NCBI RefSeq assembly: GCF_001955715.1
Contig: NZ_CP019239.1
Span: forward strand, 1-64,000
From: Rhodoferax saidenbachensis
GTDB lineage: Bacteria; Pseudomonadota; Gammaproteobacteria; Burkholderiales; Burkholderiaceae_C
Direction of reading: 5' to 3'
DNA length: 64,000 bases
This document shows, in pieces, positions 1 through 64,000 of the stretch (its first letter is position 1; each line of letters starts with the position of its first letter). The notes below the pieces were generated by a model. It was not told where the DNA came from, searched no databases, and was given only the letters and a program-made list of their open reading frames with translations. The translations under genes and the position numbers were made by a program.

Positions 1-23
1 ATCCGCGGCACAGCAATTCATAA

Positions 24-32
24 CTATCCACA
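24..32 (+). promoter_or_regulatory. DnaA box-like 9-mer upstream of dnaA
   Basis: The 9-mer CTATCCACA differs from the DnaA-box consensus TTATNCACA at one position and ends 16 bases before the dnaA start. It may serve autoregulation of dnaA. Only 48 bases upstream of dnaA are in the window, so whether it belongs to a larger cluster cannot be seen. Confidence 0.45.
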
Positions 33-48
33 GAAGCTGACCATAAAA

Positions 49-1461
49 ATGACCGAGGGACACCACCCCAAACTCTCCGACCCCACCGGCCTGGACATAG
101 GCCAGAGCCTATGGCAGAGCTGCATGGACCAACTGGCACAAGAGCTGCCAGAACAACAATTCAACACCTGGATCAAACCCCTCAGCGCGCAGGTGCTGGA
201 GGACATGTCCAAGGTCACCATCTTTGTGGCCAACCGCTTCAAACTGGATTGGGTGCGTGCCCAATACAGCAGCCGTATTGCCTCCATGCTGGAGAAGATG
301 TATGGCCAGCCAGTACAAGTTGAGTTAGCGATCACTCCCAGAGATACCCCCGTACGTACTGCCTCCTCTCCAAAGCTGGTCGAGGCGATTGCGGCCGAAG
401 AAAGCCCTGAATTTGGGGAAGACCGGGGCCACAGTGGACCCAAGAATCGCCTGAACGCCATGCTCACGTTTGAGAACCTGGTGGAGGGTACCGCCAACCG
501 CATGGCCCGCGCAGCCGCCATGCATGTAGCCACCATGCCAGGGCATTTGTACAACCCCCTGTTCATCTACGGCGGCGTCGGCCTGGGGAAAACCCACTTG
601 ATGCACGCCGTTGGTAATCGCTTACTTGCCGACAAGCCCGGAAGCAAAGTTCTCTACATCCATGCAGAACAATTTGTATCGGATGTGGTTAAGGCCTACC
701 AGCGCAAGACTTTCGACGAATTCAAGGACCGCTACCACTCTCTGGATTTATTGTTGATCGACGATGTGCAGTTCTTTGCCAACAAAGACCGCACACAGGA
801 AGAGTTCTTTAACGCCTTTGAGGCCCTGCTGGCCAAAAAGTCGCACATCGTGATGACCAGCGACACCTATCCCAAGGGACTGGCGGACATCCACGAACGC
901 CTGGTTTCCCGGTTCGACTCCGGTCTGACGGTGGCCATCGAGCCGCCCGAGTTGGAAATGCGGGTGGCGATTCTGATCAACAAGGCCCGGGTCGAAGGCT
1001 CGGAGATGCCTGAGGAAGTGGCTTTCTTCGTCGCCAAGAACGTGCGCTCCAACGTGCGTGAGCTCGAAGGCGCGTTGCGTAAGATCCTGGCCTATTCGCG
1101 CTTCAACCAGAAGGAGATCTCCATCGCCCTGGCCCGCGAGGCGTTGCGTGACCTGCTGTCCATCCAGAACCGGCAGATTTCGGTGGAAAACATCCAGAAA
1201 ACGGTGGCCGACTACTACAAGATCAAGGTCGCCGACATGTATTCCAAGAAGCGCCCAGCCAGCATTGCCCGCCCGCGTCAGATCGCGATGTACCTGGCCA
1301 AGGAACTGACACAAAAGAGCCTTCCGGAAATCGGAGAATTGTTTGGCGGGCGCGACCACACCACGGTGCTGCATGCGGTGCGCAAAATTGGCGGTGAGCG
1401 CCAGCAAATGACCGAGCTGAACCAGCAGCTCCACGTGCTGGAGCAAACCCTCAAAGGCTGA
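49..1461 (+). CDS. dnaA: Chromosomal replication initiator protein DnaA
   Basis: DnaA is the AAA+ ATPase that binds DnaA boxes and opens the origin. The 470-residue product has the normal layout: an N-terminal DnaB-contact domain (about 20-90), a variable linker (about 95-135), then the AAA+ core with Walker [10 protein letters not shown] near residue 175-183 and Walker [11 protein letters not shown] near 232-241. The C-terminal DNA-binding domain carries the DnaA signature [12 protein letters not shown] near 429-440. Length is typical of betaproteobacteria. It starts the dnaA-dnaN-gyrB series and reads toward the origin-like region at 15.2-15.5 kb. A one-mismatch DnaA box lies just upstream. 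Confidence 0.98.
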
Positions 1462-1594
1462 TTACGGCGGAATGCAAAAACAAGTGCCTTTACCCCTCAG
1501 GAAGCTGGCAAAAAAGGGGAAAATGGCGTGATTTACACAAAACACGGGGACGGGGAGCATCCACCGCCCAGACAGATATCCAAAAGAGGCTGAC

Positions 1595-5741
<4,147 letters not shown>

Positions 5742-5742
<1 letters not shown>

Positions 5743-5795
5743 AATAGGGCTCTAGCCCGCATGGGATATGCGCAATCTGCTCCTGATTCAGGAGC
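5742..5795 (+). repeat. Intergenic hairpin repeat copy B
   Basis: Complete copy: GGCTCTAGCCCGCATGGG, GCGCAA, then a perfect 8-bp hairpin GCTCCTGA-T-TCAGGAGC. It lies between the RidA-family and rhodanese genes. The hairpin arm differs from other copies yet stays paired. Confidence 0.85.
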
Positions 5796-5813
5796 GAACT
5801 GAAAGGGTACCGT

Positions 5814-6131
5814 ATGAAAACACTGCTGATCTCCGGCCTGCTGGCCCTGGCCACACTGGGCGCGCACGCCAAAGACGTCGTGGTCGACGTGCGCACGCCG
5901 CAGGAGTACGCCGCGGGACATGTGGAGGGCGCCATCAACATCGAACACGGCGCCATTGCCCAAGGGCTGGCCAAGGCCGGCGTGACCAAAGACGACAAGG
6001 TGCTGCTGTACTGCCAGTCCGGTGTGCTCAGCGGCAAAGCCCTGAACACCCTCAAGGACCTGGGTTTCACCAAGGCCGAGAACGTCGGCGGCATCGCGCA
6101 GGCGCGCAAGATCCTGGCCACCACCAAGTAG
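5814..6131 (+). CDS. Secreted single-domain rhodanese
   Basis: The 105-residue product starts with a Sec signal peptide (MKTLLISGLLALATLGAHA). A single rhodanese domain follows with the VDVRTPQEYAAGHVEGAINI signature and the active-site loop YCQSGVLSG, where Cys near residue 67 is the persulfide carrier. Small periplasmic rhodaneses of the PspE type transfer sulfane sulfur; the physiological acceptor is unknown. It is preceded by repeat copy B and followed 13 bases later by the glycosylase gene. Confidence 0.9.
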   Translation: MKTLLISGLLALATLGAHAKDVVVDVRTPQEYAAGHVEGAINIEHGAIAQGLAKAGVTKDDKVLLYCQSGVLSGKALNTLKDLGFTKAENVGGIAQARKILATTK

Positions 6132-6144
6132 GCGAGAGGCACGC

Positions 6145-6648
6145 ATGGCGAGCACACGCCTGGTCGGGCTGGCGCCACTGGTGTCACCGGCCACGCGGGT
6201 GTTGATTTTGGGCAGTTTTCCGGGCGTACGTTCGCTGCAGGCGCAGCAGTATTACGGCCACCCGCAGAACCAACTCTGGAAGATTCTGCAGGCCATTTGG
6301 CCATCCGGCCCTTTGGACATCAGCGCGACCAGCTATGAAAAGCGTAGCGCGTGGCTGCTGGAACGCGGCTTGGGCGTGTGGGATGTGTATGCGAGCTGCG
6401 AACGCGAGGGAAGCCTGGATACGGCCATCCGCAATGCCGTAGCCAACGACATTGCGGCTTTGCAGCTACCCAAGCTCGCCGCCATCGCCCATAACGGAGG
6501 CGAGAGTTTCAAACACGCCCATCACACACAAACGCTGGGCGTCCCGGTCTACAAACTCCCCAGCACCAGCCCGGCCAACGCCAGTTGGAGCTTTGCGCGC
6601 AAGCTGGCTGCCTGGCGCGAGGTGATGGAGCAGCACGGGTTGGTGTAG
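6145..6648 (+). CDS. DNA-deoxyinosine glycosylase (uracil-DNA glycosylase superfamily)
   Basis: The 167-residue product matches the small superfamily proteins that remove hypoxanthine or mismatched uracil from DNA. The N-terminal motif VLILGSFPGVRSLQAQQYYGHPQNQLW corresponds to the water-activating loop and the aromatic stacking residue (quoted here by its key parts GSFPG and YYGHPQN). A second motif LPSTSPANA near residue 145 corresponds to the DNA-intercalating loop. It probably forms an operon with the rhodanese gene upstream (13-base gap). Confidence 0.85.
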   Translation: MASTRLVGLAPLVSPATRVLILGSFPGVRSLQAQQYYGHPQNQLWKILQAIWPSGPLDISATSYEKRSAWLLERGLGVWDVYASCEREGSLDTAIRNAVANDIAALQLPKLAAIAHNGGESFKHAHHTQTLGVPVYKLPSTSPANASWSFARKLAAWREVMEQHGLV

Positions 6649-6730
6649 ACGGGGCTCACAAAGAGACTGCCCGCGAAAGTGGCCATAAGATGGTGGCCTG
6701 CGGTATTTACAGTTGTTGCCCGGAGTTGCT

Positions 6731-7564
6731 ATGGATTGGTCACGTGAAGAAGTCGAAGCCATTATTGCGGACTACCTGCAAATGCTGACTCTGGAGCTTG
6801 CCGGTCAAAGCTACAACAAGACAGAACATCGTCGACAGCTGCAACGCAAACTCAACAACCGCTCGGACGCATCTATAGAGTTCAAGCACAGCAATATCAG
6901 CGCGGCCATGATTGACCTTGGCTTCCCCTACATCCGTGGGTATCAACCCCGATCCAACTACCAAGCACTGCTAGCAGACACTGTAGAAGCTCAAATTCGT
7001 AGCAAGACAACGCTAGATCAAGTTGCGCTTGCTGCCGTAGAGCAACCCGCCATTGCGCCACGACAAACGGATTTTGCAAAAGTGAAGTCCGATGCACCCA
7101 AAAAACAGCTCCAGGTTTCAGAGGCCATTCAACCCATGCAATTCAAGGCCACCAAGCGTGATTACTTTGAGCGCGAAGCTAGAAACCGCTCTCTGGGATT
7201 GGCGGGCGAAGAATTTGTTGTCTTGTACGAACACTGGCGTTTGATGGAACTGGGACAACAGCGGCTCGCCGACCGCGTTGAACACGTTTCGCAGTCCAAA
7301 GGGGATGGGCTTGGCTATGACGTTTTATCGTTCGATTCCGATGGAAGAGAGCGTCTGATCGAAGTCAAGACAACGACGTTTGGCCGCGACACGCCATTTT
7401 TTGTCTCAAGAGGTGAGCTGGCTCTGTCCAAAGGTGCCAAAGAGCAGTTCCACCTCTACCGCCTATTCGAGTTTCGAAAGACTCCGCGTCTTTTTGCGCT
7501 TCACGGTGCTCTCGATCAATTTTGCAACCTTGATCCTGTGACATACAAAGCCAGTTTTGCGTGA
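6731..7564 (+). CDS. DUF3883 domain protein, nuclease-like
   Basis: The 277-residue product has an N-terminal helical part (MDWSREEVEAIIADY) and a C-terminal DUF3883 domain from about residue 150. That domain shows GLAGEEFVVLYE, GDGLGYDVLSFDSDG and LIEVKTTTFG. The last two supply a D-x(n)-ExK arrangement as in PD-(D/E)xK nuclease folds, so DNA cleavage is plausible but not shown. DUF3883 often occurs in restriction or defence proteins, though here it stands alone. Base composition is clearly AT-richer than the neighbours, which suggests lateral transfer. I chose ATG 6731 over an in-frame TTG at 6713. Confidence 0.75.
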   Translation: MDWSREEVEAIIADYLQMLTLELAGQSYNKTEHRRQLQRKLNNRSDASIEFKHSNISAAMIDLGFPYIRGYQPRSNYQALLADTVEAQIRSKTTLDQVALAAVEQPAIAPRQTDFAKVKSDAPKKQLQVSEAIQPMQFKATKRDYFEREARNRSLGLAGEEFVVLYEHWRLMELGQQRLADRVEHVSQSKGDGLGYDVLSFDSDGRERLIEVKTTTFGRDTPFFVSRGELALSKGAKEQFHLYRLFEFRKTPRLFALHGALDQFCNLDPVTYKASFA

Positions 7565-7659
7565 TTCGGTTTCCTTTGAGAGGCGCACATAAACTGTCTT
7601 GGGCCGTGGCAGCACCGTGGAGCTCAACCATGGGAGGCGATATAGACCGCCCACCGGGT

Positions 7660-7677
7660 TTGCCCCGATTGGGGCAA
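7660..7677. terminator. Hairpin in the leader of the DAHP synthase gene
   Basis: A perfect 7-bp stem TTGCCCC-GATT-GGGGCAA lies between the DUF3883 gene and aroG. It may terminate the upstream transcript or act in the aroG leader. No clear U-run follows, and no leader peptide rich in aromatic residues is seen. Confidence 0.4.
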
Positions 7678-7686
7678 GAATTGCCC

Positions 7687-7731
7687 TTTGCGCCTCATGG
7701 GGTGTGCGCAAGCAGCTATAAAATTCATAGT
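7687..7731 (+). repeat. Intergenic hairpin repeat copy C
   Basis: This copy runs GCGCCTCATGGGG, GCGCAAGCAGCTATAAAATTCATAGT and stops immediately before the aroG start codon, so the 5' region of aroG, including its ribosome-binding region, is made of the repeat. Confidence 0.75.
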
Positions 7732-8826
7732 ATGACTTCGACCATTGCCGCCCCCCTTACCACCCACGACACCACCCGCATTGATGATGTGCGCATCGGC
7801 GCCGTGCGCCCGCTGATCACGCCCGCGCTGCTGGAAGAAAAACTGCCTGTGCCCGATGCGGCGCAGGCGCTGGTGGAAAGCAGCCGTGCGGCGATCTCGC
7901 GCGTGCTGCATGGCCAGGACGACCGTCTGGTCGTCGTGGTCGGCCCGTGCTCCATCCACGACCATGACCAGGCGATAGAATACGCGCGCGCTTTGAAGGA
8001 GCAGGCGGACGCACTCAAGGACGATTTGCTCGTGGTGATGCGGGTGTACTTCGAGAAGCCGCGTACCACGGTGGGCTGGAAGGGCTATATCAACGACCCG
8101 CACCTGGACGACAGCTTTGCCATCAACGAAGGACTGGAGATGGCGCGCCGCCTGTTGCTGGACGTGCTGGCGCTGGGCCTGCCCGCGGGCACCGAGTTTC
8201 TGGATCTGCTGAGCCCGCAGTTCATCAGCGAACTGGTGAGCTGGGGCGCCATCGGCGCGCGTACCACCGAAAGCCAGAGCCACCGGCAACTGGCCAGTGG
8301 ACTGTCGTGCCCCGTGGGTTTCAAGAACGGCACGGACGGCGGCATCAAGGTAGCCACCGACGCGATCCAGGCCGCACAGGGTGCCCACGCGTTCATGGGT
8401 ATGACCAAGATGGGCCAGGCGGCGATTTTTGAGACACGTGGCAATGACGATTGCCACGTGATTTTGCGCGGCGGCAAACAGCCGAACTATTCGGGTGCGG
8501 ATGTAGATGCGGCCTGCGCGTTATTGAAGGCGGCAGGCCTGCGTGAACAGGTGATGGTGGATGTGAGCCATGCCAACAGCAGCAAACAGCATGCGCGGCA
8601 GATTGTGGTGGCGGAGGATGTGGCGCAGCAGATTGCCGCAGGCGATGCGCGTATTACCGGCATCATGATTGAGAGCCATCTGCAAGAGGGGCGCCAGGAC
8701 ATCGTGCCGGGTACGCCGCTGAAACATGGTGTGTCGGTCACGGACGCTTGCATCAGCATGGCGCAGACCGTGCCGGTGCTGGCGCAATTGGCTCAGGCCG
8801 TGCGCCAGAGGCGTTTAAAACATTGA
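7732..8826 (+). CDS. aroG: 3-deoxy-7-phosphoheptulonate synthase (DAHP synthase, class I)
   Basis: The enzyme condenses phosphoenolpyruvate and erythrose 4-phosphate in the first step of the shikimate pathway. The 364-residue product carries class I AroF/G/H motifs: VVVVGPCSIHD, the PEP-site KPRTTVGWKGYINDP, GARTTESQSHRQ and the metal motif DVSHANSSKQ. Which amino acid inhibits it cannot be told from sequence alone, so the symbol is by family. The start is ATG 7732, directly after a repeat; the longer in-frame reading from 7561 has no support. A bidirectional terminator follows. Confidence 0.93.
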   Translation: MTSTIAAPLTTHDTTRIDDVRIGAVRPLITPALLEEKLPVPDAAQALVESSRAAISRVLHGQDDRLVVVVGPCSIHDHDQAIEYARALKEQADALKDDLLVVMRVYFEKPRTTVGWKGYINDPHLDDSFAINEGLEMARRLLLDVLALGLPAGTEFLDLLSPQFISELVSWGAIGARTTESQSHRQLASGLSCPVGFKNGTDGGIKVATDAIQAAQGAHAFMGMTKMGQAAIFETRGNDDCHVILRGGKQPNYSGADVDAACALLKAAGLREQVMVDVSHANSSKQHARQIVVAEDVAQQIAAGDARITGIMIESHLQEGRQDIVPGTPLKHGVSVTDACISMAQTVPVLAQLAQAVRQRRLKH

Positions 8827-8828
8827 AA

Positions 8829-8859
8829 AAAGCCTGCCGCGTTATGCGTGGCAGGCTTT
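8829..8859 (-). terminator. Rho-independent terminator between aroG and infA
   Basis: A 10-bp stem (AAAGCCTGCC paired with GGCAGGCTTT) lies between the convergent aroG and infA genes. Read on the minus strand it ends in a run of six T, so it is a good terminator for infA and probably serves aroG from the other side. Confidence 0.85.
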
Positions 8860-8873
8860 GCGCTAAAGCAAGA

Positions 8874-9128
8874 TTAGCGTGGGGTCCGCGGAACCATAGG
8901 TCCGCGGCCTTCGATGTGGCGGAAGTTGATACGGCCCTTGGACAGGTCGTAAGGCGACAACTCCAGCGACACGCGGTCACCCGCCAGGATGCGGATGTGG
9001 TTCTTGCGCATCTTGCCGGCGGAGTAAGCAATCAACTGGTGCCCGTTGTCCAGCGTCACGCGAAAACGCGTGTCTGGCAGCACTTCGTTGACAACGCCCA
9101 TCATCTCAATCAGGTCTTCTTTGGCCAT
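8874..9128 (-). CDS. infA: Translation initiation factor IF-1
   Basis: IF-1 occupies the ribosomal A site during initiation. The 84-residue product is a single S1/OB fold with [24 protein letters not shown] at the start (shown in part), the [18 protein letters not shown] core and [18 protein letters not shown]. The tail [11 protein letters not shown] is the slightly longer form seen in Burkholderiales. Many of these genomes have a second infA in the ribosomal-protein operon, and this isolated copy is probably the extra one. Confidence 0.95.
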
Positions 9129-9159
9129 GGTGTGATCCTAGTTGGTATCTGTTGAATAT

Positions 9160-9414
9160 TTATTGCGGGCGTGTGGTTGTGGTGGCGTGCACCCAATCGA
9201 TGCCCTGTGCCATGGCGTAGTGCGCCGCAGCATCCAGTGTGGGAAAGTCGTCGTGAAAGCGCATTACGCGGTCTGTGGACGCGCTACCGCGTCCGCTGGC
9301 GATGGAAACCTGGGCGACAAAACGGCCGCTAACCAGCGGACGGGGGCAGGCCGCGATGCGGTACTTGCCTATGGTGACTGGTGACAGTGTCGAAATCTTG
9401 TTGTTATGAATCAT
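9160..9414 (-). CDS. Conserved hypothetical protein
   Basis: This 84-residue product, taken from an internal ATG at 9414, has no domain I can name. It reads as a compact beta-rich protein: IGKYRIAACPRPLVSGRF, QVSIASGRGSASTDRVMRF and a C-terminal helix (TLDAAAHYAMAQGIDWV). I believe similar proteins are common in Burkholderiales, but that is recollection. It lies 31 bases downstream of infA on the same strand. The longer reading to 9513 has an arginine- and proline-rich N-terminus that looks non-coding. Confidence 0.6.
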   Translation of the reverse strand: MIHNNKISTLSPVTIGKYRIAACPRPLVSGRFVAQVSIASGRGSASTDRVMRFHDDFPTLDAAAHYAMAQGIDWVHATTTTRPQ

Positions 9415-9665
9415 TAAAAAGGTCAAACGCACGTACCACGGCAGGGGCTTGTGCAGAAAAAGAGAGAAACATCGCGGGGGCCGTGAGAGGGCGGTAGCGA
9501 ACCGCATAAACACTCAGTTGGGGCTGGATTGGCGGCCCCTCTGCCAGGGGCGGGTATGTTTGCGCTAAAGAGCGCGGACACGGCCAATCGCCAGAAGCGA
9601 CCCCGCTAATGTAACACGCATGGCACAAATCCGCATAAACCCGCAAAACTGCGAAAATCAGGCAC

Positions 9666-10391
9666 ATGAAACTGTGCATTCTTGAGAACGACATCCTGGA
9701 GGGCGAGCTGGCGCAGTCCTACTCGGGTTTTGCTGCCCTGTTTGAGCGGCTTTTTGAAGAGGTGGGCGCCCACCACTGGACCCTGTCCACCTTCAACACC
9801 ATGCGCGGCGAATACCCGGAATCCTTTGATGCGTACGACGCCGTGCTGCTGACCGGTAGCCGGGCCGATTCGTTTTCGCAAGAGCCCTGGGTGCTGCGCC
9901 TGCGCGCCTGTGTGGAATCCTTGCTGCAGACCGACAAGAAGCTGCTGGGCGTGTGTTTTGGCCACCAGCTCATCGGGCTGTGCCTGGGCGCCCCGGTGGG
10001 GCGCGCACCGCAAGGCTGGGGCGCCGGGCGCATGACCTATGACTGGCACGGCACGCATCTGCCCCACGCACCCCAGGCCACCGCCTCCGCAGGCACGGCC
10101 CAGATCAACCTGCTGGCCAGCCACCAGGACCAGGTGTTTGAGTTGCCACCCGGGGCCACGCTGCTGGCCAGCAATGCGTTTTGCCCGGTGGCGGCCTACG
10201 CGGTGGACGACCGGGTGTTTTGCATCCAGCCGCACCCGGAGTTCGTTACCGGCATCAGCGCCTACCTGATCAACAAGCGCAAGGACCTTCTGGGCGCGGA
10301 GAAACACGCCAACAGCCTGGCCAGCCTGGCCGATGGCCATGACGGGCTCGATGTGGCACGCATGATGGTGGCGTTTGTCGAGGGGCGTTAG
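9666..10391 (+). CDS. Class I glutamine amidotransferase-like protein
   Basis: The 241-residue product is a stand-alone GATase1 domain. The nucleophile elbow GVCFGHQL places Cys at residue 97, and the His of the triad is in the motif QPHPEF near residue 184, followed by a Glu two positions on. Stand-alone relatives hydrolyse glutamine or gamma-glutamyl compounds for unknown partners. No synthetase subunit is adjacent, so the substrate is open. A hairpin follows the gene. Confidence 0.85.
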   Translation: MKLCILENDILEGELAQSYSGFAALFERLFEEVGAHHWTLSTFNTMRGEYPESFDAYDAVLLTGSRADSFSQEPWVLRLRACVESLLQTDKKLLGVCFGHQLIGLCLGAPVGRAPQGWGAGRMTYDWHGTHLPHAPQATASAGTAQINLLASHQDQVFELPPGATLLASNAFCPVAAYAVDDRVFCIQPHPEFVTGISAYLINKRKDLLGAEKHANSLASLADGHDGLDVARMMVAFVEGR

Positions 10392-10415
10392 GGGCAGATT
10401 GCAGTCCAAGTGAGG

Positions 10416-10438
10416 CCCGGGCGGAGGGTACGCCCGGG
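10416..10438 (+). terminator. Hairpin after the amidotransferase gene
   Basis: An 8-bp stem CCCGGGCG...CGCCCGGG with a 7-base loop lies 24 bases after the stop codon. It has no T-run, so termination efficiency is uncertain. The rest of the 242-base gap before the Lrp gene shows no other clear element. Confidence 0.5.
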
Positions 10439-10633
10439 GCTGGGACTTTGCAGAGCCAGCCCTTGTGAGGCCGGTTGGCGCAACGTCTGGCGGGTAGCCG
10501 GTGTTGCTGTGCACTGTGGGTAACAGAGGACTCCAGTGTAGATAGAACCACCCGGCAGACAATTGCGTTATTGCGCACATTCGGTCTGTTTTTGGCATAC
10601 TCTGCCTAAACAACGTAATTTCAAGGCACAAAC

Positions 10634-11107
10634 ATGCAACTGGACCGTTATGACCAGCAAATCCTCGAAGTTTTGCAGGTAGAGGGGCGCATCAACAACC
10701 AGGATCTGGCCGACCGCATTGGCCTGTCGCCATCGCCCTGCCTGCGCCGGGTGCGGGCGCTCGAAGAATCAGGCCTGATCGTCGGGTACCGCGCGCTGGT
10801 GGACGCCAAGAAGCTGGGGCTCTCCCTGATGGCGCTGGTGCATATCTCCATGGATCGGCATACCCCCGAGCGTTTTGCCAACTTTGAAGCCTCGGTGAGC
10901 GTGTTGCCCGAGGTATTGGAGTGCCTGCTGATCACCGGGCAGGACGCGGACTACCAGATCAAGGTGGCGGTGCGCGATATGGACCACTACCAGGCGTTAC
11001 TGCTCAACAAGCTGACCCGCATTGAAGGCGTGACCGGCGTGCACAGCAGTTTTGTGCTGCGCCGCGTGGTGGACAGAACGGCGCTGTCCGTGGCCTCCGC
11101 ACCCTGA
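10634..11107 (+). CDS. Lrp/AsnC family transcriptional regulator
   Basis: The 157-residue product has the N-terminal winged helix-turn-helix of Lrp proteins (DQQILEVLQVEGRINNQDLADRIGLSPSPCLRRVRALE, quoted by its parts NNQDLADRIGLS and PCLRRVRALE). A C-terminal RAM domain binds small molecules (VLECLLITGQDADYQIKV). It is close to Lrp proper in length. It precedes the NRDE gene by 9 bases, so the two are probably co-transcribed. The ligand is unknown. Confidence 0.93.
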   Translation: MQLDRYDQQILEVLQVEGRINNQDLADRIGLSPSPCLRRVRALEESGLIVGYRALVDAKKLGLSLMALVHISMDRHTPERFANFEASVSVLPEVLECLLITGQDADYQIKVAVRDMDHYQALLLNKLTRIEGVTGVHSSFVLRRVVDRTALSVASAP

Positions 11108-11116
11108 GCCACAGCC

Positions 11117-11872
11117 ATGTGTTTGATCGCCTGGAACTGGCAGCCCGCCAGTGCAACCCCACTTTTGCTGCTGGCCAACCGTGACGAGTTTTACGCGCGG
11201 CCCGCCGCGGCGCTGCACTGGTGGGAGGGCGACCAGATCCTCGCGGGCCAAGACCTGCAGGCCGGTGGCACCTGGCTGGGCGTGAGCCGCAACGGGCGGC
11301 TGGCCGCACTGACCAACTACCGGACGCCCGGCGGCGCACGCGCTGGCACACCCTCACGCGGTGAACTGGTCGCTGGGTTTCTACAAAGTTCTTTGAGCGC
11401 TGCTGACTACTTGGGTACGTTACAGGCCCGCGCAGCGGACTACAACCCGTTCAACCTGCTGGTGTGTGACGGCCAGCAACTGCTGGGGCTGGAGAGCCGC
11501 GGTGCGCGTGTGCTGACCCTGTCTGCTGGTTTGGGCGCCGTGTCGAATGCGGACTTTCAGACGCCCTGGCCCAAGCTGGTGGCACTGCAAAACGGGCTGC
11601 AAACGCAGATCACCACGGGGCACACCGATACGCCCAGCCTGCAGGCCTTGCTGCAGGACCGCGCGCTGGCGCCCGACGCCAGCTTGCCCAGCACCGGTGT
11701 GCCGCTGGAACTGGAACGCGCCTTGTCTGCGGCCTTTATTGCCACACCAAATTACGGCACCCGCGCCAGCAGCGTGGTGCGGCTGGGCGCGGGCGAGGTC
11801 GAATTCACCGAACAGCGGTTTGACGCCCAGGGGCTGGTGGGTAGCACTTTCCAGTCTTTTCAGCGGGCATAA
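11117..11872 (+). CDS. NRDE family protein (TANGO2-like)
   Basis: The 251-residue product starts MCLIAWNW and carries the family-naming motif NRDEFYARPAAALHWW near residue 20-35, followed by AGQDLQAGGTWLGVSRNGRLAALTNYR (key parts AGGTWLG and ALTNYR). The N-terminal Cys after Met recalls Ntn hydrolases. Function in bacteria is not established; eukaryotic TANGO2 is linked to haem and lipid handling. It is coupled to the Lrp-type regulator upstream. Confidence 0.88.
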   Translation: MCLIAWNWQPASATPLLLLANRDEFYARPAAALHWWEGDQILAGQDLQAGGTWLGVSRNGRLAALTNYRTPGGARAGTPSRGELVAGFLQSSLSAADYLGTLQARAADYNPFNLLVCDGQQLLGLESRGARVLTLSAGLGAVSNADFQTPWPKLVALQNGLQTQITTGHTDTPSLQALLQDRALAPDASLPSTGVPLELERALSAAFIATPNYGTRASSVVRLGAGEVEFTEQRFDAQGLVGSTFQSFQRA

Positions 11873-11932
11873 AGGGCGCAAGGGCTTGAACGCCACCCTT
11901 TACCCACCATCTAACAGGTTTATCACTACGCC

Positions 11933-13111
11933 GTGCACCTGGTTTGCGCGGTCCCTTGTATGGCCCTAGGCCCGGTGTATCTGCTTTCCCTGTTCCTGCA
12001 TGCTTTTGTGGGTTGGCGCGTAGCGCCCGATTTATTTTTGCTAGCCCCGGTACTGGGCGGGGCACTCTGGGTGGGCCTGGCTTTGTCGGCCTTGCTGATG
12101 CCCATGGGGGTACTGGCACGCCGCGTCGCGCGGCCGCCGCTGACCACGGTGCTGACATGGGCTGGTTTGCTGTGCATGGGCCTGTTTTCTTCGCTGTTTG
12201 TGCTGACCCTGGTGCGTGAGGCCGCGCTGCTGGTGGCCCACGTGGGTGCTTGGGTGTGGCCGGGTGTTTTCGACCTGGCCAGTTGGCAAACCGACACGGC
12301 GCTGGCACTGCCGCCCCTGGCTTTGCTGATCACCGTGCTGGGTTTCTGGAATGCACGGCGCACTGCCGCGGTGGTTCGCGTGGATGTGCCTATAACCAAC
12401 CTGCCCGCGGCGCTGCATGGTTTTACCGTCGCACAGATCAGCGATGTACATGTAGGCCCCACGATCAAGACGCAGTACCTGCAACGCATCGTGGCGCGCA
12501 TCAACGGCCTGGATGCGCACATGGTGGCCATCACCGGTGATCTGGTCGATGGCAGCGTGAAAGAACTGCACCAGCACGTGGCGCCACTCGCAAACCTGCG
12601 TTCCACCCACGGCACCTTTTTTGTCACTGGCAACCACGAGTACTACTCGGGCGCGCACAGCTGGATAGACGCACTGCGCGGCCTGGGCCTGACGGTGCTG
12701 ATGAACGAACACGTGGTCATCGACCACCACAGCGACACAGCGCGTGCCACCATGGTGGTGGCGGGTGTGGCCGACTACACGGCCCACCACTTTGACGAGG
12801 GCCACCGCAGCGACCCGCGGGCCGCGATGGCCGATGCGCCCGCAGGATTCAAACTGCTGCTGGCCCACCAGCCGCGTAGCGCCGACGCCGCGGCCGATGC
12901 GGGGTTCGACCTGCAGCTCAGTGGTCACACGCATGGCGGCCAGTTCTGGCCCTGGATGTATTTTGTGAAGTTCCAGCAGCCGTTTACTGCGGGGTTGCAC
13001 AAGCTGCGCAACCTCTGGGTCTACACCAGCCGAGGCACCGGCTACTGGGGTCCGCCCAAGCGGTTTGGTGCGCCATCCGAAATCACGCTGCTGCGCTTGA
13101 CACTGGCTTGA
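11933..13111 (+). CDS. Membrane-anchored metallophosphoesterase (YkuE-like)
   Basis: The 392-residue product starts with about four hydrophobic segments in the first 140 residues. A calcineurin-like phosphoesterase domain then carries the metal motifs AQISDVHVG, AITGDLVDGS, TGNHEYYSG and the paired HTHGGQFWP. This layout fits membrane-tethered phosphoesterases of the YkuE/YaeI type, some of which act on lipid phosphates. The start is GTG 11933; an ATG at 11960 is an alternative. It ends 4 bases before repeat copy D and is convergent with minE. Confidence 0.88.
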   Translation: MHLVCAVPCMALGPVYLLSLFLHAFVGWRVAPDLFLLAPVLGGALWVGLALSALLMPMGVLARRVARPPLTTVLTWAGLLCMGLFSSLFVLTLVREAALLVAHVGAWVWPGVFDLASWQTDTALALPPLALLITVLGFWNARRTAAVVRVDVPITNLPAALHGFTVAQISDVHVGPTIKTQYLQRIVARINGLDAHMVAITGDLVDGSVKELHQHVAPLANLRSTHGTFFVTGNHEYYSGAHSWIDALRGLGLTVLMNEHVVIDHHSDTARATMVVAGVADYTAHHFDEGHRSDPRAAMADAPAGFKLLLAHQPRSADAAADAGFDLQLSGHTHGGQFWPWMYFVKFQQPFTAGLHKLRNLWVYTSRGTGYWGPPKRFGAPSEITLLRLTLA

Positions 13112-13115
13112 TTAC

Positions 13116-13174
13116 AAGCCAAATAGGCCTCTAGCCCGCACAGGACATGCGCAAACAGCTATGAATACCATAGC
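13116..13174 (+). repeat. Intergenic hairpin repeat copy D
   Basis: Complete copy between the phosphoesterase gene and minE: GCCTCTAGCCCGCACAGG, GCGCAAACAGCTATGAATACCATAGC. The terminal hairpin is GCTATG...CATAGC. Confidence 0.85.
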
Positions 13175-13197
13175 GATTGCGCAACGGTCGGCGTGTC

Positions 13198-13461
13198 TTA
13201 GCGCCCGTCGGGCAGCTCTATCTTGACTTCCAGCGTTTCCAGATTGTCCTGGCGGCCCTGGATAACCTTGATGTCGGCGGGATTGATCTTGACGTACTTG
13301 CTAATCACCGCCACCAGCTCACGCTGGAGTTCGGGCAGGTAGTCGGGTTCCGCCGCATTGCGACCGGAACGCTCATGGGCCAGAAGAATGGACAGGCGTT
13401 CTTTGGCAACGCTGGCCGTGGACTTCTTCTCACCGAGAAAAAATGACAGAAGGGAAGCCAT
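13198..13461 (-). CDS. minE: Cell division topological specificity factor MinE
   Basis: MinE drives the pole-to-pole oscillation of MinCD by stimulating the MinD ATPase. The 87-residue product has the N-terminal membrane-binding helix ([31 protein letters not shown]; key parts SLLSFF and [12 protein letters not shown]) and the C-terminal dimerisation domain ([16 protein letters not shown]). It lies 3 bases after minD and is last in the minCDE operon. Confidence 0.97.
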
Positions 13462-13464
13462 GGC

Positions 13465-14280
13465 TTATTTCCCTCCGAACAGGCGTTTCAGCAAGCCTTG
13501 TTTGGGCGCTTCTGTGAAACGCATGGGCTTGTCAGCACCGAGGAAACGGTCGATCACATCCTTGTAGGCCTCGGATACATCGCTGCCCTGCATGTGCACA
13601 GCCGGCACGCCTTGGTTGGACGCCTGCAACACCGATTCGCTCTCGGGAATCACACCGATGAGCTTGATACGCAGGATGTCCTGGATGTCTTCGAGCGACA
13701 GCATCTGGCCCTGATCCACACGGGCCGGGTTGTAACGCGTGATCAGCAGGTGTTCCTTGATCGGGTCTGCACCCGTCATGGCACGTTTGGTCTTGCTGGC
13801 CAGCATACCCAAAATACGGTCCGAATCACGCACGGAAGACACTTCGGGATTGGTCACCACCAGCGCTTCGTCGGCAAAATGCATGGCCATCAGCGCACCG
13901 GTTTCAATGCCGGCAGGGGAGTCGCACACGATGAACTCAAAGTCCATCGCGCTCAGGTCATTGAGCACCTTCTCGACGCCTTCTTGCGTGAGGGCATCCT
14001 TGTCGCGTGTCTGCGAAGCAGCGAGCACGTAGAGGTTGTCGCACTGCTTGTCCTTGATGAGTGCCTGGTTCAAGTTGGCCTCGCCCTGGATCACGTTGAT
14101 CAGGTCGTACACCACGCGGCGCTCGCAACCCATGATCAGGTCCAGATTGCGCAGGCCCACGTCAAAGTCGATCACAGCGGTCTTGTGGCCACGCAGGGCC
14201 AGGCCGGTTGCGAAACTGGCACTGGTCGTGGTCTTGCCCACGCCGCCTTTGCCGGAGGTAACTACAACGATTTTTGCCAT
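13465..14280 (-). CDS. minD: Septum site-determining protein MinD
   Basis: MinD is a membrane-cycling ParA-family ATPase that recruits MinC. The 271-residue product starts MAKIVVVTSGKGGVGKTT, a deviant Walker A with the signature lysine, followed by IDFDVGLRNLD. It ends with the amphipathic membrane-targeting helix GLLKRLFGGK. I chose ATG 14280 over an in-frame ATG at 14298 because it places the Walker A loop at the usual distance. Confidence 0.97.
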   Translation of the reverse strand: MAKIVVVTSGKGGVGKTTTSASFATGLALRGHKTAVIDFDVGLRNLDLIMGCERRVVYDLINVIQGEANLNQALIKDKQCDNLYVLAASQTRDKDALTQEGVEKVLNDLSAMDFEFIVCDSPAGIETGALMAMHFADEALVVTNPEVSSVRDSDRILGMLASKTKRAMTGADPIKEHLLITRYNPARVDQGQMLSLEDIQDILRIKLIGVIPESESVLQASNQGVPAVHMQGSDVSEAYKDVIDRFLGADKPMRFTEAPKQGLLKRLFGGK

Positions 14281-14314
14281 GGGTGAATGTCTTTCCAAAT
14301 AAAAATACGGGCCA

Positions 14315-15103
14315 TCAAACCTTGAGCGGTTCGATGATCAATTTGTCCTGTCCGTCATTGCTCAGGCGCACCTGGGCGGCTTTGCCTTGCACATCGGGTG
14401 CGAGCTTGTTTTCACTGGTGCGGTAGACCCCGGCGATCGAAATCAGCTCGGGCTCCAGGCACAGCGAAAAAATACGCGCATTGGTATTGCCACGCGCACC
14501 TGCCATGGCCTTGCCACGCAGCGGTGCGTAGACATGGATGTTGCCATCGGCCACCACCTCCGCACCCTGGTTGACCATGGCCAATACCACCAGATCCGCG
14601 CCCCGCGCATAAATTTTCTGACCCGAACGCAACGGCTTGTCGACCACCATGGTGGCCGGGCCGGGCACTTCACGCACCACCTCGTGCACGACTTCCTTGA
14701 CCACTTCCACGGTCTCGGTGGCGTGTACTTTGGTGCGTGCTCGCGGTGTGTCGGCAGGTGCTTCGACCAAGCCCAAGGTCTTGGCAGATTCCAGCCATTC
14801 AGGGCTGGCACCCCGCACAGCCACCGCCACCAGGCGGCAGGCACGCAGCTCGGTCAAAAAAGGTTTCCAGTCCGGCGGCGGCGTATCGGCGGGTAGCTGG
14901 GAAAAATCGAGGACCAGCGCATCGTGGTCGAAGAAATCCGGGCTTTCCCCCGCGGGGCCAAATTGCTGCTGCAGTTCCCGCACCAATTGCGCCCATTGCC
15001 CGGTCTTGATGAGCAAGGCCACCAAAGGCAGTTGGGCGCTTTTGATTTCAAAAGATGCAGGCTCACGGCTCTGGGATGGCGCTGCAGGAGAAACGGGCAT
15101 GGA
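14315..15103 (-). CDS. minC: Septum site-determining protein MinC
   Basis: MinC blocks FtsZ assembly away from midcell. The N-terminal domain opens FEIKSAQLPLVALLI. A low-complexity linker (HATETVEVVKEVVHEVVREV) follows, and the C-terminal beta-helix carries RSGQKIYARGADLVV, GNIHVYAPLRGKAMAG and GNTNARIFSLCLEPELISIAG (quoted in parts). ATG 15103 gives 262 residues; a TTG at 15166 would add 21 proline-rich residues, and neither has a convincing Shine-Dalgarno. It is first in minCDE, and its promoter must lie in the origin-like region. Confidence 0.93.
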   Translation of the reverse strand, partial: SMPVSPAAPSQSREPASFEIKSAQLPLVALLIKTGQWAQLVRELQQQFGPAGESPDFFDHDALVLDFSQLPADTPPPDWKPFLTELRACRLVAVAVRGASPEWLESAKTLGLVEAPADTPRARTKVHATETVEVVKEVVHEVVREVPGPATMVVDKPLRSGQKIYARGADLVVLAMVNQGAEVVADGNIHVYAPLRGKAMAGARGNTNARIFSLCLEPELISIAGVYRTSENKLAPDVQGKAAQVRLSNDGQDKLIIEPLKV

Positions 15104-15304
15104 AGGTAAAACGGGCGGTGAGACGGGTGGAATGGCAGGGAGAAAGCCGTTTTTCGGCAACGGCAAATCTTACTTGATTGCACTGGCAAAACGGCTGCGG
15201 CACACAGCTTCTTTGCAAGGGTTTGTGGCAGACCACAACGGAAGAAAAATAAATTGGAACGATGGAGTTGTTCTCTCTATCTCTTCTTTTTCTTATTTAA
15301 AGCA

Positions 15305-15316
15305 TAGTAGTAGTAG
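15305..15316 (+). promoter_or_regulatory. DnaA-trio-like TAG repeats
   Basis: TAG occurs four times in a row next to the AT-rich tract and 18 bases from a DnaA box. DnaA-trios are short repeats that guide DnaA onto single-stranded DNA at the unwinding site. Confidence 0.6.
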
Positions 15317-15334
15317 ATAAGGGAAGCACTGCGC

Positions 15335-15343
15335 TGTGGACAA
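15335..15343 (-). promoter_or_regulatory. DnaA box (one mismatch)
   Basis: TGTGGACAA is the reverse complement of TTGTCCACA and differs by one base from the strong box TTATCCACA. It is the box nearest the TAG trios and the AT-rich tract. Confidence 0.6.
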
Positions 15344-15361
15344 GCCTCTTTTTATTTGTCA

Positions 15362-15374
15362 AATCAAGGACTTG
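15362..15374 (+). promoter_or_regulatory. IHF-binding site
   Basis: AATCAAGGACTTG fits the IHF consensus WATCAANNNNTTR at every defined position. IHF bends origin DNA between DnaA boxes in E. coli, and here it sits between the first and second box. Confidence 0.6.
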
Positions 15375-15453
15375 CATACTTTTGAAGGGTGTGCGCGAGG
15401 GTGCTTCCGGTCTGTACCCGGAAAAGGGATAACTTTGGTTTTGGGCGTTGTCC

Positions 15454-15462
15454 TGTGGATAA
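15454..15462 (-). promoter_or_regulatory. DnaA box (perfect)
   Basis: TGTGGATAA is the exact reverse complement of the high-affinity box TTATCCACA. Confidence 0.75.
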
Positions 15463-15481
15463 GCCTTGGCTTATGCGAAAA

Positions 15482-15490
15482 CTATGCACA
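15482..15490 (+). promoter_or_regulatory. DnaA box (one mismatch)
   Basis: CTATGCACA differs from TTATNCACA only at the first base and lies 20 bases after the perfect box, in the opposite orientation. Confidence 0.5.
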
Positions 15491-15538
15491 GGGTTATTCT
15501 TTGACAAGTCGCAGAAAGAGGCGTGTAGAGTTCCATCC

Positions 15539-16486
15539 ATGAAACTTGTACTTCGTATCGTGGGCGTCCTGGTTGTTGCCCTGTTTGTTTTTGCATTGGC
15601 CGGCGTGGTGGCGACCTGGGCACCGGACAAATCAGTGCAGGAATTGTCCGTGCGCTGGGCACCTGCACCCTCGCAGTTTGTTGACGTCGCTGGCATGCAA
15701 GTGCATTTGCGGGATGAAGGTCCACGCAATGACCCCAACCCCATCGTGCTGCTGCACGGTACTTCGGCAAGCCTGCACACCTGGGATGGCTGGGCCCAGG
15801 ATCTGACAAAACAACGCCGTGTCATCCGTTTCGATCTGCCGGCCTTTGGTCTGACCGGTCCTAACCCAGAAAACGACTATTCCATTGCGGCTTACGTGCG
15901 TTTTGTGACGGCGGTACTCGACAAGCTGGGCATTCAGTCCTGTGTGCTGGCTGGCAATTCACTGGGTGGACAGATTGCCTGGGCCACGGCCGTGGCCCAC
16001 CCCCAGCGCATCCGCAAGCTGGTACTGGTGGATGCAGCGGGTTACCCGATCCAGTCGGTTTCCGTTCCTATCGGTTTTCGCATTGCGCGTATGCCCGGTG
16101 TGCGCAGTGTGATGGAGCATGTGTTGCCGCGCGGTGTTATCCAGAGCAGTTTGCGCAATGTCTATGGGGATCCATCCAGGGTGACGCCTGATCTGGTGGA
16201 CCGGTACTACGACATGACGCTGCGTGCCGGTAACCGCCAGGCTTTGTCCAAGCGGTTTGAGCAGCGTTTCAGTGGTGATGAAGCACAAATCAAGACACTC
16301 AAGCTGCCAACCCTCATACTCTGGGGTGCCAAAGACCGCTTGATTCCACCGGACAATGCAAAACGCTTCGAAAGCGACATTGCGGGTTCGCAATTGGTGG
16401 TGTTTGACAAACTGGGGCATGTGCCCCACGAAGAAGATCCGCAAACAACAGTGGCTGCAGTGAGGGCCTTTCTGGCATCGCCATGA
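15539..16486 (+). CDS. Alpha/beta hydrolase, membrane-anchored
   Basis: The 315-residue product starts with one N-terminal hydrophobic helix (MKLVLRIVGVLVVALFVFAL), so it is anchored or secreted. The hydrolase fold shows the oxyanion motif LLHGTSAS, the nucleophile elbow GNSLGG near residue 140, a late Asp in GAKDRLIPP and the catalytic His in LGHVPHEEDP. The substrate is unknown. ATG 15539 places the hydrophobic helix first; the longer reading from 15389 runs through the origin-like DNA and is rejected. It overlaps the next gene by 4 bases (ATGA). Confidence 0.9.
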   Translation: MKLVLRIVGVLVVALFVFALAGVVATWAPDKSVQELSVRWAPAPSQFVDVAGMQVHLRDEGPRNDPNPIVLLHGTSASLHTWDGWAQDLTKQRRVIRFDLPAFGLTGPNPENDYSIAAYVRFVTAVLDKLGIQSCVLAGNSLGGQIAWATAVAHPQRIRKLVLVDAAGYPIQSVSVPIGFRIARMPGVRSVMEHVLPRGVIQSSLRNVYGDPSRVTPDLVDRYYDMTLRAGNRQALSKRFEQRFSGDEAQIKTLKLPTLILWGAKDRLIPPDNAKRFESDIAGSQLVVFDKLGHVPHEEDPQTTVAAVRAFLASP

Positions 16487-18039
16487 GTGACAAAAAACCT
16501 TTTGAAATTGCGCGCGAAACACTCAAGCAATTGACTGCACGCAAGCTGGTTCCCACCCCTTCCAATTACCAGACGCTCTACAACGAGATTGCGGGCATTC
16601 CCCACATGCCGCCGTTCCCGGCAGACACCTTGCGCGACATTGCCAAGGCTTTGCCCACCAAGACACCGGGCCAGCAAAAGCAGCGTGGTTTGCTGGAATA
16701 CGCCATTGACCGGTTGAACTGGGAAGGTGTGAAAACCGCATTGGTGGCTTACGGTGGTTTTGTACCTGTTACACCACCGGGAAACGGTACGCCCGGCGTA
16801 CCCATCAGTCTTGTGGACGATGAAGTTGGTGGCGCCACTGCACCGGCATTGACGGCTGAATTCATGGCGCAGATCGGTCGCATGATCGAGTATTCCCAAC
16901 CGGCTTTGGGTAACGACGATGTACGTTTTACGGAACAGACAGAAGCCTTGCTGACCGCCTTGCGCCAGCCAGGTGCCGATCTGGCAAACGTCAAACAGAT
17001 GCTGGTCAATTACAGCCACCGCCTGTCCTTTGCGGCAGAGGACCAGGCCGAAATCAAGGATGCGCTGCTCAAGCTGCTGCACCTGGTTTTTGAGAATATT
17101 GGAGATCTGAGCCTGGACGAACAGTGGCTCAAAGGTCAGATGGATGCACTGATGAGTGCCTCTACACCACCGCTTACGCTGCGTCGCCTGGACGATGTGG
17201 AGCGCCGTCTCAAGGATGTCATCTTCAAGCAGAAAGATGCCAAAGAGCGGGCCGTGCAGGCGCAAAACGAGATGCGCGAAATGTTGGCCGCTTTTATTGA
17301 CCGCCTGTCGCAAATGGCATCGTCTTCGGGTGTGTTTTACGAAAAACTCGAAAGCAGTGCACGCCTGATCGAGCAAGCCAAGACGCTGGCTGAAATTGCC
17401 CCTGTCCTCAAGGATGTGGTAGGCGCAACCCGCGGCATGGCACAAGACAGCAAGCAATCACGCGACGAACTGCATGCCATGCGTGTACGTGCCATGGCAA
17501 CGGATGCCGAAGTGGCCAAACTGCACCAGGAACTGGACCGTGTCAGCACCCAGGCACGCCATGACACTCTCACCGGCACGCTCAACCGCAAAGGACTGGA
17601 CGAGGCGATGGAGCGGGAGTTGTCCACCGTCAAGCGCAAGGAAACGCCTTTGTGCATGGCTTTGCTGGACATTGATAACTTCAAAAAACTCAACGACACC
17701 ATGGGCCACGCCACAGGCGACGCGGCACTGGCCCATCTGGCGACGGTTGCGCGCGAAAGCATGCGACCGCAGGACACCCTGGCACGCTATGGCGGTGAAG
17801 AATTTGTCATCCTGATGCCCGACACACCACTGGACAAGGGCATTGAGGCCATGACACGGTTGCAGCGCGAACTCACGAAGCGGTTTTTCCTGGCCGGTAC
17901 AGAAAAGATACTGATCACCTTCAGTGCTGGCGTCGCACAGCTGGCCCCCCAAGAGAGTGGTGGTGACGCGATCCGCCGGGCCGACCAGGCCATGTACCTG
18001 GCCAAACGCGCGGGCAAAAACCGGGTGCTGGGTGCCTGA
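16483..18039 (+). CDS. Diguanylate cyclase (GGDEF domain)
   Basis: The 518-residue product makes the second messenger c-di-GMP. The first 350 residues are helical, with a long coiled-coil-like stretch (about 235-360), and are presumably sensory. The C-terminal GGDEF domain starts near residue 362 (HDTLTGTLNRKGLDEAM) and carries the active-site motif YGGEEFVIL near residue 437. An RxxD inhibitory site is not clear. It has no membrane segment. It is translationally coupled to the hydrolase gene upstream. Confidence 0.93.
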   Translation: MSDKKPFEIARETLKQLTARKLVPTPSNYQTLYNEIAGIPHMPPFPADTLRDIAKALPTKTPGQQKQRGLLEYAIDRLNWEGVKTALVAYGGFVPVTPPGNGTPGVPISLVDDEVGGATAPALTAEFMAQIGRMIEYSQPALGNDDVRFTEQTEALLTALRQPGADLANVKQMLVNYSHRLSFAAEDQAEIKDALLKLLHLVFENIGDLSLDEQWLKGQMDALMSASTPPLTLRRLDDVERRLKDVIFKQKDAKERAVQAQNEMREMLAAFIDRLSQMASSSGVFYEKLESSARLIEQAKTLAEIAPVLKDVVGATRGMAQDSKQSRDELHAMRVRAMATDAEVAKLHQELDRVSTQARHDTLTGTLNRKGLDEAMERELSTVKRKETPLCMALLDIDNFKKLNDTMGHATGDAALAHLATVARESMRPQDTLARYGGEEFVILMPDTPLDKGIEAMTRLQRELTKRFFLAGTEKILITFSAGVAQLAPQESGGDAIRRADQAMYLAKRAGKNRVLGA

Positions 18040-18057
18040 TCTGCGAGGACATTGGCC

Positions 18058-18636
18058 ATGACAACACTGGTTCTGGGGCTGCTGATATTTCTGGGTGTGC
18101 ATTCGGTGCGCATCGTGGCTGATGGTTGGCGCACCCGCACCCTGGCCGGGAGTGGGAAGCGGCTGTACCACGCCGTTCACGGTCTGCTGTCCTTGCTGGG
18201 TTTTGGCCTGGTTGTCTGGGGGTTTGGCATGGCCCGTGAGGCACCCATCCAGCTATGGGTTCCCCCGGTGGGCATGCGCCATCTGGCGGCGCTGCTGACC
18301 TTACTTGCCTTTGTGCTGCTGGCGGCAGCCTGTGTGCCTGGCAACAGCATCAAGGCCCGTTTTCACCATCCTCTGCTGTTGGGCATCAAGACCTGGGCGC
18401 TGGCGCATTTGATGGCGAATGGCAATGTGGCCCATGTGCTGCTGTTTGGCAGTTTTCTGGCGTGGGCCGCGGCCAGTTTCATTGCCGCGCGTCGACGTGA
18501 CCGGGCTCAGGGTACGCAGTACCCGGCAGGCACGGTGCGTGGCACGCTGTTGACAGTGCTGGCAGGTGGGGTTGCCTGGGCCGTATTTGCCTTCTGGCTG
18601 CATGGACTGCTGATCGGTATCCGGCCTTTGGGTTGA
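18058..18636 (+). CDS. NnrU family membrane protein
   Basis: The 192-residue product has about five hydrophobic helices and the NnrU-family sequences FLGVHSVRIVADGWR, GKRLYHAVHGLLSLLGF and HPLLLGIKTWALAHLMANGN (quoted in part). NnrU was named for its link to nitrite and nitric oxide reduction genes and is related to the isoprenoid-biosynthesis ZDS-linked proteins. No denitrification genes are adjacent here. ATG 18058 follows a good AGGA-type sequence. Confidence 0.88.
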   Translation: MTTLVLGLLIFLGVHSVRIVADGWRTRTLAGSGKRLYHAVHGLLSLLGFGLVVWGFGMAREAPIQLWVPPVGMRHLAALLTLLAFVLLAAACVPGNSIKARFHHPLLLGIKTWALAHLMANGNVAHVLLFGSFLAWAAASFIAARRRDRAQGTQYPAGTVRGTLLTVLAGGVAWAVFAFWLHGLLIGIRPLG

Positions 18637-18643
18637 TCTGCAG

Positions 18644-19387
18644 ATGACCGTGCGTGTATTTGCCCAGTTGCTGCTCTGCCTGGGCCTGTGGTCGGGTACT
18701 GCGCGCGCAGAAACCCTGCTGGTGTTTGGCGGCGACGGTTATGCACCGGGTACCTACCTGCTCCATGGGGAGCCGGCGGGGACCCTGGTCGATCTCCTGC
18801 GGCGTATCAGCGAAAAGACCGGCGACGAATACCAGGTGCGCCTGTACCCCTGGAAACGCGCATACGACCATGCCCAGCGTGGCGAAGGTGCCGTCATCGG
18901 CCTGTCGATGACACCGGAGCGCCAGGAACGCTTCGATTTCTCTGAACCCATGTACTACAACGATTTGCAGTTGGTGGTGCGCAAGGGGCAAGGCTTTGCT
19001 TTTCGCAGCCTGTCCGATCTGAAAGGCAAATCGGTCGGTGGCGGGCTCGGCGTGAGTTACGGGGCGGATGTGGATGCCGCCATCGATGCAGGGTTGTTTG
19101 TGATGGAGCGCGACAGCGACCCGTCGGAGCGTCTGAACAAGGTGTTGCTGGGCCAGTTGCATGCGGCCGTGATTGGCCACGGCATGCCTGGGCTGGACTA
19201 TCTGGTGAAGAAGCATCCCCGTCTGCAGGCCAGACGCAGTGAACTGGTGGCGCTGCCCAAGCCGCTGGCACGTGACCCGCTGTACTTTGCGGTGGCCAAA
19301 AGCATGCAAAAACGCGATGTGGTGGACCGCCTGAACAAGGCCTTGCGCGAGTTGCAGCGCGGTGGGGCCATCAAACCGGCCCGTTAG
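18644..19387 (+). CDS. Periplasmic substrate-binding protein (SBP family 3)
   Basis: The 247-residue product has a Sec signal peptide (VFAQLLLCLGLWSGTARA) and an extracellular solute-binding family 3 fold with KTGDEYQVRLYPWKRAYDHA (parts YPWKRAY), IGLSMTPERQERFDFSEPMYYND and LKGKSVGGGLGVSYG. The 'YPWKRA' type occurs in orphan binding proteins without an adjacent permease, as here. The ligand is unknown; it may act in sensing. A second orphan of this family is at 39188. Confidence 0.85.
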   Translation: MTVRVFAQLLLCLGLWSGTARAETLLVFGGDGYAPGTYLLHGEPAGTLVDLLRRISEKTGDEYQVRLYPWKRAYDHAQRGEGAVIGLSMTPERQERFDFSEPMYYNDLQLVVRKGQGFAFRSLSDLKGKSVGGGLGVSYGADVDAAIDAGLFVMERDSDPSERLNKVLLGQLHAAVIGHGMPGLDYLVKKHPRLQARRSELVALPKPLARDPLYFAVAKSMQKRDVVDRLNKALRELQRGGAIKPAR

Positions 19388-19418
19388 GCCTGCACAACCG
19401 GTACCGTCTTGTGGCTTG

Positions 19419-19628
19419 TCAGCGGGTCAGCACCCATTGGATGACCATTTTGGCCAGAAAGCCAACCATGCCAAAAGCCAGGCCCAGAAACAGCACAAAG
19501 GTGCCAAATTTGCCGGCCTTGGATTCCCAGGCCAACTGGCCAATGATGAACAGCATGTAGAGCATGAAGCCGCCCACGCCGAAGCTCAGGCCAAAGCTGG
19601 CAATCTGTTCTTCCGAGAAGCCGAACAT
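19419..19628 (-). CDS. DUF2788 small membrane protein
   Basis: The 69-residue product MFGFSEEQIASFGLSFG... has two hydrophobic helices (about 13-32 and 43-64) and a basic C-terminus (WVLTR), matching DUF2788. Its function is unknown. The start codon overlaps the stop of the DUF2189 gene upstream by one base (ATGA-type junction on the minus strand), so the two are probably made together. Longer readings in this frame are read-through of the overlapping gene. Confidence 0.85.
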   Translation of the reverse strand: MFGFSEEQIASFGLSFGVGGFMLYMLFIIGQLAWESKAGKFGTFVLFLGLAFGMVGFLAKMVIQWVLTR

Positions 19629-20470
19629 CAGCGATCCCCGCTCCGCACATAGGGGGACGACAGGGGTGCCCGCTCGGGCAAGTCCTGCGTGTCTACCAGT
19701 GCCCGGTAGGCGTGCCAGCTGGCATGGCCCAGCATGGGAATCACCGGAATCAGGCCCAGTAGCAGCGAGCCCAGACCCAGCAGGGTAAAACCCATGATCA
19801 GTGCCGCCCACAGCGCCATGGGGCCGGGGTTGGCCAGCACCACCTGCCAGCTTGTCAACACGGCTTGAAGCAGGCTCACACGCCGGTCCAGCAACAGCGG
19901 AATGGCGACAACGCTGGAGGCAAACATGGGCGCGGCCATCACCCCGCCCAGTGCCAGCCACAGCTCAAACAACCAACCCTCTTTGGCCAGTACCACGTGG
20001 TGGACAAAATCCAGCGGCGTCTGGATGGGAACGGGGGCCAGCAGGGTGATCAATGCCGCCGAGGTCACCACCCAGCCGGTGGCGGCCAGCGCCAGAAGAC
20101 TGCCAAACTGCACCAGGCACCAGTAGTCATTGCCCCATTTGTTGCCGTGGCTGTTTTGCCAGTACAGCCAGGTACGCAGCACCACGCCGGCGTCGGCGTT
20201 TTCCTTGCGTTCCAGTGCGCGGCTCAGTGCGTACAGGCTGGTCGCCAGAATGGGAGCCACCACGAGAAAACCGGAGAGTGCGCCAGCCAGCAACCAGAAG
20301 CGGTCGTGCGCCACGGCAATGATGCCGGCGCCGGCAAGGGCCATGGCCACGCCGTGGGCCACACTGACCCAGCCGGCGCGCGCCATGTCACGCCAAGCCA
20401 GGCCCAGCCAGACCAGGGGTTGCCAGAGGTTGACGTTGCGCACAGTGGGCAGGGAGACGCGGTGGGCCAT
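19628..20470 (-). CDS. DUF2189 integral membrane protein
   Basis: The 280-residue product has six or so hydrophobic helices, with WLGLAWRDMARAGWVSVAHG near the start and RVSLLQAVLTSWQVVLANPGPMALWAALI in the second half (shown by parts such as AVLTSWQ and NPGPMALWA). These match DUF2189, a family often placed beside cytochrome oxidase genes. The neighbours give no such link here. The start is ATG 20470; the ORF extends upstream without support. Confidence 0.85.
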   Translation of the reverse strand: MAHRVSLPTVRNVNLWQPLVWLGLAWRDMARAGWVSVAHGVAMALAGAGIIAVAHDRFWLLAGALSGFLVVAPILATSLYALSRALERKENADAGVVLRTWLYWQNSHGNKWGNDYWCLVQFGSLLALAATGWVVTSAALITLLAPVPIQTPLDFVHHVVLAKEGWLFELWLALGGVMAAPMFASSVVAIPLLLDRRVSLLQAVLTSWQVVLANPGPMALWAALIMGFTLLGLGSLLLGLIPVIPMLGHASWHAYRALVDTQDLPERAPLSSPYVRSGDR

Positions 20471-20570
20471 GCCTGCCAGTGTAGGGCCGCGGAGCGGTGC
20501 GCGGGTTGATTTGGCGCAACCGTCAGATGTGCCGCGCATAATGGTTCGTTTGACCTGCAGGAGTTTTCTG

Positions 20571-20936
20571 ATGCCCCGTCCCGTTCTTGCCGAATCGAGC
20601 ATTCATCCCGCGATCCGTGAGCGTATTGCCACCCACGAGCAGGACATCGTCAAAGAGGTGCAGGCTGCGGTTGCTTCGAATGCGGTGGTGGTGGTCGGTA
20701 TGGGCATCAACCCCATGCCCAAACGCGCGCGCAAGGCGCTGGATGCGGCCGGTGTGGCCTACCAGTACCTGGAGTACGGTAGCTACTTGAACACCTGGCG
20801 CAAACGCAACGCGCTGAAACTATGGACCGGCTGGCCCACGTTTCCCATGGTGTTTGTCAAAGGCACGCTGGTTGGCGGCGCCACAGACGTGGAAAAACTC
20901 ATCGCCAGCGGCGAGCTCAAGACCCTGTTGGCCTGA
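20571..20936 (+). CDS. Glutaredoxin-fold protein lacking the active-site cysteine
   Basis: The 121-residue product follows the monothiol glutaredoxin fold: a thioredoxin-like first strand (VVVVGMG), a helix, then LEYGSYLNTWRKRNALKLWTGWPTFPMVFVKG (parts WTGWPTFP and VFVKGTLVGGATDV). The cis-proline TFP and the GG-D glutathione-binding turn are present. The CGFS position is replaced by GINPMPKRAR near residue 45-54, and the whole protein has no Cys. It therefore cannot do thiol chemistry in the usual way. The start is ATG 20571 with GCAGGAG upstream. Confidence 0.82.
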   Translation: MPRPVLAESSIHPAIRERIATHEQDIVKEVQAAVASNAVVVVGMGINPMPKRARKALDAAGVAYQYLEYGSYLNTWRKRNALKLWTGWPTFPMVFVKGTLVGGATDVEKLIASGELKTLLA

Positions 20937-20960
20937 GCCCGCCGCGCGGGCGCCTTACGC

Positions 20961-21506
20961 TTACGGCTTGGCTAGTGGTTGGGTGGGCTTGCCATCCGGG
21001 TGAGCCCGTTTCCCGCCCTGCTCACGGCCGTGGCGTTCACCCATGCGGGCATGTTCGTCGTCAAACACTTTTTTCTGCTCGGCATTCAGACTCGCATAAA
21101 AGGTCTTGGTGGCTTCGTCGCGTTTGTCCATCGCCGCATTCATGTCGTTGGTGTGCTGGGCGCGCAATGCGCGCATTTTGTCAATGCGTTCGGGTGTGGT
21201 GAGTTTGGCCAGTTCGGCGCGGTCCGGGCGCGGTTGCATGTCGCGGGCTGGTGGCTTCATGGCCGTGGTGAACGCGGTCCAGGCGCCTTCCTGGGCGGTG
21301 GTGATCTTCAGCTTGGCTTTCAGCTCGGCGCTGCGCTTGGCCATCATCTGTTCCATCTTGGCCGGGTCCATCCGGTGGCGGCCACCGTCTTGCATGCGGG
21401 CGGGTGGGGTGCCTGCGGGGGCAGCGGGAGCGGTCTGCGCATAGGCCGCGAATCCGGCGCTGGCCATCAGGCCGGCGAGCACGAGAGATTTAAAAACGGG
21501 TTTCAT
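20961..21506 (-). CDS. Spy/CpxP-like periplasmic LTXXQ protein
   Basis: The 181-residue product has a signal peptide (MKPVFKSLVLAGLMASAGFAAYA), an Ala/Pro-rich linker and a helical domain with two degenerate LTxxQ-like motifs (LKITTAQEGAW and LNAEQKKVFDD). Many Met, Lys and Arg residues recall Spy and CpxP. Such proteins act as ATP-independent periplasmic chaperones under envelope stress. The C-terminus is basic and disordered (REQGGKRAHPDGKP). It stands alone, convergent with the glutaredoxin gene. Confidence 0.85.
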   Translation of the reverse strand: MKPVFKSLVLAGLMASAGFAAYAQTAPAAPAGTPPARMQDGGRHRMDPAKMEQMMAKRSAELKAKLKITTAQEGAWTAFTTAMKPPARDMQPRPDRAELAKLTTPERIDKMRALRAQHTNDMNAAMDKRDEATKTFYASLNAEQKKVFDDEHARMGERHGREQGGKRAHPDGKPTQPLAKP

Positions 21507-21677
21507 GGTGACATCCTTTTAAAGGTCGCTCTGCTGCGGGAATCGCATTCAGATGGGAGTCAGTTTGGCCGTTGTATGTATCTGCCCGATTGCGCACCAA
21601 CAATGCTTTGTAAAGTTTCAGGAAATAAATCTGGCGCGCAGCGTTGACAATACGGCCTCGCAAAGAAAAGGTGTTGT

Positions 21678-22589
21678 GTGTTCAAGAATTTGATGATGTA
21701 CCGCATGGTGTCCCCCTGGACCATGGCGGTGGAAGCGCTGGAAGCAGCGCTGGAAGATGGGCGGTTTGTGGAATGCGGTGCCTCGCAGGAAAAATCGGTC
21801 GGCTGGGTGGCGCCGCGTGGCGAGGCCCACGGCGCACTGGTTGAGGTGGTAGGTGGCCAGTGGCTGCTCAAACTGATGGTGGAGGTCAAGGCGGTGCCGG
21901 GCTCCGTGGTCAAACGCCGCGTGCAGGAGCAGGTGGAGCAGATCACCGCCACCACCGGGCGTAAACCGGGCAAGAAAGAAACCCGCGAGCTGCGTGACGA
22001 CGCGCGCAACGCCCTGTTGCCCATGGCCTTTGCCAAGCAGGGTTCTGTGCAGGTCTGGATAGACCCCCAGGCCGGCTTGTTGTTGCTGGACGCGGGCAGC
22101 CAGGCGCGTGCTGACGAGGTCATGACCTGCCTGGTCAAGGCGGTGGATGGGCTTGCAGTGCAGCTCATCAACACGCAGATTTCACCGGCCGCGGCCATGT
22201 CCGGCTGGCTCTCCAGCCGCGAAGCGCCTGCGGGCTTTAGTGTGGACCGCGAATGTGAGCTCAAGGCAGCCGACGAATCCAAGGCCGTGGTGCGTTACAC
22301 CCGCCATGCGCTGGACACCGATGAGGTGAGCCAGCACATTGCCATGGGCAAGGTGCCCACGCGTTTGGCGATGACCTGGGACGACCGCGTTTCCTTTGTG
22401 TTGACCGAGGTGCTACAGCTCAAGAAGATCGCTTTTCTGGATGTGGTGTTTGAGGGTGCGCCATCCTCGCCGGGCGATGGCAAGGACGACGGTTTTGATG
22501 CAGATGCCGCGATTGCCACCGGGGAACTCAGCAAGCTGATCCCCGACCTGCTCGAAGCGCTGGGCGGCGAGATGGCCCAGCCGCAATAG
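21678..22589 (+). CDS. rdgC: Recombination-associated protein RdgC
   Basis: RdgC is a ring-shaped DNA-binding dimer that limits RecA access. The 303-residue product matches over its whole length: MFKNLMMYRM, then FVECGASQEKSVGWVAPRG, KKETRELRDDARNALLPMAF and the C-terminal ALGGE. Length is normal for the family. The start codon is GTG 21678. A G/C hairpin follows the stop. Confidence 0.95.
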   Translation: MFKNLMMYRMVSPWTMAVEALEAALEDGRFVECGASQEKSVGWVAPRGEAHGALVEVVGGQWLLKLMVEVKAVPGSVVKRRVQEQVEQITATTGRKPGKKETRELRDDARNALLPMAFAKQGSVQVWIDPQAGLLLLDAGSQARADEVMTCLVKAVDGLAVQLINTQISPAAAMSGWLSSREAPAGFSVDRECELKAADESKAVVRYTRHALDTDEVSQHIAMGKVPTRLAMTWDDRVSFVLTEVLQLKKIAFLDVVFEGAPSSPGDGKDDGFDADAAIATGELSKLIPDLLEALGGEMAQPQ

Positions 22590-22601
22590 CCCTGTTGCCC
22601 G

Positions 22602-22620
22602 CCCGCCTAATGCAGGCGGG
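22602..22620 (+). terminator. Hairpin after rdgC
   Basis: A perfect 7-bp stem CCCGCCT-AATGC-AGGCGGG lies 13 bases after the rdgC stop. It lacks a T-run. Confidence 0.5.
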
Positions 22621-22660
22621 TGGTGTTCTGGCTATCCTGCAACTTTTTGGAGACTACGCC

Positions 22661-23551
22661 ATGCAACGCAAAACGGCCCAGGACTTTGACCAGGAACTGT
22701 TGATCCTCTTTGATGCCTATGTGCATGGCACGCTGGACCGGCGCGGTTTTCTGGACCGTGCGCAGAAGTTTGCAGTGGGTGGTGTGACTGCGGTGGGCCT
22801 GTTGGCCGCACTGAGCCCCGATTTTGCGATGGGGCAGGTGGTACCCAAAGACGATGCGCGCGTGCGCACCGAGGTGCTGGAGTTTGCCTCCCCCAACGGC
22901 TACGGCAAGGTCAAAGGCTATCTGGCGCGCCCCGCGGCCGCGACAGGCAAGTTGCCCACCGTGCTGGTGGTGCATGAAAACCGCGGCCTCAACCCGCACA
23001 TCGAAGACATTGCCCGGCGCCTGGCATTGGAAGGTTACCTGGCCTTTGCGCCTGATGCCCTGAGCCCGCTGGGTGGCTACCCCGGTGACGAAGACAAGGC
23101 CCGTGAGCTGTTTGCCAAACTGGACCAGAGCAAGACCCGCGAAGACTTTGTTGCCGCCACAGGCTTCGTGCAAAGCTTGCCGCAGAGCAACGGCAAGCTG
23201 GGCGTCGTGGGCTTTTGTTATGGCGGTGGCATGGCCCACACGCTGGCCGTGCGCCTACCCACCCTCGCGGCGGCGGTGCCCTTCTATGGCAACCAGCCTG
23301 CACCCGAGGACGCCGCCAAGGTCAAGGCCCCTTTGTTGATCCATTTTGCGGCGGTCGACGAGCGCATCAACGCCGCTTGGCCTGCCTACGAAGCCGCCCT
23401 CAAGGCGGCAGGTGTGACGTACACCGCGCACCAGTACGCAGGCACCCAGCACGGCTTCAACAACGACACCACACCGCGCTTTGATGCGCCCGCCGCCAAG
23501 CTGGCGTGGGAGCGCACGCTGGCCTTCTTTAGCCGCACGTTACGCGCCTAA
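22661..23551 (+). CDS. Dienelactone hydrolase family protein, Tat-exported
   Basis: The 296-residue product has an unusual start: about 25 residues before a twin-arginine motif RRGFLDRAQKFAVGG and a hydrophobic stretch ending DFAMGQ, which suggests Tat export. The dienelactone-hydrolase domain follows, with LVVHENRGLNPHI, the Cys nucleophile elbow GFCYGGG near residue 185, Asp in AAVDERIN and His in TQHGFNND. Family members open lactone rings or act as general carboxyesterases. The start is ATG 22661. Confidence 0.88.
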   Translation: MQRKTAQDFDQELLILFDAYVHGTLDRRGFLDRAQKFAVGGVTAVGLLAALSPDFAMGQVVPKDDARVRTEVLEFASPNGYGKVKGYLARPAAATGKLPTVLVVHENRGLNPHIEDIARRLALEGYLAFAPDALSPLGGYPGDEDKARELFAKLDQSKTREDFVAATGFVQSLPQSNGKLGVVGFCYGGGMAHTLAVRLPTLAAAVPFYGNQPAPEDAAKVKAPLLIHFAAVDERINAAWPAYEAALKAAGVTYTAHQYAGTQHGFNNDTTPRFDAPAAKLAWERTLAFFSRTLRA

Positions 23552-23559
23552 GTTAACGC

Positions 23560-24087
23560 TTAGTGGCGGTGCTTGTCGTGGCCATACCCATGGCCGTGGT
23601 GCTTGTGGTGGTGTTTGTCAAAACCATGGTGGTGGTCCACCACGTAGTGCCGCTCGGGCTGGTAGCTGGCACGGTAATAGTCGCCGCGTGGCGCGCTCGC
23701 ATAGACCGGCTGCCGCTGGGTCATGCCTTTGCCGACACTGGCGCCTGCGGCACCACCAACGCCAGCACCCAACACGGCACCGGTGTGTCCACCGACCGAC
23801 TGGCCTACGGCCGCCCCTGCGGCACCGCCGACAGCACCACCCAGCACCGCACCTTGTTGGCCTGAGCCGCGTGTGCTGACGGCGGCACCCGTGGCACCAC
23901 CAATGGCGCCACCGATCACCGCGCCACTGCGTCCACCCATGGATTGGCCGATGACCGCTCCGGCGGCAGCACCTGCACCCCCGCCGAGGACGGTAGACAG
24001 GTCACTGGCCTGGGCCAGAGGCAACAAACCGATGGCGCCAGTAGCCAGTACCAGCAGGGTGCGGGATGTGCGAGACAAAACTTTCAT
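23560..24087 (-). CDS. Glycine-zipper outer-membrane-type protein with His-rich tail
   Basis: The 175-residue product has a signal peptide (LLVLATGAIGLLPLAQA) and at least three glycine-zipper blocks of the type GAAAGAVIGQSMGGRSGAVIG (shown in part) between residues 35 and 120. It ends in a tail with more than 20 His among Lys, Gly and Tyr (HHHGFDKHHHKHHGHGYGH). Glycine zippers insert into or span membranes; the tail could bind metal ions. The N-terminus is set at ATG 24087, just before the signal peptide. The function is unknown. Confidence 0.8.
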   Translation of the reverse strand: MKVLSRTSRTLLVLATGAIGLLPLAQASDLSTVLGGGAGAAAGAVIGQSMGGRSGAVIGGAIGGATGAAVSTRGSGQQGAVLGGAVGGAAGAAVGQSVGGHTGAVLGAGVGGAAGASVGKGMTQRQPVYASAPRGDYYRASYQPERHYVVDHHHGFDKHHHKHHGHGYGHDKHRH

Positions 24088-24222
24088 GGTTGCAAAGGGG
24101 CGAGGCCCGTACCGCCAGACGTGGCGGTTTGTCACCTTCCAACGGCTCAGCCGGGCGTCCGCTGACCCGGCTTACACGGTCTTACAACTGCTGCACCTGC
24201 TTACGGTTGCGGTGGATAGCCC

Positions 24223-25488
24223 TCAAGATGCGGGTGCCCAGACCAATTGCGGCAGCGCCTGGGTGATGGCAGCCCGCTCGCGTTTGGGTACAGGCCGCAG
24301 GTTGCTTGCCACCCACTGGGCGCGCTCCAGGTTGATGCTGCCACGCGCCTTCCAGCGCTGGGCTTCCAGGGCCGGGTTGTGCAGCATGGCGGCCAGCCAC
24401 ACGGCCTGGGCGGCGCTGAGCTGGTCGGTGCGTTTGCCAAAGTAGGTGTGGGCGGCTGCCTGCGCGCCGCAAATGGTGGCACCCCAGGGCGCGTGGTCCA
24501 GGTACAGGCGCAGGATGCGCGCCTTGCCCAAGGTTTGTTCCATCTCCACCGCGTAGAGCAGTTCGCGCAGCTTGCGCACGGGGGAGCGATCGCCGCCCGT
24601 GACCAGCAGCTTGGCCACTTGTTGCGACAAGGTGCTGGCGCCACGCAGAGTGGCGTCTTCGGCCTGGTTGCTGCGCAGAGCCTTGTTCATTTCCACCAGG
24701 TCGTAGCCGGGGTGTTCGTAAAAGCGCTGGTCTTCTGCGGCCAGCACGGCGCGTGCCAGCAAGCTGTCACTGCGCACATTGGCCCGCGCCATGGCGACGG
24801 GCAGGCCCCGGTTGCACTGGCTCTGCGCCTGCGTCCAGGCTTCGGTGCCCAGACCCTGCACGGCCATGCCGCTGATGCGCGGTTGCACGCTCAGTTTTTT
24901 GCTGGGCAGGTCCAGCGTGGCATGGAGTGCAAACGTACCTTCCATCTGTGCCTGTGCCATCTCGGGGATGGCGTGGGCGAACAGTGCGTAGCCATCGGCC
25001 ACCGGGGTGTCGGGCACATCGATGTGCAGCGTGATGCCGGTAGGGCGCAGCGTGCCTTTCCAGGTGGCCGACACGGCGCCGCTGTGCAGCGTGCCGCGCA
25101 GTTCGGTGGCGTTGCGGCGTACGGTCATGCGCACGTCTTGCAGGCGCAGCGGCTCGCCACCCCAACTGCTGCTGCGCAGCGTGCAAGGCTGGCAGCGCAG
25201 GCTGAGCTGTTGGCTGGTCTCGTCCCACGCCAGGTGCACATCGCCCAGGCGCGTGGGCAGGGTGCGGCCGTGCAGCTGCTTGGCAATCCAGGGTGTGCTG
25301 CCCCACTGCACGAGTGCTGCCACGCCCACGTCCATGTTGAGCGGCCCAACACGCAAGGTAGTGGCCCAGTCGCCCTGTGCGGGGCGCACGATGGCCCGCG
25401 CCGTGAACAGCAGGGCGCTCAGGCCCAGCATGGCCAGCACCGCGGTAACAACCAGAATCCGGGCCGTGGCCCACAGCAGTTTGCGCAC
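24223..25488 (-). CDS. Biosynthetic peptidoglycan glycosyltransferase (GT51)
   Basis: GT51 enzymes polymerise lipid II into glycan strands. The 421-residue product has one N-terminal transmembrane helix (LLWATARILVVTAVLAMLGL), about 200 residues of uncharacterised beta-rich sequence, then GT51. Motifs are all present: EDQRFYEHPGYD with the catalytic Glu near residue 250, GASTLSQQVAKLL, RKLRELLYAVEME and KARILRLYLD. No transpeptidase domain is present, so it resembles MtgA but is longer. The start is GTG 25488, preceded by AAGGA. It is last in the exosortase gene series, 29 bases after the EpsI-like gene. Confidence 0.88.
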   Translation of the reverse strand: MRKLLWATARILVVTAVLAMLGLSALLFTARAIVRPAQGDWATTLRVGPLNMDVGVAALVQWGSTPWIAKQLHGRTLPTRLGDVHLAWDETSQQLSLRCQPCTLRSSSWGGEPLRLQDVRMTVRRNATELRGTLHSGAVSATWKGTLRPTGITLHIDVPDTPVADGYALFAHAIPEMAQAQMEGTFALHATLDLPSKKLSVQPRISGMAVQGLGTEAWTQAQSQCNRGLPVAMARANVRSDSLLARAVLAAEDQRFYEHPGYDLVEMNKALRSNQAEDATLRGASTLSQQVAKLLVTGGDRSPVRKLRELLYAVEMEQTLGKARILRLYLDHAPWGATICGAQAAAHTYFGKRTDQLSAAQAVWLAAMLHNPALEAQRWKARGSINLERAQWVASNLRPVPKRERAAITQALPQLVWAPAS

Positions 25489-25517
25489 AACATCATCCTT
25501 GCAAGAACACAACAGCG

Positions 25518-26078
25518 TTAGAGGGGTGTGGCCACGGTGATCGCCTTCCACGGGCCGGTGGACTGGCCTGCCACCGAGGCCCAGTACCAGGCCGAGGTGT
25601 CGGTGTAGCCCTGGCCCTGCGCGTCCTCAATGCGTTCGCAGACGCGCACAGCGCGGCCACCGCGATCCGCCACAAAGCAGCGCCAGCGTGCCTGGTTGGC
25701 TTGCACTTCCAGTTGTTCGTTGTGGATGCGGTAGCCCAGGCCGCGGTAGCAGTCCGCAGCGGGGTGGAGCATGCGGGTGGGCCGGGCTACCGTGCGCAGT
25801 ACCAGTACGTTTTTGTCGTCCGTCATACGCGCGACGCTGCCTGGGAAGTGTTTGGCAAAGCGCAGCTCTACTTCGCTCAGCGCCAGCGGGCGCAGCGTTG
25901 CGCCTTGCCACTCTGTTGGCAGCTCTGCAGAGGTCATGGAGGTATTGGCACTAGGTGACGCAGAGCGCTCGGTCATGGCCTGGCCGATGCCCCACAACGC
26001 ACATATCGGCAGCAGCGCGGCCCACAGTGTTTTGTGCAGCACGCGGTTGACAAAGCGGTTACTGAACAAGCCGTTCAT
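25518..26078 (-). CDS. EpsI-like exosortase-associated protein
   Basis: The 186-residue product has one N-terminal hydrophobic helix (TLWAALLPICALWGIGQAM) and a soluble domain with LPTEWQGATLRPLALSEVE (shown in part) and HPAADCYRGLGYRI, which corresponds to the conserved H-x(4)-C-x(3)-G-W/Y region of EpsI-domain proteins. These accompany exosortases, sometimes fused to them. The start overlaps the end of the exosortase gene by 4 bases. It is part of the exosortase set at 24.2-29.1 kb. Confidence 0.8.
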   Translation of the reverse strand: MNGLFSNRFVNRVLHKTLWAALLPICALWGIGQAMTERSASPSANTSMTSAELPTEWQGATLRPLALSEVELRFAKHFPGSVARMTDDKNVLVLRTVARPTRMLHPAADCYRGLGYRIHNEQLEVQANQARWRCFVADRGGRAVRVCERIEDAQGQGYTDTSAWYWASVAGQSTGPWKAITVATPL

Positions 26079-26929
26079 ATCGCACGCTCCTGACGTGCCA
26101 TGGTCCGGGCAATGCCGCTGCAGACGAGCGCCAACACCATCAGCCCAATCGCGTCGTGGCCCCAGGTCGGCAAGTGATTGCCAGACGCCTGCGCCGCGAC
26201 CAACACCGTGTTGCGCAGCACATTGCCCAGCAGCACCAGCGCGCCGACGACAGGCAGACGCAGCAGGAAAGCACGGTTGCTGCGCTGTGTCGCCAGTGCC
26301 ACCACACACGCCGTGAAGTAACCCAGCCACACCATCTGCACGCCCGAGCACGGTGCATCCACGATGATGAGCTGACCATCCACGACCAGGCTGCTGCCGG
26401 TGCGCTCGGCTATAAAGCCGAGTGACAACAACCAGCGGCTGGTCTCTGCCGTCACCACGCGCAGCGGGAAGCCCGCGTAGAACTGCAGCGATGCCAGCAA
26501 CGGCAATGACAACACCGACAGCCCCCACACTGGCGCACTGGACACGCGCGCTGGCAAAAAGGCCAAAAGCCCCGCTGCCAGACTCAAGAGACCGATAAGG
26601 GCCACCAACAGATCCGGCAACTGGTTGTGCAACGCGGTGGTGAGTACGGCACCGGTCAAAGCGGCGGCTTGTAAACCTAGACGTGGTGCGGCACGCAGTT
26701 GTTTGCGGTGCGTCCACAGCACCACTGCCAATGCGCCCAAGGCCAGCGCGCCCAGCGGGTCGTCCGAGCCATCGACCATACGCTGGCCCATCCACCACCA
26801 GGTGGGCCACAGCGCCAGGGCCAGCAGGGCCAGCCAGCGCCATTCGGGCGTCGTGTCCAGCGCGATGCCAAAGCGTACAAAGCCCGGTATGTGCAGCAGA
26901 CGATGCAATGGGGAATGTGTGTTTTCCAC
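26075..26929 (-). CDS. Exosortase (PEP-CTERM sorting transpeptidase)
   Basis: Exosortases are integral membrane cysteine proteases or transpeptidases that process PEP-CTERM tails. The 284-residue product has about eight hydrophobic helices. The catalytic set is visible: Cys in DAPCSGVQ near residue 193, Arg in GNVLRNTVL near 237 and His in WGHDAIGL near 257. GTG 26929 follows AAGGA by 8 bases; the upstream in-frame reading comes from a REP-like repeat. I cannot assign the Xrt subtype. The only PEP-CTERM protein in the window is encoded next to it. Confidence 0.9.
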   Translation of the reverse strand: MENTHSPLHRLLHIPGFVRFGIALDTTPEWRWLALLALALWPTWWWMGQRMVDGSDDPLGALALGALAVVLWTHRKQLRAAPRLGLQAAALTGAVLTTALHNQLPDLLVALIGLLSLAAGLLAFLPARVSSAPVWGLSVLSLPLLASLQFYAGFPLRVVTAETSRWLLSLGFIAERTGSSLVVDGQLIIVDAPCSGVQMVWLGYFTACVVALATQRSNRAFLLRLPVVGALVLLGNVLRNTVLVAAQASGNHLPTWGHDAIGLMVLALVCSGIARTMARQERAI

Positions 26930-26960
26930 TTTCAGTTTCCTTGGTTCGGCGCGGCAATAA

Positions 26961-27010
26961 CCGTTCGGGCTGAGCTTGTCGAAGCCCTTCGACAGGCTCA
27001 GGGTGAACGG
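26961..27010 (-). repeat. REP-like palindrome, copy 1
   Basis: CCGTTCGGGCTGAGCTTGTC, GAAG, then CTTCGACAGGCTCAGGG and GAACGG form a long hairpin between the VIT/VWA gene and the exosortase gene. Related copies are at 44748 and 52770. Its presence inside the operon may affect relative expression of the two genes. Confidence 0.85.
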
Positions 27011-27017
27011 AATAGGT

Positions 27018-29126
27018 TTAGCTGGTGTAGTGGTGCGCACGGGTCTGTGCGCGGCGGCGGCGGTGCGCCAGCATGGCCAGCACCGACAACGTCACCAAGA
27101 TCGCACCCCAGGTGGCGGGTTCCGGTGTGCTGGGCACTTCGGCACCCAGGGCCGAGTTCTCCACACCTTGCGGCAGGGGTGAGGGCTGGTTCACGCTGGG
27201 GCTGTCTGCAGGTGCCTTGTTGCGCACCACCTGGTCCACGGCCAGGAAGCTGGTGTACTGGGTCAGCAGGCTGTACTTCAGGCTCAGATCGGTGATGGCG
27301 TCTTTCGCGGCGCTGCCGCCTTCCAGGGCTTCCTGGTCGCTCAGAGCGGCAATGCGGTGGCGGGCCCACAGGTGGCGCAGGGCGGCGGTATCGATCACGT
27401 TGCTGGCATTGACAGGCAGGCTGAAGTGCAGCGGGCCGCTGGCCGAGTTGCCGTCCACGATCAACGTGCCCTTGGCATCACCCTTCCATTTGCCAAACAC
27501 GATGAGCGGGCGCTGGGCCAACAGGTCGGGCAGCTGGCGGGGTTCCACGTCGTACACGTCCAGGCCTTCAAAACGGACCTTCACATTGGTGAGCACGGGG
27601 GAGTCAATCATTTTGCGGAAGCGGGCGGCTTGTTCGGCGGCCTCGGCGGGTTGGGTGATGATGAAGGGTTCGCCCATGCCCGCACGGGCCAGGCCTTCCA
27701 TGAGGTGGCGGTTCACGCTGGAGCCGATGCCGAACGAAAACACGTTGGCGCTGGAGAGGTTGTTGCGCACCAGCTCAAAGGCTTCGCGCTCCACGGTCAC
27801 ATAACCATCGGTCACCACCACCACGGTGCGTGACACATCGGCGTTCTTGGGCTGGGCATACACGCGCTTGAGCGCAGGGATCAGCTCGGTGCTGCCACCG
27901 CCGCCTTCCTTGTCGATGGTGCGGATAGCTTGGTCGATGTTCGCCTTGGTGGCGGGCACCGACGTGGGGTTCAGGAAGTTGTTGCTGCCCGAAAACAGCA
28001 GCACGTTGAAGGTGTCGCTGGGGCGCAGGCCGCCAATCAGCTCGCGCAACACGCCTTTGGCCGTGTCCAGCGGAAAGCCGTGCATGGAGCCTGAGATGTC
28101 CACCACAAAGATGTATTCGCGCGGCGTGATGGCCGTTGCAGCGGGGGCCTTGGGTGGCTCCACCATGGCGAGGAAGAAGTTCTCGTCCTGGCCTTTGTAG
28201 AGCATCACACCGGTCTCGATCTTGTCGCCGGCCAGGCGGTAGTTCAGGATGAAGTCACGGTTGTTGGTGGGCTCGGCCGTGGGGTTCAGCCCCACCACGG
28301 TGGCACCGCCCTGTTCGGTGTAGCTGCTGATGGTGTGCGAGCTGGAGCGCACTTCTTTCACACCAATGGGCGTGTTCAGCGTCACATGGATATCAAACGC
28401 AGGCGCGGCAGCGCTGGTAGGCGTGTTCTGGCCCTGGGGCAGATAGGGCTGGGCTACCCAGGTCGCGTTGGCTTGTGAACTCTGAGGGCTGTTGTAGCGC
28501 GGGCCCACGACGGTGGGGAAGACGAACTGGTAGTTGCCATCGGTGGGCAACAGCAGCTCGGTGTAGCGCAGCTCCACCTTCACGTCGTCGCCGGGCATGA
28601 TGTTGGCCACGTTCATCTGGAACACATTGGGCAGGTGCTGCTCCAGCAGCGCGGCGGTCTTGCCTTCCTGCTTGGCGGCGTCGTATTCGATCTTGGCCTG
28701 CTGCTTCTCGCGGATCTTGGCGGTGATCAGGCGGTCCGCCAGGCGCACGTTCATGCCATGCACCGCCGCACGTGTGGAGCCGGGGAATACGTACTTGGCC
28801 TCGATGGCGCGCTGGCCCTCGTTCTTGTAGGTCTGCACCACGGTCACGTCGGCAATCACGCCGCTGACCTTCACGTTCACCTGGGTGGACTTGAGCGGCA
28901 ACTGGTCCACACCAGGGTTGTCGCTCTTCACGAAGAAGTAGGGGCTCTCGGTTTTAAGCCGGGGCGCCGCGTCGCGGTCTTGCGCGTGCGCCGGGGGGCT
29001 GATGGCCAGCGCTACAAAGCAGGCGGCAGACAGCGTGGTGGTGGCCAGCCAGAGCCAGCGCGACAGTCGTGCGGGGGGCTCAGTGGTGGCGATGTCGGGG
29101 GCCGTGTGGGTAGCGGCAAGTGCCAT
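27018..29126 (-). CDS. VIT and VWA domain protein with C-terminal PEP-CTERM sorting tail
   Basis: The 702-residue product has an N-terminal hydrophobic export segment (about 23-47, ending SPPAHAQ), a VIT domain (about 60-190), and a von Willebrand A domain with the metal-binding MIDAS motif DISGSMHG near residue 343. A tail of the form TPEPATWGAILVTL...HRRRR then follows: PEP, a hydrophobic helix and an arginine cluster, which is a PEP-CTERM signal. It is thus a surface or membrane protein processed by the exosortase encoded next. VIT/VWA proteins resemble inter-alpha-trypsin inhibitor heavy chains and are typical sortase targets. Three CreB half-sites lie 90-116 bases upstream. Confidence 0.92.
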   Translation of the reverse strand: MALAATHTAPDIATTEPPARLSRWLWLATTTLSAACFVALAISPPAHAQDRDAAPRLKTESPYFFVKSDNPGVDQLPLKSTQVNVKVSGVIADVTVVQTYKNEGQRAIEAKYVFPGSTRAAVHGMNVRLADRLITAKIREKQQAKIEYDAAKQEGKTAALLEQHLPNVFQMNVANIMPGDDVKVELRYTELLLPTDGNYQFVFPTVVGPRYNSPQSSQANATWVAQPYLPQGQNTPTSAAAPAFDIHVTLNTPIGVKEVRSSSHTISSYTEQGGATVVGLNPTAEPTNNRDFILNYRLAGDKIETGVMLYKGQDENFFLAMVEPPKAPAATAITPREYIFVVDISGSMHGFPLDTAKGVLRELIGGLRPSDTFNVLLFSGSNNFLNPTSVPATKANIDQAIRTIDKEGGGGSTELIPALKRVYAQPKNADVSRTVVVVTDGYVTVEREAFELVRNNLSSANVFSFGIGSSVNRHLMEGLARAGMGEPFIITQPAEAAEQAARFRKMIDSPVLTNVKVRFEGLDVYDVEPRQLPDLLAQRPLIVFGKWKGDAKGTLIVDGNSASGPLHFSLPVNASNVIDTAALRHLWARHRIAALSDQEALEGGSAAKDAITDLSLKYSLLTQYTSFLAVDQVVRNKAPADSPSVNQPSPLPQGVENSALGAEVPSTPEPATWGAILVTLSVLAMLAHRRRRAQTRAHHYTS

Positions 29127-29215
29127 GGGGCTTCTCCAGTCGGCGTGCGGTATTGCACGTTGAGGAGAGCATCCCGCCCAGGTGAGAAGTCAGTTTGAAG
29201 GGGTTAGGGGCCTGT

Positions 29216-29242
29216 GTGAAGTCTGTGTGAAATGGGGGTGAA
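29216..29242 (-). promoter_or_regulatory. Triple CreB-binding tag upstream of the VIT/VWA gene
   Basis: On the minus strand the sequence reads TTCAC three times with 6 bases between each, so two overlapping matches to the E. coli CreB tag TTCAC-N6-TTCAC. On the plus strand GTGAA begins at 29216, 29227 and 29238. The 11-base period keeps the half-sites on one DNA face. The site precedes the VIT/VWA start codon by 90 bases and points in its direction. Confidence 0.75.
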
Positions 29243-29277
29243 GTGAGCGATGTTCGACAGAGCTGTTTGTAAAGCAG

Positions 29278-29856
29278 CTAGTGCGATTCCGTACGTGTCC
29301 TAAGCAGCTCTATCAATATCTCTTTGGCACGATCGGTTATTTGAAATTGCAGATTTAGAAGGCAACGATAAGCGGCAAGTAGAACGATCGTTTTTGGACT
29401 TCGTGAAAGCGTGGCAGAGTATTCTTTCTCTCCATTCTCTAGACTGCATATGGCGTAGCCAAACTCTGTTTTGAATTTTTTCAGATCAGAAGCAGTCAAA
29501 CCGGCAATGTGGTTTGCGAAGGTAAAAGTTACGTTGTGTACCTTGTGAACCAATTGATTTCTCAATTCAGACAATCCACGTAAAAAGGCTACGTGTTCTT
29601 TATCTATCAGACCAAGTGCTCTAGCAAAAGCAACTTTGCCCGATCTGGTGTTGTTGAAATCGAGGTTTGCAATAGCGTCTGCTGCTGCTTCAGCGCCCAG
29701 GCGACGAACAATCAGTGAACCAAGTACTGCTTCGAATAGTGCATGAGTTTTGATAACAAAAGACCAATCAGAGTCATGCAATAGGTCGTCTAAGAATGTT
29801 GGAGAAAGACCAACAGATTCAAGCAACGCTTCAACACTAGGATTTGTGGTTGTCAT
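29278..29856 (-). CDS. HEPN-like hypothetical protein
   Basis: The 192-residue product is all-helical by appearance and contains RNQLVH near residue 98, a match to the HEPN RNase motif R-x4-6-H. It follows WSFVIKTHALFEAVLGSLI and FARALGLIDKEHVAFLRGLSEL (key parts ALFEAVL and LRGLSEL), a layout like MltR or abortive-infection HEPN proteins. Composition is clearly AT-richer than the flanks, which suggests a late insertion between creC and the VIT/VWA gene. No partner antitoxin is seen. ATG 29856 is preceded by AGGTC. Nuclease activity is only a possibility. Confidence 0.65.
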   Translation of the reverse strand: MTTTNPSVEALLESVGLSPTFLDDLLHDSDWSFVIKTHALFEAVLGSLIVRRLGAEAAADAIANLDFNNTRSGKVAFARALGLIDKEHVAFLRGLSELRNQLVHKVHNVTFTFANHIAGLTASDLKKFKTEFGYAICSLENGEKEYSATLSRSPKTIVLLAAYRCLLNLQFQITDRAKEILIELLRTRTESH

Positions 29857-29891
29857 GATGGTTGACCTATTAGTTACGTTTGAATTCCACT

Positions 29892-31358
29892 TCAATCAGT
29901 GCGGCGCCGTAGCCACAACATCGCTGCAGCGCCCGTACCCTCAGATTCCGGTCGATTACCCAACTCAATGAGCCCCCGGTGCAATGAAGCAATCTCTTTC
30001 ACAAAGCTCAACCCCAGCCCCGTGCTCTTCTTCTTGGAGTGCGGGCGGGCCAATGAATAGAACTTCTCAAACACCTTGTCCTGCGCGTAGCCGGGGATGC
30101 CTGGGCCCTGGTCGCGCACGGTGATCTGGGCCCAGCGGCCTTGCACTTGCAGGCCCAGTTCGATGTGGCCGCCCTCGGGGGAAAAGTCCAGCGCGTTGTC
30201 CAGCAGGTTGCTGACCGCGCGGCGCAGCAGAAAAGGGTCGGCCTCCACGGTCACGTCTTCGCTGGCGGCCACGGTGATGCGGCAGCCGCGCTGGGTGGCC
30301 ACGCCGTGGGAGGCGTGGGCCAGTTCGTCCAGCAGCGGCAGCAGGGCCACGGGTTGGGCGTTGTCGAGCACGCGGCGGGTCTCCAGCGCAGTGAGCTCCA
30401 TCATGCGGTCCACCATCTCCTGGATGCGCTGGGTCTCGCGCTGGATGTTGGTGAGGAAGCGTTGGCGCTGGGCTTCTTCCATGGGCTCTTGCAGCAGCTC
30501 GGCCGCGCCGCGGATGGCGGACAGCGGGCTCTTCACTTCGTGCGTCAGCGTCTGCACATAGTCGGCCACATAGTTGCGCCCGGCCAGCGCGTCACGCATC
30601 TCGTCGTAGGCGGCGCGCATCAGGTCCCAGGCGCGGCGCAGCAGGCGGCCGGGGTGGAAGCCCTGTTGGGCCTTGATGTAACGCGCGTAGTCGGCGATCA
30701 GGCCAAAGGGCCGCACCAGCCACATGGACACCATGACGGCCAGCACCAGCACGGCCAGTACCGAAATGAGCCCCGCGTAGAGCGTGCGGCTGCGCGCGGC
30801 GGCCACGAACTGACCAAAGGTTTGTACCGGTTTGCCCACGGTGATGGTGCCGATGATTTCGCCGCTGCCGGCGCCCTGCGCATTGCTGGCCCAGCGCACG
30901 GGGGCGGCCATGTACATGACGGCGGAGTTGGGGTCACCGGGGATGTCCAGTGTGGTGCGGGCGCCGTATTCGCCCTTGAGCGTGAGTTGCACGTCGCGCC
31001 ACTGCGAGAAGTCTTTGCCCTGCGACTGGCCCGTGGAGTCGTACAGCACGGTGCCGTTGCGGTCGGTCACATAGGCACGCAGTTCGACCTTGGTCTTGTT
31101 GACACTGAAGATCTGGGCGCTGAATTCGCGTGCGTAGGCAGCCTTGAACAGGTTGTCTAGGCGCGCTGTGTCGATGGCGCCGTCGCGCACGTCCTGCTCG
31201 ATGAGGGTGGCTAGCAGTTGCGAGGTTTCTACCAGCGACTCTTCGGTCGATTCACGGTAGCGGGGGTCCAGGTCGCTGACCACGCGGTACAACACCGCGG
31301 CCATGCCTATTGCGTAAATAAGCAATAGCCCGAAGAAGATGCGGCTTCTCTTAGACAT
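29892..31358 (-). CDS. creC: Two-component sensor histidine kinase CreC
   Basis: CreC senses envelope or metabolic state and phosphorylates CreB. The 488-residue product has TM1 (about 7-27), a periplasmic sensor domain with DLDPRYRESTEESLVETSQLLA (parts RYRESTEESLVE) typical of CreC, TM2 (about 190-215), HAMP, the phospho-acceptor His in LTHEVKSPLSAIRG near residue 272 and an ATPase domain with NLLDNALDF, DQGPGIPG and STGLGLSF. The start is ATG 31358; a GTG 18 bases earlier falls in a repeat. It lies 78 bases after creB. Confidence 0.88.
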   Translation of the reverse strand: MSKRSRIFFGLLLIYAIGMAAVLYRVVSDLDPRYRESTEESLVETSQLLATLIEQDVRDGAIDTARLDNLFKAAYAREFSAQIFSVNKTKVELRAYVTDRNGTVLYDSTGQSQGKDFSQWRDVQLTLKGEYGARTTLDIPGDPNSAVMYMAAPVRWASNAQGAGSGEIIGTITVGKPVQTFGQFVAAARSRTLYAGLISVLAVLVLAVMVSMWLVRPFGLIADYARYIKAQQGFHPGRLLRRAWDLMRAAYDEMRDALAGRNYVADYVQTLTHEVKSPLSAIRGAAELLQEPMEEAQRQRFLTNIQRETQRIQEMVDRMMELTALETRRVLDNAQPVALLPLLDELAHASHGVATQRGCRITVAASEDVTVEADPFLLRRAVSNLLDNALDFSPEGGHIELGLQVQGRWAQITVRDQGPGIPGYAQDKVFEKFYSLARPHSKKKSTGLGLSFVKEIASLHRGLIELGNRPESEGTGAAAMLWLRRRTD

Positions 31359-31361
31359 GTG

Positions 31362-31400
31362 GCCCCCACGCTCCACCGCTGCGCGGGTCGCTGCCCCCCG
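31362..31400. repeat. GC-rich dispersed repeat, copy 1 (creB-creC gap)
   Basis: The 38-base sequence starting GCCCCCACGCTCCACCGCTG recurs exactly at 61485-61522. Here it is followed by CGATGGGGCC, which can pair back with the GCCCCCC end, so a hairpin forms between creB and creC. Confidence 0.85.
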
Positions 31401-31436
31401 ATGGGGCCTTCGCGCCTAGGGGCTGCCCGTCGGCGC

Positions 31437-32159
31437 TCATGTCGGTGTGGCCGGCAGTTCTTCGCTCAGCGCGTAGCCGCTGCCGCGCAGGGTGCGGATG
31501 GGGTCGTGGCCGGGGGCGACGAGTTTGAGTTTGGCGCGCAGGGTTTTGATGTGGGCGTCCACCGTGCGGTCAAAGCTGTCGTTGTTGTCGCCCCAGACCT
31601 GCAGCAGCAGTTCGTCGCGCGTGAACACGCGGCCAGGCTTTTGCACCAACAGGCGCAGCACGCCGTATTCGTAGCGCGACAGCTCCAGCAGCTTGCCGTA
31701 GAAGCGGATCTGGTGGCGCTCTTCGTCCAACGCCCAGATGGCGGTGGCGTTTGCGACCGGTGCTGTGCTGGCAACAGGCCGCGCACTGCGGCGCAGGATG
31801 GTGCGCACACGAGCTACCAGCTCGCGTGGCGAAAAGGGTTTGGCGATGTAGTCATCGGCGCCCAGCTCCAGCCCCACCACGCGGTCGATCTCGTCGCTGC
31901 GTGCGGTGAGGAACAGCATGGGCACCTGGTTGCCGCCGGGCAGGGCTTGCAGGCGGCGGAAGAGCTCGAAGCCGTTGAGGTCGGGCAGGCCCACGTCCAG
32001 CACGGCCAATGCGGGCAGCTCGGCGCTGAACAGGCGAATAGCGTCCTCCGCCGTGCTTGCCCATACAGGCGCAAAGCCGTCGGTGGACAACACGTATTGC
32101 AGGGTGTCGGCAATGCCGGATTCGTCTTCAACAAGGAGGATGCGCGGTTTCAGGGCCAT
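31437..32159 (-). CDS. creB: Response regulator CreB
   Basis: The 240-residue product is an OmpR/PhoB-class regulator. The receiver domain shows ILLVEDE, the phosphorylated Asp in LAVLDVGLPD near residue 55 and KPFSPREL. The C-terminal winged helix has LSRYEYGVLRLLVQKPGRVFTRDELL (parts LSRYEYGVL and GRVFTRDEL) and HIKTLRAKL. Its partner creC is directly downstream. In E. coli CreB binds TTCAC repeats, and three are present upstream of the VIT/VWA gene. creA and creD are not in the window. An ATG at 32168 is an alternative start. Confidence 0.9.
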   Translation of the reverse strand: MALKPRILLVEDESGIADTLQYVLSTDGFAPVWASTAEDAIRLFSAELPALAVLDVGLPDLNGFELFRRLQALPGGNQVPMLFLTARSDEIDRVVGLELGADDYIAKPFSPRELVARVRTILRRSARPVASTAPVANATAIWALDEERHQIRFYGKLLELSRYEYGVLRLLVQKPGRVFTRDELLLQVWGDNNDSFDRTVDAHIKTLRAKLKLVAPGHDPIRTLRGSGYALSEELPATPT

Positions 32160-32176
32160 GGGGCGCATTGTGGCGC

Positions 32177-32231
32177 AAAAATGGCCTCCAGCCCCCGTGG
32201 ACTATGCGCAAGCAGCTATCAATTACGTAGC
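32177..32231 (+). repeat. Intergenic hairpin repeat copy E
   Basis: Complete copy upstream of creB: GGCCTCCAGCCCCCGTGG, ATGCGCAAGCAGCTATCAATTACGTAGC. It covers most of the space between creB and the PEBP gene. Confidence 0.85.
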
Positions 32232-32289
32232 GTTGCGGGCCACGCCGGGGAAGGTCAAGCGCCGCGGCTCGCCCTTCCCACCGCTTGGG

Positions 32290-32916
32290 CTAGCGACCGT
32301 AAGTGGCCGTGAAGCTGGCCTTGCCCAGCAGGTGCGCGCCCAGACCCTTGTTGAGGATGAAGCCGTGCAGGCCAGCGGTGCCTGTTTTGGGGATGCCGCC
32401 AGCGGCTTGCAGGTCGTCCATGTCGTAGGCAAACACGGTGAAGATGTAGCGGTGCGGTTTGTCACCCACGGGTGGGCAGGGTCCGCCGTAGTTGCCGTTG
32501 CCGCCCGTGGCGCCGGTATCGTGGAAGTCGGTGCTGCCGCCAAAGGCTGGGGCGGGCAGGCTGGCTGCGGCATTGCCCGCGCCGCGTGCGAGGCCGGTGG
32601 CCGTGGCGGGGATGTTGTAGACCGTCCAGTGCCAGAAGCCGCTGCCGGTGGGGGCGTCGGGGTCGTACACGCTCAGGGCCAGCTTCTTGGTGCCGGCGGG
32701 TACGTTGTTCCACTGGACTGCGGGCGACACATTGCCACCCTGGCAGCCAAAGCCGTTGAGCACAAACTGGTTGTCGAACACGCCCGATGCCAGGTCCGGG
32801 CTGCTGAGCGTGAAGGGTTTGGTTTGGGCCCAGGCCGCACTGGTAGCGAGTGCCAGGCTTGCTACGAGGGCTGTTGCGCCCAGCGTGGCGATTGATTTGC
32901 GTACTGTCGATGTCAT
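32290..32916 (-). CDS. Periplasmic YbhB/YbcL family (Raf kinase inhibitor-like, PEBP) protein
   Basis: The 208-residue product has a signal peptide (ATALVASLALATSAAWA) and a PEBP fold with SVYDPDAPTGSGFWHWTVYNIP (parts DPDAPTGSGFWHW), GGPCPPVGDKPHRYIFTVFA and a C-terminal LLGKASFTATYGR. Bacterial members have no settled function; some inhibit proteases. The start is ATG 32916, because the longer reading begins in the AraC gene promoter. It is divergent from nothing and follows the AraC gene on the same strand with a 70-base gap, which suggests regulation by it. Confidence 0.9.
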   Translation of the reverse strand: MTSTVRKSIATLGATALVASLALATSAAWAQTKPFTLSSPDLASGVFDNQFVLNGFGCQGGNVSPAVQWNNVPAGTKKLALSVYDPDAPTGSGFWHWTVYNIPATATGLARGAGNAAASLPAPAFGGSTDFHDTGATGGNGNYGGPCPPVGDKPHRYIFTVFAYDMDDLQAAGGIPKTGTAGLHGFILNKGLGAHLLGKASFTATYGR

Positions 32917-32986
32917 CACTGCTTTCCTTCCAAAAGATGGCGCACATTGCGCGAAGTCCATTGTTGGGCGACAGGCCGTGCGAGCG

Positions 32987-33823
32987 TTAGCCGTTGGCGC
33001 TGGATTCCTGTGCCAAAGCGCTTTTTCTGGGGCGTGCCTGGGCGGCGTCTGCGATGCGGACCGATGACGGGCTCAGGCCAAAGCGGTTGCGGAAAGCGGC
33101 GGTGAACCGGCTGTGCGACTCGTAGCCGCAACGCTGCGAGATTTGCCCCACGGGAATATCGGTGGACTGCAGCAGGCTCAGGCCCAGCTCCAGGCGCACC
33201 TCTTGCAGGCAGGCGGTCACGTTGCTGCTTTCTTCCTGCAGGCGCTGGCGCAGGGTGCTGCCGCTGAGCAGAAAGTGCTGGGCCAGCGTGTCCACCGACC
33301 AGTCGGCATGCGGGCTCTGCGAAATCAGGTTGGTCACCCGGTCGGTCCATGACAGTTGCACGCGGCTGGGGAACACCAGGCGTTGTTCGGCCAGCGTCAG
33401 CAGCAGTTCCACGCCGCGGTGGACGGCACTCGCGGAGTGGCCTGGGTCCCCCGCGCGCTGGGCACGCTCCCAGGTCTGTGCCCAGTCGTCGGGCGCGGTG
33501 GTGGTGGCAAAGCCGTTCAGCGGCGGCTGGCCGGCCAGCGCGGGGTAGTGGTTGACAAAGGCATCGGCCACGGCATCGGGAATGGTCCACACGCTGGCCG
33601 CGTAGCGCCCCGATGGGCCGATGTGGTTGGACACATCCCACTGGTGGCCTGCGGCCAGCAGGCACAGCCCACCGGCTTGCACCAGCAGCTGCCCCTTTGC
33701 ACGCTGGGGCGTGATGATGCCCTTGCTGCCCGCACGCACCCAGACCACACCGTGCTTGCGAACACGCACGGTTTTCAGGGTGTGGCTGACGGCGACCGAG
33801 ATGTCGAAGAAATGTGGGTCCAT
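32987..33823 (-). CDS. AraC family transcriptional regulator
   Basis: The 278-residue product has an N-terminal cupin-like sensing domain (VWVRAGSKGIITPQ, LLVQAGGLCLLAAGHQWDV) and two C-terminal helix-turn-helix units: VDTLAQHFLLSGSTLRQRLQ, then VGQISQRCGYESHSRFTAAFRNRFG (key parts CGYESHSRF and FRNRFG). That last block is the AraC signature. ATG 33823 is chosen; a GTG some 20 bases upstream is possible. The likely target is the PEBP gene downstream. Confidence 0.87.
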   Translation of the reverse strand: MDPHFFDISVAVSHTLKTVRVRKHGVVWVRAGSKGIITPQRAKGQLLVQAGGLCLLAAGHQWDVSNHIGPSGRYAASVWTIPDAVADAFVNHYPALAGQPPLNGFATTTAPDDWAQTWERAQRAGDPGHSASAVHRGVELLLTLAEQRLVFPSRVQLSWTDRVTNLISQSPHADWSVDTLAQHFLLSGSTLRQRLQEESSNVTACLQEVRLELGLSLLQSTDIPVGQISQRCGYESHSRFTAAFRNRFGLSPSSVRIADAAQARPRKSALAQESSANG

Positions 33824-33840
33824 GCCTGAGTGTGGCTCAT

Positions 33841-34281
33841 TCACAGATCGCCCGCACGCAGCCGCGCAGCCTGTGGTGTGCCGGCCAGGTCGTCGAGGAT
33901 GGGGCAGTCCGGGCGTTCGTCGCCATGGCAACAGTCCACCAGGCCACTCAGCGTGCGCTGCATGCTTTGCATGGCGTCTATGCGTGCGTTGAGTTCATCC
34001 ACATGTTTTTGCGCAATCTTCTTCACGCTGCTGCTGGTGCGGCGGCGGTTTTGCCACAGGCCCACCAGTTCGGCAATTTCGGCCATGGAAAAGCCCAGAT
34101 CACGGCAGCGTTTGATGAAGCGCAGCGTGTGCACATCGGCGGGGCTGTAGAGCCGGTAGCCGCTGTCGGTGCGGTTCACTTTGCCCAGCAGCCCCAGCGA
34201 TTCGTAGTGCCGCAGCATCTTGGCGGACACGCCGCTTTGGCGCCCCGCCTCGCCAATGTTCACAGCTTCGCCGGACACCAT
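33841..34281 (-). CDS. cueR: Copper-responsive MerR-type regulator CueR
   Basis: CueR senses Cu(I) and activates copA and related promoters by twisting 19-bp spacers. The product of about 146 residues has the MerR helix-turn-helix NIGEAGRQSGVSAKMLRHYESLGLL (parts GVSAKMLRHYE), a long dimer helix and the metal loop CCHGDERPDCPIL with the Cys-x7-Cys spacing of CueR. The start is uncertain: ATG 34281, or GTG 34263 giving the classic NIGEA start. It follows copZ and shares its promoter. Confidence 0.9.
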   Translation of the reverse strand: MVSGEAVNIGEAGRQSGVSAKMLRHYESLGLLGKVNRTDSGYRLYSPADVHTLRFIKRCRDLGFSMAEIAELVGLWQNRRRTSSSVKKIAQKHVDELNARIDAMQSMQRTLSGLVDCCHGDERPDCPILDDLAGTPQAARLRAGDL

Positions 34282-34288
34282 TGCCGGT

Positions 34289-34486
34289 TTAGGCTGCAAC
34301 GGCATAACCTTCTTCGGTAATGGCGTGGGCCAATGTTTCGCGCGGCTGGGTGGATTCGACCTCCACCAGGTTCTGGCTGCGGTCTATCTTGACTTCGGCC
34401 TGCGGGTCGGCTTGCTGGATGGCGCGGGTGACGGCTTTTTCGCAGTGGCCGCAGGTCATGCCGGTGACGGTAAACAGTTGGTTCAT
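34289..34486 (-). CDS. copZ: Copper chaperone CopZ (heavy-metal-associated domain)
   Basis: The 65-residue product is a single HMA domain with the Cu(I)-binding motif GMTCGHC near residue 9-15 and the typical ending ITEEGYAV. It carries copper to the CopA ATPase. A good ribosome-binding sequence (GAGGAAA) precedes the ATG. It is first in a copZ-cueR unit driven by the MerR-type promoter at 34514-34544. Confidence 0.95.
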   Translation of the reverse strand: MNQLFTVTGMTCGHCEKAVTRAIQQADPQAEVKIDRSQNLVEVESTQPRETLAHAITEEGYAVAA

Positions 34487-34513
34487 GGGGTTTCCTCAGG
34501 AGTAGAAGAAACC

Positions 34514-34544
34514 ATTGTGAACCTTCCCATCGTGGGAGAGTCAA
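34514..34544 (-). promoter_or_regulatory. CueR-type promoter of copZ-cueR
   Basis: On the minus strand: -35 TTGACT (34544-34539), a 19-base spacer containing the dyad CTCCC...GGGAAGGT, and -10 CACAAT (34519-34514). The overlong 19-base spacer with a dyad inside is the hallmark of MerR-family promoters and resembles the E. coli copA operator. Confidence 0.8.
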
Positions 34545-34551
34545 GCTCCGC

Positions 34552-34782
34552 CTATTTGCAGCAGGCACATCCGCTTTGATGCGTCAGCCGCTGGTAGCCC
34601 GCGGTGTTGTCCGACGCGGGTGAAGCTTGGCGTTGTGTGCGGGGCAAGAAGCGTGGTGCGGTGAGTACGCGGCTGGCGGGCACTTGGCACATGGGGCACG
34701 GTGTTGGCTGCTGAGAATCGGCCATGGTGCGCATGGCGGTGAAGGGGCCACAGTCCGGGCAAGCGTAGTCATAAGTCGGCAT
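34552..34782 (-). CDS. FmdB-type zinc ribbon protein
   Basis: The 76-residue product starts MPTYDYACPDCGPF and has a second pair CPMC, forming the Cys4 zinc ribbon of the FmdB/CxxC_CxxC_SSSS family. It ends in an extra Cys cluster (CACCK). The function is unknown; homologues occur beside amidase and urea genes. Its position within the copper module may be incidental. ATG 34782 is chosen because the family motif starts there. Confidence 0.85.
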   Translation of the reverse strand: MPTYDYACPDCGPFTAMRTMADSQQPTPCPMCQVPASRVLTAPRFLPRTQRQASPASDNTAGYQRLTHQSGCACCK

Positions 34783-34830
34783 AGCGCACAGAGGGTATTG
34801 GCTGTAATGGGCGAAAGTGTGCCCTATCCC

Positions 34831-34861
34831 TTGACCTTGCCCCCATGGCAAGGCCTAAGCT
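34831..34861 (+). promoter_or_regulatory. CueR-type promoter of copA
   Basis: -35 TTGACC (34831-34836), a 19-base spacer and -10 TAAGCT (34856-34861). A perfect dyad CCTTGCC-CCCAT-GGCAAGG spans the spacer. Transcription would begin about 7 bases after the -10, at or next to the copA ATG at 34868, which implies a leaderless mRNA. Confidence 0.82.
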
Positions 34862-34867
34862 CTGGTC

Positions 34868-37099
34868 ATGACCACTGAAACTGCATCCCCCTCGACCATC
34901 GATATCGGCATTGGCGGCATGACCTGCGCATCGTGTGTGATGCGTGTGGAAAAAGCCTTGAAGAAGGTGCCGGGGGTGGACAGCGCCACGGTGAACCTGG
35001 CCACCGAGTCCGCGCGCATCGAAGTGCACAACCCGGACATGGAGGCGCGCCTGCGCCGTGCGGTGCGTGATGCGGGTTACGAGCCGCTGGCGCCCAGCGC
35101 AGCCATTGACGCGGTGGACGCCTCAATGTGGGCAGGCTTTGGGCCTGTGGGGATTGGCCTGGCGCTGTGTGCGCCGCTGGTGCTGCCCATGGTGGGGGAT
35201 CTGTTTGGCCGGGACTGGATGCTGCCTGCGCTGTGGCAGTTTTTGCTGGCCACGCCGGTGCAGTTCATCCTGGGTGCGCGTTTTTACAAGGCGGGCTGGC
35301 ACGCGCTGCTGGCGCGCACCGGCAATATGGATTTGCTGGTGGCGCTGGGTACCTCGGCGGGCTGGGCGCTGTCCATGTGGCTGTGGCTCACGGCGCCGGA
35401 CCATTCGGCGCATGGCATGCCGGCCATGGCGCCCCATCTGTACTTTGAAAGCAGCGCCGTGGTGGTGACGCTGGTGCTGCTGGGCAAGTGGCTGGAGGCG
35501 CGCACCAAGCGCCAGACTACCGCCGCCATCCGCGCGCTGCACAGCCTGCGGCCAGACACGGCGCACCTGTTGGGGCGCGAGGGTGAGGTGGATGTTCCTG
35601 TGGTCGAAGTGCTGGTGGGTGACAAGATTGTGGTGAAACCCGGCGAGCGCTTCCCGGTGGATGGGACGCTGCTCGAAGGCCGCACGCAGGTGGACGAATC
35701 CATGTTGACCGGCGAGCCCTTGCCCGTGACCAAGGAGGTGGGCGCCAAGCTCACCGGCGGCAGCATCAATGGCGAGGGCCGTGTGGTGCTGCAGGTGCGG
35801 GCGGTGGGGGTGGACACGGTGCTGTCCCACATCATCCGCCTGGTGGAAGACGCGCAGGCGGCCAAGGCGCCGATCCAGCGGCTGGTGGACCAGGTGAGTG
35901 CGGTGTTTGTGCCCGTGGTGCTGGTGATTGCGTTGATCACGCTGCTGGCCTGGTGGCTCACCGGGCACAGCTTTGAAGTGGCGCTAGTCCACGCCGTGGC
36001 GGTGCTGGTGATTGCCTGCCCCTGCGCGCTGGGCCTGGCCACACCGGCGGCCATCATGGCGGGCACGGGCGTGGCGGCGAAGTTCGGCATCTTGATCAAG
36101 GACGCGCAGGCGCTGGAGCTGGCGCACACCGTGAACGTGGTGGCTTTTGACAAGACCGGCACGCTGACCGTGGGCCAGCCGCGTTTGACTGTGCTGGTGC
36201 CGGTGGGGCTGGCGGAGGACGAAGCCCTGCGCCTGGCCGCCAGCCTGCAAAGCGGCAGCGAACATCCGCTGGCCCATGCGGTCGTGACGGCGGCCAAAAC
36301 CAAGACGATGGAGGTGCAGGCGCCCACCGATGTGCGTGCCGTGCCCGGCCGTGGCACCCAGGGTGTGGTGGCCGGGCGCACGCTGCTGCTGGGCAGCCTG
36401 CGCTGGATGGAAGAGTTGGGCGTTGATCAGGCCGCGGTCGCTGCCCGAGCCACACAGTTGCAGGCCGAAGGTGCCACCGTGTCCGCCATGGCCGAGCGCA
36501 CCGAGAGTGGCGTGACGCTGCTTGCGCTGTTGGCCTTTGCCGACGAACCCAAGCCGGGCGCCAAAGAAGCGCTCGCCATCTTGCAGGCACGCGGCATCCA
36601 GACGGTGATGATTTCGGGCGACAACCGGGGTGCCGCCGAAGCGATGGCCAAGCGCCTGGGGCTGGACGCCAAAGATGTGTTGGCCGAAGTGTTGCCCGGC
36701 GACAAGGCTGCCAAAGTGGTGGAACTAAAAGCCGGTCTCAAAGTGGTCGCCATGGTGGGGGATGGTGTCAACGACGCCCCGGCTTTGGCGGCGGCCGATG
36801 TGGGCATGGCCATGGCCAACCCCAACGGCGGTGGCACCGATGTGGCCATGCATGCGGCGGGCATCACGCTGATGCGCGGTGACCCGCTGCTGGTGGCCGG
36901 CGCGCTGGACATCAGCCGCCGCACGGTGGCCAAGATCCGGCAAAACCTGTTCTGGGCCTTTGCCTACAACGCGGCCGGTATCCCGTTGGCCGCGCTGGGC
37001 TACCTGAGTCCGGTGGTGGCCGGTGCGGCCATGGCGCTCAGCTCGGTGAGTGTGATGACCAATGCGCTCTTGCTCAAGCGCTGGAAGCCCAAGGTTTAG
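34868..37099 (+). CDS. copA: Cu(I)-exporting P1B-type ATPase CopA
   Basis: CopA pumps Cu(I) out of the cytoplasm. The 743-residue product has one N-terminal HMA domain (GGMTCASC near residue 17-24), eight predicted membrane helices, the actuator TGE in MLTGEPLPV, the ion-path motif ACPCALG near 384, the phosphorylation motif DKTGTLT near 428 and [11 protein letters not shown]. One metal domain instead of two is usual in many bacteria. No Shine-Dalgarno precedes the ATG, in line with a leaderless transcript from the CueR-type promoter. It is divergent from copZ-cueR. Confidence 0.96.
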
Positions 37100-37100
37100 A

Positions 37101-37157
37101 GCCTTTTTGGCCTCTAGCCCTTATGGGGATTGCGCAAGCAGCTCCTGAATTAGGAGC
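37101..37157 (+). repeat. Intergenic hairpin repeat copy F
   Basis: Complete copy right after the copA stop: GGCCTCTAGCCCTTATGGGG, TTGCGCAAGCAGCTCCTGAATTAGGAGC. The hairpin GCTCCT...AGGAGC shows paired changes relative to GCTAT...ATAGC copies. Confidence 0.88.
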
Positions 37158-37248
37158 GTCCGGAGGGCCAACTGCATGGCGTTTGATCTGCATCAAGAGG
37201 GTCTGGCGACCGGCGTGCGATCCTGCGCCAAAGTCCAGGAGACACACC

Positions 37249-37833
37249 ATGACGCAATCCAGCCTGCAGGTTATTCGCGATGAACACGCCGCACTGGCGG
37301 CCATGCTGCGCTCGCTCACCATGATGCTGGACCGCGGCCCGGCCGATGCGCCCGAGCGCTTCTTTGATGTGCTGCGCGCCATGCTGTTTTATATCGACGA
37401 GTTCCCCGAACGCCTGCACCATCCCAAAGAGTCGGACTTGCTGTTTCCCCGTGTGGCACGGCTGGCGCCCGATACCCTGCCCACCATCGTGCGGCTGGAG
37501 AAAGACCACGCGCATGGTGAAACCGCGGTGCGCGAGTTGCAGCACCTGTTGCTGGCCTGGGAGCTGGTGGGGGAGTCACGCCGTGCGGCGTTTGATACCG
37601 CCGCGCGGCTGTACGTGTCGTTTTATCTGGAACACATGCGGCTGGAAGAAACGGTGATCCTGCCCGCCGCGCAAAAGCTGCTGGGTGCGCAAGACTGGGC
37701 CGAACTGGACGCGGCGTTTGCCAGCAACCGCGACCCGCTGACCGGCAAGTACCCGCACGACCCCAGCTACGACCGGCTGTTCACCCGCATCGTGATGCGC
37801 GCACCTGCGCCGATTGGTGTGGGCGACGCTTAG
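37249..37833 (+). CDS. Hemerythrin domain protein
   Basis: The 194-residue product has the four-helix His/Glu pattern of hemerythrin-like proteins: IRDEHAALAAML, FPERLHHPKESDLLFP, EKDHAHGETAV and FYLEHMRLEETVILP. Each contributes a likely iron ligand. These bind a di-iron centre and may sense or carry oxygen or help iron repair. The start is ATG 37249, preceded by CAGGAG. Proximity to copA may reflect metal stress, but no shared operator is seen. Confidence 0.88.
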   Translation: MTQSSLQVIRDEHAALAAMLRSLTMMLDRGPADAPERFFDVLRAMLFYIDEFPERLHHPKESDLLFPRVARLAPDTLPTIVRLEKDHAHGETAVRELQHLLLAWELVGESRRAAFDTAARLYVSFYLEHMRLEETVILPAAQKLLGAQDWAELDAAFASNRDPLTGKYPHDPSYDRLFTRIVMRAPAPIGVGDA

Positions 37834-37888
37834 TCCGGTGTAGTTGGCGCTGGAGGGGCTCCAACGAGGGTCGGGGTGTTGCAGCAAA

Positions 37889-39106
37889 ATGCAGGTCCCC
37901 CCGATCTGTTTTGGAGCCTGTTTGCACACACCGCAGCGACACCTCACCGCGCTGGCCCTCGCGCTTTCCCTGGGCGCGGCCATTTCGCTGGGCATCACGC
38001 GTTTTGCTTACGGCCTGCTGCTGCCGGCCATGCGCACCGACCTGGGCTGGTCGTACACGCTGGCCGGGGGCATGAACACGGCCAACGCGCTGGGTTACTT
38101 TCTGGGCGCGCTGGCCACGCCCTGGCTGCTGCGCCGGTTTGGCGCCTCGTCGTTGTTATGGGCGGGCGGTTTTCTGGCCAGTGCCTTCATGGGCTTAAGC
38201 GGTTTTTTCACCGAGGCATCGCCCTTGTTGCTGCAGCGCCTGCTGGCGGGTATTGCGAGTGCGTTGGTGTTTGTGTCGGGCGGCGTGCTGGCCGCGCGCC
38301 TGGGCGCGCAGGACCCGGCGCGTGGTGGCCTGTTGATTGGCCTGTACTACGGCGGCACCGGTGTGGGCATTGTGCTGTCGGCGGCCGTTGTGCCCTGGGT
38401 GCTGGATGTGACGCAAGCCCAGGCGCATGGCTGGCGCTGGGCCTGGTGGGGGCTGGCGGCGCTGTGTGTGCTGGCCAGTGCGGTGCTGCTGTGGCCGGCG
38501 CGTGTGATGGGGCGCTGGGCCGCGCCGGTGGCGGCCAGTGGTGTGCCCGAGGTGCCGTTTCGCTGGCGGCAGTTTGGTTATGGCCTGGCGGGTTACGCCA
38601 TGTTTGGCGTGGGGTACATCGGCTACATGACCTTTGTAGTGGCGCTGTTGCGTGCGCAGGGCAGCAGTGCGCTGGCGGTCACGGTGTTTTATGGCCTGCT
38701 GGGTCTGGCGGTGCTGGCGTCCAGCCGCATCTGGGCCGGCCTGCTGGACCGCCACAAGAGCGGGCGTGCGCTAGCCACGCTCAACCTGCTGCTCGGTGTG
38801 GCCACCATCCTGCCCGCGCTCACGCAACACCCGGTGCTGGTGCTGGCCTCGGGGCTGCTGTTTGGCGGCGTGTTTCTGTCGGTGGTGGCGTCGACCACGG
38901 CGCTGGTGCGCCACAACCTGCCGCCCAGCGCCTGGGCCACGGGCATCAGTGCGTTCACCGCCGTGTTTGCGGCGGGGCAGATCGTCGGGCCCACGGTGGT
39001 GGGCTGGATTGCCGACGGCCCCGGTGGCCTGGCGCGCGGGCTGGTGTTTTCTGCGCTGGCGCTGTGGCTGGGGGCGGCACTGGCTATACGCCAAAAGGCG
39101 CTCTAG
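37889..39106 (+). CDS. MFS transporter (YbfB/YjiJ-like)
   Basis: The product has about 12 hydrophobic helices. The N-terminal ALALSLGAAISLGITRFAYGLLLPAMRTDLGW (parts GITRFAYGLLLPAM and DLGWSY) is the signature of the YbfB/YjiJ branch of major facilitator proteins. The substrate is unknown. The start is uncertain: ATG 37889, or TTG 37922 with GGAG upstream, which removes a Cys-rich non-membrane lead. The stop codon lies inside repeat copy G, so the repeat supplied or replaced the 3' end. Confidence 0.87.
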   Translation: MQVPPICFGACLHTPQRHLTALALALSLGAAISLGITRFAYGLLLPAMRTDLGWSYTLAGGMNTANALGYFLGALATPWLLRRFGASSLLWAGGFLASAFMGLSGFFTEASPLLLQRLLAGIASALVFVSGGVLAARLGAQDPARGGLLIGLYYGGTGVGIVLSAAVVPWVLDVTQAQAHGWRWAWWGLAALCVLASAVLLWPARVMGRWAAPVAASGVPEVPFRWRQFGYGLAGYAMFGVGYIGYMTFVVALLRAQGSSALAVTVFYGLLGLAVLASSRIWAGLLDRHKSGRALATLNLLLGVATILPALTQHPVLVLASGLLFGGVFLSVVASTTALVRHNLPPSAWATGISAFTAVFAAGQIVGPTVVGWIADGPGGLARGLVFSALALWLGAALAIRQKAL

Positions 39107-39146
39107 CCCTTATGGAATGAGCGCAAGCAGCTATTGAATAGGTAGC
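39091..39146 (+). repeat. Intergenic hairpin repeat copy G (contains the MFS stop codon)
   Basis: Complete copy: GGCGCTCTAGCCCTTATGG, GAGCGCAAGCAGCTATTGAATAGGTAGC. The TAG of CTCTAGCCC at 39104-39106 is the stop codon of the MFS gene. Confidence 0.88.
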
Positions 39147-39187
39147 AAGTGGCGTGTTCTGGGGGCTGAGACGTTTATAGTGTTGCC

Positions 39188-39961
39188 ATGATCCAACGCC
39201 GCCGCACCCTGCAAGCACTTGCTGCGCTGTCTGCTGGCCCGGTGTTTACTGCGTCGTCTGCGCCTGGGCCGCTGCGCATGCAGTATTTCGACACCTATGA
39301 GCCCATGAGTTTCCGGGACGGCACGCAGATGCGCGGCATCCTGATCGACATTCTGGAAGAGGTGCTGGGCAAACGGCTGGGGCTGAAGGTGGAGCACCAG
39401 GGATTTCCGTGGCGGCGTGCGCAGGGCAATGTGGAGTCGGGCCTGGGCGACGGCATGTGCACGCTGGTGACGCCGGAGCGGCTGGCGTATGCGCAGGCCT
39501 CGGGCGAGGCTGTAATGTTCAACCCCAGCCGCCTGTTTGTGTATGCCGGGTCACCCTTGCTCAAGGCCTTGTCAGGCGCGCGCACGCTGGACGATGTGCG
39601 CAAGATCAACCCGCGCGTGATCAGTTACCTGGGCAGCAGCTGGGCCAAGACCAACCTGGCGGGCTTCAATGTGGATGACGGCCCGAGCGACTTTGCCAAT
39701 GCGGTGAAGATGCTGGCCGCGGGCCGCGGCGACGTCATGATTGAAGGCCTGTTCACCATGCAGAACGCGTGGAAGTCTTTGCCCAACCCCGACAGCCTGC
39801 GCGTGATGTCCCACGACATCCTCACCGCCACGTTCTATCTGCTACTGAGCCGCAAGTCCCCGCACGTGGGCGTGTTGCCTGCCTTTGACAAGGCCATGCG
39901 CGAGTTCCGCAAGGAGGCGGGGTATCGGCAGATTTTTGAGCGGTATGGGGTGCGGATGTAG
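39188..39961 (+). CDS. Periplasmic substrate-binding protein (SBP family 3)
   Basis: The 257-residue product has a short signal peptide with MIQRRRTLQALAALSAGP and a family 3 binding fold with MQYFDTYEPMSFRDG, FPWRRAQGNVESGLGDGMCTLVTPERLAYA (parts FPWRRAQ and CTLVTPERLAYA) and VISYLGSSWA. Like the protein at 18644 it has the PWRRA-type motif and no permease beside it. The ligand is unknown. Confidence 0.83.
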   Translation: MIQRRRTLQALAALSAGPVFTASSAPGPLRMQYFDTYEPMSFRDGTQMRGILIDILEEVLGKRLGLKVEHQGFPWRRAQGNVESGLGDGMCTLVTPERLAYAQASGEAVMFNPSRLFVYAGSPLLKALSGARTLDDVRKINPRVISYLGSSWAKTNLAGFNVDDGPSDFANAVKMLAAGRGDVMIEGLFTMQNAWKSLPNPDSLRVMSHDILTATFYLLLSRKSPHVGVLPAFDKAMREFRKEAGYRQIFERYGVRM

Positions 39962-39985
39962 TTGGGTAGGCACCAATTTTTTGCA

Positions 39986-40040
39986 TAAAACGCCCGTTAG
40001 CCCTTATGGAATGGGCGCAATAAGCTATTTAATCAGTAGC
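39986..40040 (+). repeat. Intergenic hairpin repeat copy H
   Basis: Complete copy between two convergent genes: ACGCCCGTTAGCCCTTATGG, GGGCGCAATAAGCTATTTAATCAGTAGC. Confidence 0.82.
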
Positions 40041-40066
40041 AAATAAACGCCACCACCTCGCACAAT

Positions 40067-40528
40067 CTACAACGCCTTGCGCATCAGCGCATTCGGAATC
40101 GTTACCCCAAGCCGTACCGGAAAGCGCTCTTCGACGATGTGAAACCCGAAGTGGGCGAAGAAGGGTTGTGCGGTGCGGCTCACGTCGGAGGTGAGTGCGG
40201 TCAGCCCGAGTTGCTGGGCTTTTGCATGGATGCGTTCCATGAGGGCGCGACCTACACCCTGACGCGGGAAGTCACCCGAAACAAAAAAATGGACTATGTG
40301 GCCAGAGGGTTGCACGTCTGCGTAGCCCGCGATCTGGCCATCGATTTCTGCGACGAACGGCTGCATGGCGTGCATGCGCTCTGCCCAGAGGGTGGGGTCC
40401 GCATCTGGCGGCGCCCAGGCGTTGATTTGTTCGGCGGTGTAGTCACGCACCGCGACCTGGTGGATGGCGCTGTAGTGCACGCGGTAGAGCGCGGCTTCGT
40501 CACCGGTTTGAAACGGGCGGATCAACAT
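40067..40528 (-). CDS. GNAT family N-acetyltransferase
   Basis: The 153-residue product has the GNAT fold: a first strand MLIRPFQTGDEAALYRVHYSAIH (shown in part as IRPFQTGDE), IAGYADVQPSGHIVHFFVSGDFPRQGVGRALMERI with the acetyl-CoA motif RQGVGRAL, and LTSDVSRTAQPFFAHFGFHIVEER. Acceptors of this YafP-like group are unknown. It lies 31 bases after the NIPSNAP gene on the same strand and may belong to that transcript. Confidence 0.88.
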   Translation of the reverse strand: MLIRPFQTGDEAALYRVHYSAIHQVAVRDYTAEQINAWAPPDADPTLWAERMHAMQPFVAEIDGQIAGYADVQPSGHIVHFFVSGDFPRQGVGRALMERIHAKAQQLGLTALTSDVSRTAQPFFAHFGFHIVEERFPVRLGVTIPNALMRKAL

Positions 40529-40559
40529 GGTGTGTCAGCGGCCCGGCGCGTGTGCAGCG

Positions 40560-40865
40560 TCAGCTAAACACCGGCCGGAAGAAGCTGCGTTCGTAGCTGA
40601 TGATGCAGCGGGTGTCTTCGGCGTATTGGAAGGCCGCCTGGCATTCGGCGTCCGTGGCGGACTGGGTGCGGTACTGCTCGTACGCGGCCAGGCTGGGGAA
40701 GGTGAACATCGCCAGCGCAATGTTGTTGGCGCCCTCGGAGGGCAGGAAGTAGCCATGGTGCTGGCCGCCGAACTTCTCTACAAGCGGGATCCAGAGTTTT
40801 CCGTAGTGTTCGAACTCGCCGAGCTTGAACGGATCGATGACGTAACGCAGATAACAGGTAACCAT
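40560..40865 (-). CDS. NIPSNAP family protein
   Basis: The 101-residue product is a dimeric alpha+beta barrel with MVTCYLRYVIDPFKLGEFEHYGKLWIPLVEKFGG (parts YVIDPFKLGEFEHYG) and FPSLAAYEQYR. NIPSNAP proteins in bacteria often sit in catabolic operons without an assigned reaction. It is the distal member of the series HD-aldolase-ALDH-GMC-GST on the minus strand. Confidence 0.85.
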   Translation of the reverse strand: MVTCYLRYVIDPFKLGEFEHYGKLWIPLVEKFGGQHHGYFLPSEGANNIALAMFTFPSLAAYEQYRTQSATDAECQAAFQYAEDTRCIISYERSFFRPVFS

Positions 40866-40916
40866 GGCTCTATCCAGGTGGGGAAATCCCCCGCGCGGGG
40901 CGGGGGATGGGGTGGC

Positions 40917-41525
40917 TTACTTGAGCAGGCCTTCGGCCTTCATGGCGGCAACTACGGCAGGGCGTGCGCCCACGCGCGCGCGCCAGGTCAGCAGGTTGGT
41001 GAACGCAGACAGGTCCACGCCCGTGGGGTTGGCCCAGTTGGTGACGGTGAACAGGTAACCGTCGGCCACGGTGAACTGGTCACCCATGAGGTACTGCTTG
41101 CCGGCCAGTTCGCCGTCTACCCATTTCAGGCGGTTGGCCAGTTTGTCCACCGAGCCCGCTCGGGTTTCGGCGGGGGTGGCGGGGTTGAACAGGGGCGAGA
41201 AGGTCTTGTGGATTTCGGTGCCGATGAAGGTGAGCCAGCTCTGCAACTGGTAGCGCTCCAATGTGCCGTTGGCAGGGGCGAGCTTTTTCTCAGGCACCTG
41301 GTCGGCGATGTACTGGACGATGGCCGGGCCTTCGCGCAGGCGCACGCCGTTGTCCAGCTCCAGCAGGGGCACGTAGCCCAGCGGGTTCACCGCGTAGTAG
41401 TCACCGCCGTCGGGCAGCTTGTGGGTCTTGGTGGGGGCCAGCACGGCTTCAAAAGCCAGACCGGCTTCGTGCAGGGCGATGTGCGGAGACAGCGAACAGG
41501 CGCCGGCGGAGTAATAGAGCTTCAT
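40917..41525 (-). CDS. Glutathione S-transferase (beta-class type)
   Basis: The 202-residue product has the bacterial beta-class start MKLYYSAGACSLSPHIAL with the catalytic Cys at residue 10, the cis-Pro motif YVPLLEL, the glutathione-binding LREGPAIVQYIAD and the C-terminal YLMGDQFTVADGYLF. Such enzymes conjugate glutathione or cleave aryl ethers. Its place beside alcohol and aldehyde oxidation genes suggests a catabolic or detoxifying role. Confidence 0.92.
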   Translation of the reverse strand: MKLYYSAGACSLSPHIALHEAGLAFEAVLAPTKTHKLPDGGDYYAVNPLGYVPLLELDNGVRLREGPAIVQYIADQVPEKKLAPANGTLERYQLQSWLTFIGTEIHKTFSPLFNPATPAETRAGSVDKLANRLKWVDGELAGKQYLMGDQFTVADGYLFTVTNWANPTGVDLSAFTNLLTWRARVGARPAVVAAMKAEGLLK

Positions 41526-41566
41526 GGGAGGTGTCCTTGTGGTGGAGCAGTCTGTGCTGCGGGAGG

Positions 41567-43249
41567 TCAGGCCGCCATGCTATCGGCAAGTGCCGATGCG
41601 CGCTGGGCGGGTTGCGAAACTGTGGAGTGCACCACGGGGTTTTTGATCAGGGTGGCGGCCTTCTCGCCAATCATGATGGTCGGTGCGTTGGTGTTGCCGG
41701 TGACCAGGTTGGGCATGATGGACGCATCGACCACGCGCAGCCCCTGCAGGCCGTGCACACGCAGTTCGGCATCCACCACAGCCAAGGGGTCGCTGGCCGG
41801 GCCCATCTTGCAGGTGCCGACCGGGTGGTACTCGGTGTCGGAGTTTTTGCGCAGGAACTGTTCGATCTGCTGTGGGTTGTTGCGCTCGACGGGGTAGAGC
41901 ATCTTGCCGCGGTAGGCGTTCAGCGCGGGCGCGTCCATGATGTCGAGGCCCAGCTGTGTGCCCTTGACCAGGCGCGCCATGTCGTCCGGGTCTTGCAGGA
42001 ATGCCGGGTCTATCAGCGGCGCGTCGGTGGGCTTGGCACTGGCCAGCGTGACGCTGCCGCGACTCTTGGGGCGCATCAGCGTGACGTGCAGTGTGAAGCC
42101 ATGGCCCAGGTGCTGCTTGCGCGCATGGTCGTCAATGATGCCCACGCACATCGCGAGCTGGGTGTCGGGGTAATCGTTGTTGCCCTCGGTGGAGATGAAG
42201 CCCTGGGTTTCCGAGATGCAGGAGGTCAGCATGCCGGTGCGTTTGTTGCGCCACTCGAAGATCGATTTGAGGATGGCCCAGCCGCCGCGCAGCGAGAAGC
42301 CGAACGACGCGTCCACGCGGTGCGTGCGGTAGATCAGGCAGGTGGTGATGTGGTCCTGCAGGTTCTGGCCGACGCCGGGCAATGCGTGTTGCACTGCGAT
42401 GCCATGCTTTTGCAGCTCTGCGGCGGGGCCGATGCCGGAGAGCATCAGCAACTGCGGTGACCCATACGCACCACCGGAAAGAATCACTTCGCGCTTGGCA
42501 CGCACCTGCAGGCTTTGTTTGTCCTTGAGGTATTCCACGCCCACCGCACGTTGGTTTTCGCGCTGGCCCTCCAGCAACACGCGGCTAGCATGGGCGTCGG
42601 TGATGACGGTGAGGTTGGGGCGACCCAGGTGCGGCGTGATGTAGGCCTTGGCCGCGCTGCAGCGCTCGCCATTGATTTGTGTGGTCTGGCCCTTCGAGAC
42701 ACCGTATTGCACCGCACCGTTGTAATCGGGGTTGGTGGGGATGCCTTTTTCATTGCAGGCGGCGATGAAGGCATCGTTGACCGGGCTGGGGCTGCGCAGG
42801 TAGGCCACGTTCAGCGGGCCGCCGGTGCCCCGGTATTCGGTGGCACCAAAACACTCGTTGTTTTCGGCCTTCTTGAACAGCGGCAGCACATCGGCATAAC
42901 TCCAGCCGGGGTTGTTCAGTGCGGCCCAGCCGTCATAGTCCTTGCGGTTGCCACGCGTGTAGACCATGGCGTTGATGGAACTGCTGCCACCCATGACCTT
43001 GCCGCGCGGCTGGTAACCCTTGCGGCCGTTCAGGCCCGGTTGGGGTGTGGTCTCGTAGCTCCAGTTGGCCTGGCCGGTCTGCGCCATCACGCCCATACCC
43101 AACGGGCAGTGGATGAGCACCGAGTTGTCGGTGGGGCCGGCTTCCAGCAGGCAGACCGAGACGTTGGGGTCTTCGCTGAGGCGGCTGGCCACCACACAAC
43201 CGGCGGAACCGCCGCCTACGATCACATAGTCAAATTCTTGTTGTGGCAT
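41567..43249 (-). CDS. GMC family FAD-dependent alcohol dehydrogenase
   Basis: The 560-residue product has the FAD-binding start DYVIVGGGSAGCVVASRLSE, the GMC signature GSSSINAMVYTRG, GAYGSPQLLMLSGIG and the C-terminal active-site His region EYHPVGTCKMG. The closest families are choline dehydrogenase, AlkJ-like alcohol dehydrogenase and polyethylene-glycol dehydrogenase. Together with the next gene it would oxidise an alcohol to aldehyde and acid. No signal peptide is seen. Confidence 0.92.
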   Translation of the reverse strand: MPQQEFDYVIVGGGSAGCVVASRLSEDPNVSVCLLEAGPTDNSVLIHCPLGMGVMAQTGQANWSYETTPQPGLNGRKGYQPRGKVMGGSSSINAMVYTRGNRKDYDGWAALNNPGWSYADVLPLFKKAENNECFGATEYRGTGGPLNVAYLRSPSPVNDAFIAACNEKGIPTNPDYNGAVQYGVSKGQTTQINGERCSAAKAYITPHLGRPNLTVITDAHASRVLLEGQRENQRAVGVEYLKDKQSLQVRAKREVILSGGAYGSPQLLMLSGIGPAAELQKHGIAVQHALPGVGQNLQDHITTCLIYRTHRVDASFGFSLRGGWAILKSIFEWRNKRTGMLTSCISETQGFISTEGNNDYPDTQLAMCVGIIDDHARKQHLGHGFTLHVTLMRPKSRGSVTLASAKPTDAPLIDPAFLQDPDDMARLVKGTQLGLDIMDAPALNAYRGKMLYPVERNNPQQIEQFLRKNSDTEYHPVGTCKMGPASDPLAVVDAELRVHGLQGLRVVDASIMPNLVTGNTNAPTIMIGEKAATLIKNPVVHSTVSQPAQRASALADSMAA

Positions 43250-43277
43250 GGAGTGGTCCCGGGTTGGTGGAGAGAAC

Positions 43278-44720
43278 TTACTTGGTCAAAAAGTCGAGGT
43301 ACTTGGTGGCGAATGTGCCATAGGGTGGGTACAGGAACTTGATGGCACTGAACGGCGCCTGGTACATCACCGGGCGCAGTTTGGAGAAGGTCAGGAAACC
43401 TTCGTAGCCATGGTAGTGGCCCATGCCGCTTTCGCCCACACCGCCAAACGGCATGTCGTGTTGCGCGGTGTGCAGCACACCGTCGTTCACCGTGACGCCG
43501 CCCGACATGATGTGGGTGATCAGGTGTTCGACCTGGTCCTTGTTGTTGCTGAACGGGTAAAGCGCCAGCGGGCGTGGCCCTGCGTTGATGGCGACGATGG
43601 GCTCGGCCAGCGTTTTGAACCCAATGATGGGCAGCACCGGGCCGAAGATCTCGCGCGTGCGCAGCGCGCAGTCTTCGGGCGCGTTGAGCACGATGTGTGG
43701 CGCGATCTTGCGGGTCTTGGCGTCCCAGGGTTTGCCGGGGATCAGCGAGATCAGCGTGGCGCCGCCGTCGCGGGCCTCTTCGAGTGCCTTGGTGATGCGC
43801 TGGAAGGCGCGGTCGTCAATGATGGCGGTGTAGTCCTCGCTGGCCAGTGAGGGGTAGCGGCCCTTGACGATCTTCTTGGCCGCGGCGACAAACGCCTTGA
43901 CCTTGCCCTCTGGCAAATACAGGTGGTCCACCGTGGTGCAGACCTGGCCTGCGTTGAAACACTTGGCAAACAGCAGGCGCTCGGCCGCGGTTTGCAGCGG
44001 GAAGTCGTCGCAGACGATGGCGGGCGATTTGCCACCCAGCTCCAGCGTCACGGGGCACAGGTTTTGCGCGGCCGCGGCCATCACGGCGCGGCCGGTCTGG
44101 CCGGAGCCGGTGAAGATCAGGTGGTCGAACTTGAGCTGCGAAAACTCCACACCCACGCCGCCGGTTTCGTCAAAGAAGGCGAGTTTGTCGCGCTCAAAGT
44201 ACTCGGGGATTTTCTCCATCAGCAGCGCGGCCACATGGCGCGAGTTCTCCGACATCTTGACCATGGAGCGGTTGCCCGCGGCAAAGGTGCAGATCAGCCC
44301 GTTGAAGCTGGTCCAGATGGGGAAGTTCCACGGAATGATGGCGCCCACTACACCCAGCGGTTGCGGCGTGACGCGGTTGCTGGCACCGAGAAAGTTCTTG
44401 ATGTCCACATGGCGTTTTTGCGGTTTCATCCAGCGCTTGAGGTGTTTGAGCGTGTAGTTCACGCCGTCGATCACGCTGAAGATTTCGGCGAACAGCGATT
44501 CGTGCGCGGAGCGGTGGCCGTAGTCGGCGCTGATGGCGTCGACCAGCGCATCGCGGTGGTCGGTGACAAAGGCTTTGAGCTTGAGCAGGTCTTCGCGCCG
44601 TTCTTCAAAACTGGGGTTGGGGTGCGCCAGGTAGGCCGCGCGTTGCAGCTTGAGGGTGGTTTCCAGCTCCGCGCGGGAGGAGCTGGTGGCGGGAACGGCG
44701 TGCAGGGCAATGACGGACAT
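43278..44720 (-). CDS. Aldehyde dehydrogenase (coniferyl-aldehyde dehydrogenase type)
   Basis: The 480-residue product is a class 3-like NAD(P)-dependent aldehyde dehydrogenase. It shows IIPWNFPIWTSFNGLI (parts IIPWNFP), FTGSGQTGRAVM, the Glu motif VTLELGGKSPAIV and the catalytic Cys in NAGQVCTTVDH near residue 258, and it ends in a hydrophobic tail. The sequence style (ERREDLLKLKAFVTDHRDAL) is that of coniferyl-aldehyde dehydrogenases. It lies 28 bases before the GMC gene in the same direction. Confidence 0.92.
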   Translation of the reverse strand: MSVIALHAVPATSSSRAELETTLKLQRAAYLAHPNPSFEERREDLLKLKAFVTDHRDALVDAISADYGHRSAHESLFAEIFSVIDGVNYTLKHLKRWMKPQKRHVDIKNFLGASNRVTPQPLGVVGAIIPWNFPIWTSFNGLICTFAAGNRSMVKMSENSRHVAALLMEKIPEYFERDKLAFFDETGGVGVEFSQLKFDHLIFTGSGQTGRAVMAAAAQNLCPVTLELGGKSPAIVCDDFPLQTAAERLLFAKCFNAGQVCTTVDHLYLPEGKVKAFVAAAKKIVKGRYPSLASEDYTAIIDDRAFQRITKALEEARDGGATLISLIPGKPWDAKTRKIAPHIVLNAPEDCALRTREIFGPVLPIIGFKTLAEPIVAINAGPRPLALYPFSNNKDQVEHLITHIMSGGVTVNDGVLHTAQHDMPFGGVGESGMGHYHGYEGFLTFSKLRPVMYQAPFSAIKFLYPPYGTFATKYLDFLTK

Positions 44721-44747
44721 GAAAGAAAGAGTGTGTGGCGGTTGATA

Positions 44748-44790
44748 CCGTTCGCGTTGAGCCTGCCCTTCGACAGGCTCAGGACGATCG
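44748..44790 (-). repeat. REP-like palindrome, copy 2
   Basis: A shortened copy (CCGTTCGCGTTGAGCCTGCC, CTTCGACAGGCTCAGGACG) lies between the class II aldolase and aldehyde dehydrogenase genes, so it interrupts this operon at one point. Confidence 0.75.
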
Positions 44791-44812
44791 GAGGGTTTTA
44801 TTCGGTGTTGCC

Positions 44813-45568
44813 TCAGGTTTTGTAGCTGGGGTCGGTACGGTCGAGTTTACGGATCAATGAGGGCCACACAAAAGCGCCGCCCAGGCCGCCGGTTTGTACC
44901 CGCATGGCTTCGGCCACACCTTTGACGATCAATGGGTTGACCTGGGTGAGTTCACCACCGGCTTGTGCGCCGATCTGGATCTGGCAGGTGGCTTCAAACG
45001 TGTACATCGCCAGAAAGGCGTCGGCAATGGTTTTGCCCACGGTCAAGAGGCCGTGGTTGCGCAGTACGAGGAAGTTGGCGTTACCCAAGTCGGCCTGCAG
45101 GCGCGGTTTCTCTTCATCGCGGAAGGCTACGCCTTCGTATTCGTGGAACGCGAGCGAGGCCAGCACAAAGGTGGACTGCTGGCTGATGGGCAGAATGCCG
45201 GCCTTTTGCGCACTGACGGCGACACCGGCGCGCGTGTGGGTGTGCAGCACGCAGCCTGCGTCCTCGCGCACTTCATGCACGGCGCTGTGGATCACGAAGC
45301 CGGCGGGGTTCACCGGGAAGGGCGTCTCGTGCAGCTTGTTGCATTGCTGGTCGACCTTGACCAGGCTGCTCGCGGTGATCTCGTCAAACATCAGCCCGTA
45401 GGGGTTGATCAGGAAATGGTGGTCGGGGCCGGGGATGCGTGCGCTGATGTGGGTGAAAACCAGATCGCTCCAGCCGTACATCGCCACCAGGCGGTAGGCG
45501 GCGGCCAAGTCCACGCGCAGTTGCCATTCTTCGGGGCTGACCTTGTCTTTGAGAGAGGGGATGTTCAT
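44813..45568 (-). CDS. Class II aldolase/adducin family protein
   Basis: The 251-residue product has the zinc-binding pattern of class II aldolases: YGWSDLVFTHISARIPG (parts LVFTHIS), CVLHTHTRAGVAVSAQ with two metal His, and LVLRNHGLLTVGKTI with a third. Reactions in this family include aldol cleavage of sugar phosphates and non-aldolase roles. Its start overlaps the stop of the HD gene by 3 bases, so translation is coupled. Confidence 0.9.
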   Translation of the reverse strand: MNIPSLKDKVSPEEWQLRVDLAAAYRLVAMYGWSDLVFTHISARIPGPDHHFLINPYGLMFDEITASSLVKVDQQCNKLHETPFPVNPAGFVIHSAVHEVREDAGCVLHTHTRAGVAVSAQKAGILPISQQSTFVLASLAFHEYEGVAFRDEEKPRLQADLGNANFLVLRNHGLLTVGKTIADAFLAMYTFEATCQIQIGAQAGGELTQVNPLIVKGVAEAMRVQTGGLGGAFVWPSLIRKLDRTDPSYKT

Positions 45569-46149
45569 GCGAGGGTCTCCGTGGCTTGTTTGTAAATGGT
45601 GTTGCGGGGTTGCGCCATGACGCGGCGCACCAGTGGTTCGAACTCGGACATCGGCAGCGTCTCGGCCTTGGCGTCAAAGGCCGGGTCGTCATAGAGCGCA
45701 ATGAACTCTTCGGTGCGGGCGTAGTGTTCGTGGCCCTGGAACATGTCGCGCATGTTGCGGTCCATGCCGATGTGGTGGAAGAAGTTGTAGCCCTGGAAGA
45801 TGCCGTGGTTCTGCACCATCCAGTGGTTGGCTTCACTCACAAAAGGTTTGAGGATGGCAGCGGCGATGTCGGGGTGGTTGAAGGTGCCCAGCGTGTCGCC
45901 GATGTCATGCAGCAGCGCGCAGACCACGTATTCGTCGTCACGGCCGTCGCGCAGCGCGCGGGTGGCGGTTTGCAGGCAGTGGCTGTAGCGGTCGATGGGG
46001 AAGCCACCAAAGTCGCCTTCCAGCAGTTTCAGGTGGGCCAGCACGCGGTCGGACAGGCTTTTCGTGAACTGCATGAATTCGCCGCCAATGATTTGCCAGT
46101 CGGCTTGGCTGCTGTCCTGCATGCGGGTGAAATTGGCACGTGCGTTCAT
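45565..46149 (-). CDS. HD-domain protein, possibly a PhnZ/MIOX-like oxygenase
   Basis: The 194-residue product has metal-ligand candidates in order: YSHCLQTA, the HD pair in LLHDIGDTLG, NHWMVQNHG, FFHHIG and YDDPAFD. Several His after the HD pair and the absence of an obvious nucleotide site recall the mixed-valent di-iron oxygenases PhnZ and myo-inositol oxygenase rather than phosphohydrolases. That is inference. It is first in a minus-strand catabolic series. I chose ATG 46149; an ATG at 46161 is in frame. Confidence 0.78.
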   Translation of the reverse strand: MNARANFTRMQDSSQADWQIIGGEFMQFTKSLSDRVLAHLKLLEGDFGGFPIDRYSHCLQTATRALRDGRDDEYVVCALLHDIGDTLGTFNHPDIAAAILKPFVSEANHWMVQNHGIFQGYNFFHHIGMDRNMRDMFQGHEHYARTEEFIALYDDPAFDAKAETLPMSEFEPLVRRVMAQPRNTIYKQATETLA

Positions 46150-46204
46150 CGGGTGTTCCAAAGCGGCAAGGGGCTCTAGGGTATGCGCGGGCTTGACGTG
46201 AGAA

Positions 46205-46220
46205 TGTCAAAAAATTGACA
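46205..46220. promoter_or_regulatory. Crp/Fnr-like dyad between divergent genes
   Basis: TGTCAA-AAAA-TTGACA is a perfect inverted repeat with a 4-base centre, the geometry of FNR/CRP-family sites (FNR consensus TTGAT-N4-ATCAA). It lies 28 bases before the Crp/Fnr gene and 56 bases before the HD gene, so it could control both. Confidence 0.6.
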
Positions 46221-46248
46221 ATCTAGGGTAATCACTGGGACGCATTGG

Positions 46249-46944
46249 ATGGCTAACTCCACAAACGAAATCCTGCGCAGCCTCTCGCAAAACCCCTGGT
46301 TTGACGCGCTGCCGCTGGCCGAACGCAAGGCCATGCTGGCGGCGGCGGACACGCTGCACCTGCGCCCGGGCGAAATGCTCTATCGCAAAGGCGACACGGC
46401 GGGCGGCTTTTTCGGCGTGCTGAACGGGGCGCTCAAGGTGTCCACGCTGGGCGAAGACGGGCGCGAGGGCATTCTCTCGGTGATGGAGGCGGGCAACTGG
46501 TTTGGCGAGACCACGCTGCTCGATGGCCTGCCGCGGCCGCACGATGTGACGGCGGTGCAGGCTTGCACGCTGCTGGCCATCCACCCTGCGGCGTTTGAGC
46601 GGCTGATGCAGCGCAGCGCGTTTTCGCGGGCGATGGCGGCGCTGTTGTGCTCACGGGTGCGGGCGCTGTACGGCATCGTGGAAGACGCGATGCTGCGCTC
46701 CACGCGCACCCGTGTTGCGCGGCGCCTGCTGTCACTGGCGCGCGGTGACTCCACCATGGCGCCGCAGGCGCGGGCCAGTGTGGCGGTGTCGCAGGAGGCG
46801 CTGGCGATGATGCTGGGCATGACACGTCAGACGCTGTCCAAGGAGCTCAAGGGGCTGGTGCGCGCGGGTGTGTTGTCGCTGGGGTATGGACGCATCGACA
46901 TCCTTTCGCTGGCCGAGCTGGAACGCTGTGGTGCGGTGGGTTGA
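46249..46944 (+). CDS. Crp/Fnr family transcriptional regulator
   Basis: The 231-residue product has an N-terminal cyclic-nucleotide-binding fold (LRPGEMLYRKGDTAGGFFGVLNGAL; parts LYRKGDTAGG and GNWFGETTLLDG) and a C-terminal winged helix with VAVSQEALAMMLGMTRQTLSKELKGL (parts MLGMTRQTLSKEL). No N-terminal Cys cluster is present, so it is not an oxygen-sensing FNR. It is divergent from the HD-aldolase-dehydrogenase series and is the likely local regulator. Confidence 0.9.
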   Translation: MANSTNEILRSLSQNPWFDALPLAERKAMLAAADTLHLRPGEMLYRKGDTAGGFFGVLNGALKVSTLGEDGREGILSVMEAGNWFGETTLLDGLPRPHDVTAVQACTLLAIHPAAFERLMQRSAFSRAMAALLCSRVRALYGIVEDAMLRSTRTRVARRLLSLARGDSTMAPQARASVAVSQEALAMMLGMTRQTLSKELKGLVRAGVLSLGYGRIDILSLAELERCGAVG

Positions 46945-46957
46945 CAGTTGTTAAAAC

Positions 46958-47013
46958 GCTATCAAATAAGGAGCTGCTTGCGCAATCTCCATGCGGGCTA
47001 GAGCTCTGTTTGA
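46958..47013 (-). repeat. Intergenic hairpin repeat copy I
   Basis: Complete inverted copy between the convergent Crp/Fnr and AraC genes: GCTATCAAATAAGGAGC, TGCTTGCGCAA, CATGCGGGCTAGAGCTC. Confidence 0.85.
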
Positions 47014-47016
47014 TGC

Positions 47017-48006
47017 CTAATTGCCGCTGGCGTGGCGGAATTCGCTGGGGCTTTGGCCGGTGCGTTCGCGGAACACGCGGCTGAAGTGCGACAGGTTGTT
47101 GAAGCCCCAGTGCATCGCAATGTCGGTGATGGGGCGTGCCGTGCCGCCGTCCTGTTGTAGCGCGCGCAGGCAGGCATCCAGGCGCAGGTGTTGGATGTAG
47201 CTGGCCAGGGAATGGGGCTCGTCGGCGAAGGCGTTGTACAGATGGCGCTTGCTGCAGTTGAGTGCGGTGGCAATCTGGTCGGCGGAGAGTTTGGGGTCGC
47301 GCAGGTGCAGGGCCACGTAACCGCGGATGCGGTCTTTCAGCGCCTCGCGCTGTGTGAGCTGTGTGTGTTGTCCGGCCAGCTCGATCAGCGACAGGCGCAC
47401 CAGTTGGGTGATGAGTTCACCTGCGCCCTGGGCCGCGTCGGAGCTCATGTTGGGCAGCTCTTCAAAGGTGCTGCGCATGGTGGTGAGCGCCACGCGGGCA
47501 ATACCGGTGGCACCGCCCACGGGGCGCGCCATGAGGCTCTCCAGACGCAGGCCATGTTCGGCCAGCTGCGCCTTGGGCACCATCACGATCAGGTGCTCCA
47601 CGCGTTCGGGGTTGGCCACAGCGTAGCTGCCGGTGGTGTCGTAAATGGTCCAGGCGCCGGGGCGCACCCAGGCTTGGCGGCCATCCTGTTCCACCCCTGC
47701 GCTGCCGCGCATGGGGGCGACAATCTTCAGATACCCCTCGCCACTGGCGCGCACCATGTCCATGGTACGGACCACGCGGTGGCGGTTGGCCTCTAACCGG
47801 GTGAGGATCACGTCACCGGCCTTGGCCGAGGACAGGTGGCCATCGAAATCGGTGTCGCCGTAGAGGTCGGAGTGCAGGCCGCCAAAGTGTTTCCAGAGCC
47901 ACTCGCACCACTGGGGCGCGCGCTCCCGTGGCGTGAAGTCGTCGGTGGACATCAGGGCCATGGCGTCCGCCGGGCGGCGAAGTGCGGTGGGTGCGTGGAG
48001 CTGCAT
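47017..48006 (-). CDS. AraC family transcriptional regulator
   Basis: The 329-residue product has an N-terminal AraC-binding-like domain of the FeaR/NphR type (FGGLHSDLYGDTDFDGHLSS, shown by its start, and RASGEGYLKIVAPMRG) and the C-terminal pair of helix-turn-helix units with ADQIATALNCSKRHLYNAF and HWGFNNLSHFSRVFRERTGQSPSEF (parts WGFNNLSHFSRVF). Relatives control catabolism of aromatic amines, nitriles and alcohols. It is divergent from the ABC transporter set, which it probably activates. Confidence 0.9.
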   Translation of the reverse strand: MQLHAPTALRRPADAMALMSTDDFTPRERAPQWCEWLWKHFGGLHSDLYGDTDFDGHLSSAKAGDVILTRLEANRHRVVRTMDMVRASGEGYLKIVAPMRGSAGVEQDGRQAWVRPGAWTIYDTTGSYAVANPERVEHLIVMVPKAQLAEHGLRLESLMARPVGGATGIARVALTTMRSTFEELPNMSSDAAQGAGELITQLVRLSLIELAGQHTQLTQREALKDRIRGYVALHLRDPKLSADQIATALNCSKRHLYNAFADEPHSLASYIQHLRLDACLRALQQDGGTARPITDIAMHWGFNNLSHFSRVFRERTGQSPSEFRHASGN

Positions 48007-48048
48007 ATGCAGCGGATTATGGGCGGCACCGCCGGTTTGCGCACACCG

Positions 48049-48089
48049 TAACCCTAAGGGTCAAGGGTTATCCCTAGGGGTTATGCACA
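48049..48089. promoter_or_regulatory. Palindrome cluster and DnaA-box match between AraC and transporter genes
   Basis: ACCCTAAGGGT (48051-48061) and CCCTAGGG (48072-48079) are two palindromes whose centres are about 20 bases apart, two helical turns. AAGGGTTA and GGGGTTA recur as direct repeats. TTATGCACA at 48081-48089 also fits the DnaA-box consensus. The position suggests an operator for the AraC regulator; the DnaA match may be chance. Confidence 0.5.
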
Positions 48090-48187
48090 AACCATCAAGC
48101 GGAATGTGCGCCGTGGGAAAAGCCCTACAGACGCTGGTTTTTTACCATGTGCAGACGTACAAAAACCCGATCCACAGGAGACAAACC

Positions 48188-49387
48188 ATGGTTCAGAACA
48201 CCAAACGCACCCTGCTCAAAGGTGCTGCTGCCGCAGCCGGAGCTGCAGCATTTGCCCCGCACCTGTTCGCCGCCGAACCCCCGGTGCGCATTGGTTACAC
48301 CATGTCACGCACCGGCCCGTGGACCGGTGGTGCACAGGTCAGCCAGGAGCCCAACTACCTGCTGTGGGCCGAGCAGCAAAACGCGGCGGGTGGCCTGCTG
48401 GTCAAGGGCGTGCGCCGCCCGATCGAGCTGATCAGCTCCGACGACCGCAGCGACACCGAGACCGTGGTGCGCACTTACGAAAAACTCATGGGCAGTGACA
48501 AGGTCGACCTGGTGCTGCCGCCCTGGGGCAGCAATGCCAACTTTGCCGTCGCACCGCTGGCCAATCGTTTTGGTTACCCGTTCCTCGCACCCACCGCCTT
48601 GTCCAAGCGCCTGGTGGAAATGAAGCTGCCGTACTTCTTCCTGCTGTTGCAGCAGCCCAAGCCCATGTGTGATGCGCTGGTGGACATGCTCAAGGCCGCC
48701 GGCGCCAAGACCATCGCCGTGATTTATGTGGACGACCTGTTTGGCCTGGAAAACTACGCTGCGCTGCGTGTGGCGCTGCAGGGCAGTGGCATCAGCATGG
48801 TGGAAGACAAGAGTTACCCCGCCGGTGTGAAAGACCTGTCGCCGGTGCTGCGCTCCATGAAGGAAAAGAACCCGGATGCGTTTGTCGGCTTCACCTACCC
48901 GCCCGACACCATTCTGGCGAGCAAGCAGGCCAAGGAAGTGGGCTTCAACCCCAAGTTCTTCTACGCGTCGGTGGGCACGGCCTTCCAGCTTTACAAGAAT
49001 GTGATGACACCTGCCGGTGCCGAAGGCGTGTTGGGCATGGGCTCGTGGAATGGCAAGACCAGCCCCGGTGCCAAGGCTTACTTTGACGCGCACACCAAGA
49101 AGTTTGGCGGAAAGGAACCTGACCGTTGGGCCAGTGGCGCGACCTGGGCCGGGCTGGAGATCCTGACCGCTGCCGTGGCCAAGGTCGGGCTGGACCGCAA
49201 GGCGCTGCGCGACTACATCGCTGCGGGCACCCACAAGACCATCATTGGTGACATCAAGTTCACCGGCAGCGAAAACACCGCCACGCCGGGCACCGTGAGC
49301 CAGTGGCAGAACGGCGAGTTCGAGGTGGTGTGGCCGAAGAATCTGGCCACCGCACCGCTGAACGCCAACAAACCGGCATGGAAGTAA
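48188..49387 (+). CDS. ABC transporter substrate-binding protein (branched-chain/amide type)
   Basis: The 399-residue product has a signal peptide with TKRTLLKGAAAAAGAAAFAP and a type I periplasmic-binding fold with VRIGYTMSRTGPWTGGA, LLWAEQQNAAGGLLVKG, LISSDDRSDTETVVRTYEKL (shown in part) and VDLVLPPWGS. It delivers a ligand to the LivHMGF-type permease encoded next. The binding-loop style is that of aromatic, amide or short-chain acid binders rather than leucine binders. A good ribosome-binding site (CAGGAGAC) precedes the ATG. Confidence 0.9.
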   Translation: MVQNTKRTLLKGAAAAAGAAAFAPHLFAAEPPVRIGYTMSRTGPWTGGAQVSQEPNYLLWAEQQNAAGGLLVKGVRRPIELISSDDRSDTETVVRTYEKLMGSDKVDLVLPPWGSNANFAVAPLANRFGYPFLAPTALSKRLVEMKLPYFFLLLQQPKPMCDALVDMLKAAGAKTIAVIYVDDLFGLENYAALRVALQGSGISMVEDKSYPAGVKDLSPVLRSMKEKNPDAFVGFTYPPDTILASKQAKEVGFNPKFFYASVGTAFQLYKNVMTPAGAEGVLGMGSWNGKTSPGAKAYFDAHTKKFGGKEPDRWASGATWAGLEILTAAVAKVGLDRKALRDYIAAGTHKTIIGDIKFTGSENTATPGTVSQWQNGEFEVVWPKNLATAPLNANKPAWK

Positions 49388-49394
49388 ACGCTTC

Positions 49395-50270
49395 GTGACC
49401 GGGGGAGCTTGGCTTGAACTGATTGCCTCCGGCCTGATTACCGGGGGCATCTATGCGCTGGTGGCGCTGGGGCTGAATCTGCAGTACGGGCTGATGCGCA
49501 TATTGAACATTGCGCACGGCGAGTTTCTGATGGTGGGCGCCTACCTGACCTGGATGGCGCAATCCACCTGGGGCTTGTCGCCGCTGTGGATGATTCCGCT
49601 GTCCTTCGCGGCCATGATGGCGCTGGGTATGGCCATCCATGCGTTGTGCTTCCGGCGCCTGAGTGCCACGTCGCCCAACCTCGATATCTTCGAGGCCCGC
49701 GGGCTGATGGTGGCCTTTGGCCTGATGTTTCTGGTGCAGAACTTTGCCTCGTACATGTGGGGCGGTGACCTGCGCGGTTACGACTACCTGACCGACCCGG
49801 TGAAGTTTGGTGACGCGCAGTTTGCCGGCAACAAACTGTTGGTGTTTGCGTTGGCGTTGGTCTTCAGCCTGGCATTGATGCTGGTGTTGCGCTTCACGCT
49901 ACTGGGCAAGGGGGTGCGTGCATTGATGCAGTCACCCACCGGCGCGCAGCTGGTGGGCATAGACACCAAACGCCTGCACCCGCTGATGTTTGGCGTGGGG
50001 TTGGGCCTCTCGGGCGTGGCGGGCTGCCTGCTGTCCATGGCCTACACCATCACGCCGAGCATGGGCGAGCCTTACACCGTGACCGCGCTGATCGTCATCA
50101 CCCTGGGCGGCTTTGGCAGCATGGGCGGTGCGCTGGCCGGCGGCCTGCTGCTGGGCGTGGTGGAAGCGCTGGGCATGCATTTCACCAACCCCTCGCTGAA
50201 GGCCTTGTTGTCTTACGGCATTTTTATAGCGGTGCTGTTGTTGCGGCCCCGCGGACTGTTTGCGAAATGA
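49395..50270 (+). CDS. livH: Branched-chain-type ABC transporter permease (LivH)
   Basis: The 291-residue product is the first permease, with about eight hydrophobic helices and the LivH landmarks GLITGGIYALVALGLNLQYG (shown in part), ILNIAHGEFLMVGAY, RALMQSPTGAQLVGID and VITLGGFGSMGGALAGG. The start is GTG 49395, eight bases after the binding-protein stop. The symbol is by family; the substrate need not be an amino acid. Confidence 0.92.
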   Translation: MTGGAWLELIASGLITGGIYALVALGLNLQYGLMRILNIAHGEFLMVGAYLTWMAQSTWGLSPLWMIPLSFAAMMALGMAIHALCFRRLSATSPNLDIFEARGLMVAFGLMFLVQNFASYMWGGDLRGYDYLTDPVKFGDAQFAGNKLLVFALALVFSLALMLVLRFTLLGKGVRALMQSPTGAQLVGIDTKRLHPLMFGVGLGLSGVAGCLLSMAYTITPSMGEPYTVTALIVITLGGFGSMGGALAGGLLLGVVEALGMHFTNPSLKALLSYGIFIAVLLLRPRGLFAK

Positions 50271-51244
50271 CATCCCGGCAAATTCTGGTGCGTGATCTTC
50301 TCCTCCTGCTGGCTTTTGCCGGTTGGGCCCTGGCCCTGCCGCATTACGGCAGCGAGTTTGTCGTGTCCATGGCGTTGACCTGCCTGATGTATGTGGCGCT
50401 GTCGTCAAGCTGGGGGCTGTTTTGCGGCACCACGCGGTATCTGTCGCTGGCGACCTCGGCCTTCTTTGGCATTGGCGCCTACACCAGCGCACTGGTGCTG
50501 GAGCAGGTGTCGTGGTGGCAGGCCGTGGCGCTGGGCGCCGGCCTGGCCACGCTGGTGGCCGTGGTGATGGGCGCGGCCGTGCTGCACCTGCGCGGTACCT
50601 ACTTTGCGGTGTTGACCTTTGGTATGACCGAGTTGATCCGCCACGCAGTGACCTACTTTGAAAAGACCGTGACCGGCACCGTGGGCCGCGTGCTGATGGT
50701 GGTGCCCGAGCGCGACACGATTTACCTCACGGTGCTTTTGCTCGCGGTACTGGCGGTGTTGTGCTCCATCCTGCTGCGCCGCAGCCGTCTGGGGCTGGCG
50801 CTGTTGGGCATAGGTGCGGACGAACAACGTGCACAGACACTGGGTGTGAATACGCGGTTGGTGAAGATTGCCGGCTTTGCGCTGACTGCCGCGTTTGCCG
50901 GTGCCGTGGGTGCGGCCATGTCGGTGCGCTGGACGTATATCGACCCGCACACGGTGTTCAACCCGTTCATTGGTTTTCAGACCGTGCTGATTGCGCTGAT
51001 TGGCGGTGCGGTCACGCTGTGGGGGCCGCTGATTGCAGCGATTGCCTTCAGCGTGCTGGCCGAGACATTGCGCCTGCAGTTTCCGCAGATCTACATGATG
51101 TCGCTGGGTATTTTGCTGATCCTGAGCGTGTTGTATTTGCCCGGTGGTTTGGCATCGCTGCGCGGGAGCACGTTCACCGGCTGGTGGCAGAGCAGCCGCC
51201 AGTGGGTGCGTGACCTGGGCCGCAAGGAGGACCGCCGTGGCTGA
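50267..51244 (+). CDS. livM: Branched-chain-type ABC transporter permease (LivM)
   Basis: The 325-residue product is the second permease, with about nine hydrophobic helices, SLATSAFFGIGAYTSALVL and the EAA-like loop SRLGLALLGIGADEQRAQTLGVNT (parts GADEQRAQTLG). It overlaps livH by 4 bases (ATGA) and livG by 8 bases, so the four permease and ATPase genes are translationally coupled. Confidence 0.92.
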   Translation: MTSRQILVRDLLLLLAFAGWALALPHYGSEFVVSMALTCLMYVALSSSWGLFCGTTRYLSLATSAFFGIGAYTSALVLEQVSWWQAVALGAGLATLVAVVMGAAVLHLRGTYFAVLTFGMTELIRHAVTYFEKTVTGTVGRVLMVVPERDTIYLTVLLLAVLAVLCSILLRRSRLGLALLGIGADEQRAQTLGVNTRLVKIAGFALTAAFAGAVGAAMSVRWTYIDPHTVFNPFIGFQTVLIALIGGAVTLWGPLIAAIAFSVLAETLRLQFPQIYMMSLGILLILSVLYLPGGLASLRGSTFTGWWQSSRQWVRDLGRKEDRRG

Positions 51245-51992
51245 GGTGTTTTTGGAAGCCCGCGACATCACGGTGCGGTTTGGTGGCCTGGTAGCGGTGG
51301 ATGCGGTGAACGCCACGTTTTGCGCCGGTGAGCTGGTGGGCATCATTGGCCCCAACGGTGCGGGCAAGACCACGTTTTTTAACGCCATCTCGGGCGTCAC
51401 GCCACCCACGTCGGGTCAGCTCACGGCCAGCGGCAAACGCCTGGATGGCAGGCCACCGCACCACTACGCCGCGGCGGGTGTGGCACGCACCTTCCAGACG
51501 CCACGTGTGTTTGCTGACATGCTGGTCGTGGCCAACATCGAGTTTGGTTTGAAGTTTGCCGGGCGCAAGCGTGAGGGGCCGTGGCACCTGCGGGATGCGA
51601 TGAGCATTCTGGAATTGATTGGCCTGGCGCACCTGGCTGATTTGCCGGCTGCCGCCATCACGCCCTCACAACAACGCCTGCTGGAGATTGGCATGGCGCT
51701 GGCCACACGCCCGCGCATGTTGCTGCTGGACGAAGTGGCCGCGGGCCTGACCGAATCCGAGGTGGAAGCGATGGCGCAACTGATACGCCGCATGCGCGAC
51801 GAGCTGGACCTGACCGTGGTGTGGATTGAACATGCGGTGACCACGCTGTTGCGCCATGTGGAGCGCGTGATCGTGCTGCATCAGGGCCGCAAGATTGCCG
51901 ATGGCACACCGGCCGAGGTGGTGCGCAACGCGGAAGTGATTGAAGCCTATCTGGGTGACGAAATGGTTGAGCCTGCAGGAGCCCCCGCATGA
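51237..51992 (+). CDS. livG: Branched-chain-type ABC transporter ATPase (LivG)
   Basis: The 251-residue product has Walker A GPNGAGKTTFF, a signature region degraded to ITPSQQRLLEIGMAL (normally LSGGQQ-like), Walker B MLLLDEVAAGL and the switch His in WIEHAVTT. The change of the ABC signature to TPSQQ is common in LivG relatives of non-amino-acid transporters. GTG 51237 is preceded by AAGGAGG. Confidence 0.9.
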   Translation: MAEVFLEARDITVRFGGLVAVDAVNATFCAGELVGIIGPNGAGKTTFFNAISGVTPPTSGQLTASGKRLDGRPPHHYAAAGVARTFQTPRVFADMLVVANIEFGLKFAGRKREGPWHLRDAMSILELIGLAHLADLPAAAITPSQQRLLEIGMALATRPRMLLLDEVAAGLTESEVEAMAQLIRRMRDELDLTVVWIEHAVTTLLRHVERVIVLHQGRKIADGTPAEVVRNAEVIEAYLGDEMVEPAGAPA

Positions 51993-52828
51993 TGTGGTTT
52001 GAACCCACCCCCTTTGTGCTGGGCGGCACCACCCGCGCGCATTTGCAGGTCAATGGTTTGAGTGCGGGTTACGGCGCATTTCTGGTGCTGCGCAATCTGT
52101 CGCTGGAAATCAAGCCCGGCCTCACGGTCATCCTGGGACCCAACGGCGCGGGCAAGACCACGCTGCTCAAGGCCCTGTCGGGTCTGATCGCACGCCAGGG
52201 CGAGGTACTGCTCAACGGCGAAGACCTGCCCACCAAGACCAACGAAATCGTGCAGCGCGGCATGGCGCTGGTGGCCGAGGGCCGCCAGCTGTTCCCGCAG
52301 ATGACGGTGACCGAAAACCTGGAGCTCGGCGGCTGGTTGTGCAGTAAGGCCGAACGTGCGCGCCGCATGGAGCAGGCCTTTGTCGACTTCCCCAAGCTGC
52401 GCGAACGTACCCAGCAACTGGCCGGCACCATGAGCGGCGGTGAACAACAAATGGTGGCCGTGGCGCGCGCTATGATGAGTGCACCGCGTCTCTTGATGCT
52501 GGACGAACCCTCGCTGGGCCTGGCGCCCAAGATGGTGGACGAGCTGCTGGCGATTGCCCGGCGGATTGCCGATGCGGGCACCACCGTGCTGATGGTGGAG
52601 CAGAACGTGAAGAAGGCGCTGGCCGTGGCCGACCGTGGCTACGTGTTGGAGCGCGGCACGTTGGTGGCCAGCGGGCCAGCCGCCTTGCTGGCGCGCTCCA
52701 GCGTGATCCGCGAAGCCTATCTGGGTGCCGCTGCAAACGAGTCCACCAAAGCGATCACCACACAACCCACCGTTCGGGCTGAGCCTGTCGAAGCCCTTCG
52801 ACGAGCTCAGGGCGAACGGGTTCTCTAG
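51989..52828 (+). CDS. livF: Branched-chain-type ABC transporter ATPase (LivF), REP-extended
   Basis: The 279-residue product has Walker A GPNGAGKTTLL, signature MSGGEQQMVAVAR, Walker B LLMLDEPSLGL and switch His replaced by Gln region MVEQNVK, as in LivF. The usual family length is about 235-245 residues. Here the last 25 or so residues (from TTQPTVRAEPVEALRRAQ) are translated from a REP-like palindrome that replaced the original 3' end. The natural stop has been lost; function is probably kept because all core motifs precede the tail. Confidence 0.92.
   Translation: MMWFEPTPFVLGGTTRAHLQVNGLSAGYGAFLVLRNLSLEIKPGLTVILGPNGAGKTTLLKALSGLIARQGEVLLNGEDLPTKTNEIVQRGMALVAEGRQLFPQMTVTENLELGGWLCSKAERARRMEQAFVDFPKLRERTQQLAGTMSGGEQQMVAVARAMMSAPRLLMLDEPSLGLAPKMVDELLAIARRIADAGTTVLMVEQNVKKALAVADRGYVLERGTLVASGPAALLARSSVIREAYLGAAANESTKAITTQPTVRAEPVEALRRAQGERVL
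52770..52819 (+). repeat. REP-like palindrome, copy 3 (inside livF)
   Basis: CCGTTCGGGCTGAGCCTGTC, GAAG, CTTCGACGAGCTCAGGGCG and AACGG lie within the reading frame of livF and encode its last residues. Arms are nearly perfect. Confidence 0.88.
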
Positions 52829-52845
52829 TTTTCAAGGAGTATTTC

Positions 52846-54300
52846 ATGTCCGATTTGTCCATGCTGATCAATGGCCTCAAAGTCACCGCCGAGAAGGGCG
52901 CCACCTTTGAGCGGCGCAACCCGCTGGATGGCAGTGTGGCCACGCGCGCGCCAGCGGCCTCAGTAGCAGATGCCGTGATGGCCGCCGATGCCGCGGCTGA
53001 AGCCTTCAAGACCTGGAGCCAGACCGGCCCCGGTGAGCGCCGTGCGCTGCTGCTCAAAGCCGCCGACGCGCTGGAAGCGAAGACGCCGCAGTTCATTGAA
53101 GCCGTGGGCGCCGAGACCGGTGGCACCGGCATGTGGGCCGGCTTCAACGTGCACTTGGCCGCGGGCATGATCCGCGAGGCAGCGTCGCTGACCACGCAGA
53201 TCAGTGGTGAGGTGATCCCGTCCGACGTGCCCGGCAGCCTGGCCATGGGTGTGCGCCAGCCCGCCGGTGTGGTGCTGGGCATTGCGCCCTGGAACGCGCC
53301 CATCATCCTGGGCGTGCGCGCCATTGCCACGCCGCTAGCCTGCGGCAACACGGTGATCTTCAAGGGTAGCGAAAACTGCCCCCGCACGCACCAACTGATC
53401 ATCGAAGCCTTTGCCGACGCGGGTTTCCCGGCCGGCGTGGTGAACTACATCACCAACGCGCCGGCCGATGCAGGTGCGGTGGTGGAAGCCATCGTGGCGC
53501 ACCCTGCAGTGCGACGTGTCAACTTCACCGGTTCCACCAAGGTGGGCAAGATCATTGCGCTGACCTGCGCCAAGTATTTGAAACCCGTGGTGCTGGAGCT
53601 GGGCGGCAAGGCGCCGCTGGTGATTCTGGACGATGCAGTGATTGAGGACGCCGTGAACGGCGCCGCCTTTGGCAGCTTTGCCAACAGCGGACAGATTTGC
53701 ATGTCCACCGAACGCATCATCGTGGACCAGAAGATTGCCGACGCCTTCACTAAACAGTTTGCGGCCAAGGCGGGCGCACTGCCTGTGGGCGACCCGCGCA
53801 AGCCGGAGCCGGTGGTGCTGGGCTCTGTGATTGGCATGAACACGGTGGAGCATTGCAACGCGCTGATCGATGACGCGCTGGCCAAGGGCGCCAAGCTGCT
53901 GTGCGGCGGCAAAGCGCAAAACACACTGATGGCCGCCACCGTGCTGGACCACGTGACGCCCGCGATGCGCATCTACCACGAGGAAACCTTTGGCCCGGTG
54001 AAATGTGTGGTGCGTGTGAATGGCGTGGAGGAGGCCGTGGCCTGCGCCAATGACAACGAATACGGTTTGTCGTCCGCCGTGTTTGGTGCAGACATCGCGC
54101 GTGCGTTCAACGTGGCGCGCCGTATTGACTCCGGCATCTGCCATGTGAATGGCCCCACGGTGCACGACGAAGCGCAAATGCCGTTTGGCGGCGTGAAGGG
54201 CAGCGGCATGGGCCGTTTCGGTGGCAAGGCCGGTGTGGCCGAGTTCACCGAGCTGCGCTGGATCACGCTGCAGACCACACCGCGCCACTACCCGTTCTGA
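52846..54300 (+). CDS. Aldehyde dehydrogenase (vanillin/salicylaldehyde dehydrogenase type)
   Basis: The 484-residue product has IAPWNAPIILGVRAIATPLACGNTV (parts IAPWNAPIIL), FTGSTKVGKIIA, the Glu motif VVLELGGKAPLVILDDA and the catalytic Cys in SGQICMSTERI near residue 285. This pattern is that of aromatic aldehyde dehydrogenases. It lies 17 bases after livF in the same direction, so it probably oxidises an aldehyde formed from the transported compound. Confidence 0.92.
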   Translation: MSDLSMLINGLKVTAEKGATFERRNPLDGSVATRAPAASVADAVMAADAAAEAFKTWSQTGPGERRALLLKAADALEAKTPQFIEAVGAETGGTGMWAGFNVHLAAGMIREAASLTTQISGEVIPSDVPGSLAMGVRQPAGVVLGIAPWNAPIILGVRAIATPLACGNTVIFKGSENCPRTHQLIIEAFADAGFPAGVVNYITNAPADAGAVVEAIVAHPAVRRVNFTGSTKVGKIIALTCAKYLKPVVLELGGKAPLVILDDAVIEDAVNGAAFGSFANSGQICMSTERIIVDQKIADAFTKQFAAKAGALPVGDPRKPEPVVLGSVIGMNTVEHCNALIDDALAKGAKLLCGGKAQNTLMAATVLDHVTPAMRIYHEETFGPVKCVVRVNGVEEAVACANDNEYGLSSAVFGADIARAFNVARRIDSGICHVNGPTVHDEAQMPFGGVKGSGMGRFGGKAGVAEFTELRWITLQTTPRHYPF

Positions 54301-54317
54301 GTGCGGCGCGCTAGTTT

Positions 54318-54374
54318 GCTATTAAAACAATAGCTTCTTACGCACAACCCATGCGGGATAGAGCCCGGCTTGAC
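54318..54374 (-). repeat. Intergenic hairpin repeat copy J
   Basis: Complete inverted copy between convergent genes: GCTATTAAAACAATAGC, TTCTTACGCACAACCCATGCG and GGATAGAGCCC. Confidence 0.82.
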
Positions 54375-54376
54375 AC

Positions 54377-54958
54377 TTAAACCGGGTGCAGACGGGCGCT
54401 GGCCCACAGCACCTGGTCGACTACGGCCTGGGCGCTGTGGCGATGGGCGTCGGACTTCAGCGCGCCCTGTTCGTCAAAGGCGTCACCGGCGCGGCCCAGT
54501 GCGAATTGCTTGGGGCAGATCCAGCACTGCAGGTTTTGCAGCAGCGGGTTCAGGTGGCTCAGCGAACGCAGTCCACCCAGCGCACCGGGCGAAGCACTCA
54601 ACAGGCCCACCACTTTGCCGGCAAACGGATCACGACCGCCCCAGACTGGGTGGCCCTTGACCGGGCTGCTGGCCCAGTCGATCGTGTTTTTCAACAGGCC
54701 GGTGTAGCTGCCGTTGTACTCGGGCGAGACGATGATCCAGGCCGGGTGCGCGTCCATGATGTCCTTGAGGCGCATCACGTCAGGCGGTGTGCCCGTCGCT
54801 TCCAGGTCGGCGTTGTACAGCGGAATGTCCAGCGTGGACAGCTCCAGATGCGTCACGTCCGCACCGGCGGCACGGGCCAGATCGGCGGTGGCGTGGGCCA
54901 GGCGGCGGTTGAAGGAATTCTGGCGGGTGCTGCCTGCGAAGATGAGTAATTTGGTCAT
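54377..54958 (-). CDS. NAD(P)H-dependent FMN reductase (flavodoxin fold)
   Basis: The 193-residue product has the flavodoxin-like start LLIFAGSTRQNSFNRRLA with the FMN-phosphate loop GSTRQNS, and the isoalloxazine-contact loop SPEYNGSYTGLLKNTIDW. This matches the ArsH/chromate-reductase/azoreductase group of small FMN reductases. ATG 54958 is at the start of the fold; the ORF upstream runs through repeat DNA. It is convergent with the aldehyde dehydrogenase gene. Confidence 0.92.
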   Translation of the reverse strand: MTKLLIFAGSTRQNSFNRRLAHATADLARAAGADVTHLELSTLDIPLYNADLEATGTPPDVMRLKDIMDAHPAWIIVSPEYNGSYTGLLKNTIDWASSPVKGHPVWGGRDPFAGKVVGLLSASPGALGGLRSLSHLNPLLQNLQCWICPKQFALGRAGDAFDEQGALKSDAHRHSAQAVVDQVLWASARLHPV

Positions 54959-55004
54959 GTGTCTATTGTCACCAAGATGGGCCATGGCGTCTCGTTCTCC
55001 CGCA

Positions 55005-55094
55005 GCAGGCGTGGGGTGTGCGTTTTGCTCCGTGTCCCCCGCCCGCTGCGCGGGCTCCTCCTTTACCTGCGCAAAACGCACACCCCACGCCTGC
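55005..55094. repeat. Palindromic-arm element 1
   Basis: Two perfect 24-base inverted arms (55005-55028 GCAGGCGTGGGGTGTGCGTT... and 55071-55094) enclose a 42-base core with GTGTCCCCCGCCCGC and GGCTCCTCCTTTACC. The same core with other arms recurs at 55138, 58086 and 58239. Confidence 0.85.
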
Positions 55095-55137
55095 CGCTCG
55101 AAGCTTTTTTGCACAGGGGAGAGCCAACCCATTGCTG

Positions 55138-55231
55138 GATTCAGTGGATGGGGTGTTCTGCAAAGTGAGGTAAAGGAGGAGCCCGAAGGGCGGGGGACAC
55201 GAACGGCGCAGAGCACCCCGTCCACTGAATC
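55138..55231. repeat. Palindromic-arm element 2
   Basis: Inverted arms of 24 bases (GATTCAGTGGATGGGGTGTT... at 55138-55161; 55208-55231) match at 22 positions. They enclose the core in the opposite orientation to element 1 (GGTAAAGGAGGAGCCC, GGGCGGGGGACAC). The arms have no similarity to those of element 1. Confidence 0.83.
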
Positions 55232-55352
55232 CCGAAGCAACGCAGCCCAACAAAACCGGAGCGTGCCAAAAAATCAGGCACCCGGTAAAATCACTGCCTT
55301 CCCCCTCACTTGGCGCACACCTTCTGTCTTTGGTGCGCCTGAATAGAACACC

Positions 55353-57383
55353 ATGCTGTATCCAGAACAATTCGATGTCATCGTCGTTGGCGGTGGCCAT
55401 GCCGGAACCGAGGCCGCGTTGGCCGCGGCCCGCATGGGCTGCAAGACCCTGCTGCTCTCGCACAACATCGAGACGCTGGGCCAGATGAGCTGCAACCCAT
55501 CCATCGGTGGCATTGGCAAGGGCCACTTGGTCAAAGAGGTGGACGCCATGGGCGGTGCGATGGCGCTGGCCACCGACGAGGCAGGCATCCAGTTTCGTAT
55601 TCTCAATTCCAGCAAGGGCCCGGCCGTGCGCGCCACGCGGGCGCAGGCCGACCGGGTTTTGTACAAGGCGGCCATCCGCCGCATGCTGGAGAACCAGCCC
55701 AACCTGTCTCTGTTTCAGCAGGCCGTGGACGACCTGATGATTGAGGGCGACCGTGTGGTCGGCGCCGTGACCCAAGTAGGCATCCAGTTCCGCGCCAAGA
55801 CCGTGGTGCTGACCGCGGGCACCTTCCTCGACGGCAAGATCTATGTGGGCCTGAACAACTACGCGGCGGGCAGGGCAGGGGACCCGCCTGCAGTTTCATT
55901 GAGCGCACGTCTCAAGGAACTCAAGCTGCCGCAAGGCCGCCTGAAGACCGGCACACCACCGCGTCTCGATGGCCGCACGATTGATTTCAGCAAACTGCAA
56001 GAGCAACCCGGTGATGGCGTGGCCGGTGGCATGAGCCCGGTGATGCCGGTATTCAGCTTCATGGGCCGGCTGGACATGCACCCGCAGCAGATGCCCTGCT
56101 GGATCACGCACACCAACGAGCGCACGCACGACATCATCCGCAGCGGCTTCGACCGCAGCCCCATGTTCACCGGCAAGATCGAGGGCGTGGGCCCGCGCTA
56201 CTGCCCCAGCGTGGAAGATAAGATCAACCGCTTTGCGGACAAGGACAGCCACCAGATTTTCCTGGAGCCCGAAGGCCTGACGACCCACGAGTACTACCCC
56301 AACGGCATCTCCACCAGCCTGCCGTTCGACGTGCAGTACGACCTGGTGCGCAGCATGACCGGGCTGGAAAACGCCCACATCCTGCGCCCGGGTTACGCCA
56401 TCGAGTACGACTACTTTGACCCGCGCAGTCTGAAGAGCAGCTTTGAGACACGCCAGATTGGCGGCCTGTTCTTTGCCGGACAGATCAATGGCACCACCGG
56501 TTACGAGGAGGCTGCGGCCCAGGGCATGTTCGCCGGTATCAATGCCGCACTGCAGGCCGGTGCCAAAACCCAATGGACCGGTGACACCTGGATGCCCGGC
56601 CGGGACGAGGCCTACCTGGGCGTGCTGGTCGACGACCTGATCACCAAGGGCGTGACCGAGCCGTATCGCATGTTCACCAGCCGGGCAGAGTTCCGCCTGC
56701 AACTGCGCGAAGACAATGCCGACGCCCGCCTGACCGAAACCGGCCGCAAGCTGGGTCTGGTGGACGACGCCCGCTGGGACGCTTTCTGCCGCAAGCGCGA
56801 TGCTGTTTCACGTGAAACAGAACGCCTGCGCAGCATCTGGGTGAACCCCAACAACCTGCCGGCCACCGAGTCCGAGCGCGTGCTGGGCAAGGCGATTGAG
56901 CACGAATACAACCTGGGGGATCTGCTGCGTCGCCCAGATGTCGACTACGCCGGGCTGATGTCGCTGGACGGTGGCAAGTACGCGAACCGCGATTTGCCTG
57001 CCCCTGTTTCACGTGAAACACCGGATGCAGCCGTCCTGGCGCAAGACGTGTTTGTTGCGTCGGTGATCGAGCAGGTGGAGATTGCCGCCAAGTACTCGGG
57101 CTACATCACCCGTCAGAAAGACGAAGTTGAGCGCTCCGCCCATTACGAAAACCTGCGTCTGCCGGCTGAGCTGGACTACATGCAGGTCTCGGCCCTGAGT
57201 ATCGAGGCCCGCCAGCGCCTGAACAAATACCGCCCCGAAACCCTGGGCCAGGCCTCGCGCCTGTCGGGCATCACGCCCGCCACCATCTCGCTGCTGTTGA
57301 TCCACCTGAAGAAGGGCAACTTCCGCGGCTTCGCCGATAAGTTGGCCGACAAGGCCGAGGCTGCTGCGGAGCTGTCCGCGTGA
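55353..57383 (+). CDS. mnmG: tRNA uridine-5-carboxymethylaminomethyl synthesis enzyme MnmG (GidA)
   Basis: MnmG with MnmE modifies the wobble uridine of several tRNAs. The 676-residue product has the FAD-binding start [21 protein letters not shown] (shown in part), the signature [12 protein letters not shown] and the second GidA motif [21 protein letters not shown] (parts [12 protein letters not shown]). It is slightly longer than E. coli MnmG. Two perfect parS sites lie inside the coding sequence and encode VSRET both times. It overlaps rsmG by 4 bases. Confidence 0.97.
56804..56819. promoter_or_regulatory. parS: parS centromere site 1 (in mnmG)
   Basis: TGTTTCACGTGAAACA is an exact match to the 16-base chromosomal parS palindrome bound by ParB. 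Confidence 0.95.
57005..57020. promoter_or_regulatory. parS: parS centromere site 2 (in mnmG)
   Basis: A second exact TGTTTCACGTGAAACA, 201 bases after the first and in the same reading frame. Confidence 0.95.
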
Positions 57384-58054
57384 CGCGCCCGTTGCAGGCG
57401 GAGTTGCAGCGCGGCTTGGGGCAACTGGGCCTGGCGCCGACCGAGGCCCAGGTGCAGCAACTGCTGGATTATCTGGACTTGATCCAGAAATGGACCAAGG
57501 TCTACAACCTGACGGCGGTGCGCGACCCGGCCGAAATGCTGACGCACCATTTGCTGGACAGTCTGGCGGTGATCGCGCCACTGCGTCGGCAGATTGCCGA
57601 GTTGGGCTTGCTGTCTGCCGAGAGTTCGGCGCTGCGTCTGCTGGATGTGGGTTCCGGTGCTGGTCTGCCCGGCGCGGTGATCGCCATTTGCTGCCCGGAC
57701 ATCACGGTGCATTGCGTGGACACCGTTGCCAAAAAGGCGGCGTTTATCCAGCAGGTGGCGGCGAGCCTGAAGCTGCCGAATCTGCGCGGCATCCATGCGC
57801 GGGTGGAAAACTTGACGGACAAATACCAGGTCGTCAGCTCCCGCGCCTTTGCTTCCCTGGTGGACTTCACCACCTGGTCAGTCGGGGCGTTGGCAGAGCA
57901 GGGCATCTGGATGGGGATGAAGGGCAAAAACCCGGTGGACGAGATGGCTGCCTTGCCGTCTTCGGTGTCGGTGTTTCACGTGGAACAACTGGCAGTGCCG
58001 GGGCTGGATGCGGAGCGGTGCATTGTTTGGATGCGCCGGGCAGAGCTCCCCTGA
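57380..58054 (+). CDS. rsmG: 16S rRNA (guanine-527-N7)-methyltransferase RsmG (GidB)
   Basis: RsmG methylates G527 of 16S rRNA. The 224-residue product has the [28 protein letters not shown] block (parts YNLTAVRDP and HHLLDSL), the SAM site [12 protein letters not shown] and [13 protein letters not shown]. It is translationally coupled to mnmG. A one-mismatch parS lies near its 3' end. Confidence 0.96.
57972..57987. promoter_or_regulatory. parS: parS centromere site 3 (in rsmG, one mismatch)
   Basis: TGTTTCACGTGGAACA differs from the perfect palindrome at one base and is a common functional variant in other bacteria. Confidence 0.8.
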
Positions 58055-58085
58055 TTGCCTGGGTTGCTTCTGGCTCAGGCGTGTC

Positions 58086-58157
58086 GGGCACTCTTTCCCG
58101 TACGTGTCCCCCGCGCCGTGAGGGCGCTCTTCCTTAACCTCCCGGAAAAGAGCACCC
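58086..58157. repeat. Palindromic-arm element 3
   Basis: Arms GGGCACTCTTTCCCG (58086-58100) and CCGGAAAAGAGCACCC (58142-58157) pair at 12 of 15 positions around a core with GTGTCCCCCGCGCC and CTTCCTTAACCT, a diverged version of the core in element 1. Confidence 0.72.
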
Positions 58158-58238
58158 AACCCACCTGGTCCCATGAGGTGTTGGCGTACCGATGTCTTGG
58201 CCCCCTTTACCTTGCCACTCTCTAGCAGCAGGTGTGGG

Positions 58239-58307
58239 GTGTGCGTTTTGCGTAGGTAAAAGGAGGAGCCCGCAAAGCGGGCGGGGGACACGGAGCAAAA
58301 CGTGCAC
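58239..58307. repeat. Palindromic-arm element 4
   Basis: Arms GTGTGCGTTTTGC (58239-58251) and GCAAAACGTGCAC (58295-58307) pair at 11 of 13 positions. The left arm plus flank repeats the left arm of element 1 almost exactly, but the core is in the opposite orientation. Confidence 0.75.
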
Positions 58308-58423
58308 CTCGCAGCTGGTGCGAGTCAGCGCGGTGTCTTAAAAACCGCACGTCCCAAAAAGACCAAAAAGTCGGGCCAAAAATCCAACGTAAACTCAACT
58401 CCTTCCCCTGAAAGAAATTCACC

Positions 58424-59038
58424 ATGCTCGGCGTCACCGATTACGGCACTTTTGTCATCACCATCATCGTGTTTCTGGCCATTCCCGGCCCGGGCAATCT
58501 GGCCTTGGTGACTTCCACCAGCAAGGGTGGAATCACGGGCGGGCTGGCGGCTACGCTGGGTGTGATCTTGGGTGATCAGGTGCTGATGTGGTCGGCCGTG
58601 GCCGGAGTTGCCGCGCTCTTGGCCGCCTACCCCGATGCCTTCCATGCCGTGCAGTGGGCCGGTGCGGCTTACCTTGCGTACCTGGGTTTCAGGATGCTGA
58701 CCGCCAAACCCGGCGCGGCGCCCGTGCTCAACATCAAGGCCGGGCACTACCTGCGCCAGGCCATGGTTATCACCTTGCTCAACCCCAAGGCCATTTTGTT
58801 TTACATGGCCTTCTTCCCGCTGTTTGTCGATCCCGCGCGCCAGCAAGGTCTGGTGACCTATGCCTTCATGGCGGCCACGATTGCCTTCCTGACTTTTCTG
58901 TATGGCCTGGGCGCGACCCTGCTCACGCACTACCTGGCCGAGCGCATGCGCGCCAATCCCAAGATCGGTCGCGTGCTCGAAAAAGTCGCCGGCCTGTTCC
59001 TGATTGGCTTTGGCATTCGCCTTGCGATCTCCCGCTAA
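58424..59038 (+). CDS. LysE family amino-acid exporter
   Basis: The 204-residue product has six hydrophobic helices and the LysE/RhtB start FLAIPGPGNLALVTSTSKGG (parts IPGPGNLALVT), then AGAAYLAYLGFRML and MVITLLNPKAILFYMAFFPLF (parts LLNPKAILF). Members export amino acids such as homoserine, threonine or lysine. The substrate cannot be told. It precedes parA by 45 bases. Confidence 0.92.
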   Translation: MLGVTDYGTFVITIIVFLAIPGPGNLALVTSTSKGGITGGLAATLGVILGDQVLMWSAVAGVAALLAAYPDAFHAVQWAGAAYLAYLGFRMLTAKPGAAPVLNIKAGHYLRQAMVITLLNPKAILFYMAFFPLFVDPARQQGLVTYAFMAATIAFLTFLYGLGATLLTHYLAERMRANPKIGRVLEKVAGLFLIGFGIRLAISR

Positions 59039-59083
59039 ATCTCTCCGTCTTCCGTTCCCCAGTCTCCTCACGTAAAGCGCGTT

Positions 59084-59869
59084 ATGGCCAAAATTTTCTG
59101 TGTTGCCAACCAAAAGGGTGGGGTGGGTAAAACCACCACCACGGTCAATCTGGCGGCGGGCTTGGCCAAAGTGGGCCAGCGTGTATTGATGATTGACCTG
59201 GACCCACAAGGCAATGCCACCATGGGTTCGGGTGTGGACAAACGCAAGCTGGAACTCACGGTGTATGACGTGTTGCTGGAGTCCGCATCGATTACCGAAG
59301 CGCGCGCCCAGAGCGACAAGCTCAAGGAGGCTGGCTGCAGCTACGACATCCTGGGCGCCAACCGCGAACTGGCGGGTGCCGAAGTGGAGCTGGTGGAAGT
59401 GGAGCGGCGTGAGAAGCGTCTCAAGCTGGCCATCGCCGCCGTAGACCATGAGTACGACTTTGTGCTGATCGACTGCCCGCCGTCACTCTCGATGCTCACA
59501 CTCAACGGCCTGTGCTGCGCGCACGGCGTGATCGTGCCCATGCAGTGTGAGTACTTTGCACTCGAAGGTCTGACCGATCTGGTCAACACCATCAAGCAGG
59601 TCAAGGCCAACCTCAACGACGACTTGCAGATCATCGGCTTGCTGCGCGTGATGTTCGACCCGCGCATCACCTTGCAACAGCAGGTCAGCGACCAGCTCAA
59701 GGCGCACTTTGGTGACAAGGTGTTCGACTCGGTAATCCCGCGCAATGTGCGTCTGGCCGAGGCGCCCAGTTATGGGCTGCCGGGCGTGGCATTTGACCCC
59801 AACTCCAAAGGCGCCCAGGCCTTCATCACCTTCGCCCAGGAGATGGTGGATCGTATCAAGGCCATGTAG
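59084..59869 (+). CDS. parA: Chromosome-partitioning ATPase ParA (Soj)
   Basis: ParA moves newly copied origins apart together with ParB-parS. The 261-residue product has the deviant Walker A NQKGGVGKTTTTVNLA, the Walker A' DLDPQGNAT and Walker B VLIDCPPSLSMLT. It lacks the N-terminal DNA-binding extension of plasmid ParA proteins, so it is of the chromosomal Soj type. The parS sites in mnmG and rsmG are 1-2.3 kb upstream. Confidence 0.97.
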   Translation: MAKIFCVANQKGGVGKTTTTVNLAAGLAKVGQRVLMIDLDPQGNATMGSGVDKRKLELTVYDVLLESASITEARAQSDKLKEAGCSYDILGANRELAGAEVELVEVERREKRLKLAIAAVDHEYDFVLIDCPPSLSMLTLNGLCCAHGVIVPMQCEYFALEGLTDLVNTIKQVKANLNDDLQIIGLLRVMFDPRITLQQQVSDQLKAHFGDKVFDSVIPRNVRLAEAPSYGLPGVAFDPNSKGAQAFITFAQEMVDRIKAM

Positions 59870-59876
59870 GTTTTAT

Positions 59877-59935
59877 AAGCCAAATAGGCCTGTAGCCTCC
59901 GTCAATATTGTGCAAGCTGCTCCTGAATTCATAGC
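59877..59935 (+). repeat. Intergenic hairpin repeat copy K
   Basis: Complete copy between parA and the hydrolase gene: GGCCTGTAGCCTCCGTC, TTGTGCAAGCTGCTCCTGAATTCATAGC. It ends 3 bases before the hydrolase start codon. Confidence 0.83.
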
Positions 59936-59938
59936 AAA

Positions 59939-60490
59939 ATGGTCTCTCCTGTACCCACTGTCCTGATCTTGCCCGGCTGGCAAAACTCCGGTGACGCCCA
60001 CTGGCAAAGCCGCTGGGAGGCGCTGTATGGCTACACGCGTGTGCAGCAGCACGACTGGATGCAGCCGCTGCGTGGTGACTGGATGGCACAGCTCGAAGAA
60101 TATGTACTGGCCGCCCCCACGCCCGTGGTGCTGGTGGCGCACAGCCTGGGCTGCATGCTCACCGCCGCGTGGGCAGAGCACTCGCAAAACACCCACAAGG
60201 TGCAGGCCGCATTTTTGGTGGCGCCCGGTGACCCGGAGCGTGAAGAGTTGCGCGCGGCATTGAAAAGCTGGTCGCCGGTGGTGAAGCAGCGCTTGCCATT
60301 CACATCGCAATTGTTCGGCAGCACCAACGACCCGTATTGCAGCTTCGCGCGTGCGCAGGAGTTTGCAACGGCTTGGGGCGCCGAATTTGTGGATTACGGC
60401 GCGTGCGGACACATCAATGGTGAGTCCGGCTTGGGCGACTGGCCCGATGGCCACGACAGATTGCAGGCGCTGATCGCACGGGCGATCTGA
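59939..60490 (+). CDS. RBBP9/YdeN-type serine hydrolase
   Basis: The 183-residue product is a compact alpha/beta hydrolase: ILPGWQNSGDAHWQSRWE (parts PGWQNSGDAHWQ), the nucleophile elbow AHSLGCM near residue 71 and a late DYGACGHINGESGLGDWPDG with the catalytic His. Relatives are small esterases of unknown role. It lies between parA and parB, separating the usual pair. The ribosome-binding region is supplied by repeat copy K. Confidence 0.9.
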   Translation: MVSPVPTVLILPGWQNSGDAHWQSRWEALYGYTRVQQHDWMQPLRGDWMAQLEEYVLAAPTPVVLVAHSLGCMLTAAWAEHSQNTHKVQAAFLVAPGDPEREELRAALKSWSPVVKQRLPFTSQLFGSTNDPYCSFARAQEFATAWGAEFVDYGACGHINGESGLGDWPDGHDRLQALIARAI

Positions 60491-60514
60491 GCCACAGAGT
60501 TTTTAAGGAAAAGA

Positions 60515-61477
60515 ATGATGGTCACGAAGAAACCCAAGGGACTGGGCATGGGATTGGAGGCGCTGTTGGGCCCCAAGGTCAAGGACGCGCCCGCTGCCGA
60601 TGCGACGCCTGCCAACCCCGGCCTGCCCAGCACGCTGCTGCTGAGCGACATGGTGGCCGGTGTCTACCAGCCGCGCACCCGCATGGACGAGGGCGCACTG
60701 TACGAGCTGGCTGAGAGCATCAAGGCGCAAGGCATCATGCAGCCCATCCTGGTGCGCCAGCTTTCCGACGTGGATGCTGCCAAGCACCGCGACGGCAATT
60801 CCAAACGCCCGGTCTATGAAATCATTGCCGGCGAACGCCGCTTTCGCGCTGCCAAGCTGGCCGGCCTGGACAGCGTGCCGGTGCTGGTGCGCGACGTGCC
60901 CAACGAGGCCGCCGCCGCGATGGCGCTTATCGAAAATATCCAGCGCGAAGACCTCAACCCGCTGGAAGAAGCGCAGGGCCTGCAACGCCTGATCAAGGAA
61001 TTCGGCCTGACGCACGAAACCGCCGCCCAGGCCGTAGGCCGTTCGCGCAGCGCCGCATCCAACTTGCTGCGTTTGCTGAACCTGGCCGACCCGGTGCAGA
61101 CCATGCTGATGGCGGGTGATCTGGACATGGGCCACGCGCGTGCACTGCTGGCGCTGGACCGCGCCACACAGATCACCGCTGCCAACCAGATCGCCACCAA
61201 GAAGATGTCGGTGCGCGAAGCCGAAAGTTTGGTCAAGAAGCTCAGCGCCGAGTTCTCGCTGACACCGCAAAAGCCGACCAAGGAAAAGTCCCGCGACCTC
61301 AAACGCGTGGAAGAAGAGCTGTCGGACCTGCTCATGGCGCAGGTCGAAGTGCTGGTAAAAAAACGCGTCAAGCGCCATGGCCGCGTCGAAGAAATGGGCG
61401 AGGTGGTGATCCAGTTCGGCTCCCTCGACGAACTCAATGGGCTGATCGAGCGGCTCTCGCCCGGCACAAGTCGCTGA
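60515..61477 (+). CDS. parB: Chromosome-partitioning protein ParB (Spo0J)
   Basis: ParB is a CTP-dependent clamp that loads at parS and spreads. The 320-residue product has the N-terminal ParA-contact stretch KKPKGLGMGLEALLG, the CTP-binding motifs YQPRTRMD and GERRFRAAKLAG, ALIENIQREDLNPLEEA, a helix-turn-helix around AQAVGRSRSAASNLLRLL and a C-terminal dimer domain. Two adjacent ATG codons follow AAGGAAAAG, and either may be used. Confidence 0.97.
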   Translation: MMVTKKPKGLGMGLEALLGPKVKDAPAADATPANPGLPSTLLLSDMVAGVYQPRTRMDEGALYELAESIKAQGIMQPILVRQLSDVDAAKHRDGNSKRPVYEIIAGERRFRAAKLAGLDSVPVLVRDVPNEAAAAMALIENIQREDLNPLEEAQGLQRLIKEFGLTHETAAQAVGRSRSAASNLLRLLNLADPVQTMLMAGDLDMGHARALLALDRATQITAANQIATKKMSVREAESLVKKLSAEFSLTPQKPTKEKSRDLKRVEEELSDLLMAQVEVLVKKRVKRHGRVEEMGEVVIQFGSLDELNGLIERLSPGTSR

Positions 61478-61484
61478 ACTGTGC

Positions 61485-61522
61485 GCCCCCACGCTCCACC
61501 GCTGCGCGGGTCGCTGCCCCCC
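61485..61522. repeat. GC-rich dispersed repeat, copy 2 (after parB)
   Basis: Exact 38-base copy of 31362-31399. Here CCCCCC is followed by AGGGGGG and then CCGCCTTGGGGCGG, giving stacked hairpins after parB that may stop transcription. Confidence 0.85.
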
Positions 61523-61574
61523 AGGGGGGCTAACCCGCCTTGGGGCGGCCCGGCGGCGGGTTGTGCCCTTAGAC

Positions 61575-61620
61575 GCTATACAAGTGATAGCTGTTTGCGC
61601 ACATTCCATAAGGGTTTGAG
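61575..61620 (-). repeat. Intergenic hairpin repeat copy L
   Basis: Inverted copy ending 6 bases before the methyltransferase start: GCTATACAAGTGATAGC, TGTTTGCGCAC, TTCCATAAGGGTTTGAGG. Confidence 0.8.
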
Positions 61621-61626
61621 GTCAAA

Positions 61627-62388
61627 ATGGCATTAAACCCTGTGCAAAAAATCCTGCAAAACTGGCCGCTACCCGCCGTGGTGGCCTGGCTGGCCTGCTG
61701 GCTGGTGTTTCGCCTGGCCACGGCGCAGGGCGCGGACCTGGCTCTTGCGCTCGGTCTGGCCAGTGGTCTGGGCGTGTTGCTGAGCCTGTGGGGCAATAGC
61801 TGGTGGCGGCGCCTGTTCATCGCAGCGGGTTTCCCGCTCTCGCTGGTACTGTCTTCTCCCACGCTGGCCCAATTGCCGGCCTGGGGTTGGCTGATTCCGC
61901 TGGGCTTGTTGCTGCTGGTCTACCCGATCAACGCCTGGCGCGACGCGCCGCTGTTTCCTACGCCGCTGCATGCGCTGGACGCCTTGCCCGCGCAGGCGCC
62001 GCTACCGACTGGCGCGCGGATCCTCGATGCCGGATGTGGTCTGGGCCACGGCCTGCAGGCCTTGCGCCGTGTTTATCCGCAGGCACAACTCCACGGGCTC
62101 GAATGGAGCTGGCCGCTGCGCGCGTGGTGTGCGCTGCGTTGCCCCTGGGCGCGTGTGCGCCAGGGCGATATCTGGCAGGCCGACTGGTCGGCCTACGACA
62201 TGGTCTACCTGTTCCAGCGCCCCGAGAGCATGGCGCGTGCGGCCGAGAAGGCGCGCGCCGAGCTGCGCCCCGGTGCCTGGCTGGTGAGTCTGGAATTCGA
62301 GGCCACCATGCTGGCGCCCACGGCGCAATTGCTCGCCGGGCCGCAGCGCCCGCTCTGGGTGTACCAGGTGCCGCTGACGCCGCGATAG
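61627..62388 (+). CDS. Class I SAM-dependent methyltransferase, membrane-anchored
   Basis: The 253-residue product starts with two to three hydrophobic helices (about 15-100), then a Rossmann methyltransferase domain with motif I ILDAGCGLGHGLQALRR (parts LDAGCGLGHG) and VRQGDIWQADWSAYDMVYLFQ (parts GDIWQADW). The substrate is unknown. It follows parB after the repeat-rich gap. Confidence 0.85.
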   Translation: MALNPVQKILQNWPLPAVVAWLACWLVFRLATAQGADLALALGLASGLGVLLSLWGNSWWRRLFIAAGFPLSLVLSSPTLAQLPAWGWLIPLGLLLLVYPINAWRDAPLFPTPLHALDALPAQAPLPTGARILDAGCGLGHGLQALRRVYPQAQLHGLEWSWPLRAWCALRCPWARVRQGDIWQADWSAYDMVYLFQRPESMARAAEKARAELRPGAWLVSLEFEATMLAPTAQLLAGPQRPLWVYQVPLTPR

Positions 62389-62512
62389 GCATTAATTCCG
62401 GAAAAGCCGCTCTTGGTCGCCACCGCGCGCAACAAACGGGACGCCACAGTCTGCCGGTGGCAAAATGCTGCGGATTACCAGTCGCCCTTGGGCGCGACTG
62501 CAGGAGATAAGC

Positions 62513-63259
62513 ATGGATTCTGAATTTTCCCAATCGTCGCTGGATGTCGCGGAGTCGCTGCACGCGAACCGGGTGATTGTGTTTGCCCTGGCCACACTGG
62601 CCGAGCTGCGCGAGTCCGACACCGAGAGCCATATCCTGCGCGTCCAGCACTACGTGCGCGTGCTGGCCAACAAGCTCGGTCCCCACCCCAGTTACGCCGC
62701 GCTGCTGACGCCGGACTACATTGAAAGCCTGTGCCGCAGTGTGCCCATGTACGACATGGGCTCGGTGGGCATACCGGACCGCATTTTGCTCAAGCCCGGA
62801 CGCCTCACGCCCGAAGAAGTAGCCATCATGCGCACCCACACCACCCTAGGGTATGAGTCGATCGTGCGCGCCGAAAAGACGCTGGGCCGGGCCTCGCCGT
62901 TGTTGACGATTGCCAAAGAGATCACGCGCTCGCACCAGGAAAAGTGGGATGGCAGCGGTTACCCCCAAGGCCTCTCGGAAGGTCAAATTCCGGTGTCCGC
63001 CCGCATCGTGGCGCTGGCCGATGTGTACGACGCGCTGATCAGCAACAAGGTCTACAAGGACGGCGTGCCGCATGACAAAGCAGTACAGATCATCTTCAGC
63101 GAACGGGGCACCCATTTCGACCCCGACATCGTCGATGCCTTCATTGAAATCCACGAAGAGTTCGCGGCCATCGCCCAGCGTTATGCCGACACCGATGCCG
63201 ACATGCAGCAGAAGATCGAATACATGGCCAATGCGATTGCCGAAGTCGCGGTGCTCTAG
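62513..63259 (+). CDS. HD-GYP domain protein with altered HD motif
   Basis: HD-GYP enzymes hydrolyse c-di-GMP. The 248-residue product has the domain order of the family: ESDTESHILRVQHYV, the GIPD strand, THTTLGYESI, HQEKWDGSGYPQGL with the GYP motif near residue 150 and ALADVYDAL. The central HD pair (usually HDIGKVGIPD) reads YDMGSVGIPD near residue 79-88, so the metal-binding His is Tyr and Lys is lost. Catalysis is doubtful. The start is ATG 62513 with CAGGAG upstream. Confidence 0.87.
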   Translation: MDSEFSQSSLDVAESLHANRVIVFALATLAELRESDTESHILRVQHYVRVLANKLGPHPSYAALLTPDYIESLCRSVPMYDMGSVGIPDRILLKPGRLTPEEVAIMRTHTTLGYESIVRAEKTLGRASPLLTIAKEITRSHQEKWDGSGYPQGLSEGQIPVSARIVALADVYDALISNKVYKDGVPHDKAVQIIFSERGTHFDPDIVDAFIEIHEEFAAIAQRYADTDADMQQKIEYMANAIAEVAVL

Positions 63260-63276
63260 GCGCATTGCGCGCGGCG

Positions 63277-64000
63277 CTAGCCCTGCGTACCGGGGAATAG
63301 CGCTATCGGTTTGGCCGGCGGAGTTTTGGCCGGTGCTTCGTTGGGGAAGGGGCTTGCGAGCGGAACCTCTTCCACAGGCGGAAACGCGGGGATAGCGCTT
63401 TCGCGGTTGTTCACGGTGTCCAGCAGCGCCAAGCCTGCGGTATGGACCCATTCCCGCACCTGCGTCTCAAAGCGGCCGCCGCTGGGCATAAAGTTGGCGG
63501 GCAGGCGTGCGTAGACCGCGTAGTTCAGGCTTCTGCCCCTGTCCCGGCGTGCGCTGAGGCGGATGGCGGCATGGGCGTTTGGCATCTCCTTCGCATAGGG
63601 GGTGAGCCCGCCAAAAATGGTTTGTATGTTTTTTTGCGGCTGGCTTGCCGCCGATGCAATCCAATTCCGGAATCCACTGGCATACCACTGCCCCTCAGCG
63701 CAGGCACTGGCGATGCTGGTGGCTTCGGTGCCGAGGTTGTCCACGATGGGAAACTGCTTGTTGGGGCAATACTCGCCCAGCCAGCGCACGGGGGTGGAGT
63801 CCGGCGTAAACCCCACCAGCATGGCGGCAATGCCGTTGCCCGCATCCGTGCTTTTCAGGGTCAGGGTGACCGAACCGGTGGTGGGTGGCGACATCTCGGC
63901 CCGGCCCCCGGTCAGCCCCAGGGCCTCGTCGTTGCGCGACACCACTAGCCAATGGCCTTGCGGCAAGGGCAGCGGCTTGATGAATGCACCAATCCGGATG
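63277..64000 (-). CDS. Hypothetical protein, 5' end outside the window
   Basis: The frame stays open to the right edge of the window, so the start is missing and more than 240 residues exist. The visible part has no recognised domain. It contains WLGEYCPNKQFPIVDNLG, SACAEGQWYASGFRNWI and a C-terminal Pro/Ala-rich tail (APAKTPPAKPIALFPG), and looks like an exported or envelope protein. It is convergent with the HD-GYP gene. Confidence 0.6.
   Translation of the reverse strand, partial: IRIGAFIKPLPLPQGHWLVVSRNDEALGLTGGRAEMSPPTTGSVTLTLKSTDAGNGIAAMLVGFTPDSTPVRWLGEYCPNKQFPIVDNLGTEATSIASACAEGQWYASGFRNWIASAASQPQKNIQTIFGGLTPYAKEMPNAHAAIRLSARRDRGRSLNYAVYARLPANFMPSGGRFETQVREWVHTAGLALLDTVNNRESAIPAFPPVEEVPLASPFPNEAPAKTPPAKPIALFPGTQG

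Follow-up and report, generated by a model that had tools for sequence, protein, structure and literature searches.

The acceptor and the purpose of bacterial exosortases are poorly known, partly since many genomes have dozens of substrates. The PEP-CTERM/EpsH (XrtA) system shares the enzyme superfamily and the tail layout with the locus described here; however, it handles many substrates compared with one here, and its upstream site carries a sigma-54 motif according to passages of PMC1569441, in contrast to the CreB box of our locus. The class GN sortase system (TIGR03785, TIGR03787, TIGR03788), known from marine proteobacteria, is similar in its VIT/VWA target, its one sorting enzyme and its nearby two-component pair, but here an exosortase and a PEP-CTERM tail take the place of the sortase system, and the gene adjoining the target encodes the exosortase. 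Among exosortase systems, TIGR04477 describes a VIT-domain target likewise named after its system, XrtN, and TIGR04286 describes the MSEP-CTERM proteins. The XrtN and MSEP-CTERM systems are not known to be tied to CreB or GT51, and a literature search on XrtN, MSEP-CTERM, PEP-CTERM and VIT domain in combination found no paper.

The closest described regulatory system is the CreBC/BlrAB regulon, which has the same regulators and the same box as our locus. Passages of PMC4689548 and PMC2654508 describe the TTCAC-N6-TTCAC box of CreB and, in Pseudomonas aeruginosa, the activation of CreBC by loss of PBP4. A sorting operon is absent as a target from those passages, and no report of a CreB-exosortase link was found in the literature searched.

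The window, a stretch of 64,000 nucleotides of Rhodoferax saidenbachensis (NZ_CP019239.1, positions 1 to 64,000), contained creB and creC followed by genes for a VIT/VWA protein, an exosortase, an EpsI-like protein and a GT51 glycosyltransferase. We consider it likely that the last four genes form an operon in which one exosortase serves one substrate under CreB control. Comparison of sequences showed that the gene set is conserved, as is a CreB box at its promoter, that only one substrate is detectable, and that the genes are under purifying selection.

Gene content of the locus

All six genes named in the sequence-only reading of this DNA were found on the minus strand, and the positions it had given agreed to within a few bases (Table 1), and the CreB and CreC calls both exceeded the curated cut-offs.

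Table 1. Positions in the window of the genes and predicted sites of the locus
Feature	Position	Strand	Basis or remark
creB, response regulator	31437..32168	-	NF008296, 304 bits (cut-off 273)
creC, sensor kinase	29892..31376	-	NF008312, 578 bits (cut-off 356)
205-aa protein, no family matched	29278..29895	-	Between creC and the operon promoter
CreB box (predicted)	29216..29242	-	Two overlapping exact cre tags
Degenerate cre-like pair	29184..29199	-	Two mismatches, ~32 bp further downstream
VIT/VWA target protein	27018..29126	-	PF08487, PF13768
C-terminal sorting signal of the VIT/VWA protein	27021..27146	-	VPSTPEP, hydrophobic stretch and Arg cluster
xrtQ, exosortase Q	26075..26929	-	NF012182, 393 bits (cut-off 270)
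EpsI-like protein	25518..26078	-	C-terminal XrtT region, E 5e-9
GT51 peptidoglycan glycosyltransferase (open frame)	24223..25551	-	PF00912/Transgly, 144 bits (cut-off 27)

It had left undecided whether a named exosortase subtype covers the enzyme. One does: the protein is a member of exosortase Q by score, and the match spans the whole model (1-256). The start of xrtQ was taken as the GTG at 26929, within an open frame that extends to 27040. The exosortase Q model names the enzyme alone, and the present analysis adds its partners in the operon, the CreB box and the pairing with one substrate; our literature search found no paper applying the name exosortase Q or XrtQ to such an enzyme.

The target protein carried a VIT domain (120 bits, cut-off 26.5) and a VWA_3 domain (60 bits, cut-off 27), with a probable signal peptide at the N terminus, judged by eye. 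The putative MIDAS metal-site residues D343, S345, S347, T413 and D440 were kept in 80/80 aligned rows. Its PEP-CTERM tail scored 16.4 bits by hmmscan, under the 20.7 cut-off, and 21.4 bits in the whole-genome search, above it. Among the best 80 of 179 loci, PEP was present in the tail in 79/79 relatives and P-E-P was invariant in 80/80 aligned rows. No inverted repeat was found between the VIT gene and xrtQ.

The parallel previously drawn with the class GN systems held for the target and failed for the regulators. The VIT/VWA protein is related to the TIGR03788 family, at 429 bits against a cut-off of 552, and was on that score not assigned to it; the models for the dedicated regulators, TIGR03785 (106 vs. 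612) and TIGR03787 (131 vs. 336), both stayed under cut-off, indicating that CreBC is not the dedicated pair. Membership of the XrtN target family was likewise rejected, as neither TIGR04477 nor TIGR04286 matched the protein at E 0.01.

The EpsI-like call was weaker, its match to the XrtT model being confined to the C-terminal part; the same weak match was seen in all seven relatives' proteins scanned, and only three residues were conserved at 97% or more. The ATG of this gene overlaps the xrtQ stop (ATGA). The GT51 protein had a Transgly domain with catalytic motifs conserved across relatives, including a Glu, presumably catalytic, in 63/63 rows with a letter at that position. Its N-terminal region was also conserved and matched no known family; scattered weak Pfam matches, to one member each, were obtained among 16 members, and no resemblance to AsmA-like proteins is claimed. 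A search for the GT51 family scored 8,000 proteins, of which 1,400 matched at E 1e-40, and yielded no genomic context. The true GT51 start is probably near 25490: in two relatives (L025 and L030) the upstream portion of the open frame meets a stop at once, so GT51 does not clearly overlap the EpsI-like gene.

Conservation of the operon

Gene order was compared in the best 80 of 179 loci, a set in which distant relatives are under-sampled, at identity thresholds of 55% (CreB), 50% (CreC), 45% (VIT), 33% (GT51) and 30% (EpsI-like, XrtQ, CreD). The gene set was kept: in each of the 77 testable loci the VIT gene preceded xrtQ, and the EpsI-like gene came after xrtQ in 77/77. GT51 came next in 64 of 74 loci; the other 10, where it did not adjoin, were four Azoarcus-labelled MAGs, two Betaproteobacteria-labelled records, and single loci from Curvibacter, Variovorax, Comamonadaceae and Proteobacteria. 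Of the 68 loci with at least 9 kb of upstream sequence, 61 had CreB or CreC on the same strand and one on the opposite strand; in six, neither was within reach at the thresholds used. A divergent creD adjoined the VIT gene in 34/68.

A survey of 399 genomes gave CreB in 10/10 XrtQ-type genomes and in 47/399 overall (hypergeometric P 2e-10, uncorrected for kinship); the counts overstate the statistics because related sequences are not independent. At most six XrtQ-type and seven CreB candidates were scored per genome, so that an absence counts for less than a presence, and the true share of genomes with CreB may lie somewhat above 47/399. No CreB was found at E 1e-60 in one fragmented XrtQ genome (G411, the genome of locus L054). 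A search for XrtQ on plasmids gave no match.

Alternatively, the pairing could be what is left of a larger PEP-CTERM system in decay, a reading to which we gave almost no credence. The Cys, Arg and His that we take to be the exosortase active site were kept in 81/81 aligned rows, dN/dS of XrtQ was 0.09 to 0.17 against three relatives, and dN was well under dS in 15/15 pairs over five genes; decay was rejected on these grounds. None of the 10 exosortase matches in the 399-genome sample had an internal stop, and the one-to-one XrtQ/VIT pairing recurred in at least eight named genera. All of this weighed against the warning, in a passage of PMC1569441, that lone PEP-CTERM proteins may be remnants.

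One enzyme and one apparent substrate

The earlier proposal of a single-substrate system was borne out in the genome itself, where the VIT/VWA protein was the only PEP-CTERM protein over cut-off and the exosortase the only one of its kind. The sequence-level findings that the earlier reading had named as refuting it, further exosortases and many PEP-CTERM proteins in the genome or a gene set that is not conserved, thus failed to turn up. An ordinary PEP-CTERM/EpsH system, with many exported proteins and a part in exopolysaccharide biology, would share the enzyme superfamily and tail type, and 8 of 32 distinct XrtQ genomes did hold 5 to 20 PEP-CTERM matches (33 were searched; G159 and G409 were judged to be one genome by their identical coordinates). 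All eight, however, carried a second exosortase of at least 224 bits by the Pfam model, whereas 0/21 genomes with XrtQ as sole exosortase had a PEP-CTERM protein over cut-off outside the VIT gene. Alone, this count is a weak test, as the Pfam model missed the VIT tail in 14 of these 21 genomes (E 0.05).

A model of the XrtQ-type tail was searched against our genome plus 20 of the 21 further genomes with a single exosortase (G370 was left out). It gave one strong match per genome, the VIT protein, in 21/21, with the next best at E 0.02 or worse; as 12 of the 21 contributed a tail to the model, the match itself is by construction in those 12, and only the absence of a second one informs there. 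In 15 of the 21 genomes, only 150 of the first-look candidates were scored. No exopolysaccharide gene was present among the 10 flanking open frames scanned, eight of which matched a family. On the PEP-CTERM counts and the tail-model search we rejected the many-substrate explanation as highly improbable.

The predicted CreB box

The CreB tags reported upstream of the VIT/VWA gene were found again as two exact, overlapping TTCAC-N6-TTCAC tags, 90 to 116 bp before the VIT start, comprising three TTCAC half-sites at 11 bp spacing. In 76 loci from the best 80 of 179, the box occupied one conserved position upstream of the VIT gene, exact in 72/76 and with one mismatch in the other 4; the remaining 1,402 kb of those loci contained no exact box, and control patterns (wrong spacing, scrambled) turned up at the upstream position in none or one of the 76. 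Chance occurrence was rejected on this conserved position. Genome-wide, there were five exact cre tags: two at the VIT gene, two within open frames and one lying 2.03 Mb off, which ends about 80 bp ahead of the likely start of creD. This number proves nothing alone because a reversed control pattern also occurred five times; it is the conserved position in relatives that carries the argument. Counts in relatives were often no greater than the reversed control. In Caenimonas (G407), the only exact tag in 5.6 Mb was the one at the VIT gene.

CreBC might instead be merely a neighbour, its adjacency reflecting shared synteny and the operon lying outside CreB control. Gene order is common to close relatives through history, and CreB control here is a prediction from sequence. 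However, the box was kept at the operon promoter where CreBC lay about 15 to 19 kb away (G168, G349) or on another contig (L095/G423), it was found nowhere else in the loci, and creD, 2 Mb off, was boxed as well. Two distant exosortase loci (G031, G075) with a different VIT-type target also had an exact box directly before the target gene. The G031 target scored 115 bits against the TIGR04477 cut-off of 250 and resembled TIGR04286 below cut-off, while the window target matched neither. We judged mere adjacency quite improbable. CreBC is not exclusive to the sorting operon: creD is boxed too, and 37 of the 47 CreB genomes had no XrtQ-type match.

Proposed mechanism and significance

In the CreB-controlled, one-substrate operon that we favor, CreC would sense an envelope signal, and phosphorylated CreB would bind the 11-bp-spaced TTCAC repeats, turning the operon on together with creD. 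The VIT/VWA protein would be exported and retained in the inner membrane through its C-terminal tail. There XrtQ, using the Cys/Arg/His site, could cleave it near P-E-P; the analogy with archaeosortase A suggests that an acceptor would then receive the new C terminus. The EpsI-like protein may act as a helper, and GT51 might concurrently add glycan strands, whether for repair or as a step in anchoring.

We gave an even chance to the possibility that GT51 is only co-transcribed, serving wall repair as an output of the CreB regulon in its own right and taking no part in anchoring, and that the acceptor is a membrane lipid. This reading is a variant of the favored explanation and compatible with it. 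GT51 was out of place in 10/74 loci and absent within 18 kb around the distant G031 exosortase, and archaeosortase substrates are lipid-anchored according to PMC7157517; on the other side stand its place next in the operon in most loci and the conservation of its catalytic motifs and N-terminal region. We thought it rather unlikely that XrtQ loads the VIT/VWA protein onto a peptidoglycan precursor, such as lipid II, which the operon's GT51 then polymerises into the wall. If true, Gram-negative bacteria would have an equivalent of sortase anchoring that is induced by CreBC and uses an exosortase instead of the sortase.

The one-substrate operon under predicted CreB control offers a compact model, with one enzyme, apparently one substrate, one operon and a predicted switch, and the package recurs in many related bacteria, including culturable soil genera such as Variovorax. 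CreBC would gain a concrete envelope output beyond creD, and the presence of a peptidoglycan synthase and a sorting enzyme in one operon suggests a testable acceptor.

Sequence between creC and the target gene

The degenerate cre-like pair was at the two-mismatch level, which is expected by chance dozens of times per window. Weak CTTC repeats were seen near its position in relatives, in an alignment anchored on each row's best tag match, which enriches the tag letters by construction.

The 205-aa gene had been overlooked in the sequence-only reading. Its product had no match in Pfam or NCBIfam at E 0.01 or in PADLOC, phage families appeared only at E 0.013 or worse, and no tblastn match was listed at E 1e-6 and 30% identity among the best 80 of 179 loci. 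The gene is probably a strain-specific insertion that separates creC from the operon promoter; its G+C content was 42%, whereas creC and the VIT gene are both at about 64%.

Gene composition and conservation of the operon

Sequence comparison demonstrated the gene set, a predicted promoter box, one detectable substrate, apparently intact active sites and selection. All the genes that the sequence-only reading had placed on the minus strand (creB, creC and those for the VIT/VWA protein, the exosortase, the EpsI-like protein and the GT51 glycosyltransferase) were present in the window, and CreB and CreC each scored over the cut-off of their own models. That reading had left the exosortase subtype undecided; the enzyme scored 393 bits against a cut-off of 270 in the NCBIfam exosortase Q model, and therefore belongs to an already named subtype, XrtQ. 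The VIT/VWA protein was similar to the class GN sortase target family, yet fell under the family cut-off (429 versus 552). The stop codon of xrtQ was overlapped by the start of the EpsI-like gene (ATGA), so that these two genes look translationally coupled.

Positions of the operon genes and of related features in the window, the same genome and relatives
Feature	Sequence	Positions	Strand	Remark
creB	window	31437-32168	minus	
creC	window	29892-31376	minus	
205-aa unknown gene	window	29278-29895	minus	between creC and operon promoter
VIT/VWA gene	window	27018-29126	minus	
xrtQ (exosortase)	window	26075-26929	minus	frame open to 27040
xrtQ 5' extension	window	26930-27040		
EpsI-like gene	window	25518-26078	minus	
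GT51 gene	window	24223-25551	minus	true start probably near 25490
creD	own genome	2063061-2064441		
Extra frame	L135 (genome G349)	4770-5645		VIT-like by eye
Extra frame	L137 (genome G370)	3914-4921		VIT-like by eye
Distant exosortase locus	L131 (genome G031)	8160-11956		
Distant exosortase locus	L138 (genome G075)	8220-11441		

The gene order was conserved in the best 80 of 179 confirmed relatives in named genomes, which covered Rhodoferax, Curvibacter, Variovorax, Polaromonas, Caenimonas, Ramlibacter, Xylophilus, Xenophilus, Ottowia and Saezia as well as MAGs labelled Azoarcus and others. Among loci with enough flanking DNA, the VIT gene lay directly upstream of xrtQ and the EpsI-like gene directly downstream in 77/77, GT51 came next after the EpsI-like gene in 64/74, CreB or CreC was encoded upstream on the same strand in 61/68, and creD was the divergent neighbour of the VIT gene in 34/68. 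The PEP motif of the VIT protein was kept in 79/79 relatives, the Cys, Arg and His presumed to form the XrtQ active site in 81/81 aligned rows, the VWA metal-site residues in 80/80, and the catalytic Glu of GT51 in all 63 rows that have a residue at this position; frame extraction had shortened 5 of the 68 GT51 rows. Pairwise dN of 0.02 to 0.23 against dS of 0.31 to 0.95 (five genes, three relatives) indicated that these genes are under purifying selection.

The GT51 protein also carried a conserved N-terminal region of ~240 residues that matched no Pfam family, with a C-x-x-C whose first Cys was present in 63/64 and second in 63/63 of the rows that have a residue at the position. Upstream of the assigned xrtQ start, the 5' extension of the frame resembles a translated short dispersed repeat, presumably of a kind found in other Burkholderiales; no inverted repeat of at least 10 bp was found in it. 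The 205-aa gene was AT-rich (42% G+C), belonged to no known family and was absent from the tblastn matches listed for the best 80 of 179 relatives. The creC-VIT gap varied from 151 to 3,258 bp across the 12 relatives measured, suggesting that this spot may accept insertions.

Association with CreB

CreB tags had been noted upstream of the VIT/VWA gene, and they recurred in relatives. The known cre/blr tag is TTCAC-N6-TTCAC (PMC4689548). Boxes were counted at 76 of the 80 loci, three others lacking the VIT upstream region and one the VIT gene. An exact tag lay within 450 bp upstream of the VIT gene in 72/76, orientation being identical in all, and the other four had a one-mismatch box. No further exact tag occurred in the other 1,402 kb of these loci. 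Upstream of the VIT gene, control spacings of 4, 5, 7 and 8 matched at 1, 0, 0 and 0 of 76 loci, and two scrambled half-site controls at 0 and 0 of 76. When 35 upstream regions were registered on the tag, its flanking positions were conserved and weak CTTC repeats appeared downstream, with no other strongly conserved stretch in these regions.

In the own genome, exact tags outside genes occurred only at the VIT/xrtQ operon and at creD, 2.03 Mb from the operon and creBC, where the tag ended ~80 bp before the likely start; the other two lay inside open frames, one named by eye as a LysR-type regulator and the other as a long sensor kinase. Exact tags numbered 1 to 17 per genome across 33 XrtQ-type genomes including this one, with an Ottowia exception of 48, and the only one in Caenimonas was at the VIT gene. 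Genome-wide counts were often no higher than those of a reversed-pattern control, and the argument for a CreB box therefore rests on position, not number. Most of the 48 matches in the Ottowia genome (G417) were copies of a single sequence, TTCACACTAAATTCAC, several of them in facing pairs; a dispersed repeat seems likelier here than CreB sites.

Among 399 sampled genomes of the Burkholderiales, 10 had an XrtQ-type match (5 over cut-off) and 47 had CreB over cut-off; all 10 fell within the 47 (hypergeometric P 2e-10, not corrected for kinship). Direct testing found CreB over cut-off in 30 of 34 XrtQ-type genomes. Of the other four, G417, G418 and G421 had a CreB at 61 to 66% identity in their loci L079, L080 and L093, and none was found in the fragmented genome G411.

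One enzyme and one detectable substrate

The single-substrate system proposed earlier agreed with the content of the own genome, a single contig of 4,264,855 bases with one exosortase, one VIT domain and one PEP-CTERM match over cut-off, in the VIT/VWA protein; two more matches (E 0.49 and 0.72) were under cut-off. In 32 distinct XrtQ-bearing genomes (33 handles), 21 had a single exosortase at E 0.001 and 11 had two or three matches. At E 0.05, 13 of the 21 had no PEP-CTERM match and eight had one, which was the VIT gene in seven and an under-cut-off match in G159; the four matches over cut-off in the 21 were all VIT genes. Genomes with at least five PEP-CTERM matches (G168, G349, G399, G400, G401, G402, G411 and G423) were all multi-exosortase genomes, each with a second exosortase of at least 224 bits.

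Many XrtQ-type tails escape the Pfam model, so a dedicated model was built from 22 tails and searched against 21 genomes, namely the own genome plus 20 of the other 21 with a single exosortase. Each of the 21 gave exactly one strong match, which lay in the VIT/VWA frame adjoining xrtQ (E 4e-8 or better), and no second strong target, the next best anywhere being at E 0.02. Twelve of these genomes had contributed a tail, making their VIT match one of construction and the lack of a second match the informative part; in 15 of the 21 the search was limited to 150 candidates, and targets very unlike the model tails would be missed. These searches demonstrated an XrtQ system with one detectable, predicted substrate.

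Proposed mechanism

The signal for CreC would be an envelope condition; PMC2654508 describes activation of CreBC, with increased creD, in Pseudomonas aeruginosa that has lost PBP4. CreB would then switch on creD and the VIT/xrtQ operon, and the VIT/VWA protein would be exported and processed by XrtQ, while the GT51 enzyme would make glycan strands at the same time. GT51 may take part in anchoring; its gene is present in most, not all, loci. Already known are the exosortase Q subtype, CreBC as regulators, and the existence of VIT-domain targets for other exosortases (XrtN and MSEP-CTERM in NCBIfam). Among the papers searched, none linked CreB to exosortases or named exosortase Q; the link may be new, apart from a possible mention in a 2012 exosortase survey.

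Distant relatives

Two genomes from other families of the order, G168 and G349, kept the four operon genes, with CreBC ~15 and ~19 kb away; G168 had an exact box 104 bp before the VIT frame, and G349 had a creD with its own box. In G349 and G370 the distance between box and VIT gene, with the box upstream, was ~1 kb and included an extra open frame (~290 to 335 residues); as this frame started 70 to 75 bp downstream of the box, the box still headed the gene group. G258 had no exact box and a one-mismatch box at the expected place. The exosortases of G031 and G075 scored 129 and 128 bits, under the cut-off for XrtQ. Each adjoined a VIT-type protein (823 aa in G031, 799 aa in G075) with a PEP-CTERM-like tail at its C terminus; the G031 target protein was similar to XrtN and MSEP-CTERM targets, yet under both cut-offs. 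An exact cre tag stood 6 (G031) or 31 bp (G075) before the open frame of this target, indicating that the CreB link may reach beyond XrtQ.
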